Origin: Acidobacteriota bacterium
GTDB lineage: Bacteria > Acidobacteriota > Vicinamibacteria > Vicinamibacterales > UBA2999
NCBI GenBank assembly: GCA_030650395.1
Contig: JAUSDY010000065.1
Span: 1 to 64,000 of the forward strand
Length of the DNA stretch: 64,000 nt
Reading direction: 5' to 3'
Every line of letters starts with the position of its first letter. Position 1 is the first letter of the stretch. The notes beneath the pieces were generated by a model. The model had not been told where the DNA came from. It worked only from the letters and a program-made list of their open reading frames with translations, and ran no database searches. Positions 1 to 64,000 of the stretch are shown here, one piece after another. The translations under genes were made by a program, and so were the position numbers.

Positions 1-617
1 ATCTCGTTGGTGTAGGCGTCGCCCGAGAAGGTCAATAGCGTGGCGATCTGCGCCTTCCAGCCAAACCGGCCGACGCGCCGCTGTTTCGTCGCCACGTCAA
101 TCACCATCGCCGCGCGTCCGCTGATGCCATCGCGATCGCGATCGAACGGATCTTCGAGCGCGAGCAAGGTTTCGTCGGGGACCGCTTCCACCAATCCGGC
201 GCCAAACAACGGGATCGGCATCCGCCGCGCGATGACGTTGACCTCCGGCGGCATCACCGCCTGGCAGCGGTGATCCGGGATCGAGAACATCTGGAACAAC
301 GTGGTGAAGCCGACGACGTGAAACTTGCCGTCGGCGTCGCGATGCCCGGCGCGCATTTCGGTCATCGGGGTCATGCCCCCGACCACCGGAACGTTGTGAC
401 ACGCCGCGCACCCCGCCCCGTTGAACAACGGCCCAAGGCCCTCGCTCGGCTGTTCGATCTCCTTGAAGTCGTCGAGCCCGAGGCGGAAGTCCTCGAACTC
501 CCTGGGCGTGATGCCCGGCAGCGGATCGCCGGCGCCCGCCGGAAACTGCGCGGATACGCCAAGCGTCGTGAGGACCAACAACGTGGCGGCGCCGGCCAGA
601 ACACGGTTGGCCTTCAT
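1..617 (-). CDS. Di-haem c-type cytochrome, DUF1111 oxidoreductase family (cut by window edge)
   Basis: Reading leftwards from an ATG at 617 the frame stays open to the window edge, about 205 codons, so only the N-terminal part is visible. A hydrophobic signal peptide covers about residues 1-23 (ending near VSAQF). A CAACH haem-c motif lies at residues 70-74, and DPFDRDRDGISGRA follows further on. This combination is typical of the DUF1111 family of periplasmic di-haem peroxidase-like or thiol-oxidoreductase-like proteins, most of which have no proven substrate. The second haem site would lie outside the window. Its ATG overlaps the stop of the upstream cupredoxin gene (614-617), and a porin gene precedes that, so all three are probably co-transcribed. 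Confidence 0.8.
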   Translation of the reverse strand, partial: MKANRVLAGAATLLVLTTLGVSAQFPAGAGDPLPGITPREFEDFRLGLDDFKEIEQPSEGLGPLFNGAGCAACHNVPVVGGMTPMTEMRAGHRDADGKFHVVGFTTLFQMFSIPDHRCQAVMPPEVNVIARRMPIPLFGAGLVEAVPDETLLALEDPFDRDRDGISGRAAMVIDVATKQRRVGRFGWKAQIATLLTFSGDAYTNE

Positions 618-964
618 TTCACGACCAGCGTGGCGCGCATGGCGGTGTGGCCCGCGCCGCAGGGCCGCGAGCATTCGATGATGAATCGCCCGGCGGTATC
701 GGCGGTGTACTTGACGACGGTCTCGCCGCGGCGGCGCTTGGGGATCTGGACGTCGACCTCTGTGCCGATGATGCGAAAGCCGTGGTCGGTGTCTTCGCTG
801 GTGAGGTGGAACTCGATCACCGTGCCTTTTTCGACGGTGATTTCAGAGGGCGTGTAGGCGAAGCGCTCAGCGGAAACACGAATTACTCGAGGGCTCGAGG
901 GCTTGAGGGCTTGAGGGCTTGGCCCAAGCGCCAGCGCCAGTACGACGAAACATTTCAACAACAT
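614..964 (-). CDS. Exported cupredoxin with a cytochrome-oxidase-II-like CuA site
   Basis: A 116-residue exported protein. The start at 964 is preferred over a longer frame to 1003 because it begins with a clean signal peptide (MLLKCFVVLALALG) two bases after the upstream stop at 967-969. The core has H61 in DHGF and a C-terminal C98-x3-C102-x3-H106-x2-M109 pattern. That is the ligand set of the CuA site of cytochrome c oxidase subunit II and nitrous-oxide reductase. There is no N-terminal transmembrane anchor pair, so this is a free-standing periplasmic CuA-like domain. It probably carries electrons to or from the downstream di-haem protein; the partner is inferred from the operon only. An 8-bp tandem repeat encodes part of the segment after the signal peptide. 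Confidence 0.75.
   Translation of the reverse strand: MLLKCFVVLALALGPSPQALKPSSPRVIRVSAERFAYTPSEITVEKGTVIEFHLTSEDTDHGFRIIGTEVDVQIPKRRRGETVVKYTADTAGRFIIECSRPCGAGHTAMRATLVVK
888..919. repeat. 8-bp tandem repeat inside the cupredoxin gene
   Basis: Four units of (C/T)GAGGGCT in a row. They lie in the coding region between the signal peptide and the mature cupredoxin domain and encode a Ser/Pro/Leu-rich linker. Because the unit is 8 bp, loss or gain of one copy would shift the frame of the exported protein. Confidence 0.6.
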
Positions 965-966
965 GA

Positions 967-2133
967 CTAAAACCACCACCCAACACCGAGATTGATCTGC
1001 CACGGCGCGCGCACCACGCCGCTCTTGTTGCGCTCGCGGATGACATCGAACTTGAACGCAACGTCAGGGTCCGGGTAATACGTCGCGCCCGCGACCCACG
1101 CCGATCGTTGAAACTCTTGAAGCGGCTGGAAGCCCGCCGGCATCTTGTTCTGCGTATCGAACTTCTCGTAGCGCCCGAACACCACCACTTCGTCGCTCCA
1201 TGAGTCGGGCGTGACACGCGTCGCCGCTTCCGCATACGCGCCGAGCAGACGGCTGGCGATGTTGGGGCTCAGCCCGGTGTGCATCTGCAGCGCGCGGTTG
1301 AGATCCGCGGCGCCGGAAATATTCACCATCGACCACTGGCCGCGCAGCTCGTGGCGGCCGCGGCGGTAGCGCGCATCGAGCGACGACACCGCCACGGTCG
1401 GCGTCTGGATGTCCAACCGGATCAGCCCGAAGCCCGCGCCCCCGCGCCAGAGGCTTGCGCCCGCGGTGAGACCCGTGTTGCGGTATTCGAGCCGCCCGGT
1501 CACCGCCGGATCGCTGGCGTCGGCCCGTCCACCCTGCTGCCGCCCTCCGGCAATCCCCTCCTCGGCGGAGAATCCCGCGGCATCGAGGCCCGGCACGGCG
1601 TACGCACGGTATGAAAAGCCGCGGCCGAGATCGCCAAACGCCCCCACGCCCGTATCGCGCCAGGTGGTCGGCACAATCACCGTATCCACGAAGGTCCGTT
1701 CGACACCGTGAAACGTCGGCGGCTCGTGGCGCTCGTTGATGATGCCGACCGGCACGAGCACCATTCCCGCGCGCAGGTTGAAACGGCGATTCAGCATCAC
1801 GTCGATGAACGCCTGCTCGATCGCCACCTCGCCGGTCTCTTCGCCGCCTTCCACTTCGACGAACGCGTGCTCGACCTCGACCTCCGACCAGAACTTCAGG
1901 CGATCGGAGAAGCTGTGGCCGATCATCAGCACGAAGCGGTGCAGATCGACTTCCGTCGGCAGGTCCTGCACCTTGTTCAGGTGCATCTCCATATAGCCCG
2001 ATAGCGTTGGAAGGCCCTCGCGCGGCGGCGGCGCCGCCGGCGCCTGGGCGTAGACGTTGGCGCTGTGTGAGATCAGGCCGAAACAGGCCAGGATCAAAGG
2101 TTTCCAGTCCACCAAACTCGAAAGTTGAGGCAT
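967..2133 (-). CDS. Outer-membrane beta-barrel porin
   Basis: About 388 residues from an ATG at 2133; a TTG at 2142 is possible, but the promoter -10 region leaves little room for it. There is a signal peptide ending near NVYAQA. A long run of alternating amphipathic strands follows and the protein ends in GVGWWF, a typical aromatic C-terminus for outer-membrane assembly. Overall it resembles phosphate-selective/OprO-type porins, but the substrate cannot be read from sequence. It is the first gene of a tight operon with the CuA-like cupredoxin and the di-haem cytochrome. It is preceded by a strong promoter whose -10 element overlaps an inverted repeat, so expression is probably repressor-controlled. 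The operon partners hint at a redox or copper role, which is inference. Confidence 0.72.
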   Translation of the reverse strand: MPQLSSLVDWKPLILACFGLISHSANVYAQAPAAPPPREGLPTLSGYMEMHLNKVQDLPTEVDLHRFVLMIGHSFSDRLKFWSEVEVEHAFVEVEGGEETGEVAIEQAFIDVMLNRRFNLRAGMVLVPVGIINERHEPPTFHGVERTFVDTVIVPTTWRDTGVGAFGDLGRGFSYRAYAVPGLDAAGFSAEEGIAGGRQQGGRADASDPAVTGRLEYRNTGLTAGASLWRGGAGFGLIRLDIQTPTVAVSSLDARYRRGRHELRGQWSMVNISGAADLNRALQMHTGLSPNIASRLLGAYAEAATRVTPDSWSDEVVVFGRYEKFDTQNKMPAGFQPLQEFQRSAWVAGATYYPDPDVAFKFDVIRERNKSGVVRAPWQINLGVGWWF

Positions 2134-2142
2134 CGAAGTCAA

Positions 2143-2162
2143 TATTTTGATTACTCAAAATA
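2143..2162. promoter_or_regulatory. Operator-like inverted repeat over the porin promoter
   Basis: A perfect 8-4-8 inverted repeat (TATTTTGA, TTAC, TCAAAATA). It covers the -10 hexamer of the leftward promoter and ends 10 bp upstream of the porin ATG. Its AT-rich arms stand out against the GC-rich surroundings and resemble ArsR- or MarR-type operators. The cognate repressor is unknown. Confidence 0.5.
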
Positions 2163-2185
2163 GACCGTTAGGCACATCTTGTCAA
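2157..2185 (-). promoter_or_regulatory. Sigma-70-type promoter of the porin operon
   Basis: On the minus strand TTGACA (2185-2180) is followed after exactly 17 bp by TATTTT (2162-2157). The transcript would start about 17-20 nt before the porin ATG at 2133. Confidence 0.55.
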
Positions 2186-2199
2186 GCCGGGAGATGTTA

Positions 2200-2273
2200 C
2201 TTGTCGGGATCCCGACAAGAAGTGCCTTCCCGTCAGGGAGTGCCCTCCCGACAAGAGGTGCCCTCCCGTCAGG
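2200..2273. repeat. Palindrome plus 18-bp tandem repeat upstream of the porin promoter
   Basis: A perfect 20-bp palindrome (CTTGTCGGGATCCCGACAAG, 2200-2219) runs into three 18-bp units (2214-2231, 2232-2249, 2250-2267) plus 6 bp of a fourth. The units alternate between GACAAG and GTCAGG starts, each followed by a conserved GTGCC(C/T)TCCC. The array lies between the stop of the upstream gene and the porin promoter, so it could be a regulatory array or a mobile short repeat. No match to a named element is recognised. Confidence 0.6.
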
Positions 2274-2277
2274 TTTT

Positions 2278-3159
2278 TTACTGAGGGACTACCCGTCCAG
2301 CAGTGAGGAAGCGGCGGTACTGCGTGTATTCGGTGTTGGTGCGGAGCCGGGGCGAGCCCGACCTGCGCGTGATGCGAAGCGACGACGCCGATACCGGCAG
2401 GATCAGGGTCTCATCAGGATCGCTGAACTTGATCGGCTTGAACCGGATCGACGAATCAAACCGCTCCATCGTCCACACGCCGTTATCCGGCGAGCGGCGC
2501 GCCACCTGCCACGGCAACTTGATGTCGACGAGGCCGCCGAGGCCCTGATCGAGGCGTAGCACGTCGTAGGTTTCCGCATCAATCCAGATGCGGCCGCGCA
2601 TGCCGCCGTCGATGGAATAGCTGATGCAGTTCTCGTTATTATCGACGAGTGACACCGTGACAGTCGGCTTGGCTTTCATCCGGTACGCGACGAGGATCGC
2701 CGCGCGGCCATCCTGCTTCGCGGGCCCGACGATCGAGAAGGTGTAATCCACCCGCTGCTGCGGCAAGAGCATCGACAGCGGTTGCGTTTCGGTGTCGTTT
2801 TGTTCGGGCGAGGTGCAGTTGTCGTAGTCGTTCTTGCGCGGCGCGTGTCCGTTGACCTTCAGCACCTGGCGCAGCGTCTTGGCCTCGAGCGGGGTCCTGG
2901 TGTCGGCGGTCGGGTCCCACGACAGCCGCAGCTCCGACTGTACCGTGCGCGCGGGACCGTCGCCCGACAGGCCCAGGCTGAGCGGCTGCAAGCTGACGGT
3001 CTCGAAGCAGACGATGCTCTGCGCGCGCGCGAAGTAGTACTCGACGCGCTCGCCCGCGCGCTGAAGGGTGGCGGCGAGATCGAACGAGGGAGCAGCCTGT
3101 TCGGCGGTCAGGACCGCGCCAAAGAGGATCGCGAACGCAGCCTGGCCGGCGCGCAGCAA
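2278..3159 (-). CDS. Exported protein of unknown function
   Basis: A 293-residue protein starting at a TTG preceded by AGGAAAGA. It has a hydrophobic signal peptide (about residues 5-20) and a mainly beta-rich body with repeated patterns such as KPTVTVSLVDNNENC and GGMRGRIWIDAETYDVLRLD. The latter resembles the barrel-like folds of outer-membrane lipoprotein carriers, though no family is recognised with confidence. Four cysteines are present (C51, C115 and C178 among them). It lies 8 bp after the DsbD-like gene on the same strand and is probably co-transcribed with it. Function unknown. Confidence 0.65.
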   Translation of the reverse strand: MLRAGQAAFAILFGAVLTAEQAAPSFDLAATLQRAGERVEYYFARAQSIVCFETVSLQPLSLGLSGDGPARTVQSELRLSWDPTADTRTPLEAKTLRQVLKVNGHAPRKNDYDNCTSPEQNDTETQPLSMLLPQQRVDYTFSIVGPAKQDGRAAILVAYRMKAKPTVTVSLVDNNENCISYSIDGGMRGRIWIDAETYDVLRLDQGLGGLVDIKLPWQVARRSPDNGVWTMERFDSSIRFKPIKFSDPDETLILPVSASSLRITRRSGSPRLRTNTEYTQYRRFLTAGRVVPQ

Positions 3160-3167
3160 CTTCTTTC

Positions 3168-3749
3168 CTATTCTTTAACGTCGAGCGCGAAGCTGAACGG
3201 GACCTTCGTCGGCGCGTAGCAGACCTTGTCGTCACACGCCTGGTACTCGAGGCGGCCGCTGACCTTCACCGTCGGCGACGCGGCGAGCAGCTTCTGCGCC
3301 TCGGGCGTGGCGAGGATCGTCACGTCCTGCACGAGCTTGAACGGCTTGCTGTAGGTCTCGGTCTTCTCGTTGAGCTCCTTGAAGAAATAGATCTCCGAGG
3401 GCGGATACGAGGTCGGTTGCACTTTCAACCACGGCTGCGGGTCGAGCTTCACCGCGATCACCTGGTAGTCGTGCTTGCCGGGCGCATACACGTGCATCAG
3501 TTTTTTCGGCGCGATATCGAAGGCGAGCGAGAGGCGCTTGCCCGTGGCCACGGTCGTGTCGCTGATCGAGGTCACCACGGTGAGGTGCATCGTCTCTGAC
3601 CGCGCTGTGGTGGCGGCAGACTGCGGGGCCGCGGATTGCGCAGAAATACCGGCCTGCCCTGAGCGAGGCGCGGAGGTTTCCGCGCCGAGTCGAAGGGGGC
3701 CGCAGATGACGCAGATTACGCCGATCAAAAGGCCATTTACGAATTTCAT
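3168..3749 (-). CDS. Exported DsbD N-terminal-domain-like protein
   Basis: About 193 residues from an ATG at 3749 (signal peptide MKFVNGLLIGVICVI). The C-terminal half ends with YQACDDKVCYAPTKVPFSF, which matches the paired-cysteine segment of the N-terminal (alpha/DsbC-interacting) domain of the thiol:disulfide interchange protein DsbD. The transmembrane and thioredoxin domains of DsbD are absent, so this is a stand-alone domain. It would exchange disulfides with periplasmic partners, possibly in cytochrome c or copper-protein maturation. A low-complexity Ala/Ser/Gln linker (about residues 20-50) overlaps a dispersed DNA repeat (3649-3697), which seems to have been inserted in frame. Confidence 0.68.
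   Translation of the reverse strand: MKFVNGLLIGVICVICGPLRLGAETSAPRSGQAGISAQSAAPQSAATTARSETMHLTVVTSISDTTVATGKRLSLAFDIAPKKLMHVYAPGKHDYQVIAVKLDPQPWLKVQPTSYPPSEIYFFKELNEKTETYSKPFKLVQDVTILATPEAQKLLAASPTVKVSGRLEYQACDDKVCYAPTKVPFSFALDVKE
3649..3697. repeat. Dispersed hairpin repeat, copy 1
   Basis: On the minus strand the element reads CCCTTCGACTCG, a variable hairpin (arms GGCGCGGA / TCCGCGCC), then CGCTCAGGGCAGGCCGG. A second copy with a different central hairpin lies at 56308-56347. Both copies lie in coding sequence just after a signal-peptide region and both encode the peptide RSGQAG in the same frame. Confidence 0.65.
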
Positions 3750-3813
3750 CGCTGGTTCCCTCGATGCCAACACCCTCTTACGATACCCCAGCTGGACTAA
3801 GATCTCCGCAGTC

Positions 3814-4518
3814 ATGTCCGTGCGTCCGCCTACGCGAATTCTGGTTGCCGAAGACGATCCCGATATCGGCAGCCTGCTCGAGCATTACCTGCGCAAGGCC
3901 GGCTTCCTGCCCACGCTGGTCGCGTCGGGGCGCGATGTGATTCCGCAGATCAAGCGCGAGGCGCCGGATCTGCTGGTGCTCGATCTGATGTTGCCGGGAC
4001 TCGACGGCCTGCAGCTGTGCCGCGCGATCAGGGGCGATGCCACCATGGCCGCGATCCCGGTCATCATGGTCACCGCGAAGGGCGAGGAATCCGATCGCAT
4101 CGTCGGCCTCGAGTTGGGCGCCGACGACTACATCACCAAGCCGTTCAGCCCGAATGAAGTCGTGGCCCGCGTCCGCGCGCTGCTGCGCAGGGCGCACCGG
4201 CCCTCGCCCACCGACAGCCGGCTGACCTACGGCGTGCTGTCGGTGGACGTCGACCGGCACGTCGTGAAGGTCGACGGCCGCGAAGTCAAACTGACCGCGA
4301 AGGAATTTCTCCTGCTGCAGTACCTGATGCAGCACCGCGGCCGCGTGTTGTCGCGCGATCTCCTGCTGTCGGACGTGTGGAGCTACTCCTACACGGGCGG
4401 GACGCGCACCGTCGACGTGCACGTCCGCCGCCTGCGCGACAAGGTCCCGATGCTGGCCGACGCGATTGTGACCGTCAAACAATTCGGCTATAAGCTGCTC
4501 GACCCCGCGCCCGCGTGA
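3814..4518 (+). CDS. PhoB/OmpR-family response regulator
   Basis: A 234-residue cytoplasmic transcription regulator from ATG 3814; upstream in-frame starts would run through the divergent promoter region. The receiver domain (residues about 8-120) has the acidic pair DD, phospho-acceptor D57 (LVLDLMLPGLDG), T87 and K109 (ITKPFSP). A winged-helix DNA-binding domain follows (KLTAKEFLLLQYLMQ, GGTRTVDVHVRRLR). Its GTG-started kinase partner overlaps the stop codon by 4 bases. PhoB/RegX3-like regulators control phosphate starvation genes. Phosphate-related genes elsewhere in the window (Pit, DUF47, PhoX, Ppx) fit that role, but the regulon is inferred. Confidence 0.85.
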   Translation: MSVRPPTRILVAEDDPDIGSLLEHYLRKAGFLPTLVASGRDVIPQIKREAPDLLVLDLMLPGLDGLQLCRAIRGDATMAAIPVIMVTAKGEESDRIVGLELGADDYITKPFSPNEVVARVRALLRRAHRPSPTDSRLTYGVLSVDVDRHVVKVDGREVKLTAKEFLLLQYLMQHRGRVLSRDLLLSDVWSYSYTGGTRTVDVHVRRLRDKVPMLADAIVTVKQFGYKLLDPAPA

Positions 4519-5795
4519 TCGACATTCCGCCGGTTCTGCTGTTCGTCCTCGCATTCGGTGTCGGCGCGGTCGCCGCGCTGGGCGTGCAGGCGCTATGGCA
4601 ATCGTCCGCCGCCGGGCAGCAGCGCGAGCGCGTGCTGGCGATCCTGTCGGTGGCGCGTCGCTACGCGCTCGGCGATCTCAGCCGGCCCGCCCCCGACTAT
4701 GGCGATGACGACGTCGGGAGCGTGGCGCGCGGGATGGATCACGCCGTGCAGGAGCTGGGGCGGCGCATCGACAGCCTGTCGCGCGATCGCGCGCGCATGG
4801 AGGCGATTCTCGCGAGCATGAGCGAGGGCGTGCTGGTCGTGAACGAGCAGGGCCTCCTGCAGCTGGTGAACGACGCCGCGCGCCGCATCCTCAAGCTCGA
4901 GAAGGGCTCGATCGATCGCTCCTACGTCGAGGCGATCCGTCATCCCGGCATCGTCGAACACATCGCTCGAGCACTCGCCGGACACGAGACCGGGCCGCTG
5001 GAGCTATCGGTCACGAGAGACACGACGTTGACGCTCGTGGCCCAGGTCGCGCCGGTCGTCGCCGCCGGCCGCGGCGCGGTGCTGGTCATGCATGACATTA
5101 CCGACTTGAGAAAGGCGGATCTGATTCGCCGCGACTTCGTGGCAAATGTCTCGCACGAGCTGCGCACGCCGCTCACCGCGATCAAAGGCTACGCGGAAGC
5201 GTTGCTCGACGATCCCGAAGACGACGAGGCGCGACGACGGTTCCTCGAGATCATCCACCGGCATGCGACGCGCATGGAGCGGCTGGTGAAGGATCTGCTC
5301 AGGCTGGCGCGGCTCGATGCGGGACAAGAAACCGTGGAGCTGGCGCCGTGCGATATCGACGGCCTGGTGGAGGGCATCGTGTCGGACTTCGAGCCGATCG
5401 CACAAGAGAAGCACCAGACCCTCGACGCGCAGGTCGCGCCCGAAGCGGCGCTACTCGTGACCGACGCGGCGAAGCTGCATGACGTGCTGCGCAACCTCGT
5501 CGAAAACGCCGTCAACTACACGCCTGACGGCGGTGCCGTCGAGGTGCGCGCCCGCATCGCCGGCGGCCGCTTTCAAATCAGTGTGGCCGACACCGGCCAC
5601 GGCATTGCACCTGACGATTTGGCGCGCGTGTTCGAGCGCTTCTATCGGGTCGACAAATCGCGGGCCCGTCCCGGCGGCACCGGCCTGGGTTTGTCGATCG
5701 TCAAACATCTGGTCCAGGTGCTCGACGGCGAAGTGATCGTGGAGAACGAGCCTGGCGGCGGCGCGCTGTTCACGGTAACGTTGCCGTTGCGATGA
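4515..5795 (+). CDS. PhoR-like sensor histidine kinase
   Basis: A 426-residue kinase with a GTG start overlapping the regulator stop (GTGA). There is one N-terminal transmembrane segment (about residues 5-28), a HAMP-like linker, then a PAS-like domain (about 95-190). The HisKA box is NVSHELRTPLTAIKGYAEAL with phospho-His at 214. The ATPase domain has N, G1 and G2 boxes (LRNLVENAVNY, DTGHGIAP, GGTGLGLSIVK). The single membrane pass without a large periplasmic loop resembles PhoR, which senses phosphate through a Pst complex. No Pst or PhoU gene is adjacent here. The next gene starts inside its stop codon, so at least three genes are coupled. Confidence 0.85.
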   Translation: MIDIPPVLLFVLAFGVGAVAALGVQALWQSSAAGQQRERVLAILSVARRYALGDLSRPAPDYGDDDVGSVARGMDHAVQELGRRIDSLSRDRARMEAILASMSEGVLVVNEQGLLQLVNDAARRILKLEKGSIDRSYVEAIRHPGIVEHIARALAGHETGPLELSVTRDTTLTLVAQVAPVVAAGRGAVLVMHDITDLRKADLIRRDFVANVSHELRTPLTAIKGYAEALLDDPEDDEARRRFLEIIHRHATRMERLVKDLLRLARLDAGQETVELAPCDIDGLVEGIVSDFEPIAQEKHQTLDAQVAPEAALLVTDAAKLHDVLRNLVENAVNYTPDGGAVEVRARIAGGRFQISVADTGHGIAPDDLARVFERFYRVDKSRARPGGTGLGLSIVKHLVQVLDGEVIVENEPGGGALFTVTLPLR

Positions 5796-6631
5796 AGATC
5801 CGGCCGCTGTGCCTGACAGCCATCGCTGCGCTCCTGGCATTGGTGAGCGGATGCGAAGCATCCTCGACTCCGGTGCTAGAGATCGCGACGACGACCAGCG
5901 TTCAGAACTCCGGCCTGCTCGCGGTGTTGCTGCCGGCGTTCGAACAGGCCGCGGGCATCGCGGTCCGGGCCCACGCCACCGGCAGCGGCCGAGCGTTGCA
6001 GATGTTGTCAAACGGCACCGTCGACGCCGTGATCAGCCACTCGCCGATCGCGGAACAGCGGTTGACGGCCGATCATCCCGACTGGTCCTATCGCAAGCTC
6101 GCCTACAACTGGTTCGTGGTCGTCGGGCCTCCATCAGACCCCGCTCGCGTACGCGGTGCCACCGACATCGCCGACGCGTTTCGCCGCATTGCCGAATCAG
6201 ATGCGATGTTTGTTTCTCGTGGCGACGAATCGGGAACCCATGAACGCGAAAACGCGTTCTGGGAGGCGGCCGGCCGTCGGCCGATCACGGGGAGGCTGCT
6301 GGTCAGCGGCCGCGGCATGGCCCAGGCACTTCGTCATGCCGATGAGGCCCGTGCATATACCCTCAGCGATGCGCCGACGTTCCGGCAGCTGGCCGATGAT
6401 CTCGACCTTGCAGTGGTGTTCGAGGACGATCCGCGTTTGCTCAACACCTACGCGTTCATCCACCGCACCGGACATCCGGAGGCTGATGCACTGGCGGCCT
6501 GGTTGTTCTCGGACACCGGCCGGACGTCGTTGGGCGGGTTCATGGTCGAAGGCCGGCGCGGTTTCGAACCGTGGCCGCCAGGCTGTGCGGCGGGCGCCCC
6601 GTCGGACGTGCCGTGCCGGCCAGACAAATGA
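5792..6631 (+). CDS. tupA: Tungstate/molybdate-type ABC binding lipoprotein (TupA-like), orphan
   Basis: 279 residues with a lipobox (LALVSGC, Cys at about 21), so a membrane-anchored periplasmic lipoprotein. The mature N-terminus ATTTSVQNSGLL matches the TupA oxyanion-binding loop. ATGSGRALQMLSNGTVDAVISH and SRGDESGTHERE are the other anion-contact segments of this type II binding-protein family. No TupB permease or TupC ATPase gene is nearby. Its ATG overlaps the stop of the PhoR-like kinase (5792-5795), so it may act as an anion sensor for the kinase rather than as a transporter part. That is inference from gene order. Confidence 0.7.
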   Translation: MKIRPLCLTAIAALLALVSGCEASSTPVLEIATTTSVQNSGLLAVLLPAFEQAAGIAVRAHATGSGRALQMLSNGTVDAVISHSPIAEQRLTADHPDWSYRKLAYNWFVVVGPPSDPARVRGATDIADAFRRIAESDAMFVSRGDESGTHERENAFWEAAGRRPITGRLLVSGRGMAQALRHADEARAYTLSDAPTFRQLADDLDLAVVFEDDPRLLNTYAFIHRTGHPEADALAAWLFSDTGRTSLGGFMVEGRRGFEPWPPGCAAGAPSDVPCRPDK

Positions 6632-6694
6632 GTCCGCAGAGCCGGTACACGGCTTCCCGATGATCGTTGAATAGAAGCTGAGGAGGCGGTCCGG

Positions 6695-7321
6695 ATGAAT
6701 AAGCCAATGTTGGGGGTCATGGTCCTCGGCGTCGTCGTCGGTTACGCCACGCAACGATATGGATCGCCGCGGGCCGCAGGTATTCCGCCGATTGCTGCGC
6801 TCGCCTTTACAGTCGTGCTCGCATCCGGTGGCGGCATCGACGCGCAAGCTCCCGCAGCAGGCAATGATCTGTCGTCGCTGTCGTTCTTCTTAGGTCGCTG
6901 GGAAGGGACCGCGGAGGGACAGCCTGGCAAGGGCAACGCCACGCGCGAGTACGTTTCGGAGCTGCGATCGAAAATCATCTACGCGAAGCATCGTGGCGTC
7001 TACCCTCCTCAGCCGGCCAACCCGAAGGGCGAAGTCCACGAGGATCTTGGAATCTATAGCTTCGATACCGCCGCGAAGCGCGTGCGGTTCCGCCAGTTCC
7101 ATGTCGAAGGGTTCGTGATCCATTACGTGCAGGAGCCGGACACCAAGCCCGGCACCTGGATCTACACCAGCGAAGCGATCGAAAACATTCCGAAGGGCTA
7201 TCGCAGCCGGGAAACGCACCTCAGCCTCGGCCCAGATGAGTTCGAGGAGGTCTTCGAGCTGGCGGACCCCGGCAAGGACTTCGCGGTGTATTCACGGACC
7301 CGGTTCAAACGCGTGCGGTAG
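6695..7321 (+). CDS. Exported lipocalin-like (calycin-type) protein of unknown function
   Basis: 208 residues. The N-terminus has a hydrophobic stretch and a signal-like region up to about residue 52 (GGGIDAQAPAAG). The mature part begins LSSLSFFLGRWEGTAEG, the opening motif shared by FABP-like/DUF1579 and nitrobindin-type beta barrels. It continues with beta strands and ends in FAVYSRTRFKRVR. A ligand cannot be assigned, and the haem-binding His of nitrobindins was not identified. AGGAGG-like sequence lies just before the ATG at 6695. It sits alone between the TupA-like gene and the ArsR-rhodanese operon. Confidence 0.6.
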   Translation: MNKPMLGVMVLGVVVGYATQRYGSPRAAGIPPIAALAFTVVLASGGGIDAQAPAAGNDLSSLSFFLGRWEGTAEGQPGKGNATREYVSELRSKIIYAKHRGVYPPQPANPKGEVHEDLGIYSFDTAAKRVRFRQFHVEGFVIHYVQEPDTKPGTWIYTSEAIENIPKGYRSRETHLSLGPDEFEEVFELADPGKDFAVYSRTRFKRVR

Positions 7322-7368
7322 CCATAACTCGCGATCCAGATTCTGCCGAGTCCGCCAGGCGGCGGCGA

Positions 7369-7397
7369 TTGACTTCCAGCGCGCGAGGTCCTATATT
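7369..7397 (+). promoter_or_regulatory. Promoter of the ArsR-rhodanese operon
   Basis: TTGACT (7369-7374) and TATATT (7392-7397) are separated by 17 bp. The -10 box lies within the inverted repeat at 7393-7416, so regulator binding would block transcription. Confidence 0.6.
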
Positions 7398-7416
7398 CAA
7401 ATAGTAGTTTGAATAT
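7393..7416. promoter_or_regulatory. ArsR-type operator of the sulfur operon
   Basis: A perfect 9-6-9 inverted repeat (ATATTCAAA, TAGTAG, TTTGAATAT) 7 bp before the ATG of the ArsR-family gene. Size and symmetry match ArsR/SmtB-family operators, implying autoregulation. The arms resemble those of the arsM/arsR operator at 55427-55450, which has the same 9-6-9 layout. Confidence 0.7.
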
Positions 7417-7423
7417 TTGATTT

Positions 7424-8116
7424 ATGGCCCGGCCCGCCCGTCTTAAGACCGCCATTTACGAGCTCATTGCCCAGGTCGGCAAAGCCGCGGCAAATCCGGT
7501 TCGGCTCGAGATCCTCGACCTGCTGGCTCAGGCGCCTCGCACCGTCGAGGCCGTCGCGGCCGGAGTCGACCAGAGCATTGCCAACACCTCGCACCACCTC
7601 CAAGTGCTGCGCCGCGCACGCCTGGTCGACACCGAGAAGGCTGGCCAATACGTCACGTACCGCTTAACCGACCCGCTGGTTGGCGGCTTCGTGCTGCAGC
7701 TGAGGACGCTGGCGCACGCGCGGCTCGCCGAGATCGACCGCGTGCGCCGCGACTATCTCGAACAGCGCGGCGCCCTGGACGCGGTCGGCCACGACGACCT
7801 GATCCGGAAAGTGAAATCCGGCGAGGTGACCGTCGTCGATGTCCGCCCTGGCGACGAGTTCGACGCCGGTCACATTCCGGGAGCCATCTCGATTCCCCTG
7901 ACCGACTTGAAGAAACGGCTGCGCGAGCTGCCGAAGTCGCGCGAGATCGTCGCCTATTGTCGCGGTCCGTACTGCGTCATGGCGACCGACGCGGTCGCGA
8001 TGCTGCGAGCGAGGGGATACCGCGCGCACGCAATCGAGCAGGGCGTCACGGAGTGGCGCGCCAGGGGCTGGCGAATCGCCACCAGCAATGGCCGTCGCGA
8101 AGGCGCGCGCCCATGA
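7424..8116 (+). CDS. ArsR-family repressor fused to a rhodanese domain
   Basis: 230 residues. Residues about 1-95 form an ArsR winged helix (NPVRLEILDLLAQ, SIANTSHHLQVLRRARLVDTEKAGQYVTYRL). Residues about 120-220 form a rhodanese domain (VTVVDVRPGDEFDAGHIPGAISIPL) with a CRGPYCVMA active-site loop. The first Cys of that loop would carry a persulfide, so the protein probably senses sulfane sulfur through its own rhodanese domain. An operator overlaps its promoter and the next gene starts within its stop codon (ATGA at 8113). With the DsrE-like and SQR-like genes downstream, this looks like a self-regulated sulfide/persulfide operon. The fusion architecture is known in bacteria; the sensing mechanism here is inferred. 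Confidence 0.85.
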   Translation: MARPARLKTAIYELIAQVGKAAANPVRLEILDLLAQAPRTVEAVAAGVDQSIANTSHHLQVLRRARLVDTEKAGQYVTYRLTDPLVGGFVLQLRTLAHARLAEIDRVRRDYLEQRGALDAVGHDDLIRKVKSGEVTVVDVRPGDEFDAGHIPGAISIPLTDLKKRLRELPKSREIVAYCRGPYCVMATDAVAMLRARGYRAHAIEQGVTEWRARGWRIATSNGRREGARP

Positions 8117-9375
8117 CATCGTCACCGCCGCCGGCAGGCGCCGCCATCCGGCTGGGGTTGCGCGAGAACCTCGGGCAATTTTCGCTGCTGATCGTGGTCA
8201 ACGCGTTTGTCGGCGCCATGGTCGGCCTCGAGCGCAGCATCCTGCCGGCAATCGCGGAGCAGGAATTCCAGCTGGCCGCGCGCACTGCCGTGCTGTCGTT
8301 CATCGTCGTCTTCGGCGTGGCGAAGGCGCTCACCAATTACGGCGCCGGCCGGCTCGCGGATCGCCTGGGTCGCAAGCACGTGCTGGTGGCCGGGTGGCTG
8401 GTCGCCGTACCGGTGCCCTTCCTCCTGATGTGGGCGCCGACGTGGAACTGGGTACTGTTTGCCAACCTCCTGCTCGGCATCAGCCAGGGCCTGACCTGGT
8501 CAACCACCGTCATCATGAAAATCGACTTGGTCGGCCCGAAACAGCGCGGGCTGGCCATGGGCTTGAACGAGTTCGCCGGCTACCTGGCGGTGGCCGCCAG
8601 CGCGCTGGCCACGGGTTGGATTGCCACACGGTACGGCGTTCGCCCGCAACCGTTCTATCTCGGTGTGGCGTACGTCATTGTGGGTCTGGCGCTGTCGGCA
8701 CTTCTCGTCCGCGAAACGCGTCATCACGTCTCGCACGAATCCGCGCATGCCGGGACGTTGCCGCCCGGCGGCATCCCGTCGCCGCGCGAGGTGTTCTGGC
8801 GCACGACGCTGATCGACCGCAACCTGTCGAGCGTCAGCCAGGCGGGGCTCGTCAACAACCTCAACGACGGGATGGCCTGGGGTCTCTTCCCGATGGTGTT
8901 TGCGGCGGCCGGCATGAACCTGGCGCAGGTGGGGCTGCTCGCGGCGGTCTATCCAGCCACCTGGGGTGTGAGCCAGTTGGCGACCGGCGCGCTGTCGGAC
9001 GGCATCGGGCGCAAGCCGCTCATTGTCTGGGGCATGTGGATCCAGGCTTCCGGCATCGGCGTGGTCACGATGGCGCACACGTTCGCGGGGTTTGTCGTGG
9101 GCGGGCTGTTGCTCGGCATCGGGACCGCGATGGTGTATCCCGCGCTGCTCGCGGCGATCGGCGATGTCGCCCACCCCAGCTGGCGTGCCTCGGCGGTCGG
9201 CGTCTATCGCCTCTGGCGTGACCTCGGCTATGCCATCGGTGCGCTGCTCGCGGGGATCACGGCCGACGTGTTCGGGCTCGACGTCGCGATGTGGGTGATC
9301 GCGGCGCTCACATTCATGTCGGGACTCGTGTCGGCGGTGCGGATGTCGGAAACACTACAAGTCAAACGGGAGTAA
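8113..9375 (+). CDS. Major facilitator superfamily transporter
   Basis: About 420 residues from the ATG at 8113, which overlaps the upstream stop; a longer frame from 7957 would run through the rhodanese gene. There are about 12 hydrophobic segments. The loop 2-3 signature is GRLADRLGRKHVLVAG and the repeat in the second half is TGALSDGIGRKPLIVWG. It is close in feel to sugar-phosphate/nitrate-type MFS exporters of unknown substrate. Position in an operon of sulfur-transfer genes suggests it moves a sulfur compound or exports a toxic one. Substrate not determinable. Confidence 0.8.
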   Translation: MTSSPPPAGAAIRLGLRENLGQFSLLIVVNAFVGAMVGLERSILPAIAEQEFQLAARTAVLSFIVVFGVAKALTNYGAGRLADRLGRKHVLVAGWLVAVPVPFLLMWAPTWNWVLFANLLLGISQGLTWSTTVIMKIDLVGPKQRGLAMGLNEFAGYLAVAASALATGWIATRYGVRPQPFYLGVAYVIVGLALSALLVRETRHHVSHESAHAGTLPPGGIPSPREVFWRTTLIDRNLSSVSQAGLVNNLNDGMAWGLFPMVFAAAGMNLAQVGLLAAVYPATWGVSQLATGALSDGIGRKPLIVWGMWIQASGIGVVTMAHTFAGFVVGGLLLGIGTAMVYPALLAAIGDVAHPSWRASAVGVYRLWRDLGYAIGALLAGITADVFGLDVAMWVIAALTFMSGLVSAVRMSETLQVKRE

Positions 9376-9379
9376 CCCC

Positions 9380-9733
9380 ATGCCGAAGACACTCTTCATC
9401 TTGAACGACCCGCCGTATGGAACGGAGCGCAGCTACAACGCGCTGCGCCTCGCGGGTTCGTTGTCGAAGCGCGAAGGGGAAGACGTAAGAGTTTTTCTCC
9501 TCGGCGACGCGGCGAGCTGCGCCAAGAAGGACCAGAAGGTGCCGCAGGGGTACTACAACACGGAGCTGATGCTGCGAGGCGTGGGCCGCCACGGCGGCGA
9601 GATCGGCGTCTGCGGCACCTGCATGGACGCCAGGGGGATCGCCGACCCGGAGCTCACCGACACCACGCACCGGAGCACGCTCGAGGAGCTCACCAACTGG
9701 GTGCAGTGGGCCGATCGCACGCTGGTGTTCTAA
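9380..9733 (+). CDS. DsrE/DsrF-like sulfur-relay protein
   Basis: A 117-residue cytoplasmic protein starting MPKTLFILNDPPYGTERSYNALRLA. This is the typical DsrE-like alpha/beta fold start. A conserved CGTCMDARGI motif near residue 75 can carry persulfide. DsrE-family proteins accept and pass sulfane sulfur. It lies 4 bp after the MFS gene, and the next gene overlaps its stop codon or starts 18 bp after it, so these are translationally linked. Confidence 0.8.
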   Translation: MPKTLFILNDPPYGTERSYNALRLAGSLSKREGEDVRVFLLGDAASCAKKDQKVPQGYYNTELMLRGVGRHGGEIGVCGTCMDARGIADPELTDTTHRSTLEELTNWVQWADRTLVF

Positions 9734-9750
9734 TGAAAGGCGACGATCAA

Positions 9751-10908
9751 ATGGCTGACTCAAAGACTGTCCTCATTCTCGGTGGCGGCGTCGGCGGTAT
9801 CGCGACGGCGCGGGCACTTCGCACGCGCCTGCCGAAGGCGCACCGGGTGGTGCTGGTCGATCGCGAGCCCGATCACGTGTTCGCCCCGTCGCTTCTGTGG
9901 CTCATGGTTGGCCAGCGCACCGCCGGCGCGATCACCCGTCCACTCGCGCGCCTGGCGCGCAAGGGGATCGACGTCCGCGTCGGTACTGTCGAGCACATCG
10001 ATCCTGATCGGCGAACGGTGACGGTGAGCGGCGAGGAACTCGCCGCCGATTACCTGGTCATCACGCTGGGCGCCGACCTGTCCCCGGAATCGATTCCAGG
10101 GCTGGCCGAGGCGGGCCACAACTTCTACAGCCGCAGCGGCGCCGAGTCACTGTGGACGGCCCTGCGGGACCTGCGGGCTGGTCGCGTCGTGGTGCTTACC
10201 GCCGCGCCGGCCTACAAGTGCCCGGCGGCGCCGTACGAAGGCGCAATGCTCATCGACGGCTGGTGCCGCAAACAGGGGCGGCGCGACGCCGTGCAGGTTG
10301 AGGTCTATGCCGCTGAGCCGGCGCCGATGGGCGTGGCCGGTCCCCACGTCTCGAGCGCCGTCACGCAGCTGCTTGCCGCGAAAGGCATCCCCTATCACCC
10401 CGGGCATCAGGTGACCTCCGTGGACGCCGACCGGAAGCGCCTGACCTTTGCGAGCGGCGTCCAGGCCGGCTTCGACCTGCTCGCGTACGTGCCGCCTCAC
10501 CGCGCACCCGCGGTGATTCGCGACAGCGGCTTGGCGAGCGAAAGCGGGTGGATGTCCGTGGATCGCCACACCCTGCAGACGAAGTGGCCCAACGTCTACG
10601 CGATCGGCGACGTCGTCTCGATCCCGCTGGCGCTCGGGAAGCCGCTGCCGAAGGCCGGCGTGTTTGCCCACAGCCAGGCCAAGGTCGTCGCCGGCAACAT
10701 TGCCCATGCAATTGCCGGCCAGCCGCAGTCGGCGCGCTTCGATGGCCACGGCGCGTGCTTCATTGAGATCGGCGGCGGCAAAGCCGGCATGGGCAGCGGA
10801 GACTTCTACGCGGAGCCGAAGCCGGAAGTGACACTGCGTCCGCCAGGCCGGCGATGGCATCTCGGCAAGGTGTGGGTGGAGAAGTCGTGGCTCTATACGA
10901 AGCTGTGA
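9751..10908 (+). CDS. Sulfide:quinone-reductase-like FAD flavoprotein
   Basis: 385 residues from ATG 9751, with AAAGG 10 bp upstream; an in-frame ATG at 9733 overlapping the DsrE stop is the alternative. The N-terminal dinucleotide fold is KTVLILGGGVGGIATA. A second FAD motif is PNVYAIGDVVSI near residue 295. Cysteines occur in YKCPAAPYEG and GACFIEIGGG, positions often used by sulfide:quinone reductases and flavocytochrome c sulfide dehydrogenase flavoproteins for polysulfide chemistry. It would oxidise sulfide and pass sulfur to DsrE or the rhodanese. There is no signal peptide. The exact subtype is uncertain. Confidence 0.75.
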   Translation: MADSKTVLILGGGVGGIATARALRTRLPKAHRVVLVDREPDHVFAPSLLWLMVGQRTAGAITRPLARLARKGIDVRVGTVEHIDPDRRTVTVSGEELAADYLVITLGADLSPESIPGLAEAGHNFYSRSGAESLWTALRDLRAGRVVVLTAAPAYKCPAAPYEGAMLIDGWCRKQGRRDAVQVEVYAAEPAPMGVAGPHVSSAVTQLLAAKGIPYHPGHQVTSVDADRKRLTFASGVQAGFDLLAYVPPHRAPAVIRDSGLASESGWMSVDRHTLQTKWPNVYAIGDVVSIPLALGKPLPKAGVFAHSQAKVVAGNIAHAIAGQPQSARFDGHGACFIEIGGGKAGMGSGDFYAEPKPEVTLRPPGRRWHLGKVWVEKSWLYTKL

Positions 10909-10973
10909 ATCTACGCTCGGAACAGCCGTCGCATCACGGGCACTCCGGAGTCGTGAGATCCTGGCCTTCGCTC

Positions 10974-11774
10974 ATGAGTGCCGACCGCAGTCCCCTGCTC
11001 GACCACCCCATCGACGCGCCGTCGGTGTTCACACCGGGCGACCTGATGGACGCCGTCCGCCGCGCGCGTCAGCTTGACGTCCAGCCGGTGCCGCCGCTGT
11101 GCATCCTCGACTTCGACGGCGACTTGTCGGATGGTCTTGTCCGCGATGGCACGGCCACGCCATCAGCCTCATGGGCGTGCTTTCACACTCAGATGCTGAT
11201 CGTGAAGATCGAAGGAATGGAGTGCGGAGTCGTGCCGAGGACCATCGGGGGTCCATATGCAGTGCTGATCGCCGAACAGCTTCACGCGGCCGGTGCTCGC
11301 CTGATTGTAGGGCTGACCTCGGCGGGCCGGCTCAAGCCAGACCTTCCAATGCCCAGCATCGTCGTTGCCGATGAGGCGGTCAGGGATGAGGGCACGTCAC
11401 TTCACTATGTGCAGGCAGCAACCACCATCACGACGCCGACACCGACATTGGTAACGCATCTGAGCCGAGAATTCGAAACGGTCAGTCTGGTCGAGCACGG
11501 ACTTGTGTGGACGACAGATGCACCCTATCGTGAGACTGAGGAGCAACTGCAGCGATGGGCGACGGCGGGGGCCCTGGCTGTCGAAATGCAGGCGGCCTCG
11601 TTGTTCGCATTCGCGACCGCAAGCGGTGCCCACGTCGGCTTGGTCGCGCTTGTCAGCAACAGCCCTGCGCAGTCGCACGAGCAGTTCGACACCGGGGGGC
11701 ACGGCTACCGGCTTCGTGTCCTGACGGCTGTCGCCCGGGCCGCAGGTGCCTTTCTCGACGGCCCGCATCGATAA
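10974..11774 (+). CDS. Nucleoside phosphorylase (PNP/uridine phosphorylase superfamily)
   Basis: 266 residues from ATG 10974. The superfamily core is visible: the phosphate/ribose segment (GGPYAVLIAEQLHAAGARLIVGLTSAG), then TDAPYRETEEQL, and the nucleoside-contact strand ALAVEMQAASLFAFATASG. It would cleave the glycosidic bond of a purine or pyrimidine nucleoside with phosphate. The N-terminal 70 residues are unusual for the family. It lies 65 bp after the SQR-like gene and could be part of that operon. A link to sulfur through thio-nucleosides is speculative. Confidence 0.75.
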   Translation: MSADRSPLLDHPIDAPSVFTPGDLMDAVRRARQLDVQPVPPLCILDFDGDLSDGLVRDGTATPSASWACFHTQMLIVKIEGMECGVVPRTIGGPYAVLIAEQLHAAGARLIVGLTSAGRLKPDLPMPSIVVADEAVRDEGTSLHYVQAATTITTPTPTLVTHLSREFETVSLVEHGLVWTTDAPYRETEEQLQRWATAGALAVEMQAASLFAFATASGAHVGLVALVSNSPAQSHEQFDTGGHGYRLRVLTAVARAAGAFLDGPHR

Positions 11775-11798
11775 TTCGGTAACATCTCGGAGGCCATT

Positions 11799-12341
11799 GT
11801 GTCCATTGGAATGAAGCCGCGGGCTACCCAGCTCGCATTCACCGTTCTCGGGTCGATTGCACTCGCAGGGTTCGCGGCGTGCTCGTCGCCCAGCCCGTCC
11901 AGTTCCCAACCTGCCGCACCGAAGGCCGCGAATGCCACGCCGGCTGCGACCGCCGCGGCGGAGCATCCCGAACTCGGGGAGGCGGCCTCGGTGACGGAAG
12001 ACTCGTTGACCACGGCTGTCGCAACCCACCTCCAGGCCGAGACAGCGCGCCAGGGAGGTAGCTTGGTGATCCAAGACCCGCAACAGCGGCGTCAGCTCAA
12101 TCTGACGCTGGCCACCGTTCATCGAGAAGGGACTCGCAAGCTGGCGGACGGCCGTTACTTCGCCTGCGCAGAGTTCAAAGGGCGCGATGGCGACTCGTAC
12201 GAACTCGATGTGTTCATGCGCCAGGATCTCAACGGCCTGACCTCGGACGAGGTCATCATCCACAAACAGAACGGCGCACCTCGCTACAACTGGGTGCAAG
12301 CCGATGGGGTCTGGAGACGAGAACCGCCCGCACCGCGGTAA
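11799..12341 (+). CDS. Lipoprotein of unknown function
   Basis: 180 residues from a GTG at 11799 with GGAGG 5 bp upstream. A signal peptide ends in the lipobox LAGFAAC, followed by a Ser/Pro/Ala-rich linker (about residues 28-65) and a small C-terminal domain (about 75-175) with LATVHREGTRKLADGRYFACAEFKGRDG. No family is recognised. It ends 18 bp before the stop codon of the convergent RND pump gene. Being next to a metal pump is its only functional clue. Confidence 0.65.
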   Translation: MSIGMKPRATQLAFTVLGSIALAGFAACSSPSPSSSQPAAPKAANATPAATAAAEHPELGEAASVTEDSLTTAVATHLQAETARQGGSLVIQDPQQRRQLNLTLATVHREGTRKLADGRYFACAEFKGRDGDSYELDVFMRQDLNGLTSDEVIIHKQNGAPRYNWVQADGVWRREPPAPR

Positions 12342-12359
12342 TCGGGGTGCACCCCTGGT

Positions 12360-15300
12360 CTACAACGCCCGCTCGCGTGCCACCAGCCGGTACAGCACCG
12401 GCAGCACCAGCAGCGTCAACGCCGTGGACGATAGAATGCCGCCCACCACGACGGTGGCAAGCGGCCGCTGCACCTCGGCGCCCGTGCCGGTGGCGAGCGC
12501 CATGGGCAGAAACCCCAGCGCCGCGACCAGCGCCGTCATCAGCACCGGCCGCAACCGCGCCACCGCGCCGTTGAAGACCGCATCGTCGACCGACGCGCCG
12601 TCGGCGCGCAGGCGGTTGATGAACGTCAACATCACCAGCCCGTTCAACACCGCAACGCCCGACAGCGCGATGAAGCCGACCGCCGCGGAGATCGAAAACG
12701 GAATGTCACGCAGCCAGAGAGCCAGGATGCCGCCGGTGAGCGACAGCGGCACGCCGGTGAAGACCAGCAGCGCGTCCCGCATGTTGCCAAACGTCGCGAA
12801 CAACAGCGCGACAATCAGCAGCAGCGCCATCGGGACGACGACCTGCAATCGTTGCCGCGCCGAGATCAATTGTTCGAACTGACCTCCCCACGCCGTCCAA
12901 TAGCCGGGGGGAATCGTGACGCCGCCCTGGATTCTGCGCTCGGCATCCTCGACAAACGACCCGATGTCACGCCCGCGAACGTTCGCGGTCACTACCACGC
13001 GGCGCTTGCCGTTCTCGCGGCTCACTTGATTTGGACCAGTGGCAATGTCGAATCTCGCCACTGACTCCAGCGGCACGTACGCCTCCGCCCGCCCGCCCGT
13101 CGGCGGCAAGTCCGCACCCCGGCGCGTCGAGACCAGCGGAATCGGCAGCCGCTTCAACCCCTCGATGTCGGTGCGCATGTTTTCGGGCAGGCGTACGACG
13201 ATGTCGAAACGGCGGTCGCCGTCGTAGACCTGGCCCGCCGCCTTGCCGCCGATGGCGACCTCGACGACATCCTGCACGTCGACGACGTTGAGCCCCAGCC
13301 TGGCCATCGCAGGGCGATCGAGCTCGATGGTCAGTACCGGCAATCCTGTCGTCTGTTCGATCTTCACATCGGAGGCGCCCGGGACGCCGGCCAGCACTCG
13401 TTCCACGGCCGCGCCCACGTCAGCCAGCGTGTTCATGTCGTCGCCGAACACCTTCACGGCCACATCGCTGCGCACCCCCGCGATCAGCTCGTTGAAGCGC
13501 ATCTGGATCGGCTGCGTGAACTCGTAGTTGTTGCCCGGCAGGTGGAACAGGTCGTCTTCGAGCTGCGTCACCAGCGACGCCTTGGTCCGGCGCGGGTCGG
13601 GCCACTGCGACGGCGGTTTGAGCATCACGTAGGTGTCGGCCACGCTGGGCGGCATCGGATCGTTGGCGATCTCGGCCGTACCGATCTTCGAGAACACATA
13701 GTCCACTTCCGGATAGGTCTTCAGTTGTCGCTCGACCGCGTGTTGCATCTCGACCGCCGTCGTCAGGCTCGTGCCGGGGATCCGCAGCGCGTGCACGAGC
13801 AGGTCGCCTTCATCGAGACTCGGCAGAAACTCGGTTCCCAGGCGGGCGCCAATCACCCCCGTCACGGCCATCAGTACGACTGCGGCCACAGCCGTCGCCG
13901 GCCCATTGTTGAGGGCCACGCGCAGCGCCGGGGCGTACGCGCGCTGCGCCAGGCAGACCAGCAGGTTTTCCTTCTCCGACATCCGTCCGGTCAGGAAAAC
14001 CGCGAGCGCCGCGGGCACGAAGGTCATCGTCAGAATCATTGCGCCGAGAAGCGCGGCGAGCACCGTGAACGCCATCGGGTAGAACATCTTGCCCTCGATG
14101 CCGGTGAGCGTCAGGATCGGCAGGTACACGATCATGATGATCAGCTCGCCGAAGATCGTGGCTTTCCGGACCTGGCTCGAGGCATCGAACACCACGGCGT
14201 AGCGCTCCTCGGGTGTGAGCGGGCGCCCGAGCTCGTGCTGGCGTTCGGTCAGGCGCCGCACACAGTTCTCGACGATGATCGCGGCGCCGTCGACGATGAT
14301 GCCGAAGTCGAGGGCGCCCAGGCTTAAGAGGCTGCCGCTGACACCGCGTTCCACCATGCCGGTGATGGCAAACAACATCGACAGCGGAATGACACAGGCG
14401 GTGATGAGCGCCGCCCGCATATTTCCCAGGAAGACGAACAGCACCAGGATGACGAGCAGGGCGCCGACCATCAGGTTGTCGCGCACGGTCTTGATGGTCG
14501 CATCCACCAGCTTCGACCGGTCGTAGACGGTCTTCGCCACGACGCCCGCCGGCAGCGTGCGGTTGACCTCGGCCATCCGATCGGCGACCCGCCGCGACAC
14601 GATGCGGCTGTTCTCGCCCATCAGCATGAGGGCGGTGCCGACCACCACCTCGCGGCCGTTTTCGGTCGCCGCGCCGTTGCGGAGCTCCTGGCCGAGAATG
14701 ACCGCGGCGACCGTCCGCAAATAGATCGGCGTGCCGTTGGCGTTGGCGATGACGATGCTTTCGATGTCGGCGAGCGACGACACCTGGCCTGGGGCACGAA
14801 TCAGGTACTGTTCGCCGCGCCGCTCGATGTACCCGGCGCCGGCGTTCGCGTTGTTCGCCGCCAGGGCGGACAGCACGTCGCGGAACGTGAGCCCGTGCGC
14901 CATCAGCTTCGCGGGATCGGGCGTGACGTGAAACTCCTTGGTGTAGCCGCCAATACTGTTGACGTCGGCCACGCCGGGCACGGTGCGCAACTGCGGACGC
15001 ACGATCCAATCTTGAACCGTTCGCAGATCCATACCCGAATACGGTTGTCCCTCGGGTGTCCGTGCGCCGTCCTCCGCCGCCACGGACCACAGAAAGATCT
15101 CGCCAAGCCCGGTCGCGATCGGCCCCATGGAGGGCGCAATGCCAGGCGGCAGGTGGCTGCGCGCCTCGAGGATCCGCTCGTTCACCAGCTGACGGGCGAA
15201 GTAGATGTCGGTGCCGTCATCGAAAATGACCGTGACCTGCGACAGCCCGTACCTGGAAATCGAGCGGGTCTCCAGCAAACGCGGCAACCCGGCCATCGCC

Positions 15301-15512
15301 GTTTCGACGAGAAACGTGATGCGCTGCTCGGCCTCCAGCGGCGAATACCCCGGCGCCTCGGTGTTGATCTGCACCTGGACGTTCGTGATGTCGGGCACGG
15401 CGTCGATCGGCAACCGCTGGTAGTTGTAGGCGCCAAAGACCGCGAACCCAAGCGTCGCGATGATGACGACCCAGCGTTGCGCGATGGAAAACCGGATGAT
15501 GCGTTCAATCAT
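12360..15512 (-). CDS. czcA: Heavy-metal RND efflux pump, CzcA/CnrA type
   Basis: 1050 residues, the usual length of heavy-metal-efflux RND proteins. The inner-membrane trimer exports metal ions by proton antiport. The fourth transmembrane segment carries LDFGIIVDGAAIIVEN, the DFGxxVDGAxxxVEN signature of the divalent-cation (Zn/Co/Cd/Ni) subgroup rather than the Cu/Ag one. Large periplasmic loops and 12 transmembrane segments are evident. It follows the fusion-protein gene by 2 bp and that follows the outer-membrane gene by 14 bp, giving a czcCBA-ordered operon read leftwards. Exact metal specificity is inferred from the motif. Confidence 0.9.
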   Translation of the reverse strand: MIERIIRFSIAQRWVVIIATLGFAVFGAYNYQRLPIDAVPDITNVQVQINTEAPGYSPLEAEQRITFLVETAMAGLPRLLETRSISRYGLSQVTVIFDDGTDIYFARQLVNERILEARSHLPPGIAPSMGPIATGLGEIFLWSVAAEDGARTPEGQPYSGMDLRTVQDWIVRPQLRTVPGVADVNSIGGYTKEFHVTPDPAKLMAHGLTFRDVLSALAANNANAGAGYIERRGEQYLIRAPGQVSSLADIESIVIANANGTPIYLRTVAAVILGQELRNGAATENGREVVVGTALMLMGENSRIVSRRVADRMAEVNRTLPAGVVAKTVYDRSKLVDATIKTVRDNLMVGALLVILVLFVFLGNMRAALITACVIPLSMLFAITGMVERGVSGSLLSLGALDFGIIVDGAAIIVENCVRRLTERQHELGRPLTPEERYAVVFDASSQVRKATIFGELIIMIVYLPILTLTGIEGKMFYPMAFTVLAALLGAMILTMTFVPAALAVFLTGRMSEKENLLVCLAQRAYAPALRVALNNGPATAVAAVVLMAVTGVIGARLGTEFLPSLDEGDLLVHALRIPGTSLTTAVEMQHAVERQLKTYPEVDYVFSKIGTAEIANDPMPPSVADTYVMLKPPSQWPDPRRTKASLVTQLEDDLFHLPGNNYEFTQPIQMRFNELIAGVRSDVAVKVFGDDMNTLADVGAAVERVLAGVPGASDVKIEQTTGLPVLTIELDRPAMARLGLNVVDVQDVVEVAIGGKAAGQVYDGDRRFDIVVRLPENMRTDIEGLKRLPIPLVSTRRGADLPPTGGRAEAYVPLESVARFDIATGPNQVSRENGKRRVVVTANVRGRDIGSFVEDAERRIQGGVTIPPGYWTAWGGQFEQLISARQRLQVVVPMALLLIVALLFATFGNMRDALLVFTGVPLSLTGGILALWLRDIPFSISAAVGFIALSGVAVLNGLVMLTFINRLRADGASVDDAVFNGAVARLRPVLMTALVAALGFLPMALATGTGAEVQRPLATVVVGGILSSTALTLLVLPVLYRLVARERAL

Positions 15513-15514
15513 GA

Positions 15515-17017
15515 TTAATGGTCGTGGGTCGCGCCGAGCTTGCCGATTTCGGCCTTGATGGCAAAACTATTGGTGGCCGCGTAGCGTTCGCCCGGCTTCA
15601 GGCCGTTCAGCACTTCGACCCACCCGCCGTCCGACCGGCCCAATTCGAGAGGACGCGCCTCGAACCAGTCGCCATAGCGGACGAACACCACTTGCCAGTC
15701 GCGAAATGTCTGAATGGCGTCGGCGGGCACGGCCAGCGGCACCGTGGTTGACGATTGGACCAGCCGGACCGACACGAAGAGCCCCGGCCGCCATCGTCCA
15801 TCAGGATTGGGAATGACAATGCGTGCCGTGGCGCTGCGGTTCTCCTCACCCACAAGTGAGCCGATGAACGTCACGCGCCCGCTCACTTCGCGATCGAGAT
15901 CCTGCGATCGCACCGTTGCGGCCTGGCCCTGGTGCACGTGGTTGAGATCCCTGGCGGTCACGCTGATGTCCACCCACACCGAGGACAAATCGGCGATGAC
16001 GAAAATGGCACGATCGGGAGGGACCGACTCGCCGACAGTCACATCACGATCGATCACGGTGCCGCCGAGCGGCGCGCGGATTTCATAGCGCGGCAAGCTC
16101 TCGGCCGGCGCCGTCGCGAGGCCCGCCAGTGAGCCGGGCGCCATGCCAAGCGCGACGAGCTTCTGGGCCGCCACCTCCGCCGTCAATTGCGCCTGCTCCA
16201 CTGCTCGGCGCGCTTCCAGGTATTCCTGCTCGGCTGAAATTTTCTTCTTCCAGAGGTTCTCTTCGCGCTCGAGCGCGACCCGCGCGAACTGGACGTGCTG
16301 CAGGGCGGCCAGGTACGCACTCTTCGCGTCCGCCAGCTCCCGGCTGTTGATGACGGCGACGAGATCGCCACGCCGCACGGCATCGCCCTCTTTCTTCAGG
16401 ACTTCGATCACCACGCCCTGCAGTCGTGTGACGACGTGCGCCAGCCGAGTTTCGTCAGCCTTGATCTCGCCCGGCACCTCCAACAGCGTCGTCATCGCCC
16501 TCGGCCCGACCTCCCGGATCTCGATACCGGCGCTGGCAATGGTGGCGTCGCTCAGCTGCACCTTGCCTTCGAACTGCGAGTACGACCAGTCGTGCGTGCG
16601 GCCATTGCGGGTCGCGGTGACTTTGACATCGAATGAATGCGGTTCTTCGACGACCCCCGCACCACGAAGGTAGTCGGCCTCGGGGACGAACGCGATTCGA
16701 TCGACACGCCCGCCGAGCCGGTGCAATTCAACCGCAAGCTGGACTTCGCCCGGCGGAATCGGCCGGCCCTGGCGATCGAGCGGGTAGACGCGGAACTGCG
16801 GAGGCACGCCGGTCTCGTAGATGGTCATTTCCAGTTGCAGGTCGTCACCGGCGAGCAGGCGCGCTCCGTGCGGACCTCTTGGATAATCCAGCGGTCCGTC
16901 CGCCTCGTGGGTTTCGGCGGAGGACGGCGCCTCGGACCCGCGTCGCACCAGCAACGTGACGACAACGAGGCCGGCGATGGCGATCGCGACGGCACTCAAG
17001 ACAGATTTGGTTCGCAT
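15515..17017 (-). CDS. czcB: RND periplasmic adaptor (membrane fusion protein), CzcB type
   Basis: 500 residues from ATG 17017; the longer frame to 17068 has no support and runs into a dispersed repeat. There is an N-terminal membrane anchor (about residues 8-26), then an extra N-terminal domain (about 35-170) seen in CzcB-like proteins. The lipoyl/hairpin/beta-barrel core follows (VVTRLQGVVIEVLKKEGDAVRRGDLVAVI; long coiled coil about 225-300; EIRAPLGGTVIDRDVTVGES). It links the RND pump to the outer-membrane channel. The tail ends in GATHDH, a small His cluster. Confidence 0.88.
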   Translation of the reverse strand: MRTKSVLSAVAIAIAGLVVVTLLVRRGSEAPSSAETHEADGPLDYPRGPHGARLLAGDDLQLEMTIYETGVPPQFRVYPLDRQGRPIPPGEVQLAVELHRLGGRVDRIAFVPEADYLRGAGVVEEPHSFDVKVTATRNGRTHDWSYSQFEGKVQLSDATIASAGIEIREVGPRAMTTLLEVPGEIKADETRLAHVVTRLQGVVIEVLKKEGDAVRRGDLVAVINSRELADAKSAYLAALQHVQFARVALEREENLWKKKISAEQEYLEARRAVEQAQLTAEVAAQKLVALGMAPGSLAGLATAPAESLPRYEIRAPLGGTVIDRDVTVGESVPPDRAIFVIADLSSVWVDISVTARDLNHVHQGQAATVRSQDLDREVSGRVTFIGSLVGEENRSATARIVIPNPDGRWRPGLFVSVRLVQSSTTVPLAVPADAIQTFRDWQVVFVRYGDWFEARPLELGRSDGGWVEVLNGLKPGERYAATNSFAIKAEIGKLGATHDH

Positions 17018-17031
17018 GGGTATGACTCTCG

Positions 17032-18456
17032 CTATTGGCAGGACAAACCTGAAGGTTTGTCCCCACATGTGGCCGGCGGCGGTGACGCGGCATCGGCCAG
17101 CGGCATCCCGATGAGCCGCTCGACCTGCGCGGCCGCCTTGTGCCAGCCGGTCAGCGCCCGCAGATACTGCCCTTCCGCCGCGACGAGCGTGCGTTGCGCG
17201 TCGAGCACATCGAGGAACCCGAAGCGGCCGAGCCGATAGCCTTCTTCGATCGACTCGAATGCAGACCGAGCCCCCGGCAGTACGTTCGACGCCAGCCCGG
17301 CGGCTTCATCGTGCGCGCCGGCCAGCCTGCCGTAGGCCTCGGCAAGCATCGCCGTGACGCGGCTCTGCGCGGCGCGCTGCTCTTCGCGCGCCTTGGCGAT
17401 TCGGTCGCTCGCTTCCTGGACGCCCGCACGATTACGGTCGAACACCGGGAGCGGAATAGACGCGCCGATCACGAACGCATTGCGGTCGACCTCGGTGAAG
17501 CGGCGATAGCCGGCGGTCACGGTCACATCGGGCACGCGCGCCGCGGCCTCGACGGCACGCGCGGCGTCGCGTTGGGCGATCTCCGTCGTCCAGCGGGCGA
17601 CCTCGGGGTTCTGCGCGACGCGCTGCTGCAGAACCGCGAACGGCGGAAGCGAGGGCGGGATCGAAAGGTCGCCGTCAGCACCGTCGAACATCGCGGCATC
17701 ACTTCCCCACAAGGTCGCCAGCCGCGTGCGGCCGGCGTCGAGCGTTCGCCGGGCCCGTTGTTCGTCGATGCGCGCGCCCGCCAGCGCGACTTCTGCCTTC
17801 GTCCGCTCGATCGGCGATACCACGCCCGCCTCAACCCGCGTGCTGGCGATTTGGTGCACCTGCTCGGCCAGCGCCCGTGTCCGCCCGGCGAGGGCGGCCA
17901 GCTCTTGACCGGCCAACACGTCGAGGTAGGCCGCGCTGACGCGGGTCAACACGTCAATGCGGGCGGCTTCGAAATCCCACGCCGCGAGGTCCCGTGCGAG
18001 GTCCGCGAGTGTCTGCCGGGCTGCGCGCTTGCCGCCAAGCTCGATCAGTTGACTGAGCTCGATGGTGGTCTGGGGTTGGACGGCGGCCTCCGCGCCGGCC
18101 ACGTGCGTGGCGCCGCCAAGATCCTCCACCAGCGTGCCGAGCACGGGGTTCGGCGGCCGCCCCGCCTGGAGCGCGCGCGCTTCCCTTGCGCGCGTCTCCC
18201 ACGCGAAACTGGCAAGCTCAGGATTCTGCAACAACGCGAGCGACAACGCATCGCGAAGGGTGATGCGACCTTCGGGGTTGTCGACGCGTCGCACGTCGCC
18301 AGCCGGTTGCGCCTGGTAGACGGGCAGATCGATTCCGAGCGGGCGTGGAGGAACCTGCTGGGCCCAAACACCGTGGCCCACGCTGAGCGCCAGCACTGGA
18401 GCACCAAGCCAACACACGACGCGACGAGCGAGGGAAACACAAGCAGCCAATGACAT
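17032..18456 (-). CDS. czcC: TolC-family outer-membrane channel of the CzcCBA-type pump
   Basis: 474 residues with a signal peptide (ending near VWAQQ) and two OEP repeats of long amphipathic helices (about 65-250 and 270-460) as in CusC/CzcC/TolC. The last 11 residues (CGDKPSGLSCQ) are encoded by a dispersed palindromic repeat at 17041-17062, so the natural C-terminus has probably been replaced or extended by repeat insertion. It is the first gene of the czcCBA operon, 69 bp after a His-rich small protein gene on the same strand. Confidence 0.88.
   Translation of the reverse strand: MSLAACVSLARRVVCWLGAPVLALSVGHGVWAQQVPPRPLGIDLPVYQAQPAGDVRRVDNPEGRITLRDALSLALLQNPELASFAWETRAREARALQAGRPPNPVLGTLVEDLGGATHVAGAEAAVQPQTTIELSQLIELGGKRAARQTLADLARDLAAWDFEAARIDVLTRVSAAYLDVLAGQELAALAGRTRALAEQVHQIASTRVEAGVVSPIERTKAEVALAGARIDEQRARRTLDAGRTRLATLWGSDAAMFDGADGDLSIPPSLPPFAVLQQRVAQNPEVARWTTEIAQRDAARAVEAAARVPDVTVTAGYRRFTEVDRNAFVIGASIPLPVFDRNRAGVQEASDRIAKAREEQRAAQSRVTAMLAEAYGRLAGAHDEAAGLASNVLPGARSAFESIEEGYRLGRFGFLDVLDAQRTLVAAEGQYLRALTGWHKAAAQVERLIGMPLADAASPPPATCGDKPSGLSCQ
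17041..17062. repeat. Dispersed palindrome, copy 1
   Basis: A perfect inverted repeat with 10-bp arms (GGACAAACCT and AGGTTTGTCC) around GA, followed by CCCACA on the right. It supplies the last codons of the outer-membrane channel gene. An almost identical copy (spacer AA) lies at 53929-53950, also at the 3' end of a gene. Confidence 0.75.
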
Positions 18457-18525
18457 AGCCCTCCGGCCGGATCAGGCCGAGCAAAACCACTGCAACAATT
18501 GAACGAACAGGTGCGTACGAGGTCG

Positions 18526-18921
18526 TCAGGCGGAGGCGGGCGGAGCGGGCGAGCAGATAAATCTGAAAGGCGGATCGTGCGTCGGCAGGATCGTGGCGCG
18601 ATTGGCCGGGCGGACAATGGCGGAAGCCGTTTCGTCGGCGACGAGAATCGTGACCGCCGGCGAACAGCGTAATGAGAACGGCGCGCCGGCGTCGTAAGTG
18701 AGCGGCAGGATCCGCGCGGTCAGATGACCGTCGTGATCCAGGTTGGTCTCGTCGTGCGCGGCATCTTCGTCGTGATGCGAAGACTCATCGTCGATCAGGT
18801 GACGATGGATGATGGTGTCGTTCTCTTGCTGATGCACATGCACGGATGGCAACACGCCCACCATCAGCATGGCGAGCGCGGCCATTGAAGCGACGACGCG
18901 AGGTGCGACGAGTCGGAGCAC
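18526..18921 (-). CDS. Small exported His/Asp-rich protein, probable metal binder
   Basis: 131 residues from a GTG at 18921. A signal peptide (about residues 1-27) is followed by a metal-ligand-rich stretch: HVHQQEND, HRHLIDDESSHHDEDAAHDE, then LDHDGH. The second half is a compact domain with one Cys near the C-terminus (FICSPAPPASA). His-rich periplasmic proteins often buffer metal for RND pumps. It lies just upstream of the czcCBA-type operon on the same strand. No named family is recognised, and it lacks the C-terminal LRI of the Cys-rich family seen elsewhere in the window. Confidence 0.6.
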   Translation of the reverse strand: MLRLVAPRVVASMAALAMLMVGVLPSVHVHQQENDTIIHRHLIDDESSHHDEDAAHDETNLDHDGHLTARILPLTYDAGAPFSLRCSPAVTILVADETASAIVRPANRATILPTHDPPFRFICSPAPPASA

Positions 18922-18994
18922 TGGTGAGCAGTATGTGGCCCGCCCGCAGCCTGAGTCAATCGAGCTGCGGGCATGGGCCGCGCGCTCTGAAGTA

Positions 18995-19381
18995 TCAACC
19001 TGAACCGGTGAGGCGCTTCAACCGATCCTGAATCGCCGCGGGGGACGGAACTCCGTCCGGGTAGATCCGTCACGTCGGGGTGGCGAAAGGCGGCGTCGGT
19101 TCCGCCATGCCGAACAGATCGCGACTCGAAACGAGCACGGTCGGCGTCGGATAGCCACGGCGAACGTCGCCATCCGGCAAGGTTTCCAAGTCGACGACTT
19201 GATACGCGAACGGCTGACCCAGCACTCGCAGGGCGTCATCGAGATTCGCTTTCATCGTCGTGGTGTTGACGCAGCCGTCGCGTGTGAGGAATACCAGATC
19301 TCTCATCGGTGCTATCGATGCCGGTTGCGCCGCGCAGCCTGCGGCGATTACTCCTACGAGAACGATGACGGCGATCCGCAT
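18995..19381 (-). CDS. Thioredoxin-like lipoprotein with in-frame UGA: candidate selenoprotein
   Basis: Read normally, the ORF from ATG 19381 stops at a UGA at 19072-19070 after 103 codons. If that UGA is read through as selenocysteine, the frame continues with RIYPDGVPSPAAIQDRLKR and ends at a TGA at 18995-18997 (128 residues, Sec at 104). The continuation uses GC-ending codons like the rest of the gene. The protein has a lipobox (VIAAGC), a thioredoxin-like beta strand and cysteine (LVFLTRDGCVNTTTM, C about 37) and a cis-proline-like loop (GYPTPTVLV). So a Cys and a Sec could form a redox or metal-binding pair. A SECIS-like hairpin starts 11 nt after the UGA. It lies 35 bp after the DUF1624 gene, which itself follows merR. 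Sec insertion is inferred. Confidence 0.65.
19043..19072 (-). promoter_or_regulatory. Putative bacterial SECIS element (with its UGA)
   Basis: On the minus strand: UGA (19072-19070), 11-nt spacer, then a perfect 6-bp hairpin (GGACGG / CCGUCC, 19058-19043) with a 4-nt loop AGUU. The loop starts 17 nt after the UGA and its second base is G. From memory, the SelB-binding upper hairpin of E. coli fdhF has the same 11-nt offset, a 6-nt 5' arm and a loop starting AG. Confidence 0.65.
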
Positions 19382-19416
19382 GATCGTGATTCTATATCGC
19401 GCGCATCCCGCGTAGA

Positions 19417-20658
19417 TCAGAACAGCCTCCAGTACGAATCGATTGGTTTGGATTGCTTGAAATCCCGATAGCGCCGCGTCACGAGGTACAACGGGCACAA
19501 GCCCACCAGCCAGACGATGTAAACCGCCAGGTAGCCCGCGCCATCGCGGAAGCCCGCGGCGCCGACCAGGGCGAAGAGCCAGAGATGGGCGAGGTAGAAC
19601 GCCAGCGGCGCCTGCCCGAACACCCGGAGCACGCGGCCGAACGGCGCGAGCCAGGCGGGCATCCGCTCCAGGCCGGCCAGCAACAGCAGGTTGGTGCCGA
19701 GCATGAACAGCGTAAAGACCAGCGCGGGCGGGTACTTGATGAAGTTCAGAAACTCGATCCATGAACCGTCGCGCGGCAGCCTGATGTTGCCGAAGCCGCC
19801 GTAGACGCGCAGGGCGATCGCCGCCGCCAGCCCGGCCAGGCCGAGCCACGGCGCGCTGCCAAGTGCCGCGCGCCGGTCGTGGACGATCCAGCGGCCGAAC
19901 AACACGCCAAGCGCGGCGATCCCGAACCACGGGATCACCGGATACTGCACCCAGATGTGATGGTTGATTCCGGGAATCAGCAAGAGACCCGTGAAGAAGC
20001 TGTAAGCCGTCGAGATGTTTTCGGGACCCGGCGTGAGCAATGCGGTTGCCAGCAACGCCGCCACGGCAAGCGCCGCCCAAACTGCCGCACGGAATCGAAT
20101 GAACGCCGCGCTGAGTACCATCGACAGGCCCAACCCGACAAGCACCGTGAACACCATCATCGGCGGACCCTCGCCCGGAATGATCGAGTCAGGTCCCGTG
20201 AGCGGCTCGACGCGTGACGACAGCAGGCCGATCAGCCACGCCGGGAGTTCTAGGAAGAAACTGACCAGCACGAGCAGCAGGCCGCGCGCGAGCAGAAAGC
20301 CGGAGACGCGTCCGTTGCTCCAGCCCTGTTGGCGCCGACTCTCGGCCATCAGGCTGATGCCCACGCCCATCAGGAAAAAGAAGCCGGGCGCGCACAGGTG
20401 GGTCACAAGGCGCGTGAGAAACGCGATCGGGCTCGAATAGCGGGTCCACAGCCCGGCCCACATTTCCCCCGAATGGAACCGGCCGACCATGAAGCTGACA
20501 TGGTCGAGCGCCATGACGATCATGATGAAGCCGCGCAGCGCGTCGAGCGATCCGAGGCGCCCGCCTTCTCTAACAGGTTGCGGGCGCCCAATCAGCACGG
20601 CATGCTGCTCGACTCCACCGTTATCCGTCACAACGACCACGCCTTGCAGCATGTTCAT
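19417..20658 (-). CDS. Multi-pass membrane protein, DUF1624/HGSNAT-like acyltransferase family
   Basis: 413 residues, about 10-11 transmembrane segments. RLGSLDALRGFIMIVMALDHVSFMV is split by the usual first transmembrane helix and is the signature start of DUF1624/heparan-alpha-glucosaminide N-acetyltransferase-like proteins; H in LDH is the likely catalytic residue. It would transfer acyl groups across the inner membrane; substrate unknown. The first 12 residues (MNMLQGVVVV) do not look like this family. They resemble the C-terminus of the cupredoxin domain of the neighbouring fusion protein (CGMNMLRGSVVVQ), so the 5' end may be a recombination scar. It lies between merR and the candidate selenoprotein, same strand. 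Confidence 0.75.
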   Translation of the reverse strand: MNMLQGVVVVTDNGGVEQHAVLIGRPQPVREGGRLGSLDALRGFIMIVMALDHVSFMVGRFHSGEMWAGLWTRYSSPIAFLTRLVTHLCAPGFFFLMGVGISLMAESRRQQGWSNGRVSGFLLARGLLLVLVSFFLELPAWLIGLLSSRVEPLTGPDSIIPGEGPPMMVFTVLVGLGLSMVLSAAFIRFRAAVWAALAVAALLATALLTPGPENISTAYSFFTGLLLIPGINHHIWVQYPVIPWFGIAALGVLFGRWIVHDRRAALGSAPWLGLAGLAAAIALRVYGGFGNIRLPRDGSWIEFLNFIKYPPALVFTLFMLGTNLLLLAGLERMPAWLAPFGRVLRVFGQAPLAFYLAHLWLFALVGAAGFRDGAGYLAVYIVWLVGLCPLYLVTRRYRDFKQSKPIDSYWRLF

Positions 20659-20738
20659 CCCACTGAGGGCGACGAGGATGCCGCGTCGCGAAATCTCGAT
20701 TGGAGAAGACCGCCGCCTTGGCCTTGAGGCCGTCTATC

Positions 20739-21729
<991 letters not shown>

Positions 21730-21756
21730 GGCGACGGCGACACGATCCGCGCGGCT

Positions 21757-23343
21757 TCACTGCACGACCACCGAACCGCGCAACATGTTCATCCCGCACG
21801 CAAATGCGATCTCGCCCGATTTGTCTGGCGTGAATTCGATCGCCACGGGCTGGTTGAGCGGCAGATCACGCCGGATGTTCAACGACGGGAACACAACCGA
21901 CGTGGCGCACGTCTTGTCGCTCGTTCGCGTGAATGTGACCCGCGCGGGCACCCCGGACTTGAGGGTGATCCGCTGGGGATCGAAGCTTGCGTCGGTCACA
22001 GTCACGCTGGCTTGCTGTACCTCCATGCTGCCCTGCATCGAGCCATGTCCCGCTGGCGGCCCAGAGGTTGCTCGCAATCCGAGCCGTTCACGCTCGGCGC
22101 GCACATAGAAGCTGCCTTCCGCCACGACGATGTCACCTGGTGTCACACCCACCAGCACCGAGACGCGATCCCCCTCCGGCGTTCCCAGGCGTACGTCCCG
22201 CTCGATAAAGCGTCCCGGCTGTTTTGGATCGACCAGGTACGCCACGGTCCGATCGCCGACGTTCTGAACGGCGCTGCGCGGGATCAGCGGCGTGGCGGCG
22301 CCGGCCTCTCCTGCGAGAACCGCCTCTGCGAACATGCCGAGGCGCAGCTCATGGCGCGGGTTGGGCACTTCGACCCGCACCTTGGCCGTGCGCGTCTCCG
22401 GGCTGACCTGCGGATCGATGTAGCTGACACGGCCCTGCAGGGCGAGCTCCGGGTAGGCGCTGGTCATGATCGTCGCGGGCTGGCCGACACGGATTCGAGC
22501 GAAGTCCTTCTCATAGACCTCCGCAACCACCCACACGGTCGAGAGGTCGACGACCGTGAAAAGCTGCGTCGCCTGATCGACATTCGTGCCGACGTTCGCG
22601 TCGCGTTTGGTGATCACCCCAGTGATGGGAGCGGCGACATTCGTTGTGGCATCCACCGGCTTGCCAGGCCCGAGGCTGTCGATCGTCCTGGTTGACAGAC
22701 CGAGTAATTGCAGCCGCGATGCCACGCTTTGCACATCTGCGCGGCGCGCCGTGTGCTCGGCGTGAACGCGCTCGAGCTCCTGCCGGCTCGCGGCTCCTAT
22801 CTGCACGAGCTTTTCTGTGCGAGCGAGTTCCTGATCATGCGCGTCGAGCTCGGCGCGTGCCGAAATATACCGCGTCTGCGCCTCCGCCAGCTCGGGGCTG
22901 AAGATCTGCGCGATCGTCTGCCCGCGTTGCACCTGCTGGCCCAGTTCGGCCGCGACCCGCGTGACCCGTCCGCTGACGAGCGGGGTCACCACGACTTGCT
23001 TGTACGCATTGGGCTCAACCACACCCGGCGCTCGCAGAGTTCCGGACGCCGTGCCGGCCGTAACGGCGGTCACCGTGATCCCGGCGCGCTCGACGGCCTC
23101 CGGGCTGAGCGTCACAACCACGTCTGGTAACGCCCCTGATGCAACGGGAGCGGAGGCAGGCGCCACCGGATCCGCCGGCGTCGACCCGGTGCCGGCCATG
23201 GCCGCGTGTTCGTCCGATGCCGGCCGCGGCGAAGCGCTCGATCGTAAGCCGAAGTATGTCGCGCCGGCGCCAACCGCAAGCAGCGCTACCGCCGCGCCGA
23301 CGAGGACCGACCATCGCACAGTGACGCGTGATTCAGAATTCAT
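21757..23343 (-). CDS. cusB: RND periplasmic adaptor with C-terminal cupredoxin-like domain, CusB type
   Basis: 528 residues. An N-terminal anchor (about 10-32) is followed by the adaptor core: lipoyl halves around a long coiled coil (about 150-215), then barrel segments (VVDLSTVWVVAEVYEKDFARI, ARVRVEVPNPRHELRLGMFAEA is split across strands). The last ~95 residues add a cupredoxin-like domain (SFDPQRITLKSGVPARVTF, KTCATSVVFPSL, FACGMNMLRGSVVVQ) with Cys and Met ligands suited to Cu(I)/Ag(I). Such a domain would receive copper or silver before the pump. It overlaps the next gene by 4 bases (23340-23343) and belongs to a leftward cusACB-like operon. Confidence 0.85.
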   Translation of the reverse strand: MNSESRVTVRWSVLVGAAVALLAVGAGATYFGLRSSASPRPASDEHAAMAGTGSTPADPVAPASAPVASGALPDVVVTLSPEAVERAGITVTAVTAGTASGTLRAPGVVEPNAYKQVVVTPLVSGRVTRVAAELGQQVQRGQTIAQIFSPELAEAQTRYISARAELDAHDQELARTEKLVQIGAASRQELERVHAEHTARRADVQSVASRLQLLGLSTRTIDSLGPGKPVDATTNVAAPITGVITKRDANVGTNVDQATQLFTVVDLSTVWVVAEVYEKDFARIRVGQPATIMTSAYPELALQGRVSYIDPQVSPETRTAKVRVEVPNPRHELRLGMFAEAVLAGEAGAATPLIPRSAVQNVGDRTVAYLVDPKQPGRFIERDVRLGTPEGDRVSVLVGVTPGDIVVAEGSFYVRAERERLGLRATSGPPAGHGSMQGSMEVQQASVTVTDASFDPQRITLKSGVPARVTFTRTSDKTCATSVVFPSLNIRRDLPLNQPVAIEFTPDKSGEIAFACGMNMLRGSVVVQ

Positions 23344-24665
23344 TTCATGTCTCCCAATGCGCGCTTGAGGGCGGCGCGCGCCTCCCAGGCTTCGCGCAAC
23401 GCGCTTGTGTAAGCCTGCTCGATGTCGAGATAGCGGCGTTGTTCCGCCAGCACGTCAAACGCCGTCGCGCGACCGAGATCGAAGGTCTGCCGGACGACGT
23501 CGAGATTCTGCCGCGCGAGCGTTCGAACCCCGTCGGCGTACAGGCTCACCACTCGCCGGGCCTGCACGTCGCGCGCCTGCGCCGCAGCGACCTCGGCGCG
23601 TGCGGCCAACTCCGCCGCTGCAAGGCGAGCCTCCGCGCCCGACCGCTCGGCTCGTGCCGCGGCGATCTGACCTTGATTACGATTGAATAACGGGATCAGT
23701 ACCATCGCTCCGCCGGCGACGTAATTGAAGCGCCCGCGCACGCGTTCCGGCGCTCCCGCGGAGTTGAAGCCCTGCTGTGGAAAGCCGGCGTCCATGCGCA
23801 TCACCGTTCCGAAGAGGCTGACGTCCACGCGCCCGTCGCGCCGCGCCTGATCGGCTCGCGCATCGGCAATCGTCACGCGCACCTCGGCCTCGCGCACGTC
23901 GGGGCGCGTGGCGATCGATGCCGGCGTGGCGAGGGCTGTTTCGGTGACGCTCCCCGCCACAAGGCTCTCGAGCGTCTCGCGCAGCAGCAGTGGTTCTTCG
24001 GGGGACATCCCCAGCAACTGCTTCAGCTGCACAAGGGCCGCGTCCACGCGGCCGGCGGCGAGGAACCGTTCGGCTTCGACACGCCGCAACTCTACCTCCA
24101 GCAAGTCGGCCTCGAGCGGCGGGGTTGCGCCGGCGTCGACGCGCGCGCGCACGAGGTCCAGCTGGCGCCGGGTCGTGGCGAACAGGTCATCGGCGACCTG
24201 CACGTCCCGGATCGCGACGGCGGCAGCGCCGTACTGCAAGCGGACATCGGCAGCGAGGAGCCGCTCGCGATCGGCGATGGCGAATTCCGTTGCCGCCAGC
24301 TCACGATCCGCGGTATTGATTCGGCCCCGGCGGCGAAACAGATCCAGTGGCCACTCGACGCCGGCGCTGGTCAGGTTGTCGGTGCCGGCAGGCTCCTCGC
24401 GGCGCTCGAACGAGAGCGTCGGGTTCGGCCGCAGGCCGGCCTGCTGTCGCAGCCCACGCGCAACCTCGATGTCGGCACGCACGCCGCGAAGCGACGGTTC
24501 ACGCTCGAGTGCGCGCGCGATCGCATCGGCCAGCCCCACGCCGGCACGGGCATCCACGTAGGGTGAGGCGGTCGTTGGCTGTTGCGGTGCACCCTGGCCA
24601 CGCACGGGCGCTGCGAACAGAACAGCGGCCAGCATGACGCTCGAGATTTGTCGACCCGTCTTCAT
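23340..24665 (-). CDS. cusC: TolC-family outer-membrane channel of the CusCBA-type pump
   Basis: 441 residues with a signal peptide ([21 protein letters not shown]). Two OEP-type repeats of long helices follow ([23 protein letters not shown] is the first; [21 protein letters not shown] marks the second). The start ATG overlaps the stop of the RND gene (24662-24665) and its stop overlaps the adaptor ATG. Gene order is pump, channel, adaptor in the direction of transcription. It forms the outer-membrane exit duct. Confidence 0.85.
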
Positions 24666-27600
24666 TGCACAGCTCCCTCGAAATTAACCGAACCCTGCCC
24701 TGCCGGACCGTTCCATTCGATACTGATCGGCCAGCTGCCACCCATCCCGAACTCTGCGGTCATCGCATAGCGACCGGGGACGCCCGTCGGCTGCACTTGA
24801 ACGTTCCCCGACATCACCATGCCCGGCATCGCCATGTTCGCCGCGAGGCGCACGGTTCCGACGTCGACGAGATCGCCAGACGGCGAGCGAAACTCGAGCG
24901 TGACCGTGTTGCGTCCGGTTCGCAGCGTGCCCGTCGGCGTGAGTAGCACGATCTCCAGATCGCCGGACCGGACGGTCTGGACAACTGCCCCACCGGCCGA
25001 GGTGGCGCCGGAGTCGGTCCCGGTCGTGCGCGTCATCCGCCACGCCATGAAAGCCGCACCCGCAAACGTGACAACAATCGCGGCCACGATCGCGGCGCGG
25101 CGAAGATTGAAGGACCCCCGGCTAGTCGCAGGCAGGGGCTGATGCGGCAACCCGAGCTGCCGTTCGCGAATCGAGAAGAAGATGGCCGGCGTCACGATCA
25201 GCACATGGAGAAGCGACGAGATCATGCCGCCGAGGACCGGAGTGGCGAGCGGCTTCATGACCTCCGCGCCGACGCTGCTGCTCCACATGATCGGCAGCAG
25301 CCCGGCGACGACCGTGGACACCGTCATGACCTTCGGACGCAGGCGCAGCAGGGCGCCCTCCATGATCGCGTCTCGCAGCGCCGTCCGGGTCAGCGTCCCC
25401 CCGAGCTCGCGTGTCTTACGCTCGACCGCCTCCTCGAGGTAGATCACCATCACGACGCCGGTCTGAACGGCCGTGCCAAACAGCGCGATGAAGCCGACCC
25501 AGACGGCGACGGAAAAGTTGTAGCCGAGCAGCCACAACAAATACACGCCTCCGGTCAGGGCGAACGGGACCGCGAGCAGCACGTGCGCGGCCTCGATAGC
25601 CGATCCATACGTGAAATAGAGCAGGATGAAGATGATCACCAGCACGATCGGGATCACGATCTGCAGCCGCTCGCGCGCGCGCACCTGATTCTCCCAGCGG
25701 CCACTCCATCCAATGTAGTAGCCGGCAGGCAATACGACGGCGCGTGCGACGGCGCCGCGCGCCTCCTGCACGAATCCGCCGACATCGCGTCCCTGCACGT
25801 TGAGCAGCACGGTGGCCAGCAGCAGGCCGTTCTCGGACGAGATCATGGCGGGCCCGCGCGCGTGCTCGATCCGCGCGAGCTGTCCGAGCGGGATCTGGGC
25901 GCCTCCAGGCGCGCTGACAAGGACCTGCGCCAGGGCCTGCGGGTCGGCGCGGTCCTCCGGCCGGTACCGCACGCGCACCGGAAACCGTGACCGCCCCTCG
26001 ATCGTCGTCGTCAGCACGGTCTCGCCCACCGCGGTCTCGATCACCTGCTGCACCTCGCCGACACCGATGCCGTAGCGGGCGGCGGCGGCGCGATCGACCT
26101 CGATGTTCAGGTACTGGCCGCTCGTGACCTGCTCGGGATACACATTGCTCGACCCTCGCACCGCACGGACGGCATCTGCCACCTGACGCGCAAGTCCCTC
26201 GAGCGTCGTCAGATCGGTGCCGAAGATCTTCACCCCCACCTCCGAGCGAATGCCGGTCGTCAGCATGTCGATCCGGTTGATGATCGGCATCGTCCAGATC
26301 GGCGACACGCCGGGCAACTGCGCTGCTCGACTCATCTCGGCGCGAAGGCGATCGAGCGTCATGCCGGGGCGCCACTGGTCACGTGGCTTCAGATGGACCA
26401 CGGTTTCCGTCATGTTCAACGGCGCAGGATCGGTCGACGTGTCGGCCCGCGCCACCTTGGCCACGGCGTACTCGACTTCGGGAAACGACTGCAGGATCTG
26501 GTTCTGCTTCGCCGCGTTCCTGGTGTTCTCTTCGAGCGAGATGCTCGGGTCGGCGATCGGCATGAACATCAGGTCACCCTCGTTGAGCGGCGGCATGAAT
26601 TCGCTGCCAATCCCGCGCGCGAGCACCAGGGCGCCGAGCAACAACGACGCGGCGACCGCGACGGTGATCAGCCGATGCGCGAGCGCCGCCTCGAGCGCGG
26701 GACGGTAGAGCCGCTGCAACCCGCGCATCACCGGGTTGTCTTCTTCCTTGCGGAACTTGCCGCCCAGTAACAGGCTGCAGAGCACCGGCACGAGCGTGAC
26801 CGAGACCACCGTTGCCGCCAGGACGGCAAACGTCTTGGTGAACGCCAGCGGATGAAACAACTTGCCTTCCTGTCCGGTCAGCGCGAACACGGGGATGAAG
26901 GCGAGAAGAATGATCGCCATGGAGAAGAACACGGGCCGTCCGACCAGGCGCGTCGATTCCAGCACGGTCTGCCACACCAGGCGGCGATCGCGGGGGTCGA
27001 CGCCCCGCTGTTCCATGAACCGGAAGGCGTTCTCGGTGACGACGATGCCCGCATCGACGAGGACGCCGATCGCGATCGCGATGCCGGCCAGGCTCATGAT
27101 GTTCGACGAGATGCCGGCGTAATACATCCCGAGAAACGAAATCAGAACAGCCAGCGGCAGCGGAAGGGTCACGATCAGGATCGACCGGAAGTGCATCAGG
27201 AAGATCACATGCGCCAGCGTCACGAGGACGATTTCTTCGACGAGCGCCGTCCGCAGCGTGTCGGCGGCCTGTTCGATCAGGTTCGAGCGGTCGTAGAACG
27301 GGACGATCGTGACTCCGGCCGGCAGCCCCGGCTCGATCTGGGCGATGCGCGCCTTCACCGCGTCGATGACGGCCTTGGTGTTCACGCCCGTCCGGGCCAC
27401 GACCACCCCACCCACCGCCTCGTTCGCACCCTTGACCAGGGAGGAGACGCGAAAGGCGTTGCCCACCTGGACGTTCGCAACCTGCTCGACGAACACCGGC
27501 GTGCCGCCCGAGGCCCCGATCACAATCTTCCGGACGTCGTCCACCGACGCGATCAGACCCACCCCTCGCACGATCAACCACGCGCCGTTCGATTCCAGCA

Positions 27601-28255
27601 CGTTGCCGCCGACATTGAGATTGCTCTCGCGCACCGCCGAGACCACCACGCTCAGCGGCAGCTTGTATTGGCGGAGGCGATCGGGGTCGACGTCGACTTG
27701 ATACTGCTGCACGAAACCGCCCACCGAGGCGACTTCCGCCACACCCGGCACCGCATTGAGCTGGTAGCGGACGAACCAGTCCTGCAGGGTCCGTAACTCA
27801 CGCAGGGAGTGTGTGGGGCTTTCGAGGGTGTACCAGAAGACGTGGCCGACGCCGGTGGCGTCGGGGCCGAGCGTTGGGACCACGCCGGCGGGCAGAGTCT
27901 TGGCGACCAGGCTCATGCGCTCGAGGACGCGGGCCCGCGCGAAATACAGATCCACGGTGTCTTGGAAGACGGCGTAAATCATCGAGAAGCCGAACGCGGA
28001 CTGCGACCGGACGACCCGGATACTCGCCAGCCCTTGCAGGCTCACCGTCAACGGATAGGTGATCTGATCCTCGACCTCCTGCGGGCTGTGCCCCGGCCAG
28101 TCGGTAAAGACAATGACCTGGTTGTCGGACAGGTCAGGAATGGCGTCGATCGGCGTGGCGTTCACCGCCCACCAGCCCCAGCCAGCGAGTGCCATGAATG
28201 CCGCGACGACGAGAAAACGATTCCGAAGCGAGAGCTCGATGAGACGATTAATCAT
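24662..28255 (-). CDS. cusA: Cu(I)/Ag(I)-type RND pump CusA fused to a C-terminal YtkA-like domain
   Basis: 1197 residues from ATG 28255 (the frame extends to 28324 but [14 protein letters not shown] is the family start). The fourth-helix motif [17 protein letters not shown] is that of the monovalent Cu/Ag subgroup. Methionines expected in the CusA substrate path are kept at RIDMLTTGI and [14 protein letters not shown]; a third Met (PGMS in E. coli CusA, from memory) is replaced by PSIS. After the normal end (about residue 1045) comes an extra transmembrane helix ([19 protein letters not shown]) and a ~100-residue YtkA/FixH-like domain with Met-rich [14 protein letters not shown]. The fusion probably adds a periplasmic copper-binding module to the pump. 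Confidence 0.88.
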
Positions 28256-28341
28256 GGACGACAGACCTCGCGCGCTCGCCGGAACGCGCAGTGGGAGCCG
28301 AGCCGCCCATCGGCGGCAAGACACACGGGTACTGTCGGGAT

Positions 28342-28746
28342 CTAGATCAGGAAGACGGAGAGAAGCAGATGTTTTGGAACCTGGGTGCCAGGGAGAGGGG
28401 TAAGAGCACGCCAGAAGTCGAACGACGCGCGCATCGGCGCAACGACGAGCAAAATGGGACTTGCCACCGCCGCCAATGAGATTGTCGGAACGAAGTTAGG
28501 AGACGACGGGGTCGAGTCGTCGCGATCGGAGGCCGCGCAACAACTATCGGCCTCTGCCTGGCTCACGGCCGGGGGCGCGTCGGAGTCGTGTGGCGCGCTC
28601 TTGTGCATGGGGCAGGCGTCGCCCTCCACGCAGCACGCCATGCGCGCTTCGGGGGTGGCCTGCCATCCGGCACATTCCGCCCAACCGCTTGTGCCAAAAG
28701 CCAGCACCGCAACCAATGCGACCGCTCGTATCAGACCCCGCCTCAC
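28342..28746 (-). CDS. Small exported Cys-rich protein upstream of cusA
   Basis: 134 residues from a GTG at 28746. A signal peptide ends near SGWAECAGW. The mature part is rich in soft-metal ligands: [20 protein letters not shown], then [10 protein letters not shown] hydrophobic stretch follows ([15 protein letters not shown]) and the C-terminus is LLLSVFLI. Its position is right before the CusA gene on the same strand. It resembles the C-x3-C/LRI family at 32215, 43213 and 49951 in size, Cys content and hydrophobic C-terminus, but without clear alignment. Probable copper/silver binder; no named family recognised. Confidence 0.6.
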
Positions 28747-28862
28747 CCCCCTAGGATGCTCGCCATTCGCGAAGGTGTCAAATGCTCGGAGGCTTCACGG
28801 CCGGGAGTGTTACGATCGGCGACATCGCTGGCTGCTGTGAACCCTACACGAGGAGAAACCCG

Positions 28863-29285
28863 ATGAAGCTCGCACGCTTGCTTAGTTGGACGCTCGGTCT
28901 GGCCGTGGCCGCTATGTGCATCACCGTCGCGGCTCACGAACGGAAGGAAGTCGCCGGGCTCGATGTCGTCTTCGGCGCCGAACCGGAACCCGCCTTGACC
29001 GGAGAAAAGCAATTTCTGCGCTGGCGCTTTCTGTCGAAGGACAAGACGCCGTTCGGGGATATCGAAGAGATGAGCGCCACCGTGAAACGCAACGGGAAGA
29101 CCTTTGGCCCATTCACGGGGCGTATGGCGGCGCGCGAGCCCGGTGTCGTCGCGACGCAGCACATTTTCACGGCTGCCGGTGAGTACGAGGTCACGCTGAC
29201 CTTCAGGAAGAAAGGCGACGCGACGGTGCACTCCATCACGTTCCCATTCAAGATTGCGGACCGAAAGACGCTCGAGATTCCGTAG
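28863..29285 (+). CDS. Exported YtkA/FixH-like protein
   Basis: 140 residues from ATG 28863 with AGGAG 7 bp upstream. A signal peptide ends at VAAHERKE, so the mature protein probably starts with His, as in many copper-binding periplasmic proteins. The body is an immunoglobulin-like beta sandwich (GEYEVTLTFRKKGDATVHSI) similar to the YtkA-like domain fused to the CusA protein next door. It is divergent from the Cys-rich gene at 28746. A role in periplasmic copper binding is inferred from context. Confidence 0.6.
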   Translation: MKLARLLSWTLGLAVAAMCITVAAHERKEVAGLDVVFGAEPEPALTGEKQFLRWRFLSKDKTPFGDIEEMSATVKRNGKTFGPFTGRMAAREPGVVATQHIFTAAGEYEVTLTFRKKGDATVHSITFPFKIADRKTLEIP

Positions 29286-29317
29286 CCGCAACACGCGCGA
29301 GGCCCTCGTCGGTCGCG

Positions 29318-29470
29318 TTACTGCGCCGCCGGCCGGCGTGGCCGGCTTGACGTGTGCGAGTGCCGGATCTTCCAGCCCTCCGGCGTCTTGACCAGCATCA
29401 GCGTCTCGAGCCCTTCCGAGTCGAGCAGGCGCTCGCCCATCTTGGCCTTGATCGTGTAACGCGAGGTCCT
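29318..29470 (-). pseudogene. Partial second copy of the C-terminal domain of the YcnI fusion gene
   Basis: Minus-strand frame ending at a TAA (29318-29320) reads TSRYTIKAKMGERLLDSEG, LETLMLVKTPEGWKIRHSHT, SSRPRRPAAQ. This is nearly identical to the last ~50 residues of the DUF4440/NTF2-like domain of the gene at 43877-44722 (TSRCTIKAKMGDRMLDSEG, LETLLLVKSPEGWKIRHSHT). There is no start codon and the similarity begins abruptly at about 29467, close to the stop of the CopB gene. It is the left-over 3' end of a lost paralogue or a recombination product. Confidence 0.8.
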
Positions 29471-29485
29471 CTCCCAGACTGTCCG

Positions 29486-30346
29486 CTAAAACCAGGTTCG
29501 TACTCCGGCCGCTATGCGCCAACCGCCAACGTCTTCGCCCGCTGCGCGGGAGAAGTCGGCCGTTCCGCCAAACCGCCGGTGCCAGACCAATCCGACATAC
29601 GGCGCGAATTCACGGCGCACCTCGTACCGTAAGCGCAGCCCGGCCTCAGCCGAACTGACACCGGCGCCGATCCTGCGTTCAGGAATGGCTTTGCCGTACA
29701 CGCTCAACTCCACCAGTGGCTGCAACACGAGCCTATTGGTCACGAGCAGTTCGTACTCAACCTCGAGGCGCGCCAGCGTCGCGGCGGATTCGCCAACATA
29801 GAGGGTCGCTTGGACTTCGAACCACTGCGGCGCCAGGCCCTGAATTCCCACTGTGCCCCAGGTCTGGCCCGGTCCGGGCCTTGTGTCGCGCCGAACGCCC
29901 GCGACGACATCCCACCAGCGCGAGAACGCCCGTCCATAGGTGACGTGGACCTCGCCCTCTTCAAGGCGGCTCTGTTCCGATGCACCTTCCGAGTGAATCC
30001 AGATCCGGTTCAGATCGCCGCCGATCCAGGCCTTGAAGTCCCAGTTGACGCCCTGCGTCGCGTCACCATCTTTCTGCCATTCGAGTTGATCGAACAGCAC
30101 GAAGTAATTGATCGCGCGATCGTGAACCGTGTGCCCGTGCAAGTCCTGTGGAAAGGCGGCCGCGCGATCTTCATCCGTCAGCGGTGGCACCGCGGCGCCA
30201 CTCTGCGGAGAAGGAGCTTCAGGCTGCTTCGGCTGCGGCTGGGGCATGGCGTGGCCGGCATGTGGGTCAGGAGGCGGCGGTCTTTGTGCGAACGCAGCAC
30301 TACCGGCGACGCAGCACACGAGAGCGATCAGTGCACGCAGGATCAT
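29486..30346 (-). CDS. copB: Copper resistance outer-membrane protein CopB/PcoB
   Basis: 286 residues from ATG 30346, which overlaps the CopA stop (ATGA); a longer frame to 30403 would run inside copA. A signal peptide ends at AAFAQ. A Pro/His/Met linker (DPHAGHAMPQPQPKQP) is followed by an outer-membrane beta barrel (YFVLFDQLEWQ, GDLNRIWIHSEGA, VEYELLVTNRLVLQPLVELS) ending in WRIAAGVRTWF with a terminal aromatic. CopB works with the multicopper oxidase CopA to sequester or export copper. Confidence 0.88.
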   Translation of the reverse strand: MILRALIALVCCVAGSAAFAQRPPPPDPHAGHAMPQPQPKQPEAPSPQSGAAVPPLTDEDRAAAFPQDLHGHTVHDRAINYFVLFDQLEWQKDGDATQGVNWDFKAWIGGDLNRIWIHSEGASEQSRLEEGEVHVTYGRAFSRWWDVVAGVRRDTRPGPGQTWGTVGIQGLAPQWFEVQATLYVGESAATLARLEVEYELLVTNRLVLQPLVELSVYGKAIPERRIGAGVSSAEAGLRLRYEVRREFAPYVGLVWHRRFGGTADFSRAAGEDVGGWRIAAGVRTWF

Positions 30347-32142
30347 TCTTCGACTCTCACTTCGCGAAACATACCCGCTTCCATGTGATAGAGGAGATGG
30401 CAATGGTACGCCCAGCGTCCGAGCGCGTCGGCCCTCACCCGGTATGAACGCTTCGTGCCGGGCGGCATATCGATGGTGTGTTTGCGAACGTGAAACTCGC
30501 CCGAATCGTCTTCAAGGTCGCTCCACATTCCGTGCAAGTGAATCGGATGGGTCATCATCGTGTCGTTCACGAGCACGATCCGCAGGCGCTCACCGTAGGT
30601 CAGTCGCAACGGCGCGGCGTCTGAGAACTTGATGCCGTCGAACGACCACGCAAACCGTTCCATGTGGCCGGTAAGGTGCAATTCGATGGTACGACCCGGA
30701 TCGCGGCCGTCCGGATCTTCGAAGGTGCTGCGCAGGTCGGCGTAAGTCAGCACCTTGCGTCCGTTGTCGCGCAGGCCAATACCCGGGTCGTCCAGTCGCG
30801 ACGCGGGCGACGTGGTTTGCATGTCGACCAGAGGGTTCCCGTCTTCGCTTGGCGGATGGGATTGGATGGTTGCACTCATCGCGGGGGCAGCGGGTGCCGC
30901 AGTCGCCGGCATGGTGTGACCCGCATGTGGATCCGGCGCCGCCGGTGACGTCGTCGTGGGCGACGGCATGGCGCTCATGTCGTGGCCGATGCCGCCATGC
31001 CCCATGTCGGCCATCGTCAGCAACGGCCGCGGATCGAGCACCGGGACCGGGGCGCGCACGCCTTCGCGCATTGCGAGCGTTCCGGCGGCGTACGCCGTGC
31101 GATCCATCGCTTGCGCGAAGATCGTGAACGCGTCCTGACCGGATGGCTCGACGATTACATCGAACGTTTCCGCGGTGGCGATCCGGAACTCGTCGACGGT
31201 CACCGGGTGCACGTACTGGCCGTCGGCCGCGACCACGGTCATCTTCAGGCCCGGGATGCGCACATCGAAGTAGGTCATCGCCGAGCCGTTGATGAAGCGC
31301 AGGCGTACGCGCTCCCCCGGCTTGAACAGCCCGGTCCAATTACCGTCCGGCGTGACGCCATTCATCAGGTGCGTGTAGGTATGGCCGGTGACGTCGGACA
31401 GATCCGTGGGATTCATCCGCATATCGCCCCACGCGCGCCGCTCCGCCACGCTGTTCTTGAGCCCGTTCGCCCTGACGTCGCACATGAAATCGCCGAGCGT
31501 TCGCTTGTTGAAGTTGTAGTAGTCGGATTGTTTCTTGAGCTTCGCGAACAGCCGGCTTGGGTCTTCGTCGGTCCAGTCGGTGAGCAACACGACGTGCTCG
31601 CGATCGAATCGGAACGGTTCGGGCTCCCGGGGCTCAATCACCAGTGGGCCGTAGAGGCCCACCTGTTCCTGGAAGCCGGAGTGGCTGTGGTACCAGTAAG
31701 TGCCGCCCTGCTTCACGGTGAACTGATAGGTATAGGTCTCGCCCGGCCGAATGCCGTGAAAGCTGAGCCCCGGCACGCCGTCCATGTTCGCCGGCAGGAT
31801 GATGCCGTGCCAGTGAATGGACGCGTCCTCGCGGAGCGTGTTGGCGACACGCATCGTCACGGTGTCGCCTTCCTTCCACCGCAGCGTCGGCGCCGGCACC
31901 GTGCCGTTCACGGCGATGGCGGTCCGCGACGCCCCCGTGACGTTGATGGGCATTTCGCCGATGCGCAGGTCGAACTGGGTGCCCGTGAGCGTGGCGGGAT
32001 CGCGCCGCACATCCGCCTGAGCCCAACCTGTGGACGGTCGCCACAGGCCAAGACCCGCCACGGCGCCACCTGCGGCGAGACCCTTGACGAACATGCGCCG
32101 GGATGGACGCGGCGCGTGTGGGCGATTCGAACGGTCGATCAT
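30343..32142 (-). CDS. copA: Copper resistance multicopper oxidase CopA/PcoA (Tat-exported)
   Basis: 599 residues with a twin-arginine signal (SRRMFVKGLAAGGAVAG). Three cupredoxin domains with type 1/2/3 copper ligands: HWHGI, YHSHSG, HPIHLHG and HCHLLYHMEAGM. Between domains 2 and 3 lies a Met/His-rich insert (MADMGHGGIGHDMSAM, DPHAGHTM) typical of PcoA/CopA that binds extra Cu(I). It oxidises Cu(I) and binds copper in the periplasm. It is part of a leftward copper operon after the P1B ATPase and a small Cys-rich protein, and overlaps copB. Confidence 0.92.
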   Translation of the reverse strand: MIDRSNRPHAPRPSRRMFVKGLAAGGAVAGLGLWRPSTGWAQADVRRDPATLTGTQFDLRIGEMPINVTGASRTAIAVNGTVPAPTLRWKEGDTVTMRVANTLREDASIHWHGIILPANMDGVPGLSFHGIRPGETYTYQFTVKQGGTYWYHSHSGFQEQVGLYGPLVIEPREPEPFRFDREHVVLLTDWTDEDPSRLFAKLKKQSDYYNFNKRTLGDFMCDVRANGLKNSVAERRAWGDMRMNPTDLSDVTGHTYTHLMNGVTPDGNWTGLFKPGERVRLRFINGSAMTYFDVRIPGLKMTVVAADGQYVHPVTVDEFRIATAETFDVIVEPSGQDAFTIFAQAMDRTAYAAGTLAMREGVRAPVPVLDPRPLLTMADMGHGGIGHDMSAMPSPTTTSPAAPDPHAGHTMPATAAPAAPAMSATIQSHPPSEDGNPLVDMQTTSPASRLDDPGIGLRDNGRKVLTYADLRSTFEDPDGRDPGRTIELHLTGHMERFAWSFDGIKFSDAAPLRLTYGERLRIVLVNDTMMTHPIHLHGMWSDLEDDSGEFHVRKHTIDMPPGTKRSYRVRADALGRWAYHCHLLYHMEAGMFREVRVEE

Positions 32143-32214
32143 CTGCTCTTCCTCGAGGCAAAGCGCGCATGCGCGGCTCCGCCGGCCTGACGTTAGCGGT
32201 CGGCAGGCGGAGGA

Positions 32215-32577
32215 TCAGATGCGGAGGACGTTGGTGTAACGGGCGTGGGAGCGTGGGGACCGCGAGGGTGGTCGCTGCGACTGGGCCGAACTGGCGATGA
32301 CCGGCGCGAACGTGGTTGTCTGGGTAGCGCCGTCTGCTGAAGTATCGAATGACAGACCCGATTTCTGAGAAATCGTGACGGGTGTCGCGACGGCTTCAGG
32401 AGGGCACGGGTGCGCGTCACCACCGTTCAGAGCAGCTTCCGGCGCGGTCGACTGCTGATGGCATGATGCTTCCGCCGCGATCGGCAACTCATCAAGACAA
32501 TCCCAGCCACAGACGAGCAACCGGCCCGAACTGAGAATGAGCGTCACGACAAGCAGGATCGCGGTATGTCGAAGCAT
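32215..32577 (-). CDS. Small exported Cys/His protein, C-x3-C ... CH, C-terminal LRI family (member B)
   Basis: 120 residues from ATG 32577 (the frame opens inside the ATPase end). A signal peptide is followed by LLVCGWDCLDELPIAAEASC-H, then HPCPPEA, and the protein ends ARYTNVLRI. Members at 43213 and 49951 share LLxC-(E/D/G)-(W/F)-x-C, a CH about 11-13 residues on, and the C-terminal (V/I)LRI; the one at 49951 also has CPPDA. It lies between the copper ATPase (17 bp) and CopA (72 bp) in the same operon, which points to a periplasmic copper carrier or sensor. No family name is recognised. Confidence 0.65.
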   Translation of the reverse strand: MLRHTAILLVVTLILSSGRLLVCGWDCLDELPIAAEASCHQQSTAPEAALNGGDAHPCPPEAVATPVTISQKSGLSFDTSADGATQTTTFAPVIASSAQSQRPPSRSPRSHARYTNVLRI

Positions 32578-32594
32578 GGCGACGTCTGCTCCGA

Positions 32595-34766
<2,172 letters not shown>

Positions 34767-34773
34767 AGCGCCG

Positions 34774-34917
34774 TTACTTCACGTACTGAGCGGGGTTGGC
34801 GTCAAACTTGGCTTTGCATCCCTTCGAACAGAAGTAATAGGTCTTACCACCATGCTCGCTGGTGCCCGCAGCTTTCGCGGGATCGACTTGCATGCCGCAC
34901 ACAACATCTTTTTCCAA
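34774..34917 (-). CDS. 47-residue YHS-domain protein
   Basis: A small gene read from a TTG at 34917 with AGAGGA 6 bp upstream. It encodes [20 protein letters not shown], then [18 protein letters not shown] and DANPAQYVK. This is a complete YHS domain with C-G-M and C-x3-C metal ligands. YHS domains bind Cu or other soft metals and often occur at the N-terminus of P1B ATPases; here it is a free peptide 7 bp upstream of the ATPase. It probably hands copper to the pump. Missed by length-filtered gene calling. Confidence 0.8.
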
Positions 34918-34961
34918 TGAAATCCTCTCTTCCGTTGCTTTAACTCACGCTTCCGCGTCGG

Positions 34962-36002
34962 TCACATCAACGCCGCATCCACGCCGAGCGCCGCATTGGT
35001 CCTGGCGATCGACTCGCTCGCGTCCGTCACGGTCCCAGTCAACGCTCGAATGGCGTCGATCGTCTCCGGGATCACGATGGCCTGGTTGTCTACCATGTAA
35101 GCGTAGAACAGTTCGTCGCCTTGAACACGAAGCATGTCGGCCCACAACGCCACTTCGTAAAGATTGTCATGGGGACGGCCGCGATCGGCCATGAGCTCCT
35201 TCACCGTGTTGAGAGCCACCAGGCCGTCGCTGATGCGAATCAACGCGATTCGGGACGAGCCGCGAAAGGCATCAAGCACTTCGTCCTTGCTGGCGCGGCG
35301 CGTCATCTGTACCGACCAGTAATGCAAATGCCCCAGGGTCTCCGGCACCTTGACCGCCATCGTGACCACATCGAGATCCGGGTCGACGCTCTGGGCGTCA
35401 GGACCTTGATGGCTCGGAATCTCCGGCTCCGGCACCAGCGTGTTCATGATTCCGCTGTCGTGGCTTTCCCAGGGGTCGGTCGCGCGCCTCAAGAGTGTGC
35501 CCCTGGCGCGTTGAAGCAATCCCGCCCGCTTGAGCGCGGTCAGGGTCCGCACGATCGACGTGGTGTTGCACGACACCACGCGCGTCGCGTCGCGATTGAG
35601 CGCGCTGGCATAATTCGACTCGGCGACAAACGAGTGGCCGGTGGCCTCGTGCTTCTCGCCACCCTGGACGATGAACTTCAAGCGGCGGCGGCGATAGCCG
35701 TCGATGTTCTGTGCGGCGACATGCTTCGGGGTGCAGTCGACGACCACGTCGGCTTGATCGAGCAACTCGTCCAACGTGCCCGCGACGTCCAGGCCGACCG
35801 CGCGCATCCCGTCGGCGTGTGCTCCAGTAGCACCAAACAGACGAAGGCCATGCCGAGTTACCGTGCGCGCCCGCCAGTCCGTCACGACGTCAGACACCCC
35901 CGCCAGTGACATGTCCTCCTGCCGTACGACCGCATTGGCGACGCGCTTGCCGATCACGCCATAGCCGTTGACGGCGACCCTGATCTTCTTCGCTTCAGAC
36001 AT
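34962..36002 (-). CDS. Type II (archaeal-type) glyceraldehyde-3-phosphate dehydrogenase
   Basis: 346 residues. The Rossmann start is [20 protein letters not shown], the catalytic Cys lies in [14 protein letters not shown], and [24 protein letters not shown] is split across the catalytic domain. This is the pattern of archaeal NAD(P)-dependent phosphorylating GAPDH (EC 1.2.1.59), not of the usual bacterial GapA (SCTTNC). It sits between two P1B ATPases and before the YHS gene, all on one strand. Copper poisons ordinary GapA through its thiol, so a divergent GAPDH could keep glycolysis running under metal stress; that role is inference. The frame of the upstream ATPase runs into its start because of a frameshift. 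Confidence 0.85.
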
Positions 36003-36090
36003 GCTCGGCCCCTGGTCCCTGTATTCCCGCGTCGCAGATAGGCTGCGCCATCAGCTCCTCTTCGCCGCCCCCGCAATAGTGAAGTAACCC

Positions 36091-38227
36091 TTACCGGCCA
36101 TGACCTGACTTCGGCGTGGCTGTCGCGTCGGGCGGCGCTGTCGTGCGACGGATGCCTGCCAACTTCGTTCGCTTCAGCATCAACGCATTGATTGCCACCA
36201 CGAGGGTGCTGCCGGACATGGACAACGCCGCGACCTCCGGACTGAGTACAAATGGATAGAACACGCCCGCGGCAATGGGGGAACGCGATCACGTTGTAGC
36301 CCACCGCCCACCACAGGTTTTGGTGCATCTTTCGCAATGTGGCGCGCGACAGTTCGATCGCGGCGACAATGTCATACGGGTCGCTCTTCATCAGCACGAC
36401 ATCGGCGCTTTCCATGGCCACGTCCGTGCCGGCGCCAATGGCAAACCCGACGTTCGCCTGCGTGAGCGCTGGCGCGTCGTTGACCCCATCGCCCACCATG
36501 CCGACCTTTTTTCCGGTAGCCTGCAGTGCCTTCACCTTGTCGGCCTTCTGCGCCGGCAACACGTCGGCCAACACGGTCTCGATACCAAGATCTGCGGCGA
36601 TGCGCTTTGCCGTGGCCGCGTTGTCTCCGGTCAGCATCACCACTTCGATCTTGCGTTCGCGCAGCTTGGCCACGGCGGCCTTGGAGGTGGGCCTGATCGC
36701 ATCGGCGATGGCGATCAGGCCGATCACGCGAGCGGCCTGAGACACATGGACAACGGTGCGGCCATCGCCCTGCAGGCGCGTGGCCTGGGCCTCCAGCGTA
36801 CCGAGCGAGAGTTTCTGCGTATCCATCAGCAGGCGGTTGCCGAGGAATACCGTGCCGCCGGCGGTCTCGGCGCGCGCGCCCATGCCGTCGAGGCTTTCGA
36901 AGCCTGTGGGTGCCGCGACCGTGAGGTGCGCGGCCCGGCGCACGATGGCCTGGGCCAGCGGATGGTCGGACCCCTGCTCGACGGCTGCGGCGGCAGTTAG
37001 CACCACGTCCTCGGTAACCCCGTCCGCCATCACGATCTCCACGACCTCCGGCTGACCGACGGTGAGTGTGCCGGTCTTGTCGAAGACGATCACGTTCAGC
37101 TTGGTGGCGTCTTCGAGCGCCGAGGCGTTCTTGAACAGGATGCCGTTCATCGCGCCGAGGCCCGTCCCCACCATCACCGCCATCGGTGTGGCCAGTCCCA
37201 AGGCATCCGGGCAAGCGATCACGAAGACCGTAATGGTCAGCGTCATCGCGAACAGCAGCGGCTGTCCGATCCACCAGAACCACACCGCAAAGGTCGCGAG
37301 ACCGACAACGATGGCGGCGATCACGAGCCACTGCGCAGCCCGATCCGCCAGCAGTTGCGCCGGCGCCTTTGAGTTCTGCGCCTCTTGCACCAGCTTGACG
37401 ATCTGGGCCAGCGCCGTATCGGCCCCGACCTTCGTGGCCTTGTAGCGAAAAGTGCCGCTCTTATTGATGGTGGCACCGATCACCGTGGCGCCTGGCCCCT
37501 TCTGCACCGGCATCGACTCGCCGGTGAGCATCGACTCATCGACCAGCGATTCACCGGTCTCGACGGTGCCGTCGACCGGAATTTTGTTGCCCGGCCGGAT
37601 CACGACGATCTCACCCGCTAACACCTCCGCCGTCGGCACTTCAGTCTCGGCACCGTTGCGAAACACAGTCGCCATCGCGGGCGTGAGATTCATCAACGCC
37701 TTGATGGCGGACGAGGCACCGGCACGGGCCCGCATTTCCAGCCAGTGGCCGAGCAGGATGAAGACCAACAGGACGGCCACGGCTTCGTAGAACTGCCCAC
37801 CCCCCTTGAAGATGAAGGTGGCGCCGACACTGAAGAGATACCCGGTGCCGACGCTCAACACCACCAGCGCGGCCATGCCCAGGGTGCCCTTCCTGATCGC
37901 GCGCCAGGCAGAGACGAAGAACGGCCAGCTCGGATAGATGATGGCGAGGGAAGCGAAGCCAAACAGCCAGACGTTGAGGTCCAGGCCAAATGGTGGCGCG
38001 GGCGGAGTAAACACCCCCATCGGTGAGTAGACAAAGAGCGGCACCGTGAAGATCAAGCAGATCAAGAAACGGTTGCGCATGTCGCCGACCATGGCTGGCA
38101 GGTCCTGGCCGCCATGGCCCATCTCATGGGCCATATCCGCGGACATGGCGGGCGGCGCGCCGGGCGCGCCGTGACCTTCGTGGCCTCTGCCAGAGGGAGC
38201 CTCAGGAGCGGGCACAGCCGCGGTCAT
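36091..38227 (-). CDS. P1B-type ATPase with CPD motif (C-terminal frameshift)
   Basis: About 711 residues if one base is removed. The N-terminus is His/Met-rich ([20 protein letters not shown]) as in CopB-type pumps. There is a transmembrane core with [12 protein letters not shown] instead of CPC, CPH or SPC, then [16 protein letters not shown] and GDGVNDAP. A run of five C (minus strand, 36281-36277) makes [17 protein letters not shown] read AFPHCRG and continue out of frame to 35954. Restoring four C returns the normal end ([19 protein letters not shown] ... GHGR) with a TAA at 36091-36093. Sequencing error or a real, phase-variable-like homopolymer change are both possible. Metal is probably copper. 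Confidence 0.8.
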
Positions 38228-38275
38228 CAGTCGCCTCTTGGAGTTGTGGGAGATGGATCGATTCCAGGGCAGTTC

Positions 38276-38476
38276 TCAACGGTGGGCATGGCTTTCGCCC
38301 GAGCGGACGATGGCCGGCGAGAGCACAGGCGAGACCAGGGCCATGACATTAACGAGGTACGCCGCGATGAACGACAACGGTACCCTGAGCCCGCGACTTG
38401 GGGATGTACCGAACAGAACAACCTTGGCGGCTGACGCGAGGCGCTCGAGATGGCTCTGGAACGAAGGTGGTCGCAA
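38276..38476 (-). CDS. Possible small membrane protein (weak)
   Basis: A 66-codon minus-strand frame with one hydrophobic stretch (PLSFIAAYLVNVMALVSPVL) and a His-containing C-terminus (GESHAHR). It fills most of the 301-bp gap between the CPD ATPase and the DUF302 gene. There is no good ribosome-binding site and no recognised family. It may be noise; otherwise this stretch shows nothing convincing. Confidence 0.25.
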   Translation of the reverse strand: MRPPSFQSHLERLASAAKVVLFGTSPSRGLRVPLSFIAAYLVNVMALVSPVLSPAIVRSGESHAHR

Positions 38477-38528
38477 GACGCTGTGGCTTCCAGGCTGGTC
38501 GCCACGAGCGCGTTCAAAGGCCGGTTTT

Positions 38529-38948
38529 CTAAGTGCCCTTCACATGATCCAGAGCCAGGCGCAGCCGCCGGTCCGCTTCCTGAGCGACGGCCTGCAACGC
38601 GTCGTTCTTGACGATCTCGAACATCGCATCGGGTCGGGCGATCGACACGACGCTGCCGCCGCCGTCTTCCCAGACGCAGACGTTACACGGGAGAAGCAGC
38701 CCGATGCCCAGTTCCGCCTCGAGGGCCTGATGGGCGAGCTGGGGATTGCACGCGCCCAGGATGACGTATCGGCGGAAGTCAAGGTCGAGCTTCGTCTTCA
38801 GCGTGGTCTTCACGTCGATCTCGGTCAGCACCCCAAAGCCTTGCTGCTTCAGCGCATCCGCAACGCGCGACCGTGCATCCTCAAATGACACGCCGGGTAG
38901 ATGTGCGGTATAGCCGTAGGTCGGATCAGCCTGTGTTTCAGATCTCAT
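38529..38948 (-). CDS. DUF302 family protein
   Basis: A 139-residue cytoplasmic protein. Its core (FEDARSRVADALKQQGFGVL, EIDVKTTLKTKLDLDFRRYV, ILGACNPQLAHQALEAE) matches the DUF302/TT1751 fold. LLPCNVCVWEDGGG has a C-x2-C-like pair often seen in this family. DUF302 proteins frequently accompany copper and sulfur-oxyanion genes, but their biochemical role is not established. It stands alone between the ATPase operon and the anti-sigma gene, same strand. Confidence 0.8.
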   Translation of the reverse strand: MRSETQADPTYGYTAHLPGVSFEDARSRVADALKQQGFGVLTEIDVKTTLKTKLDLDFRRYVILGACNPQLAHQALEAELGIGLLLPCNVCVWEDGGGSVVSIARPDAMFEIVKNDALQAVAQEADRRLRLALDHVKGT

Positions 38949-38998
38949 GTTTCCGTCCTGTTCGATATCGGGCCCGGGCGTGGGGCACCCGGACGGGT

Positions 38999-39253
38999 TC
39001 AGTGTCGCAGGAGCGCCCTGATCCGCGCCGCCGCTCGTGACTTCACCGCGCGGGGCAGCCGCGTCTCACTCGCCGCGCGACAGGCCGACAGCGTCTTCCG
39101 CAGGCGTCCCGCCATCGTCCCGCAGCCCGTACAGTCCCCGATGTGCCGCTCGATCGTGCGTCGGCGGGCGGGCGTCAGCTCGCCGTCCAGATACTGCGAG
39201 AGTTCCAGCAGCAGTGCGCGGCACCGCGCGGACGGTCGGGTCGCGCCCTTCAT
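38999..39253 (-). CDS. Zinc-finger anti-sigma factor
   Basis: 84 residues. C11 and the motif H-x3-C-x2-C (RHIGDCTGCG) form the ZAS/zf-HC2 zinc site found in anti-sigma factors that hold ECF sigma factors inactive and release them on redox or metal stress. The ATG overlaps the sigma-factor stop (39250-39253), so the two are co-translated. There is no transmembrane segment, so it is a soluble anti-sigma. Presence in a copper island suggests a thiol-stress trigger, which is inference. Confidence 0.8.
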   Translation of the reverse strand: MKGATRPSARCRALLLELSQYLDGELTPARRRTIERHIGDCTGCGTMAGRLRKTLSACRAASETRLPRAVKSRAAARIRALLRH

Positions 39254-39921
39254 CTCTCGCGCTCCAACTCCGCCTGCAACGCGACACGTGCCCGGTGCAA
39301 GCGAGCCTTGACGTTGTCTTCGGAAATCTCCATCACCGTCGCCACTTCGCGTGTCGACAGTCCTTCCATCTCTCGCAGAAACACGATCGCACGATACGGG
39401 GCAGGCAAGGCACGCAGGGCCTGACGCAAGCGACGGCGCAGCCCGGCGTTGTCGGCGAGCTGTTCCGGGTTTCTGCCTGGATGCGGTAAGTCCATGCGGA
39501 TCGGACCGTCGACGCCGGGAAGCAGGTCGTCAATCGACTGCAGCCGAGCCGGTTCGCCCACCTTCTTGCGCCGACCCATCAGGCAGGCGTTGCGCACGGT
39601 GCGGTAGAGCCACGGCCGGAATGCCGCTGGCTCGCTGATCCGCCCGACGTAGCGGTACGTCTTGAGCAGCGCCTCCTGCATCGCATCCTCCGCATCGTCC
39701 GCATGCCCGCACACCGACATGCTGAAACGCCAGGCCACTTCCTGCGCTCGCATCAGCAGTCGTTCCATCGACGCTTGGTCACCGGTGGCGGCCGCTCTGA
39801 CGAGCGCGGAGTACTCGTCCGGATCCGGGTCCGGCAGTTGTTCATGGCCTACAGGATTCAGCGGCCGGCTTTTGGTGACACGCCCGCCGCCACCCGTCTT
39901 TGTCACCGTTCTCTGTTTCAC
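39250..39921 (-). CDS. ECF-type RNA polymerase sigma factor
   Basis: Up to 223 residues. Region 2 is HADDAEDAMQEALLKTYRYV with RPWLYRTVRNACL, and region 4 is LPAPYRAIVFLREMEGLSTR followed by EVATVMEISEDNVKARLHRA. It works with the zinc-finger anti-sigma encoded after it. The start is uncertain: GTGs at 39921 and 39906 are possible, and the first lies inside the truncated multicopper-oxidase sequence on the other strand. So the original 5' end and promoter may have been altered by the rearrangement there. Confidence 0.85.
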   Translation of the reverse strand: MKQRTVTKTGGGGRVTKSRPLNPVGHEQLPDPDPDEYSALVRAAATGDQASMERLLMRAQEVAWRFSMSVCGHADDAEDAMQEALLKTYRYVGRISEPAAFRPWLYRTVRNACLMGRRKKVGEPARLQSIDDLLPGVDGPIRMDLPHPGRNPEQLADNAGLRRRLRQALRALPAPYRAIVFLREMEGLSTREVATVMEISEDNVKARLHRARVALQAELERER

Positions 39922-41120
39922 ACTGGCACGGCCTGGACGTGCCCGACAGCGCCGACGGCCATCCGCGCCTGGCCATCGGCAATGGTCAGGAGTACGTGTA
40001 CGACTTCGAAGTCACCAATCGCGCGGGCACGTACTGGTACCACCCGCATCCGCACATGCGCACGGGCGCTCAGGTCTACCAGGGTCTGGCGGGCCTGCTG
40101 CTGGTGAGCGACGCGGACGAAGATGCCCTGGCGCTGCCCTCGGGCGAGGCCGAGCTGCTGTGCGTGCTGCAGGATCGCCGTTTCGACTCGCGTAACCAGT
40201 TCATTTACCAGGGCGGCGGCCAGATGGAGATGATGAACGGCTTCCTCGGCGACCGCATGCTGGTCAGCGGTCAACTGCAGCCGACGCGAGACGTCGACAC
40301 CGCGTGGCACCGCGTGCGGCTGCTGAACGGATCGAATGCCCGCATCTACAAACTAGCGTGGAGCCGCAACCTGCCCATGACGATCATCGGCGGCGACGGC
40401 GGGCTCCTGGAACACCCGCTCTACCAGCGTGCGCTGACGCTGGCTCCCGGCCAGCGCGCCGACGTGCTGCTGGATCTCACGGGCCTCAGCGCCGGCACCG
40501 ACGTGTACCTGGACAGCCTGGCATTCCCCGAGGCCGACGCGGGCGGCATGGGGATGATGGGGATGATGGGGAACACCGCAGCCGTACCCAACGGCGCGCC
40601 GTTGCGGATGATGACGCTGCGCACGCGGGCTCGCACGGGTGCGGCCTTCCAAGTCCCTGATCGCCTGCCGTCGTTCGACGCGTCGTGGTCGCCACGCCCC
40701 GATGCACGGATCCGCCGCTTGCCGCTGGCCTTCCAACAGATGCAGTGGATGCTCGCGGGCCGCACGTTCTCGATGAACGAAGTGGCGGCGGACGAGACGG
40801 TGGCGGCCGGCTCCACCCACGTCTGGGAATTCGTGAACCAGTCGAACGGCATGGGTATGGGCATGGGTATGGAAATGGCGCACCCGATTCACATCCACGG
40901 CCGTCAGTTCCGCGTGCTCGATCGCACCGGCGGACGCACGATCAACGCGCTACGCGACGGCATCGTCGATGCCGGCTGGAGAGACACGGTGCTGGTGCTG
41001 CCCGGCGAGACGGTTCGCACACAGGTGACCTTCACCAGCCACCCAGGGCTGTATCTCTACCACTGCCACATCCTCGAACACGAAGACATGGGGATGATGC
41101 GGAACTTCCGGGTGACGTAG
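39900..41120 (+). pseudogene. 5'-truncated multicopper oxidase
   Basis: About 406 codons in frame, beginning SPFSVSHWHGLDVPDSADGH, i.e. exactly at the first type 2/3 copper motif of domain 1. Signal peptide and about the first 80-100 residues of a CueO/SufI-like oxidase are missing. Later sites are intact: YWYHPHPHM, HPIHIHGRQF, HCHILEHEDMGMM, plus Met-rich MGMMGMMGN and GMGMGMGM stretches. The upstream side runs into the divergent ECF sigma gene, so no promoter remains. It could only be made from a TTG at 39900 and would stay cytoplasmic and mis-folded. Probable deletion scar. Confidence 0.75.
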
Positions 41121-41308
41121 CGAGTTCACCCGAACCCGCGACTTGTCCCTGTCACCTTTTCCGCGCGCCCGAATCTCTTAACCAAGGATGATACGACGCC
41201 TGCCAAGCTCGAGCGCTGCGGTGCGATTGTGTTCAATCGAAGACAGCGCTGTCGCGGCTCGTGTGCGAGCCTTGTCTGTTCGGTCGTGAACTTCAACAGG
41301 AGTCAAGT

Positions 41309-41743
41309 ATGAACATGAAGAGAATAGTGACGGCGGTGATGGCAGGTTATGCGGTGGTCGTGATTTCGGCGGCGCCGGGAGTCGCCGCGCAAACGCATGA
41401 TCCCCAGCACGCGGCGGCCGACAAGGCGAAGCCGGCATCCGGCATGGCGGCCAAAGATCACGCCATGATGGCCGAGCGGGAGAAGATGATGACCGCCATG
41501 AAAGCTGCCGATCAGCGGCTCGATGCGCTCGTCGCCGCGATGAACACCGCCTCTGGCATGGCGCAGACGGCGGCGACCGCCACGGTCGTCACCGAAATGG
41601 TGGCGCAGAGCCGGACCATGCGCGAGAGCATGATGAAAACGCAGCAGAGCATGATGCCCCACATGATGGAGCACATGCAGGAAGGGAAAGACTCGATGGC
41701 CATGTGCCCGATGATGAAGCAGATGGGCGATATGAAGCACTGA
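41309..41743 (+). CDS. Exported Met/His-rich protein, probable copper binder
   Basis: 144 residues from ATG 41309 with AGGAG 5-8 bp upstream. A signal peptide ends near GVAAQTHDPQH. The mature protein is a long helix rich in Met and His: AAKDHAMMAEREKMMTAMK, SMMKTQQSMMPHMMEHMQ, DSMAMCPMMKQMGDMKH. Such methionine-rich helices bind Cu(I) in the periplasm. Its stop overlaps the ATG of a 46-codon frame that looks like a gene remnant. Downstream of the truncated oxidase by 189 bp; that gap shows nothing recognisable. Confidence 0.7.
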   Translation: MNMKRIVTAVMAGYAVVVISAAPGVAAQTHDPQHAAADKAKPASGMAAKDHAMMAEREKMMTAMKAADQRLDALVAAMNTASGMAQTAATATVVTEMVAQSRTMRESMMKTQQSMMPHMMEHMQEGKDSMAMCPMMKQMGDMKH

Positions 41744-41883
41744 TGATCGCCTCGGTGTGCGCCCGAGCCACGGGCACGGCGCACGTCGATGGAGCGAGGA
41801 TGACGATGACCGGCACCTACACCGGCTCGAACTCGTGCACCGGGTCGTTCGTCAACGGCCAGATGACGATGACGCGCAGATGA
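41743..41883 (+). pseudogene. 46-codon remnant, C-terminal end of an unknown exported protein
   Basis: The frame from ATG 41743 (overlapping the previous stop) reads at its end MTMTGTYTGSNSCTGSFVNG and QMTMTRR. This looks like the last beta strands of a small exported protein with Thr/Gly-rich repeats. The first ~20 codons do not match that style. I read it as the 3' end of a lost gene joined to the Met/His-rich gene; a real small protein cannot be excluded. Confidence 0.35.
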
Positions 41884-41942
41884 GGCAACCCGTCGTCGGG
41901 CGATCGAGTCGGTACGCTGAAAGGGCGATGACAGGAGGAGGT

Positions 41943-42065
41943 ATGGGTGGAAACATGATTGGGAACGCGTGGATGGGCGGATTTGGCTGGATGTGGATTT
42001 CCAGTGCGCTGATCGTGGCTCTCGCTGCGCTGGTTGTCTGGGGCATGTTCGCGAAGAAGCCGTGA
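41943..42065 (+). CDS. 40-residue Gly/Met-rich single-pass membrane peptide
   Basis: From ATG 41943 with AGGAGGAGG directly upstream, one of the strongest ribosome-binding sites in the window. It reads MGGNMIGNAWMGGFGWMWIS followed by SALIVALAALVVWGMFAKKP: a Met/Trp/Gly-rich outside segment and one transmembrane helix. Similar short peptides (SHOCT-less relatives of YqjQ-like small proteins) are common beside copper genes. Role unknown; Met ligands suggest copper. Confidence 0.6.
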   Translation: MGGNMIGNAWMGGFGWMWISSALIVALAALVVWGMFAKKP

Positions 42066-42205
42066 CCGTCAGCCGAGGCGACGACCCAAGGGCACTCCGC
42101 TGAGTATGCACAAGGAGACAGACGGCGGCGGTCGAACGAGTCCATAGTGCAGGTCTGCGGAGGTCTTTGTCCTCACGATGTGTGACCGGAAGGCACGGCA
42201 CGAAT

Positions 42206-42574
42206 CTAACGTCGGGCCGCTGAACGGCGTCTGAACGCGGGCCCAACGAGCGAGGCGCCGGCGATGACTGCTGTCAACGACGCCAGGTGCGCGACGGTCA
42301 GCGCGGCCGCTACCCGTTCATTCACGCGGACGAACTCGATCAGGAAGCGAAGCATGCCGGCCATCACGAGGTACGCGCCGAGCACGAATCGATCGTCGCG
42401 GCCATCGCGGCGCCAGCGGATCAGGACGAACGCGATCGGGATCAGGACAATCGCTTCGTACAACTGTGTGGGATGGACGGGCACGATGGTCGGCGGGAGG
42501 CCTTCCGGAAACGCGACGGCCCAGGGCAGGTTGCTCGGCCGGCCGTAATCATCGCCAACTACATGGAATCCCCC
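42206..42574 (-). pseudogene. lgt: 3' part of lgt (prolipoprotein diacylglyceryl transferase)
   Basis: The minus-strand frame reads VVGDDYGRPSNLPWAVAFPE and VPVHPTQLYEAIVLIPIAFV, then two more hydrophobic segments to a TAG at 42206. This is the C-terminal half of Lgt. The N-terminal half, including the essential arginine/histidine region and first membrane helices, is absent: the sequence breaks off at about 42574, 24 bp from the divergent outer-membrane protein gene. A working lgt must exist elsewhere because the window encodes lipoproteins. Confidence 0.75.
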
Positions 42575-42597
42575 ATTTAGTGTTGTACTCTTTGTGA

Positions 42598-43179
42598 ATG
42601 AATCGACGCTTCGCATTTACGGTTTCGGCGGCCTTCGCGCTCACCCTGTTCGCCAGCGCAGCGCCGGCGCGGGCCCAGGGTTTCATCAGCGGGATGCTCG
42701 GCTTCAACTTCGGGGGCGTCTCGGGCTGTCCCCAGCTCAACAGCTGCACGAACAAGCAGACCAACCTCAGCGTCGGGGCTGGGAAATTCGGCACGATCTT
42801 CGGCGCCGAAATGGAGGTTGCCTACGCGCCCGACTTCTTCGGCGAGGCGGCGGGATTGTCGTCAAACGTGTTGACGGTGATGGGCAACGTGATGCTGGGC
42901 CCCAAGGCCGGCCCGCTGCGCCCCTACGTGCTGGCGGGGCTCGGCCTCATGAAGACGCATTTCGAACTGAGGACGTCGAGCCTGCTCACGACCAACGACA
43001 CCGCGTTCGGTTATGGCGTGGGCGCTGGCGCGTTCGTGTTTGTCGCCAATCACTTCGGCCTGAGAGGCGACCTGCGCTACTTCCACTCGTTCCCGGACGT
43101 CACCATCCTGGGAGTGACCCTCCCTAGTCCGAAGCTCAACTACTCCCGCATCAGCACGGGTATCGTCGTCAAGTTCTAA
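42598..43179 (+). CDS. Small outer-membrane beta-barrel protein
   Basis: 193 residues with a signal peptide (ending PARAQG). It is an eight-stranded-type barrel (VMLGPKAGPLRPYVLAGLGL, AFGYGVGAGAFVFVANHFGL, RGDLRYFHSF) ending GIVVKF with a terminal Phe. It belongs to the broad OmpA/OmpX-like barrel group. Two cysteines near the N-terminus (SGCPQLNSCTN) could form a disulfide. Function unknown. The ATG is in a TTGTGA-ATG context with no clear Shine-Dalgarno. Confidence 0.75.
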   Translation: MNRRFAFTVSAAFALTLFASAAPARAQGFISGMLGFNFGGVSGCPQLNSCTNKQTNLSVGAGKFGTIFGAEMEVAYAPDFFGEAAGLSSNVLTVMGNVMLGPKAGPLRPYVLAGLGLMKTHFELRTSSLLTTNDTAFGYGVGAGAFVFVANHFGLRGDLRYFHSFPDVTILGVTLPSPKLNYSRISTGIVVKF

Positions 43180-43212
43180 GGGAGTCAGAGGTCATCGGGG
43201 CACGGGTGTATC

Positions 43213-43587
43213 ATGGTGCGTAGACACGCGATGATTCGTCTTTCCGCCGTCGTCCTGACGCTGTCGATGTCCGTAGGAGCTGCCGCTCCCCTGCTCTGCG
43301 AGTTCGGCTGTTTTTCGCACGCTCTTCCCAGTCACAAGGCGTGTCATGAAGAGCCGTCGGGCTTACGCCTTTCGGCCGGCAGCGAATCGTGCGTACATGC
43401 TGTCCCGGACCTGACCGCCATCGTCGCGGTGACAAAAGCCGCCGTGGCCCCCGAGTTGGCATGTGCGACTCTGAGGGTTGTTACCGAAAGCTCCAGCGCC
43501 TTCGCTCTGCAGGTCGATCACGGCCATCAGCCCCCCGGCGCCGCAGTTCACTCGCGGGCCGCGTCCCGTTCGATCCTCCGCATCTGA
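43213..43587 (+). CDS. Small exported Cys/His protein, C-x3-C ... CH, C-terminal LRI family (member C)
   Basis: 124 residues (an ATG at 43231 would give 118). The signal peptide is followed by PLLCEFGCFSHALPSHKACH-EE, one further Cys-His pair (ESCVHAV) and a Cys (LACATLRVV). The C-terminus is SRSILRI. It shares the LLC-x3-C, CH and (V/I)LRI pattern with the proteins at 32215 and 49951. It is upstream of the YcnI/oxidase copper operon on the same strand, with a broken small gene in between. Confidence 0.62.
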   Translation: MVRRHAMIRLSAVVLTLSMSVGAAAPLLCEFGCFSHALPSHKACHEEPSGLRLSAGSESCVHAVPDLTAIVAVTKAAVAPELACATLRVVTESSSAFALQVDHGHQPPGAAVHSRAASRSILRI

Positions 43588-43697
43588 TTCTGTCGCCGTA
43601 CTCTGTACGGCATTCCTCAATCTGTCACGGGCCCGACGGCAGCCTCGTGCTGTGTTCCATTTTGATCTCGTACGTTCGTTGATTCAGGGAGAAGGAC

Positions 43698-43855
43698 ATG
43701 ACTCGACGTTTTGCGTTCACGATCCTGAGAGAGCGATGACCGCGGCCGACATGACAGTTGGCATGCGGATCGTGATTACGGCCGTCACCGATGAAGACGA
43801 CGACAAGCTGATTGCGCAGCGAATCGAGCTCGGCAAGGCCCCGGCCACCAAGTAA
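43698..43855 (+). pseudogene. Remnant of a small exported protein
   Basis: A well-placed ATG at 43698 (GGAGAAGGAC upstream) starts a signal-peptide-like MTRRFAFTILRER but hits a stop after 13 codons. Another frame continues MTAADMTVGMRIVITAVTDE, then DDDKLIAQRIELGKAPATK to 43855. This resembles the OB-like C-terminal part of small exported proteins. The two parts together look like one gene with an internal deletion and frame loss. Confidence 0.45.
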
Positions 43856-43876
43856 TCCGTTTAGAGGAGATTGCAC

Positions 43877-44722
43877 ATGAAGTCGACTATTGCTCTTGCC
43901 GCCACGCTCATCGTCGTGCCGTCGCTGGCGCTCGCACACGTCGGGGTTCGGCCACGAGAATCGAAGCCGGGCGTTGAAGAACGCTACACCGTGCGCGTGC
44001 CGACCGAAGGCGCGGTGACCACCACCTCGGTGCGCCTGGAGATTCCCGACGGGGTCACCGTGCTCGAGATCGAGCGGTATCCGGGTGAGACCTTCGAAAC
44101 GCAGAAGAAGGGCGATCGAATCGTCGCCATCACCTGGAAGAAAGACATCAAGCCCAAGGAGACGGCGGAGTTCTTCTTCCGCGCGCGCAATCCCGGCAGC
44201 GAGGGCGAGATCGCATGGAAAGCGCATCAGCACTTCGCCGACGGGACGGTGACTGATTGGGTTGAGCCGGCAGGGGGGAAGAGACCAGGACCGGTCACGA
44301 AGCTGACGGCAGCCGCGGGCCAGGCTGCGAGCGATGCGGCCTCGGTCGAGTCGTGGCTGCGTGGGTACGACGCCGCATTCATGGCAAGGGACCTCGCGAA
44401 GCTCGCGGTGTTCTATCACCCGGACGTGACCATTTATGACGGCGGCGTCAACAATGGTTGGGCCGACTATCGCGACAACCACCTCGGTCCGGAACTGAAA
44501 GCGTTTCAGGATCTGCAGTTCGCCCACAGCAACACCAAAGTCACGATGCTACCGGGAGGCGAATCCGCCTACGCGACGTCGCGCTGCACCATCAAAGCGA
44601 AGATGGGCGACCGCATGCTCGATTCCGAAGGGCTCGAAACGCTGTTACTGGTGAAGAGCCCGGAGGGATGGAAGATCCGCCATTCGCATACGTCGAGCCG
44701 TCCGGCGCGGCGTCCGCAATAG
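43877..44722 (+). CDS. YcnI-type copper-binding domain fused to an NTF2/DUF4440 domain
   Basis: 281 residues from ATG 43877 with GAGGAG 7 bp upstream. After a signal peptide ending LALAHVGVRPRESKPG the mature protein begins with His. That is the copper-ligand position of YcnI/DUF1775 proteins, which bind Cu(II) through an N-terminal His brace and a Trp. The YcnI domain runs to about residue 130 (FRARNPGSEGEIAWKAHQHF, TDWVEPAGG). It is followed by a DUF4440/SnoaL-like domain (about 155-280; ESWLRGYDAAFMARDLAKLA). First gene of a rightward copper operon. A partial second copy of the DUF4440 part lies at 29318-29470. Confidence 0.82.
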   Translation: MKSTIALAATLIVVPSLALAHVGVRPRESKPGVEERYTVRVPTEGAVTTTSVRLEIPDGVTVLEIERYPGETFETQKKGDRIVAITWKKDIKPKETAEFFFRARNPGSEGEIAWKAHQHFADGTVTDWVEPAGGKRPGPVTKLTAAAGQAASDAASVESWLRGYDAAFMARDLAKLAVFYHPDVTIYDGGVNNGWADYRDNHLGPELKAFQDLQFAHSNTKVTMLPGGESAYATSRCTIKAKMGDRMLDSEGLETLLLVKSPEGWKIRHSHTSSRPARRPQ

Positions 44723-44728
44723 GACCCC

Positions 44729-46000
44729 ATGAATTCCAGCAGACGATCTTTCTTGCGCGGGTTGACGTCGGCGGCCGGCGTGGCCACGGCCAGCACCGCG
44801 TACGCACGGCAGCACGTCCACCCCGAGGCACCCACGACGCCGGCGGGGCCGGCGCGACGTGTACCCGCTGCCATTCCAGCCGGCAGTCTCGGCGCGGGCG
44901 TGGTGCCGGTCCTGACACCGGATGTGCCGGACATGCCGTGGCGAGTCCAGAACGGCGTCAAGGTGTTCGACATCGAAGTCGGATTGGTGCGGACGGAGTT
45001 CATTCCCGGCCGCATCGTCGATGCGTGGGGCTTCAACGGCAGCGTGCCCGGCCCGACGATCCAAGTCAATGAAGGTGATCGCGTTCGTTTGAACGTCGTG
45101 AACAAGTTGCCGGAACCGTTCTCGATGCATTGGCACGGCCTGGAGATTCCCGTCGAGATGGACGGGATGCCAGGGATCTCGCAGGAATCGATTGCGCCGG
45201 GCGGCAGCTTCGCTTACGAGTTCACGCTGAAGCAGAACGGCACCTTCTTCTATCACTCGCACATGGCGATGCAGGAAATGATGGGGCTGATCGGCCTGTT
45301 CATCATTCACCCGCGGGCCGCCCACACACCTCGCGTCGATCGCGACTTCGGCATCGTCCTGCAGGAGTGGGCGATCCTGCCGAACAACACCATCCCGAAT
45401 TCACTGGCGATGGAATTCAACTGGTTGACGCTCAACGGCAAGGCCGGCCCCGCGACGACGCCACTGATCGTCAGGCTTGGTGAGCGCGTGCGAATCCGAT
45501 TGGTGAACCTTGGCATGGATCACCACCCGATGCACTTGCACGGGCATCAGTTCGAGGTGACCGGTTCCGAGGGCGGACGCTTCCGGACGCCGTCAGGGGA
45601 ACCTGCCAACACGGTGCTGGTCGGCGTCGCGCAGGCCCGCGACATCGAGTTCGTCGCCGACAATCCCGGCGACTGGCATTTCCACTGTCACCTGCCGCAC
45701 CACATGATGAACCAGATGGTCTCGATGGTCGGCCCACTCATGATGTCGCACGCCAACAGTGCTCGCACGGAACCCGGTCGCGCGGCGGCGCCGAACGCCG
45801 ACATGTTTCCCGGCTACCCGCAAGACATGGTGATGGTGATGGACGAGATGGTGGCCAAGCCGGAAACCTACGGCCTGCGTCCCGGATGGACGGGCGGCAC
45901 GATGGGGATGATGACGATCATCCGGGTGTTGCGCCCCGAGTTGTTCGACAAGATTCAGGAGCTGAAAGCGGAAGAAGCGAGAAAGGCGGCAGCGCGATGA
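44729..46000 (+). CDS. Two-domain multicopper oxidase (Tat-exported)
   Basis: 423 residues with a twin-arginine signal (SSRRSFLRGLTSAAG). Copper motifs: MHWHGLEIP, FYHSHMAMQ, HHPMHLHGHQF and WHFHCHLPHHMM. Their number and the length point to a two-domain oxidase that must form a trimer to make its trinuclear site, or a shortened three-domain one. The C-terminal ~90 residues are Met-rich (MFPGYPQDMVMVMDEMV, GGTMGMMTI). It lies 6 bp after the YcnI fusion gene, and the TolC-like gene starts in its stop codon. Likely oxidises Cu(I) in the periplasm. Confidence 0.85.
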   Translation: MNSSRRSFLRGLTSAAGVATASTAYARQHVHPEAPTTPAGPARRVPAAIPAGSLGAGVVPVLTPDVPDMPWRVQNGVKVFDIEVGLVRTEFIPGRIVDAWGFNGSVPGPTIQVNEGDRVRLNVVNKLPEPFSMHWHGLEIPVEMDGMPGISQESIAPGGSFAYEFTLKQNGTFFYHSHMAMQEMMGLIGLFIIHPRAAHTPRVDRDFGIVLQEWAILPNNTIPNSLAMEFNWLTLNGKAGPATTPLIVRLGERVRIRLVNLGMDHHPMHLHGHQFEVTGSEGGRFRTPSGEPANTVLVGVAQARDIEFVADNPGDWHFHCHLPHHMMNQMVSMVGPLMMSHANSARTEPGRAAAPNADMFPGYPQDMVMVMDEMVAKPETYGLRPGWTGGTMGMMTIIRVLRPELFDKIQELKAEEARKAAAR

Positions 46001-47340
46001 GGGTCTGCCTCGCGAGCGTCGTCGTGGTACTGATCGCGGCGTCGAGCGCTGCTGGACAACAACCGAAACCTTCAGCGCCGGCCGGCGTCACGATGGCGGA
46101 ACTCGAGCGGCTCGCGATCGAGAGCAACCCCACGCTGCGAGCGGCACAGGCGCGCATCGATGCCGCCCGCGGCCGCGCGAAGCAGGCTGGCTCGTGGCCG
46201 AACCCGGTGATTGGCGGGTCGGCCGAAGAAGTGCCGCTTGGTGCCATCGATCCGCGAGGTGCGTACGGCGTCTTCGTCGAACAACCGATCCTGCTTGGCG
46301 GCAAGTTGCGCCTCAACCGCGCGGTGTTCGATCGGACGGTCGAACGTAGCGAGGCCGAGCTCGAGCGGCAGCGGCAGCGCATCGTCAGCACCGTCCGGCG
46401 CGTGTTCTTCCAATCACTCACGGTCGATCGCCGGATCGAAGTCCAGGAACGGCTGGCAGCGCTGGCGTCGGAAGCGGTCGCGATCACCGCGCAGTTGTTC
46501 AACGTCGGCGCGGCCGATCGGCCCGATTTCCTGGAGTCGGAAATCGAGGCCAAGCGTGTGCAGCTCGATCTCAACGCCGCCAAGAACCGGAGCGTCGCGC
46601 TGCGGCAACAGCTGGCCGCCGTCGTCGGCAATGCCGAGGTCGCCGCGCGCCGGTTGAGCGGCTTGCTCGAAGAAGCGTTGCCCGAGATCGTCCGCGCCAC
46701 GGCGGTGAAAACATTACTCGAGCAGAGTCCTCAGATCCAGGCGGCGCGCGCGGAGATTGCCCGCACGCAGGCGATCACCGCAGCCGAACGGCGCGCGACC
46801 TTTCCGGATTTGTTCCTCCGCGGCGGTGCGGCGAAGAACCGCGAGCTCGGCGAAATCTCGCGGCGCCCGATCGGTTGGGAGGCCTCGATCGAAGCCGGCA
46901 TCAGCGTGCCGTTGTTCAACCGGAATGCCGGGGGCGTAGCCGCCGCGCGTGCCGAGGAGCTGCGAGCCCAAGCCGAGTTGCAACGGCTCGAGTGGTCGCT
47001 GCAATCACGTCTCGCATCGGAGTTCGCAACCTACCTCACGGCCCTGGGCGATTCTGAAACATACCGACGCGAGATCCTGCCTCGTGCAGAGGAGGCGTAT
47101 CGGTTGTACCTGGCGCGTTACCGCGAAATGGCGGCGGCGTATCCACAGGTGCTGATCGCGCAACGGAACCTGTTCGAACTCTGGACGCGGTACCTGGAGA
47201 GCCTCGAAGACGGCTGGCAGGCGGCGTTACGGATTCAGGGATTCCTGTCGGGCGATGGACTTCAGTCGCCGGGTGGGGCGGACGAAATGGAAGATGGCAT
47301 GGGCATGTCCGTGGCCGGCGGACGCGGAGGCAGACAATGA
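45997..47340 (+). CDS. TolC-family outer-membrane protein in the copper operon
   Basis: 447 residues from ATG 45997 overlapping the oxidase stop (ATGA). A signal peptide ends SSAAGQQ. There are two OEP-like helical repeats (VTMAELERLAIESNPTLRAA; SIEAGISVPLFNRNAGGVAA) and a Met/Gly-rich C-terminal tail (MEDGMGMSVAGGRGGRQ). No RND pump or adaptor is in this operon, so it may pair with one of the pumps elsewhere or act alone in copper export. Its stop overlaps the next ATG. Confidence 0.85.
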   Translation: MRVCLASVVVVLIAASSAAGQQPKPSAPAGVTMAELERLAIESNPTLRAAQARIDAARGRAKQAGSWPNPVIGGSAEEVPLGAIDPRGAYGVFVEQPILLGGKLRLNRAVFDRTVERSEAELERQRQRIVSTVRRVFFQSLTVDRRIEVQERLAALASEAVAITAQLFNVGAADRPDFLESEIEAKRVQLDLNAAKNRSVALRQQLAAVVGNAEVAARRLSGLLEEALPEIVRATAVKTLLEQSPQIQAARAEIARTQAITAAERRATFPDLFLRGGAAKNRELGEISRRPIGWEASIEAGISVPLFNRNAGGVAAARAEELRAQAELQRLEWSLQSRLASEFATYLTALGDSETYRREILPRAEEAYRLYLARYREMAAAYPQVLIAQRNLFELWTRYLESLEDGWQAALRIQGFLSGDGLQSPGGADEMEDGMGMSVAGGRGGRQ

Positions 47341-48164
47341 ACGCAATGCATGTCGGTTTCGGATTGGTTCTGATCGCGGCCGCGGCCGCGCCGGTCGAGG
47401 CCGGTGGCTCGCAGCAGACGACCCCTCCCACGACCGCAGCGGCTGAGGTGACCCAGTGCGCGCAGGCGCAGATGGTGGTCGATCAACTGCTGTCGACCGC
47501 GACAGCACGTATGGACGCGGCGCGCCAGGCCAACACCGCGGCGGACTTGCGCGCCGCGGTCGATAGCTTGCAGGGCACGGTGCGGGACGCGCGCGCGCAG
47601 TTGGCGCCGTGCGCCACGATGCAGCCGTCCGGGGGCGCGGCGATGGATCACTCGAAAATGCCGATGGGCACTGCCCCGCCAACGACGCCGCCTCCTTCCG
47701 CAACCGCGCCGGCAGCGGCGCCGATCGATCATGCCAAGATGCCGATGGGGACCACCCCGGCCGCCAAACCCGCATCGGGCAGCAAGCCACCCGCCGCCGC
47801 ACCGATGGATCATTCGAAGATGCCGATGGGGTCCGCCCCAGCGGCGAAGCCAGCACCGGGCGGCAAACCGCCGGCGGCTGCTCCGATGGATCACTCGAAG
47901 ATGCCGATGGGCGCGGCACCAGCCGCCAAACCCGCGCCCGGCGCCAAACCGCCCGCGGCTGCTCCGATGGATCACTCGAAAATGCCGATGAGTGGATCGA
48001 CCGATGACAAGACCCAGCCCACTGATCCGGTCTGCGGGCTGAAAGTGGATCCCGCCACCGCGCCGAAGACCACTCTTGGCGGACAGATGCACTACTTCTG
48101 TTCCGAGAAACACCGAGAGCTCTTTCAGAAGAACCCGGCGAAGTACCTGCCGAAGGGCCGTTGA
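47337..48164 (+). CDS. Exported protein with five MDHSKMPMG repeats and a C-terminal YHS domain
   Basis: 275 residues. A signal peptide (to about 22) is followed by a short helical region with two Cys (about 40-95), then five copies of (M/I)DH(S/A)KMPM(G/S) separated by Pro/Ala/Lys linkers of about 20 residues (about 100-222). The C-terminus is a YHS domain (DPVCGLKVDPATAP, MHYFCSEKHRELF). His plus three Met per repeat suits binding of several Cu ions, and the YHS adds a soft-metal site. At DNA level the last three repeats are almost identical, suggesting recent tandem expansion. It overlaps the TolC-like gene (ATGA) and is followed by a cytochrome c gene 6 bp on. Confidence 0.82.
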   Translation: MNAMHVGFGLVLIAAAAAPVEAGGSQQTTPPTTAAAEVTQCAQAQMVVDQLLSTATARMDAARQANTAADLRAAVDSLQGTVRDARAQLAPCATMQPSGGAAMDHSKMPMGTAPPTTPPPSATAPAAAPIDHAKMPMGTTPAAKPASGSKPPAAAPMDHSKMPMGSAPAAKPAPGGKPPAAAPMDHSKMPMGAAPAAKPAPGAKPPAAAPMDHSKMPMSGSTDDKTQPTDPVCGLKVDPATAPKTTLGGQMHYFCSEKHRELFQKNPAKYLPKGR

Positions 48165-48170
48165 CGCATC

Positions 48171-48794
48171 ATGCGACCGGTCCCCAAGGCGCTTCTGCTG
48201 TTCGTCGGCCTGGCCGGCCTGGTCGGCGCGGCGGGCGGCTGCTACATGATCAGCACGGGCTTCAGCGCGCGGCCCGAGCCCGGCGGCCTCGAAACGTTTG
48301 CCGCGCTCACGATCCGTAATATCGCGATCGGCCGGCAAGCGCGAGGCTTGAACAACCCAGTCGAACGATCGCCAGAGATCATCGCCGGCGGCCGCGCGCA
48401 TTTTGCCGATCACTGCGCCAGTTGCCATGCCAACGACGGTAGCGGCAATACGACGATCGGCAAGGGACTGTACCCAAAGGTGCCCGATATGCGACTGGCA
48501 CGCACGCAGGATCTTTCTGACGGCGAGTTGTTTTACATCATCGAGAACGGGGTGCGCATGACCGGCATGCCGGCGTGGGGTACCGGACAACCGTCGGGCG
48601 AATCCGCGAGCTGGCACCTCGTGCACTTCATTCGCCATCTGCCCGAGTTGAGCAAGCCCGAGCTCGAGGAAATGGCGGCGCTCAATCCGACGTCCCCCGA
48701 CCAGTTTCGCCAGCGTCAGATTGACGCGCAGTTTCTCGAAGGCGATACCGAGCCGTCGGCGGCGGCCCCTCCGGCCAGCCCGCATAAGCACTAA
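48171..48794 (+). CDS. Exported class I cytochrome c
   Basis: 207 residues with an N-terminal anchor/signal (LLLFVGLAGLVGAAGGC; the Cys could also make it a lipoprotein). A single haem-c site CASCHAND lies near residue 82, and the Met ligand is in RMTGMPAWG near 128. The C-terminal tail is Ala/Pro-rich and ends SPHKH. It is the last gene of the copper operon and probably takes the electrons or supplies redox balance for the multicopper oxidase; this pairing is inferred from gene order. Confidence 0.85.
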   Translation: MRPVPKALLLFVGLAGLVGAAGGCYMISTGFSARPEPGGLETFAALTIRNIAIGRQARGLNNPVERSPEIIAGGRAHFADHCASCHANDGSGNTTIGKGLYPKVPDMRLARTQDLSDGELFYIIENGVRMTGMPAWGTGQPSGESASWHLVHFIRHLPELSKPELEEMAALNPTSPDQFRQRQIDAQFLEGDTEPSAAAPPASPHKH

Positions 48795-48858
48795 GCACCG
48801 CACCCGCCTTCCGCCGACGCGGTCTATCAACGTCTCGCTGACGCTGGATTTCCTCGGA

Positions 48859-49872
48859 TCAGCAAGAGGGCTGGAGATTGACGAACAGCCCCACGCCAGG
48901 GGCGACCCGACCACTGTAGCGGGGCGCGAGCAGTCGCGGAACCAGGCTGAGATTGACGTGGCCGCCAAGACCCGCCGCCCACCCCTTGACCGCCGCGAAT
49001 TGACGGAGGTAACCAATCTGCAGTTTGGCGACGGTGAAGACGGCGTCCTCGTCTTCGTGCACATGCAGATCGTGACCAGGCTTGCCGACGATGTCGAGCC
49101 GGCCGAACCAGGTGTGGACCGCACTGGATGAAGCCACCGCCGTTTCAACGAGCAAGGCATGAGTCGTCTGCTCGGGCAGCCCCACAATAATACTGGCCTC
49201 CTGGTTCACGCCGTACGCGACGGTTGACGCCCAGAAACTTTTCTCGCGCAGCGGCCGAATGGTAGATCGCCGACGCGGTCAGGCGATCGACGTCGTGCGG
49301 CGCATGGTCGTCGAGGCCGGCTTCCGCCTCGCGCAGGTGGCCGGCGGAGACCTGAAGCGCCCAGCGGTCGGTCGGCAGCAACGAGAAACGCATCGCGGTC
49401 GAGTCGAGCGCAGCGAGATCGAGATTCGCGCGCGACTCGTCGGGCTCGCGGCCGTTGAACGCCGAACCCTCGACCTTCCACCGCGGTCCCGACACGCCGG
49501 TGGTCACGACGCCGAACGAAATGTGCGTCGCATCGAGCCAGTGGTGCGTGATCGGCGCGATCGGATTGCCGAACGCCGACGCGCGGTGTGGGAACGCGGG
49601 GACTCGTAGAGAAACTGCCCGAAGATATTCGCGTGGCCCATGAAGCTCCATGCGCCGGCATCGCGGTGAATGCCGTTCATCGGCGTGACGTCGGGCTGCC
49701 ACGCGGTTCCTGACGCGTCGCGCGCCGGAAACAACGTCACCATCTTCGACATGTCATGTTCGGGCGCGGCCGGCTGATGCCCCGCATGGTCCTGCGCCAT
49801 CGCCTCGATGCCGGTCGCGAGCATCACGACGGCAATCACTCCGCAAACGTACGACGATCGGTCGGTCTTCAT
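48859..49872 (-). pseudogene. Broken outer-membrane-type protein gene
   Basis: Three minus-strand frames make one family member in pieces. ATG 49872 gives a signal peptide and QDHAGHQPAAPEHDMSKM ... GAWSFMGHANIFGQFLYES. Then the frame changes at about 49605 to PHRASAFGNPIAPITHHWLD, ATHISFGVVTTGV, WKVEGSAFNGREPDESRANL. A further one-base shift at about 49245 leads to SFWASTVAYGVNQEASIIVG and on to VGLFVNLQPSC (stop 48859-48861). In relatives that I recall from copper-gene neighbourhoods, about 100 residues separate the first two parts, so an internal deletion plus a frameshift has inactivated it. Confidence 0.7.
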
Positions 49873-49950
49873 CTGATGAGATCCCCTCGGCCACGCACGT
49901 GAGGCGCGGCTCCGCCTGCCAGGACTGTTAGTCGGTGGACAGCGCGAGGA

Positions 49951-50313
49951 TCAGATTCGGAGGACGCTGATCAGGAGTGGATGAGGAACAGCAGCGCGGA
50001 ATTCGAGCGGTCGAAAGACGAGTCTTCCGATCGAAGGTTGCGCATGACAGATCGACCGGCTGAGCGCCTGGGATGCGCCGCCGACGTGCCGGTCGCCATT
50101 TTTGGCGGCGGACAGCACCGGCTCGATCGCGTCCGGCGGACACTCGTGGGCGATCCCGCCGATCAGCGTGACGCCGGAATCCCGTGACTCGTGGTGGCAT
50201 GCCACTTCGACTGGAGTGGTGACGGCGTCACCGCACTCCCAATCGCACGCGAGCAGGCGGCCGGAGCCGAGGGCAAGCGTGACAGCGACACACCAGGCAA
50301 TCGATCGGACCAT
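49951..50313 (-). CDS. Small exported Cys/His protein, C-x3-C ... CH, C-terminal LRI family (member D)
   Basis: 120 residues from ATG 50313. A signal peptide is followed by RLLACDWECGDAVTTPVEVA-CHHES, then AHECPPDAIEP, a Cys (SICHAQP) and the C-terminus LLISVLRI. It aligns well with the protein at 32215 (C-x3-C, CH, CPP, LRI). Upstream lies an 8-4-8 inverted repeat (50330-50349) next to a TATAAA-like box. Downstream is the broken outer-membrane gene, as in the paralogous locus where copA follows. Probable metal-handling role by association. Confidence 0.65.
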   Translation of the reverse strand: MVRSIAWCVAVTLALGSGRLLACDWECGDAVTTPVEVACHHESRDSGVTLIGGIAHECPPDAIEPVLSAAKNGDRHVGGASQALSRSICHAQPSIGRLVFRPLEFRAAVPHPLLISVLRI

Positions 50314-50329
50314 CGAACTTCCACTCTAC

Positions 50330-50349
50330 AACGAACAGAGGTGTTCGTT
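50330..50349. promoter_or_regulatory. Operator-like inverted repeat upstream of the Cys/LRI gene
   Basis: A perfect 8-4-8 inverted repeat (AACGAACA, GAGG, TGTTCGTT) 17 bp upstream of the ATG at 50313, immediately downstream of a TATAAA-like box on the minus strand. Same overall size as the repeat at 2143-2162 but different arms. Binding factor unknown. Confidence 0.5.
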
Positions 50350-50427
50350 TTTATACAACCCATACCGCTAGCTCGGCGTTACCACCGATAACGAGCGCAG
50401 TCATCCGCAAAGGTGCAGAATAGACGG

Positions 50428-51339
50428 ATGCCTACGACTGACAGCGCCATCACCCTCCCCCCGTCCACCGACAGCGCCATCACCCTTCCAACGACCGCCG
50501 CGCCGCCCCAGGCCCTCTCGGTGAAGGCTTTCGGCATCACCGACACCGGCAAGGTGCGGCAGAGCAACGAGGATCAATTCCTGATCACCGAGCTGAGTAA
50601 GTCGATGCGTGTCTGGCAGACCAGCCTGCCCGAGCCGAAGCTGCAGGTCGGCGAGGAGCGCGCCCATATGTTTCTGGTCGCCGACGGCATGGGCGGGCAT
50701 CGCGCCGGCGAACGCGCGAGCGCCATCGCCGTCGCGGCGATCGAACAGTTCACACTCAACAATTTCCGCTGGTTCTTCAACACCGACAACAGCGGCGCGC
50801 AGAAGGTGCTCGCGCAGTTCCAGATAGCCCTCAGCCAGGCCGACGCGCAAATTCTCGAGAAGGCCGCGGAGAACCCGGAGCTGAAGGGCATGGGCACGAC
50901 GCTGACCATGGCGTTTCAGCTCGGCGCGCAGCTCTGCATCGTGCACGTCGGCGACAGCCGCGCCTATATGTATCGGGACGGCCTGCTGCATCAGCTCACC
51001 AAGGATCACACGCTGGTCGCCGAGATGGTCCGCAGCGGCGCGATCACCAAGGATCAAGCCGCCGGGCATCACCTCCGCAACGTCATCACCAACGTCGTCG
51101 GCGGCCCGCAGCTCGGCGTGAAGGTCGAAGCCCGCGCGTTCGAGCTGCAAGCCGGCGATCGCCTGTTGCTCTGTTCGGATGGATTGACGGAAATGGTGAA
51201 CAACGACGCGATCTCGGCGACGCTCGATCGAGAGTCTGAGCCCGAGACCGCCGCCAGAGCGTTGCTAACGCAGGCCAACGAAGCCGGCGGCCGCGACAAC
51301 ATCACGGTTCTGGTTGCGCGGTTTGACGCGGAAGCGTGA
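50428..51339 (+). CDS. PP2C-family serine/threonine protein phosphatase
   Basis: 303 residues from ATG 50428. The PP2C metal-binding motifs are present in order: RQSNEDQF, ADGMGGHRAGERAS, GDSRAYMYR, LCSDGLTEMV and GGRDNITVLVARF. It is a soluble Mn/Mg-dependent phosphatase that reverses Ser/Thr kinase signalling. The N-terminal 30 residues contain a direct duplication (TDSAITLP twice, DNA 50440-50490), a recent tandem event in a disordered tail. No kinase gene is adjacent; it is divergent from the Cys/LRI gene and convergent with the Pit gene. Confidence 0.88.
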   Translation: MPTTDSAITLPPSTDSAITLPTTAAPPQALSVKAFGITDTGKVRQSNEDQFLITELSKSMRVWQTSLPEPKLQVGEERAHMFLVADGMGGHRAGERASAIAVAAIEQFTLNNFRWFFNTDNSGAQKVLAQFQIALSQADAQILEKAAENPELKGMGTTLTMAFQLGAQLCIVHVGDSRAYMYRDGLLHQLTKDHTLVAEMVRSGAITKDQAAGHHLRNVITNVVGGPQLGVKVEARAFELQAGDRLLLCSDGLTEMVNNDAISATLDRESEPETAARALLTQANEAGGRDNITVLVARFDAEA

Positions 51340-51347
51340 CTAACGCG

Positions 51348-52349
51348 CTACGGCACGCCGATCGCGGCGAGAATGTAGAAGGTGACCGCCGCGATGCCCG
51401 CCGCCGCGGGAATGGTGAGAATCCACGCCCAGACGATCTGACCCGCGATACCCCATCGCACGGCAGAGAGCCGGCGCGTCGAGCCGACGCCGATGATCGC
51501 GCCGGTGATCGTGTGGGTCGTGCTGACAGGCACGCCCATCGCCGTAGCCGTAAAGAGCGAGATCGCGCCGGCAGTCTCTGCGGCAAATCCGCCGACCGGC
51601 TGCAGGCGCGTAATCTTCGACCCCATGGTGTAGATAATGCGCCACCCGCCGGCCAGCGTGCCGAGTGATATCGCCGCGTGCGCCGCGAGCACGACCCAGA
51701 ACGGAATTCTGAACTCGCTCAGGTAGCCGCCTGCATAGAGCGCCCCCGCGATGATGCCCATCGTCTTCTGCGCGTCATTGCCGCCGTGCCCGAGACTGTA
51801 GGCGGCTGCCGACACCAGCTGCAGCTTGCGAAAGTAACGATCGACGCGCGACGGCGCGGTATTCCGGCACACCCAGTACACCGCCACCATCAGGACGAAG
51901 CCCAGCACGAAGCCGAACCCAGGGGCGAGCACGATGAAGATCAGCGTCTTGGTCCACCCCGAGGGAATCAGCGCGACCATTCCGACCTTGGCGACCGCCG
52001 CGCCGGCGTAGCCGCCGATCAGCGCGTGAGACGAGCTGGTGGGCAGGCCGACATACCAGGTAAACAGGTCCCAGACGATCGCGCCGAACAGGCCCGCGAG
52101 AATCACCGACGACGTCACGACCGTGATGTCCACCATCCCCGAGCCGATGGTCTTGGCCACGGCGGTACCGAAGACGAACGCGGCGACGAAGTTGAAGAAC
52201 GCCGCCCAGATCACGGCCTTGCCCGGGGACAGGACCCGGGTGGAGACGACGGTGGCGATGGAATTGGCGGCGTCGTGGAAGCCGTTGATGTAGTCGAAGA
52301 TCAACGCCACGACCACGACGAGGACAACGAGGGCGAGGGTCGAATCCAC
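51348..52349 (-). CDS. pit: Inorganic phosphate transporter, Pit family
   Basis: 333 residues, about 10 transmembrane segments. Both family signatures are present: NGFHDAANSIATVVSTR near the N-terminus and GVPVSTTHTITGAIIGVG near residue 275. It imports phosphate (as metal-phosphate) with protons. It follows the DUF47 gene by 6 bp, the usual pairing. Pit can also let arsenate in, which is notable next to an ars cluster. Confidence 0.92.
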   Translation of the reverse strand: MDSTLALVVLVVVVALIFDYINGFHDAANSIATVVSTRVLSPGKAVIWAAFFNFVAAFVFGTAVAKTIGSGMVDITVVTSSVILAGLFGAIVWDLFTWYVGLPTSSSHALIGGYAGAAVAKVGMVALIPSGWTKTLIFIVLAPGFGFVLGFVLMVAVYWVCRNTAPSRVDRYFRKLQLVSAAAYSLGHGGNDAQKTMGIIAGALYAGGYLSEFRIPFWVVLAAHAAISLGTLAGGWRIIYTMGSKITRLQPVGGFAAETAGAISLFTATAMGVPVSTTHTITGAIIGVGSTRRLSAVRWGIAGQIVWAWILTIPAAAGIAAVTFYILAAIGVP

Positions 52350-52355
52350 GCCGCG

Positions 52356-52973
52356 CTACCCGTGCTTGACGACGACGCCTTCGAGAACATTGGCGCAGTC
52401 CTCGCAGCGATCCGTCGCCTCTTCGAGCAGGTCGAGCACTTCCTTCCACTTGATGATCGTGATGGCGTCCTTCTCTTCGTCGAACAGCCGGCGCAGCGCT
52501 TCGTCGTGGATGTCGTCGGCCGCGTTCTCGAGCCGGTTGACCTCCATCGCGACCTGCGCCACTTCTTTGCGCTTCTCGAGCGCCTCGACCGCGACCTTGA
52601 CCTGCATGGTCGACTGCCAGGTCAACGATGCCAGCTCGCGCGCGCCGTAGCGCAGCGACGCCATCCGGTAGCGCCGCGTGACCGCAGCGGCCGCGTCGAT
52701 CGCGTCCATGACATCATCAAGCGACTTGGCCAGCGTGTGAATGTCTTCGCGATCGATCGGCGTCACGAAAGTGCGGTTCAGGCGCTGGATGATGCTGTGG
52801 GTCAGCGAATCGCATTCGCCTTCGACCTGGTTGATCTGGAGCGCGATGTCCCAGTTGGGCGGGTCCGACGATAGCATGCGTTCGAGCAGGGTGGCGCCGG
52901 AGACGATCCGGTCGGCCAGGGCGGTGAAATCAGCGAAAAACTTCTCTTCTCGGGGGATTAGTCGGAAGCGCAC
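52356..52973 (-). CDS. DUF47/PhoU-like phosphate transport regulator
   Basis: 205 residues from a GTG at 52973 (MRFRLIPREEKFFADF is the conserved start). All-helical PhoU-like fold with acidic metal-binding segments (EGECDSLTHSIIQRLNRTF; NRLENAADDIHDEALRRLF; EATDRCEDCANVL). DUF47 proteins pair with Pit transporters and regulate them. Three 11-bp repeats resembling Pho boxes lie only 8 bp upstream of the start codon. Confidence 0.88.
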   Translation of the reverse strand: MRFRLIPREEKFFADFTALADRIVSGATLLERMLSSDPPNWDIALQINQVEGECDSLTHSIIQRLNRTFVTPIDREDIHTLAKSLDDVMDAIDAAAAVTRRYRMASLRYGARELASLTWQSTMQVKVAVEALEKRKEVAQVAMEVNRLENAADDIHDEALRRLFDEEKDAITIIKWKEVLDLLEEATDRCEDCANVLEGVVVKHG

Positions 52974-52980
52974 GGGCGGA

Positions 52981-53013
52981 AGTATGTCACAGGAACGTTA
53001 CACGGGTGTTACA
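52981..53013. promoter_or_regulatory. Three 11-bp direct repeats, putative Pho box
   Basis: On the minus strand TGTAACACCCG, TGTAACGTTCC and TGTGACATACT follow one another without gaps; on the plus strand the cores read TGTCACA, CGTTACA, TGTTACA. Eleven-bp periodicity is the hallmark of PhoB/PhoP binding sites. They lie between the DUF47-pit operon and the divergent cupredoxin lipoprotein gene, so either could be the target. Confidence 0.5.
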
Positions 53014-53150
53014 TCGCCGCAACGCCCTCTGTTTTCATGGAATTAACAGGCGCGTCACAAGGCCGACGAGCCCGCTCGATACCTTCGGACCATCGATTAC
53101 AAGAGGCGGGTTAACGATCTATGATGACTGGCGTATCCGAGGGTCCGTTG

Positions 53151-53939
53151 ATGCCGACCTGTGAACTTCTGAACCCCAAGCTCTACTTGCCGATGGTCAT
53201 CGTCCTGGCCGCCGCGTGTGGCGGCGGAGCGGACCAGCCCGCGAGCTCGGCCACGCCGGCAGCCGCCCCGGCAGCCGCGCCAACCGACACGGCCGACGGC
53301 CCCGGAGTGATTGCCGGCACGATCACTTTTGGGGGGACGCCGCCACCGGCACGCCCGCTACGGATGGACTCTGATCCGAAATGCGTACCCGAGCCGGGCT
53401 CAACGTCCGACCTACTCGTCGTGGGTCCTGGCCAGGGCTTGAAGAATGTCTTCGTCTACGTCAAGGACGGCCTCGGTACACGGACCTACGCGATACCCAC
53501 CACGCCGGTGACGTTGGATCAGAAGGGCTGCCGCTACGTCCCTCATGTCTTCGGCGTGCAGGCGGGACAGACCTTCCAGGTCGCCAACAACGACACGACG
53601 CTGCACAATGTGCACGCGCTCCCGAAGAACAACCGCGAGTTCAACTTCGGACAACCGGCCAACGTGCCCGCAGTGTCGCGCGTATTCGACAAACCGGAAA
53701 TCGGCCTCCCCTTTCGCTGCGACGTGCATGGCTGGATGAACGCCTACGTCAATATCGTCCCGCATCCGTTCTTCGCGGTCACGAACGACGGCGGCAGCTT
53801 CGAGATCAAGGGCCTGCCGCCAGGCAGCTACACCATCGAGCTGTGGCACGAACAGCTGGGAACGCAGTCGCAGCCGGTGACGGTGGACGGCAAGACGCCG
53901 GCCTCGATCAAGGCCGCGTTCAAGGGAGGACAAACCTAA
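53151..53939 (+). CDS. Cupredoxin-like lipoprotein with C-terminal regulatory-type beta domain
   Basis: About 262 residues from ATG 53151 (an ATG at 53121 is also possible). A lipobox (IVLAAAC) is followed by an Ala/Pro linker and a plastocyanin-like domain (VFGVQAGQTFQVANNDTTLH-NVHAL, FRCDVHGWMNAYVNIV) with His, Cys, His and Met ligands of a type 1 copper site. The C-terminal part (GSFEIKGLPPGSYTIELWHE) is a carboxypeptidase-regulatory-like beta fold. Such proteins occur near cytochrome and methylamine-type electron chains. The last two codons and stop lie in a dispersed palindromic repeat. Confidence 0.78.
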   Translation: MPTCELLNPKLYLPMVIVLAAACGGGADQPASSATPAAAPAAAPTDTADGPGVIAGTITFGGTPPPARPLRMDSDPKCVPEPGSTSDLLVVGPGQGLKNVFVYVKDGLGTRTYAIPTTPVTLDQKGCRYVPHVFGVQAGQTFQVANNDTTLHNVHALPKNNREFNFGQPANVPAVSRVFDKPEIGLPFRCDVHGWMNAYVNIVPHPFFAVTNDGGSFEIKGLPPGSYTIELWHEQLGTQSQPVTVDGKTPASIKAAFKGGQT

Positions 53940-53950
53940 AGGTTTGTCCC
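53929..53950. repeat. Dispersed palindrome, copy 2
   Basis: Arms GGACAAACCT and AGGTTTGTCC around AA, followed by CCCACA. The TAA stop codon of the cupredoxin lipoprotein is formed inside the element (53937-53939). Same element as at 17041-17062. Confidence 0.75.
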
Positions 53951-54037
53951 CACACAAAGTCGGTCGCTACGATCTGGAGCGCGCAAGCGGCGTATAATCC
54001 CCCCGAGTTGCTCGTCATCCGCAGAAAAGGAGTCGCA

Positions 54038-54475
54038 ATGAGGAACCGTATCGTGAAGGCTGTCGTGCTGGGGGCCTGGACGCTGTCCGTGGCGGCGTGC
54101 GGCGGGTCTGACGCACCGGCGGCGGGCACTGTCTTTTTCGTGTCACCCAAGAACGGCGACACGATCAAGCCGATGTCGACGGTCGAATTCGGCAGCACCG
54201 GCGCGACGGTCGCAGCCGTTCCGCCAGGGGAGCTCAAGCCCGAACAGGTGCGAGCGGGCATGATTCACTACCACCTCGGCGTCGACACCGATTGTCTGGC
54301 AACGGGCGTGGCCATTCCGAAGGCCGATCCGTGGATTCATTTCGGCGACGGCAAGAAGGTGATCGAGATGTCGCTGGCGCCCGGCGCGCACCGGCTGGCG
54401 GTGCAGGCTGGTGATGATCTGCATCGCACGCTGGCCGGGATGTGTCAGGTCATCAATGTGACCGTGGCCCCGTAA
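54038..54475 (+). CDS. DUF4399 lipoprotein
   Basis: 145 residues from ATG 54038 (AAAAGGAG 6 bp upstream). Lipobox SVAACGG. The mature domain (GTVFFVSPKNGDTIKPMSTV, HYHLGVDTDC, DPWIHFGDGKKVIEMSLAPG-AHRLAV) matches DUF4399, small periplasmic beta-sandwich proteins of unknown function with conserved His and Asp that could bind a metal. It follows the cupredoxin lipoprotein and is convergent with arsM. Confidence 0.78.
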   Translation: MRNRIVKAVVLGAWTLSVAACGGSDAPAAGTVFFVSPKNGDTIKPMSTVEFGSTGATVAAVPPGELKPEQVRAGMIHYHLGVDTDCLATGVAIPKADPWIHFGDGKKVIEMSLAPGAHRLAVQAGDDLHRTLAGMCQVINVTVAP

Positions 54476-54508
54476 TCGCACGATCACGAAGTGATTCTTG
54501 TCAGTTAC

Positions 54509-54570
54509 GAGTGCAGAGTGCAGAGTTAAGAAAGACTGCTCGAAACTCTGCACTCTTAACTCTTAACTCT
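54509..54570. terminator. Inverted short-tandem repeat between convergent genes
   Basis: GAGTGCA units on the left (54509-54527) face their complement on the right, giving perfect 12-bp arms (54516-54527 and 54544-54555, 16-nt loop) and extra TTAACTCT units further on. Lies between the DUF4399 gene and arsM, so it can act as a bidirectional terminator. Confidence 0.6.
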
Positions 54571-55417
54571 TCGGACAGCAGGTGGGACCGCAGCACGGCG
54601 CTGTGGTCTCGCCTGGCTTGACCGCGCGTACGAACGCGCTCATGAAGCGGCCATCAACTTTTTCTGCCATGGCCACTAGGTCGGGGCCAGCGTCCGCAAG
54701 AAACGCGCGCGCGTCCTCGACCTTGTAGATACGCGTCGGCTCGATGTCGACTTGCGTGAACCCCGCACCTTCGAGCTTCGCGCGATAGTCGCCCTCCTCC
54801 AGCGCGCCGGCAACGCAGCCAATCCATAGTTCCATGCTTCGGCGCACCTCCGCGGGCACGTCATGCCCACGCACCACGACGTCCGACACGGCGAAGCGGC
54901 CACCGGGCTTCAGCACCCGAAAGGCTTCGCGCAGCACGGCGTCCTTGTCGGCGGAGAGATTGATCACGCAGTTGGAGATGATCACATCCACCGAATCGTT
55001 TGGCAGCGGGATGTGCTCGATCTCGCCGCGCAGGAATTCCGCATTGGTGATGCCGGACCGAGCCTGGTTCTGGCGCGCCAGCGCGAGCATGTCGTCGGTC
55101 ATATCGAGGCCGTACGCTTTGCCGGTGGCACCGACCCGCCGCGCCGACAACAACACGTCGATGCCGCCGCCGGAGCCGAGGTCGAGCACGGTCTCCCCTT
55201 CTTTCAATTCGGCCAACGCCGTGGGATTGCCGCAACCGAGGGATGCGACCACGGCTTCGACCGGCAGCGAGCCGAGTTGTTCCACGTCATAGAGGTTCGA
55301 TGTGATGGGGTCGCCACAGCCGCCGGCCGTCGTGCCGCACCCGCAACTCGTTTGGCCCACCGCGGCCCGCCTGGCCGCTTCGCCGTACTTTTCCTTCACG
55401 ACTGCCTTGACGTCCAT
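54563..55417 (-). CDS. arsM: Arsenite S-adenosylmethionine methyltransferase
   Basis: 284 residues. SAM-binding motif VLDLGSGGGIDVLL, then TDDMLALARQNQA. The As(III)-binding cysteines are in place: SNCVINL and IGCVAGAL, plus an N-terminal SCGCGTTAGGCG and a C-terminal CCGPTCCPKS cluster. It methylates As(III) to less toxic or volatile forms. Divergent from arsR with a shared operator region. Confidence 0.92.
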   Translation of the reverse strand: MDVKAVVKEKYGEAARRAAVGQTSCGCGTTAGGCGDPITSNLYDVEQLGSLPVEAVVASLGCGNPTALAELKEGETVLDLGSGGGIDVLLSARRVGATGKAYGLDMTDDMLALARQNQARSGITNAEFLRGEIEHIPLPNDSVDVIISNCVINLSADKDAVLREAFRVLKPGGRFAVSDVVVRGHDVPAEVRRSMELWIGCVAGALEEGDYRAKLEGAGFTQVDIEPTRIYKVEDARAFLADAGPDLVAMAEKVDGRFMSAFVRAVKPGETTAPCCGPTCCPKS

Positions 55418-55426
55418 AGCCCCTCC

Positions 55427-55450
55427 ATATATTCGTTTTAGCGAATATAT
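55427..55450. promoter_or_regulatory. ArsR operator between arsM and arsR
   Basis: A perfect 9-6-9 inverted repeat (ATATATTCG, TTTTAG, CGAATATAT) in the 64-bp divergent region. AT-rich half sites ATATATC and GAATATAT follow. Typical position for arsenite-relieved repression of both transcripts. Confidence 0.72.
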
Positions 55451-55481
55451 TAAGCCGTGATATATCTGTCAAGGTGAATAT

Positions 55482-55856
55482 ATGACTTCCTGCTGCGAGA
55501 CCACACCGGCGCCCAACGTGAAGGATCTCGAGGCCCTGACGAAGGTCTACGCGGCCCTGGCGGATCCGACTCGCCTGCGGATTCTCGCACTGTTGCGGGA
55601 CGGCGAGGTTTGCGTGTGCCACATCCACGCCAGCCTGGATGTGCCGCAGCCCACCGCATCGCGGCACCTCGCTTACCTGCGCAAGGCCGGCCTGGTCGAC
55701 GCACGGCGGGCCGGCATCTGGATGCACTACCGCCTCACCCCCCAGCCCAACCCCGTCGTCGCCGCCGTAGTGTCGGCATCGCTGCACGCGCTGTCGCACA
55801 CCGACGCGAGCGTCAAAGACGAGCGGCGGTTGCAGGTCGCGCGCAAAGCCTCGTGA
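55482..55856 (+). CDS. arsR: Arsenite-responsive repressor ArsR
   Basis: 124 residues. Winged helix (YAALADPTRLRILALLRDGE, PTASRHLAYLRKAGLVDARR) with the As(III) site C-x-C in GEVCVCHIH, as in classical ArsR (ELCVCDL). An N-terminal CC pair (MTSCCETT) could add a ligand. Regulates itself and arsM from the operator at 55427-55450. The arsC gene starts in its stop codon (GTGA). Confidence 0.9.
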   Translation: MTSCCETTPAPNVKDLEALTKVYAALADPTRLRILALLRDGEVCVCHIHASLDVPQPTASRHLAYLRKAGLVDARRAGIWMHYRLTPQPNPVVAAVVSASLHALSHTDASVKDERRLQVARKAS

Positions 55857-56266
55857 CCACGGTGCTGTTCGCCTGCGTTCACAACGCGGGCCGCTCGCAG
55901 ATCGCCGCCGCCCTTTTCAACGCGCACGCCGATCCGCGGAAGGCGACGGCCATCTCGGCGGGCACCGATCCCGCCGCACGCGTTCATCCGGAAGTGATCG
56001 AGGTCATGCGGACCCGAGGCATCGACCTGTCCGGCGCGGTCCCGCAAAAACTGACCGATACCCTCGCCCGCCCGGCGCAATGGTTGATCACGATGGGATG
56101 CGGCGACGAATGCCCGATCGTTCCGGGCGCGCACCGAGAGGATTGGCCGATCCCGGATCCGAAAGGCCAGGATGGCCAGGCGGTCGCGGCGATCGTGGGC
56201 GACATCGAGCAGCGCGTGCGCGGCCTGATCGCCGCCGAGCGCTGGCAACGATTGTCGGCAAGGTGA
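55853..56266 (+). CDS. arsC: Arsenate reductase, low-molecular-weight phosphatase type
   Basis: 137 residues from a GTG at 55853. P-loop C8-x5-R14 (FACVHNAGRSQIAAALF), second-site Cys pair in ITMGCGDECPIVPG, and DWPIPDPKGQD. This is the thioredoxin- or mycothiol-coupled LMW-PTP class that reduces As(V) to As(III). No arsenite efflux pump gene (arsB/acr3) is visible nearby, so methylation by ArsM is the evident exit route in this cluster. Confidence 0.88.
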   Translation: MTTVLFACVHNAGRSQIAAALFNAHADPRKATAISAGTDPAARVHPEVIEVMRTRGIDLSGAVPQKLTDTLARPAQWLITMGCGDECPIVPGAHREDWPIPDPKGQDGQAVAAIVGDIEQRVRGLIAAERWQRLSAR

Positions 56267-56279
56267 TAAAACACCACGT

Positions 56280-57365
56280 ATGAATGATTCGTGTCGGGCT
56301 CCGTGCTCCCTTCGACTCGCCCTGCGGGCTCGCTCAGGGCAGGCCGGGCTCCGGCCTCCCCCCTGGGCTTCTGCTTTCGCACTGGCCGCGCTCCTCTGCG
56401 CGCAGCAACACACGGCATCGGCGCAAACTCGCGTCGTTCGCGGCCCGCTGGTGCACGCGCACAATTGCTATCCGGACGAAGGCCAGTGGGCGGATCGCAT
56501 CGAACGTGCTCTGAAGCTTGGCCTGAGCCAGGTTGCGATCGAACAGGATCTCGCGTGGGTGCCCGCCTCCGGCGGGCGCGCGGCGCGCTCGGTGGTGTCG
56601 CACACCGACAAGCCGACCGGCGCAGAGCCTACGCTCGACGAGCATTTCTTCGCGCGCGTTCGTCCGATCATGGAGAAGGCGCTCGCCGACAATCAGCGCG
56701 AGCGCTGGCCGCTGATGGTGCTGCACCTCGATTTCAAGACCAACGAGATCGAGCATCATAAATATGTCTGGGATCTGCTGAAGCGTCACGAGCGCTGGCT
56801 CACCATGGCTAAGAAGGCCGCGCCAGGCTCGCCGCCATTGCCGCTCGCCGCGGGCCCGTTGCTCGTGCTCACCGAGAACGGGACGGGACAGGAAGCCGAC
56901 TTCTCGGACGCGGTCGCCGTCGGCGATCCGTTACTGCTGTTTGGCACCACGCCCTCTCCCCAACTCACGCGCGAGGAGGATCCCGATCGACGCGCGAAGA
57001 TCCTGGCGGCGGCGCAGCCGTCGGTGCTTGTGCCATGGAAAGCAACAAACTATCGGCGCTGGACCAACTTCGCATGGGGCGCGATCGAAGAAGGCGGGCA
57101 ACAGAAGGCGGATGGCTGGACGGCGGCCGACGCGGCGCGACTGAACGCGATCGTCACACGCGCGCACGACCAGGGACTTTGGGTTCGCTTCTACACGCTC
57201 AACGGCCACCTGCCGGCATCGAGCCAGGGGTGGACCGCCGGCTACAATTTCGGCTCGGCCGCGGCGGTTCGCGCACGGTGGCAGGCGGCGATCGATGCCG
57301 GTGTCGACTTCATCGCGACGGATCAGTACGAAGGGCTCGCAGAACTGGTCGCGCGGAAACGCTAA
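56280..57365 (+). CDS. Exported phosphatidylinositol-phospholipase-C/GDPD-like protein
   Basis: 361 residues from ATG 56280. The N-terminal signal region carries a dispersed-repeat-encoded stretch (LRLALRARSGQAGLR) before the hydrophobic core (ASAFALAALLCAQQH). The mature part begins RGPLVHAHNCYPDEGQWADR, ALKLGLSQVAIEQDLAWVP, and ends with GVDFIATDQYEGLAEL. These are the first and last strands of the TIM-barrel phosphodiesterase superfamily. Probably a periplasmic phosphodiesterase; substrate unknown. Overlaps nothing and begins the chromosomal part of the window. Confidence 0.68.
   Translation: MNDSCRAPCSLRLALRARSGQAGLRPPPWASAFALAALLCAQQHTASAQTRVVRGPLVHAHNCYPDEGQWADRIERALKLGLSQVAIEQDLAWVPASGGRAARSVVSHTDKPTGAEPTLDEHFFARVRPIMEKALADNQRERWPLMVLHLDFKTNEIEHHKYVWDLLKRHERWLTMAKKAAPGSPPLPLAAGPLLVLTENGTGQEADFSDAVAVGDPLLLFGTTPSPQLTREEDPDRRAKILAAAQPSVLVPWKATNYRRWTNFAWGAIEEGGQQKADGWTAADAARLNAIVTRAHDQGLWVRFYTLNGHLPASSQGWTAGYNFGSAAAVRARWQAAIDAGVDFIATDQYEGLAELVARKR
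56308..56347. repeat. Dispersed hairpin repeat, copy 2
   Basis: Reads CCCTTCGACTCG, a central GCCCTGCGGGC hairpin and CGCTCAGGGCAGGCCGG. It matches the element at 3649-3697 in both conserved ends and in reading frame. Confidence 0.65.
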
Positions 57366-57408
57366 CCCGTTAAACCAACGACATCTTTTCGGGGTAAGCT
57401 GCCGCGAC

Positions 57409-58773
57409 ATGCGACGCACTCCACGACGACAGTTTCTCCAACAAGCGGCACTGGCCGGCGGCGCGGCGATCACCGTGCCGCTGCAATCGCTGTTGTCGGC
57501 GGCCGGCGGGGGCGTGTCGTTTGCCGATGGTTATGGCGGGCTCCAACCGATCAAGGACGAATCAACCGGACTGCCGTTGCTGCAGTTGCCGGAAGGTTTC
57601 CGCTATGTCTCGTTCGGATGGGCCGGCGATCCGATGGACGGCGGCCTGCGCACGCCGGGACTGCACGACGGCATGGCCGCGTTTGAAGGACCGGACGGTA
57701 CGGTCAGTCTGATTCGCAATCACGAGATCTCGGTCGGTCGGCCGTTCGATCCTTCGCTGGCCTACGACGAGGGCGCCGGCGGCGGCACCACGACCATCGC
57801 GTTCGATCCGAAGGCCGGACGCGCGATCAGCACCCGTTCGAGCCTCTCCGGCACGCTTCGTAACTGCGCGGGCGGCACCACGCCGTGGAACAGCTGGCTG
57901 ACGTGCGAGGAAACGACGCTGGGACCGGGCGCGGATCAGCCCACGCTCACCAAGTCGCACGGATATATTTTCGAGGTCCCGCTCGAAGGCAAGCCGTCGC
58001 TCGAGCCGCTCACCGAAATGGGCCGCTTCGTCCACGAAGCGGTCGCCGTCGATCCGGAAACCAGCATCGTCTACGAAACCGAGGATCAACGGCGGTCCGG
58101 CCTGTATCGCTTTATCCCGCGCACGCCGCGGCGGCTGTCGAATGGCGGGCGGTTGCAGATGCTGGCCGTCGCGGGAAAACCGCGACTGGACCTGCGAACC
58201 AGTCAACGGATGGGGACGCGCTACTCGGTGAACTGGGTCGACATCGCAGAGCCGACGAAGGCGTCCGCGGATCCGATCGCACGAGATTCCTCCGGCGTGT
58301 TCACCCAGGGCTTCGATCGCGGCGGCGCGATCTTCGGCCGGCTCGAAGGCGCGTGGTACAGCAGCGGACGGATCTTCGTCACCAGCACCGACGGCGGCAA
58401 CGCGCGCATGGGCCAGGTCTGGGAGCTCGACATCAAGGAACAAGAGCTCCGCCTCGTTTTCGAGTCGCCGGGCGTCGATGTCCTCGGCATGCCCGACAAT
58501 CTGGTGGTGAGCCCGCGCGGCGGACTGGTGTTGTGCGAGGACGGCACCCCCAACCCCTGCATGCATGGCCTGACGCGCGACGGCAAAATCGTCCGCTTCG
58601 CGCGCAACAATGCGGTGCTCAACGGCGAGCGCAGCGGGCTCACCGGCGACTTCCGCAGCCGCGAGTTCGCGGGCGCGACCTTCAGCCCTGATGGCCGCTG
58701 GCTGTTCGTCAACATGCAGTCGCCGGGGATCACCTTTGCGATCACCGGACCGTGGGAGCGCGGCATCCTCTAG
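57409..58773 (+). CDS. PhoX-family alkaline phosphatase-like protein (Tat-exported)
   Basis: 454 residues from ATG 57409 with a twin-arginine signal (RRTPRRQFLQQAALAGG). PhoX/DUF839 motifs: GGGTTTIAFDP, CAGGTTPWNSWLTCEET, GRFVHEAVAVDP, VYETEDQRRSGLYRFIPR. PhoX enzymes use Fe/Ca to hydrolyse phosphate esters under phosphate starvation. Alone between the phosphodiesterase and symporter genes. No Pho-box-like repeat is visible directly upstream. Confidence 0.82.
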   Translation: MRRTPRRQFLQQAALAGGAAITVPLQSLLSAAGGGVSFADGYGGLQPIKDESTGLPLLQLPEGFRYVSFGWAGDPMDGGLRTPGLHDGMAAFEGPDGTVSLIRNHEISVGRPFDPSLAYDEGAGGGTTTIAFDPKAGRAISTRSSLSGTLRNCAGGTTPWNSWLTCEETTLGPGADQPTLTKSHGYIFEVPLEGKPSLEPLTEMGRFVHEAVAVDPETSIVYETEDQRRSGLYRFIPRTPRRLSNGGRLQMLAVAGKPRLDLRTSQRMGTRYSVNWVDIAEPTKASADPIARDSSGVFTQGFDRGGAIFGRLEGAWYSSGRIFVTSTDGGNARMGQVWELDIKEQELRLVFESPGVDVLGMPDNLVVSPRGGLVLCEDGTPNPCMHGLTRDGKIVRFARNNAVLNGERSGLTGDFRSREFAGATFSPDGRWLFVNMQSPGITFAITGPWERGIL

Positions 58774-58787
58774 TAGAATCACCGCGA

Positions 58788-60188
58788 ATGTCGCGCGCCC
58801 GCGGTCTGGCCCTCCTCGTCGTCCTCTACCTCGTCATCGTTTATCTCATTCCAACGCCCGCGACGATCACGCCGCAAGGGTGGCGGCAGACCGCCATCTT
58901 CATCTGCGTGATTGCCGGCATGGTGACCGATCCGCTGCCGGCGTCGGCGCTGGTACTGGTCGGACTCACGGCCATGGCGGCCAACGGCACGCCCATGACC
59001 TCGGTGCTGGGCGGATTTGCCGAGCCGTCGGTGTGGCTGGTGATCGTCGCGATGCTGATCGCGAAGATGATGCTCGACTGCGGCCTGGCGCGGCGGATCG
59101 CGCTGCTCTTCGTGCGCGCCGTCGGCAAGACCTCCCTGGGCGTCGCCTACGCGCTGCAGATGACCGACGTCACGCTGGCGTCGGGCGTGCCCTCCATCAC
59201 CGCGCGCAGCGCCGGCATGGTGTTGCCCGTGGCCCGGAGCATCGCGGAGCTGTTCGACTCACGTCCGGGGCCTTCTGCCAACCGGCTTGGCGCCTACCTC
59301 ATCGCCGCGATGTATCAGGGATCCGCGGTGGCGTGCGCGATGTTTCTGACTGGCCAGGCAAGCAACCTGCTCGGCGCCCGCCTCGCCCGCGACCTCGCGA
59401 ACGTCGAGGTGACCTGGGTGAGCTGGTTTGTTGCCGCGATTGTCCCTGGCCTGGTGTCGTGTGCGGTAGTGCCATGGATCGTCTACCGCTGCCTCACCCC
59501 CGAGATCCAGCGCACGCCGGAAGCGCCGCTGTTTGCCGCCGGTGAGCTGAAAAAGATGGGCCCGCTCACCCGCGCGGAGTGGATCACGCTACTCGTGTTT
59601 GCCGGCGTTGGCCTGATGTGGATCACCTCCGCCTGGCACGGCCTCGACGTGACGTTCGTCGCGCTCGTCGGCCTGAGTGTGTTGCTGGCGACGGGAACCA
59701 TGACCTGGCAAACGGCCGCGAGCGAGCGATCCGCCTGGGACGTCTTCGTCTGGTACGGCGGCATGTTGCGGATGGGTCAGCTGCTGAACGACACCGGCTC
59801 GACGCGTGTGCTGGCCGAACACGTGGCGAGCATGTTCGTCGGCATCCCCTGGCAGATCGTGCTGGTGGGGATCTTGATCATCTTCTTCTACTCGCACTAC
59901 TTCTTCGCCAGCATCACCGCCCACATGCTCGCGATGTTTCCGCCGTTTGTCGCCGTGCTGATCGGCATCGGCGTGCCTCCACTGCTGGCGGTGTACAGCC
60001 TGCTCTGCCTCGCCAACCTGACCGCCGGCCTCACTCACTACGGCACGACAACTGGTCCGATTCTGTTCGGCGTCGGCTACGTCTCGAGAGTGGACTGGTG
60101 GCGGGCGGGGTTCTACGTCTCGCTCGCCAACATGCTGATCTGGCTCACCATTGGCTTTGCCTGGTGGAAATGGCTGGGGTTTTGGTAG
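58788..60188 (+). CDS. Divalent anion:sodium symporter (DASS/SLC13 family)
   Basis: 466 residues from ATG 58788, about 12 hydrophobic segments. Motifs: LTGQASNLLGARLARDLANV and LANLTAGLTHYGTTTGPILF. The second is the SNT-like substrate/sodium site of the 2-oxoglutarate/malate-translocator branch. Probably imports C4/C5 dicarboxylates or sulfate. Starts 15 bp after the PhoX stop. Confidence 0.82.
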   Translation: MSRARGLALLVVLYLVIVYLIPTPATITPQGWRQTAIFICVIAGMVTDPLPASALVLVGLTAMAANGTPMTSVLGGFAEPSVWLVIVAMLIAKMMLDCGLARRIALLFVRAVGKTSLGVAYALQMTDVTLASGVPSITARSAGMVLPVARSIAELFDSRPGPSANRLGAYLIAAMYQGSAVACAMFLTGQASNLLGARLARDLANVEVTWVSWFVAAIVPGLVSCAVVPWIVYRCLTPEIQRTPEAPLFAAGELKKMGPLTRAEWITLLVFAGVGLMWITSAWHGLDVTFVALVGLSVLLATGTMTWQTAASERSAWDVFVWYGGMLRMGQLLNDTGSTRVLAEHVASMFVGIPWQIVLVGILIIFFYSHYFFASITAHMLAMFPPFVAVLIGIGVPPLLAVYSLLCLANLTAGLTHYGTTTGPILFGVGYVSRVDWWRAGFYVSLANMLIWLTIGFAWWKWLGFW

Positions 60189-60196
60189 ATCCGGGT

Positions 60197-60309
60197 CGAT
60201 CTCAGATTTCAGATCTCAGATTGCAGATCAATTGAAGATCTCAGATCGAAGATCTGAAATTAATCTGCGATCTGAGATCTGAGATCTGAGATCTGAGATC
60301 TGAGATCGT
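60197..60309. repeat. GATCTCA/GATCTGA array forming a long inverted repeat
   Basis: About 113 bp of near-tandem 7-bp units. The left half is mainly GATCTCA or CAGATTT, the right half GATCTGA (at least five perfect copies at the end), so the halves are complementary and can fold into a long imperfect hairpin. It fills the gap between the convergent symporter and lipid-kinase genes and may terminate both. Confidence 0.7.
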
Positions 60310-60316
60310 CATCGCT

Positions 60317-61219
60317 TCATCCCTTGACCCGCACGAGCAGATTTTTCGGGCGAGTGCGGAGTGACAAGTGTTCAACCCTGTCCCGCGGTTCACCGTCTAC
60401 ATGGAATCGAATCGGCTGGTCAGACGTCATCTCCAGGCGCGAGGCCGTGCGCATCAAGATGCCATCGTCTTCGCGCAGCGTGCCGCGGAAGAACGACGGC
60501 AAGCGTGACACGATCCGCAGCGACGACTGAGGTTTGACGATGACGATATCCATGATGCCGTCGTCAAGGCTCGCGAGCGGCGCGATCTGGGCGCCCTTGC
60601 CGTACTGTCGCGAGTTGGCGATCGCAATGAAGATGGCGCGCGTGCGGAGCGGCGGCCCGCCGTCTTCCGACATCGCGATCGAGTACTCGCACGGTTGATA
60701 TGCGGGCATCTCGCTGAAGGTCGCCAGCACGTAACCAAGCAGGCCACGCCGCGCATCCGGCGAGGCCATCCGGTCGGCGATGCACGCATCGAGGCCGATA
60801 CCAGCCACATTGAAGAACAGCGATCCGTTCAGTTCTCCAGCATCGATGGCGCGGGTCGCTCCGGTCGCCGCGATCTCCAGCGCCGCGGCGGGCACAAGGG
60901 GCAGCCCGAGATCGCGCGCCAGGCCGTTTCCCGATCCGGCGCCGATCACGGCAAGAGGCACGCGCGATCCCGCCAACGCCGCGCCGGCGCCGTTCACCGT
61001 GCCGTCGCCTCCCCACGCGATGACGAGATCGTGGCCCGCGTCCCGGGCTTCGGCAGCAAAACGATTCGAATCCGCCGGGCCTGCCGTCACACGAATGTCG
61101 GCCTCGTAGCCATGACGAGCGAGCACAGACCGGGCCAGATCCGAGCAGCCACCGAGCGTGGCGGCGCGGCCGGATCCGGCAATCGGATTGATGATGATGG
61201 TGGCGCGCAGCGGCGTCAC
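60317..61219 (-). CDS. Diacylglycerol-kinase-family lipid kinase
   Basis: 300 residues from a GTG at 61219, directly after the SixA stop. N-terminal IIINPIAGSGRAA and the nucleotide motif IAWGGDGTVNGAGAAL, then VIGAGSGNGLARDLGLP. This is the DAGK_cat/YegS-like family that phosphorylates diacylglycerol or related lipids on the inner membrane face. Downstream gene of the CHAD-sixA-kinase unit. Confidence 0.88.
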   Translation of the reverse strand: MTPLRATIIINPIAGSGRAATLGGCSDLARSVLARHGYEADIRVTAGPADSNRFAAEARDAGHDLVIAWGGDGTVNGAGAALAGSRVPLAVIGAGSGNGLARDLGLPLVPAAALEIAATGATRAIDAGELNGSLFFNVAGIGLDACIADRMASPDARRGLLGYVLATFSEMPAYQPCEYSIAMSEDGGPPLRTRAIFIAIANSRQYGKGAQIAPLASLDDGIMDIVIVKPQSSLRIVSRLPSFFRGTLREDDGILMRTASRLEMTSDQPIRFHVDGEPRDRVEHLSLRTRPKNLLVRVKG

Positions 61220-61729
61220 CTACCCCGCGAGCGCGCGCAGGGCCCGAGGCGGCAGGAACCAGCGCAGGGTGCCGGGACCTCCAGGGGTGGCGCTGTCGAC
61301 GTCAATCAGGCAGATCGCGCCCTTCTTGAATTCGACGCCGCCGCGCGCGCCGAGCAGCCGGGCGGCAAACTCGCCGAGATCCGGCTCGTGACCAACCAGT
61401 GCGATCCGCCGATGGCGTTTGGCATTTGCCTTGATGGCGTCAACGATGGCGGCGTGGCGCCCGCCCGGCGCGAGCGCCTCGACCTCCGCGATCGACGGCT
61501 TGGGTTTGAGCGACGCGGCGAGCAACGTCGCGGTGTTGCGCGCGCGCTCCAGCGGGCTGGTGAGGACGAGGTCAATCTCGACGGCGAGCTCGCTCAACCC
61601 CTTCACGGATTCGCGAAAGCGCTTCACCCCTTCGGGCGTCAGCGGGCGTAACCGATCGTCGGGATACTTCGGGCCGCGCTCCGCGGCGACGGCATGGCGA
61701 ACGAGGTAGATCTCGAGGATGGCGGCCAT
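61220..61729 (-). CDS. sixA: Phosphohistidine phosphatase SixA-like
   Basis: 169 residues from ATG 61729. Histidine-phosphatase catalytic RHG-like start (IYLVRHAVAAERGPKYPDD), LVLTSPLERARNTATLLAAS and IALVGHEPDLGEFAARLLG. SixA removes phosphate from His in phosphorelay/PTS proteins. Lies 4 bp after the CHAD gene and abuts the lipid kinase gene. Confidence 0.88.
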   Translation of the reverse strand: MAAILEIYLVRHAVAAERGPKYPDDRLRPLTPEGVKRFRESVKGLSELAVEIDLVLTSPLERARNTATLLAASLKPKPSIAEVEALAPGGRHAAIVDAIKANAKRHRRIALVGHEPDLGEFAARLLGARGGVEFKKGAICLIDVDSATPGGPGTLRWFLPPRALRALAG

Positions 61730-61733
61730 GATG

Positions 61734-62621
61734 TCAGGCGACCGCCGTGGGACGGTCGGCCGTCGCGGCAATGATGCCGTCGCACAGCTTCAACATCGCG
61801 GGCCGCGCCTGCATGTAGGCGGCGTGGCCCTCGCGGCATTCGTCCTCGAGCACGCGCACGAGGGCGTCGAGCTCCGACATGCCACGGCGATCGCTGGCCG
61901 GCAGCTTTTCCTGCACGCCGCGGGTGCGATCGATCAGGATCTCGAGGTCGTGCATCCGTCCCAGCAGGTCTTGCTGGGTCTTGAGGCGCGTCAGCCCGGC
62001 GGTGGTCCTGGAGTGCGCCAGCTCACGTTGAATCTCGAGGGCGTAGCGGAGTTTCTTGGCGGCGATGCGGACGCGGTGCAGGCGATCGGCGAGATAGATC
62101 GAGCCGGCGTGCTCGATCGCCGCCTTCAATCGGCGCGCCCGCTTGGCGGCTTGCTGCGCCGCTTCGACGAGCTCGTCGGCAGGAGGCTCCGGCGGCGAAT
62201 CCGGCGCCGCGACCTTGACCAGCCGCTTGCACAACTTGTTGAGCCGTGACGGCGTGATCTCGGCGAGCATCTCGCGCCGCCGCTCCAGGCGCTCGGCGTC
62301 GACCCTCTCACGCACGCGCGCGATCGCCCGCGGCGCGGTCGCACCCTTGCCTTCGAGCTCGGCAAGTAACAACAGTGTGACGTCCAGTTCGCGGACCGGG
62401 CCGAGCGCTCGGGTTAATCGCCGGACACGTTTGTCGCAGCGATCGAGCGCACGTTCGTCGGCGCTGGCGCCCAGCACCGGCAGCGCTTCACGCAGCCGGC
62501 GCGATGCGACACGAGCCACGTGGACGGAGGTGTGGTCGCCGGCCTGCGCCGCCGGCATGGCTTTGAGCAACGAAACGAGCCGTTGACGGAGAAGGGCGAC
62601 GGAGAGGGCTGAACGCTCCAT
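61734..62621 (-). CDS. CHAD-domain (polyphosphate-binding) protein
   Basis: 295 residues, all-helical, with the conserved His/Arg/Lys surface of CHAD domains (HVARVASRRLREALPVLGAS, KRVRRLTRALGPVRELDVTL, LHRVRIAAKKLRYALEIQRE). CHAD proteins bind polyphosphate granules. Divergent from the Ppx/GppA gene (41-bp gap), and in the same unit as SixA, a frequent gene neighbourhood. Confidence 0.9.
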   Translation of the reverse strand: MERSALSVALLRQRLVSLLKAMPAAQAGDHTSVHVARVASRRLREALPVLGASADERALDRCDKRVRRLTRALGPVRELDVTLLLLAELEGKGATAPRAIARVRERVDAERLERRREMLAEITPSRLNKLCKRLVKVAAPDSPPEPPADELVEAAQQAAKRARRLKAAIEHAGSIYLADRLHRVRIAAKKLRYALEIQRELAHSRTTAGLTRLKTQQDLLGRMHDLEILIDRTRGVQEKLPASDRRGMSELDALVRVLEDECREGHAAYMQARPAMLKLCDGIIAATADRPTAVA

Positions 62622-62662
62622 GCTAGGATGAGTTTTTGATTATACCTGCCTAGCTCGCGTTC

Positions 62663-64000
62663 ATGCGACTCGCCGCCATCGACATCGGCACTAATTCCGT
62701 CCACATGATCGTGGTGCAGGTCCGGCCTGATTTTTCCTTCGAAGTCATCGATCGCGAAAAGGAAATGGTCCGGCTGGGTGCCGGCGGCCTCGACGGCAAA
62801 CAACTGACGCGAGAAGCGATGACCGCCGCGCTGCAGGCGCTGTCGAAATTCGAGCGCCTCGCCAAGTCGCACCAGGTCGATGAAATCCTCGCGGTCGCAA
62901 CGAGCGCCACGAGAGAAGCAGAAAACGGCGGTGCGTTTCTCAAGGCGATCGAACGCAAGACCGGCGTGCGGCCCCGCATCATCACCGGCACGGAAGAAGC
63001 CCGCCTCATCCACCTCGCCGCCGTCTACGGCGTCGACACGCCCAAGGCCGCGGTGGTGATCGACATCGGCGGCGGCAGCGTCGAGATCACGCTCGGCAGC
63101 GGGCGCGAGGTCAAGTTCGCGCGCAGCTTCAAGATCGGCGTGATCCGCCTGACCGAACACTTCGTCGAGTCCGATCCGATTTCCGACCGCGAAGAAAAGA
63201 AGATGACTCGGTTTATCGGCGAACAGGTCGATCGCTACATCGATCACATCGTCGCCGCTGGATACGATCGCGTGATTGGCACGTCGGGCACGATCGTGTC
63301 GCTGGGAACCGTGGCCACTGCGATCGATCGCGACGCCGCGCCGGAGGAAGTTCGCAACCTGCGCGTACCAGCCAAGAGCCTGCGCCGCGTCCGCAAGATG
63401 GCGGTGGAGATGAATCTCGAGGAGCGCCTGCACATGCCCGGCCAGGATCCGCGCCGGGCGGACCTGATGGTGGCGGGCGCGGTGCTGCTCGATGCACTGC
63501 TCAAGAAGCTCGACGCCGACGAGATCACGCTGTGCGACCTGGCGCTGCGCGAGGGCGTGGTGCTCGACTACATCCATCGCCACCGCCGCGATATCGCACG
63601 CGTCGATCGCTACCCGGACGTCCGAAAGCGATCGGTCATCGAGCTGGCGGAACGATGCAGCTGGGAAGGCGACCACTCACGCCAGGTGGCCACGCTGGCG
63701 CTCGCGCTGTTCGATCAGACCAGGCGCGTCCACGGGCTGGGCGACAAAGAGCGCGAGTGGCTCGAACTGGCGTCCTACCTGCACGATATCGGCAATCACA
63801 TCAGCTACAAGGGCCACCACCGCCATTCGTACTACTTGATCAAGAACGGCAACCTTCGGGGCTTCGAGCCTGAAGAGATCGAAATCATCGCGCTACTCGC
63901 CCGCTACCATCGCCGGGCGACGCCGAAGACCGATCACGACCTGATCACCGACCTCGATCGCGATTCGCGCAAGACCGTTGAGGTGCTGTCGGCGTTTTTG
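62663..64000 (+). CDS. ppx: Exopolyphosphatase / pppGpp phosphohydrolase, Ppx/GppA (cut by window edge)
   Basis: 446 codons from ATG 62663, open at the right edge. ASKHA-fold ATP/phosphate motifs (AAIDIGTNSVHMIVVQV, VIDIGGGSVEITLGSG, GTSGTIVSLGTVA) are followed by an HD-type domain from about residue 325 (LASYLHDIGNHISYKGHHRH). It degrades polyphosphate or pppGpp. Divergent from the CHAD gene, consistent with polyphosphate metabolism. Confidence 0.9.
   Translation, partial: MRLAAIDIGTNSVHMIVVQVRPDFSFEVIDREKEMVRLGAGGLDGKQLTREAMTAALQALSKFERLAKSHQVDEILAVATSATREAENGGAFLKAIERKTGVRPRIITGTEEARLIHLAAVYGVDTPKAAVVIDIGGGSVEITLGSGREVKFARSFKIGVIRLTEHFVESDPISDREEKKMTRFIGEQVDRYIDHIVAAGYDRVIGTSGTIVSLGTVATAIDRDAAPEEVRNLRVPAKSLRRVRKMAVEMNLEERLHMPGQDPRRADLMVAGAVLLDALLKKLDADEITLCDLALREGVVLDYIHRHRRDIARVDRYPDVRKRSVIELAERCSWEGDHSRQVATLALALFDQTRRVHGLGDKEREWLELASYLHDIGNHISYKGHHRHSYYLIKNGNLRGFEPEEIEIIALLARYHRRATPKTDHDLITDLDRDSRKTVEVLSAFL

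Follow-up and report, generated by a model that had tools for sequence, protein, structure and literature searches.

SecX, a probable exported thioredoxin-fold selenoprotein of Acidobacteriota with a proposed role in mercury resistance

Does a UGA codon inside a small thioredoxin-like gene of an Acidobacteriota bacterium encode selenocysteine (Sec), and is the product of this gene concerned with mercury? The gene lies in the window, by which we mean the whole stretch of 64,000 nucleotides that was analysed. The original prediction described a reverse-strand frame that meets an in-frame UGA and continues for 24 more codons, with a hairpin behind the UGA and merR next to the gene. We found the frame as described, up to a second UGA, and refer to its product as SecX (Table 1).

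Table 1 Features at and around the SecX locus, in window coordinates
Feature	Position	Strand	Detail	Basis
SecX coding frame	18998..19381	-	ATG at 19381; 128 residues, Sec at 104; stop UGA 18995-18997	UGA-as-Sec translation; the UGA recurs in 21 more loci
In-frame UGA (Sec104)	19070..19072	-		UGA in 22/22 loci; aligned to Cys of the DF family
SECIS-like hairpin, six pairs	19043..19058	-	loop AGUU 19049-19052	frozen silent codons, pairing kept
Cys37 codon (GCVNT)	19271..19273	-	first helix region begins here	invariant in 21/21 aligned members; model helix 40-53
HGSNAT-like membrane protein gene	19417..20658	-	directly upstream, 35 nt from its stop to the SecX start	PF07786, 51.9 bits
Hg-type merR	20739..21161	-	approximate start at about 21161, the frame running on into merA antisense sequence	TIGR02051, 156.2 bits (cut-off 150.85)
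merA fragment	21174..21503	+		NF010311, 168.9 bits over residues 199-307 of 560; tblastn
Truncated MerP-like HMA frame	21484..21729	+	UGA 21535-21537 at the first Cys of GMTCxxC	PF00403, 64.8 bits; translation; relatives with UGA there
Heavy-metal RND efflux genes	12360..18456	-		TIGR00914, 1581.8 bits, and others
CusA/CzcA-type pump	12360-15512	-	RND efflux set	
Adaptor	15515-17068	-	RND efflux set	
TolC-type	17032-18456	-	RND efflux set	

When 396 genomes of the phylum were searched at the protein level, 14 SecX loci came up in 11 genomes, and every locus had a single in-frame TGA. A profile run against 162 genomes of the order, a set that overlaps the 396, matched 21 genomes; the TGA form was present in 16, of which eight were new and contributed one new locus each. 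The five other matched genomes were excluded as they held decayed copies (L100, L103), DF-like Cys proteins (L101, L102) or another thioredoxin-like frame (L104); L106, a second but weak match in G407, was likewise not counted. The resulting set consists of 22 loci in 19 Acidobacteriota genomes, and the TGA occupies the same position in every one of them. Homologs that end at the UGA had been named as the outcome that would speak against Sec; all 22 loci instead continue with conserved sequence, including an R-x-Y-x-x-G-V-P motif. SecX is present in decayed form in G421 and G479. A scan of genome contigs returned a single relative, the locus of G391, a genome from the same order as the window, and no relative was detected in plasmid records or, with a single-sequence query, in viral contigs. 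Over the SecX stretch there was no Pfam match and nothing notable in Rfam (one match, E 8), while the PDB sequence search gave weak matches only. We recognised no publication describing the protein in a literature search that reached few subscription papers.

Bacterial SECIS elements follow a rule of a set distance between UGA and loop, with a G within the first two loop bases. The predicted hairpin, GGACGG-AGTT-CCGTCC, indeed starts 11 nt past the UGA and leaves 17 nt between UGA and loop, and the required G is the second loop base. When the window peptide was recoded synonymously, all six pairs appeared in 22% of trials, a figure that is if anything raised by the codon table, which was pooled over the family with the hairpin codons included. 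The hairpin of the window is therefore weak evidence when taken alone, and it becomes strong across the 22 loci. Six pairs are kept in 20 loci and five in the other two. The codons behind the UGA are frozen (GGC 19/19, GGA 21/21, GTT 20/21 and CCG 21/21, counted on 21 sequences with L028 omitted as nearly identical to L027), in contrast to a number of further SecX positions with invariant Gly, Pro or Thr, where all four codons are in use. In the aligned stem 98.4% of cells pair, compared with 50.8 to 62.7% in slid versions. The pairing score and the covariation score were each matched or exceeded in 6 of 500 shuffles. Covariation within the stem is slight, with both sides changed at one pair in two sequences, a result matched or exceeded in 149 of 500 shuffles, so the case for the hairpin rests mainly on the frozen silent sites. 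Frozen codons together with kept pairing point to a constraint on the RNA besides that on the protein. Comparison among the loci thus shows readthrough of the UGA into a conserved tail and a hairpin under constraint of its own, as would be expected if SelB decodes the UGA as Sec.

An inspection of NCBIfam indicated a sister family. A single model matched the window SecX, namely NF049942 ("DF family (seleno)protein"), and the 23 bits obtained fall short of its cut-off of 70; among 21 SecX members, 20 match this model at E up to 0.1, and otherwise one stray model was hit. The model matches in 37 cases among the 396 genomes, with 16 genomes over the cut-off. A profile comparison with hhalign gave a probability of 99.2, the homology covers almost the whole domain, and Cys37 and Sec104 fall on the two conserved Cys of the DF family. 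It had been expected that homologs carry Cys at the UGA site; this is true of the sister family alone, where 26 loci read of 30 fetched have Cys in 21, TGA in four and Asn in one, whereas inside the SecX subfamily Cys occurs in none of the 22 loci. Some DF members therefore share the UGA at the SecX Sec site, but SecX differs in having UGA throughout, in its own long loop before the Sec and in often bearing an export signal. Three DF relatives that we checked are fused to MerT (L050), MerC (L074) and an LMWPc domain (L063), the MerT and MerC fusions being Cys proteins. DF domains in L050, L061, L063, L074, L075 and others are joined to MerT, MerC or low-molecular-weight phosphatase/arsenate-reductase-type domains. 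Selenocysteine-assisted organometal systems embody the idea of selenoproteins acting on organometals, an idea that SecX may share; in NCBIfam the 21 members match just the DF model and the stray one.

The UGA, the conserved tail and the frozen codons in 22 loci support the reading of SecX as a selenoprotein, which on these alignments we hold to be close to certain. A Sec apparatus in the source genome had been proposed as a check, and it was recovered in part: selA, selB and a tRNA-Sec (65.9 bits) are present, and selD was not found in the assembly. The congener G107 supplied a 12-kb query that contains selD at 4884-5810. The source contig C85 starts at query position 6643, about 0.8 kb beyond the expected place of selD, and tracks the query at 82-86% identity. 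Because C85 follows the synteny of G107 from 6643 on, selD is expected off the contig start, and the source copy probably falls in an assembly gap just there. Among the 11 SecX genomes of the phylum search, to which the counts apply and from which the eight genomes added by the order-level search are kept apart, selA and selD each exceed their cut-offs in nine and selB is found in ten. As selB is common in the phylum (253 of 396 genomes overall), its association with SecX is not significant by hand calculation. In G391 neither selA nor, at E 1e-70, selB was found, and nothing passed the cut-off for selD, despite the TGA form of SecX; this genome also carries the TGA form of a MerP-like gene on another contig. 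Either both genes were recently acquired and are cut short there, or the assembly is one without Sec machinery. SelD itself is a known selenoprotein, and one in-frame TGA is present in selD of seven of the nine genomes over the cut-off (G116, G149, G173, G167, G325, G107 and G317).

The structure model of SecX (pLDDT 88) has the order strand-helix-strand-helix-strand-strand-helix, which fits a thioredoxin fold. Its matches are modest, with thioredoxins, glutaredoxins, SelW-like proteins and KaiB among the best; the top ones reach E 5.2e-3 and Z 7.6, so that no Foldseek match has E up to 0.001 and Z stays below 8. No mercury protein appeared near the top of these structure searches, which proves nothing either way. 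The best reading of the model is a thioredoxin-fold protein in which Cys37 would open the first helix and Sec104 would follow the last strand. A lipobox-like pattern stands near the start of 12 of the 22 members, some others have an N-terminus that looks hydrophobic on inspection, and in four the sequence starts immediately ahead of the domain. Export thus appears to be common in the family and not universal, and the window SecX is probably exported and lipid-anchored.

To examine the link with mercury, mer queries were run against the 22 SecX regions, of 3.2 to 21 kb each. mer genes are found near ten loci (the window, L018, L036, L037, L038, L039, L040, L108, L109 and L110) and near none of five control regions from three of the mer-positive genomes; a MerR-like gene at L111 (33% identity, below the MerR cut-off) was not counted. 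SecX has a complete set of merR, merT, merP and merA beside it in L018 of G391 and in L109 of G465, the latter with a gene for a MerP-like UxxC protein in addition. A MerR-type GTAC-n-GTAC operator in the context TTGA(C/G)TCCGTAC-n-GTACGG lies within 800 nt of the TGA in eight loci (L018, L036, L037, L038, L039, L108, L109 and L110). In seven of them the operator begins 30 to 85 nt upstream of the SecX start that was chosen; at L038 it precedes a MerP-like gene that is itself ahead of SecX. Across 370 kb of surrounding sequence the pattern was counted 12 times, and it is absent from the window. No such operator is present in the stretch examined for 14 of the 22 loci, the window SecX among them. 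Where they are found, the operators and mer genes lend support to a role of SecX in mercury handling.

We therefore favor the reading, with a probability of roughly two in three, that SecX is a genuine exported thioredoxin-fold selenoprotein that uses Cys37 and Sec104 in mercury resistance, the mercury role being the inferred part. SelB would decode the UGA as Sec. At loci with a mer operator, induction of SecX by Hg(II) would run through MerR. The Cys37/Sec104 pair might capture Hg(II) outside the cytoplasm and deliver the metal either to a pump or into the MerP/MerT/MerA route. The same pair may alternatively keep mercury carriers reduced. Against this reading count the 12 loci with no mer gene and the 14 with no mer operator in the stretch examined, the broken merA and MerP-like neighbors in the window, the Sec genes not detected in G391, the selD not found in the source assembly, the slight covariation and the weak fold matches.

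SecX could also be a true selenoprotein that joined the mer regulon in some lineages only, its task being either that of a general thiol/selenol oxidoreductase of the periplasm or one concerned with a metal other than mercury. This would agree with the 12 of 22 loci at which no mer genes were found in the stretch examined, with the arsenate-reductase-type LMWPc domain fused to the DF relative L063 and with the RND heavy-metal pumps at several SecX loci. Against it speak the mer operators directly before SecX in seven loci and the MerT and MerC fusions in the sister family, and we regard this explanation as unlikely.

A further question is whether the window locus itself is still in working order. 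The prediction that SecX lies next to merR is roughly right, as an Hg-type merR is on the same strand, but it is about 1.4 kb upstream with the HGSNAT-like gene in between. Judging from the spacing, the HGSNAT-like gene is probably co-transcribed with SecX. RND-type metal efflux genes stand on both sides. Between SecX and the efflux genes we also noted a His/Asp-rich frame of 131 residues with a hydrophobic start (18526-18921, reverse strand) and no Pfam or NCBIfam match. The merA fragment, at about 21160-21510, is hemmed in directly between merR and the MerP-like frame. The first codons of this MerP-like frame come from across the break. The mer cluster of the window is broken, either via rearrangement or via misassembly. 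One may thus see the locus as a decaying mercury island whose intact SecX is outside MerR control or of little use: the adjoining merA and MerP-like genes are fragments, the window SecX has no mer operator, and G421 and G479 hold decayed copies. Set against this are the frame, hairpin, Cys37 and Sec104, all intact in the window copy, and the fact that misassembly could equally yield broken neighbors, so that decay seems to us rather improbable. That the SecX UGA is an ordinary stop with a coincidental tail and hairpin is hardly credible, because the recoding result for the single hairpin and the presence of SecX in G391 without detected Sec genes are outweighed by the UGA, tail and frozen codons common to 22 of 22 loci and by the Cys at the UGA site of the sister family, and the 22-locus alignment rules out chance read-through.

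If SecX is a selenoprotein of mercury resistance, it may not act alone. MerP-like proteins with the motif GMT-U-(A/T)GC, in which TGA replaces the first metal-binding Cys, are encoded in the window, G167 (two copies), G465, G479 and G391; a more distant TGA form is found in G500 and G309, and other genomes have Cys. Intact UGA relatives adjoin SecX in G167 and G465. The MerP-like UxxC protein is likely a second selenoprotein that accompanies some SecX loci. One common stem folds at positions 15-33 behind the UGA in five of eight TGA copies, which is weak evidence because one Cys copy folds alike. Some MerP-like matches contained reported TAG codons, and four such copies (L145, L146, L148 and L149) were inspected; they read TGC or TGT at the motif, and UAG-coded Sec was rejected for them. 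Over its HMA domain the companion scores 66.6 bits against NF041115 (UxxU metal-binding (seleno)protein; cut-off 95) and 44.9 bits against MerP (cut-off 92.55), thus reaching neither. Its motif is UxxC, unlike the UxxU of NF041115, and the window copy is truncated.

Selenoproteins linked to mercury that have been published comprise MerP, MerT-like and MerB-like proteins and a mercuric reductase with UxxU (PMC2398784, PMC9312934), the MerP forms having been listed earlier from ocean samples (PMC2398784). They resemble SecX, as we propose it, in placing Sec in mercury-handling proteins. By name, none of these proteins is an exported thioredoxin-like protein of the SecX type; the lists also contain entries labelled "hypothetical" (PMC2398784, PMC9312934).

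We tentatively suggest that some Acidobacteriota possess a two-selenoprotein mercury relay, a scheme to which we give somewhat less than even odds. MerR-induced SecX and the secreted MerP-like UxxC protein would both use selenolates, by general chemistry tighter ligands of Hg than thiols, to catch extracytoplasmic Hg(II) before handing it on to a pump or to MerT/MerA, and SecX would represent a Sec-only branch of its family. For SecX itself, the Cys37/Sec104 pair is proposed to bind Hg(II) or to reduce mercury carriers. Sec104 is the likely active residue, and standard gene calling would stop at the UGA and miss it; the SecX family has probably been missed or misannotated in this manner. With the mercury role inferred, the finding would join selenocysteine to MerR-controlled mercury handling. 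It also offers the testable idea that bacteria pick a selenol since mercury binds better to it than to a thiol, despite the hard release of the metal.
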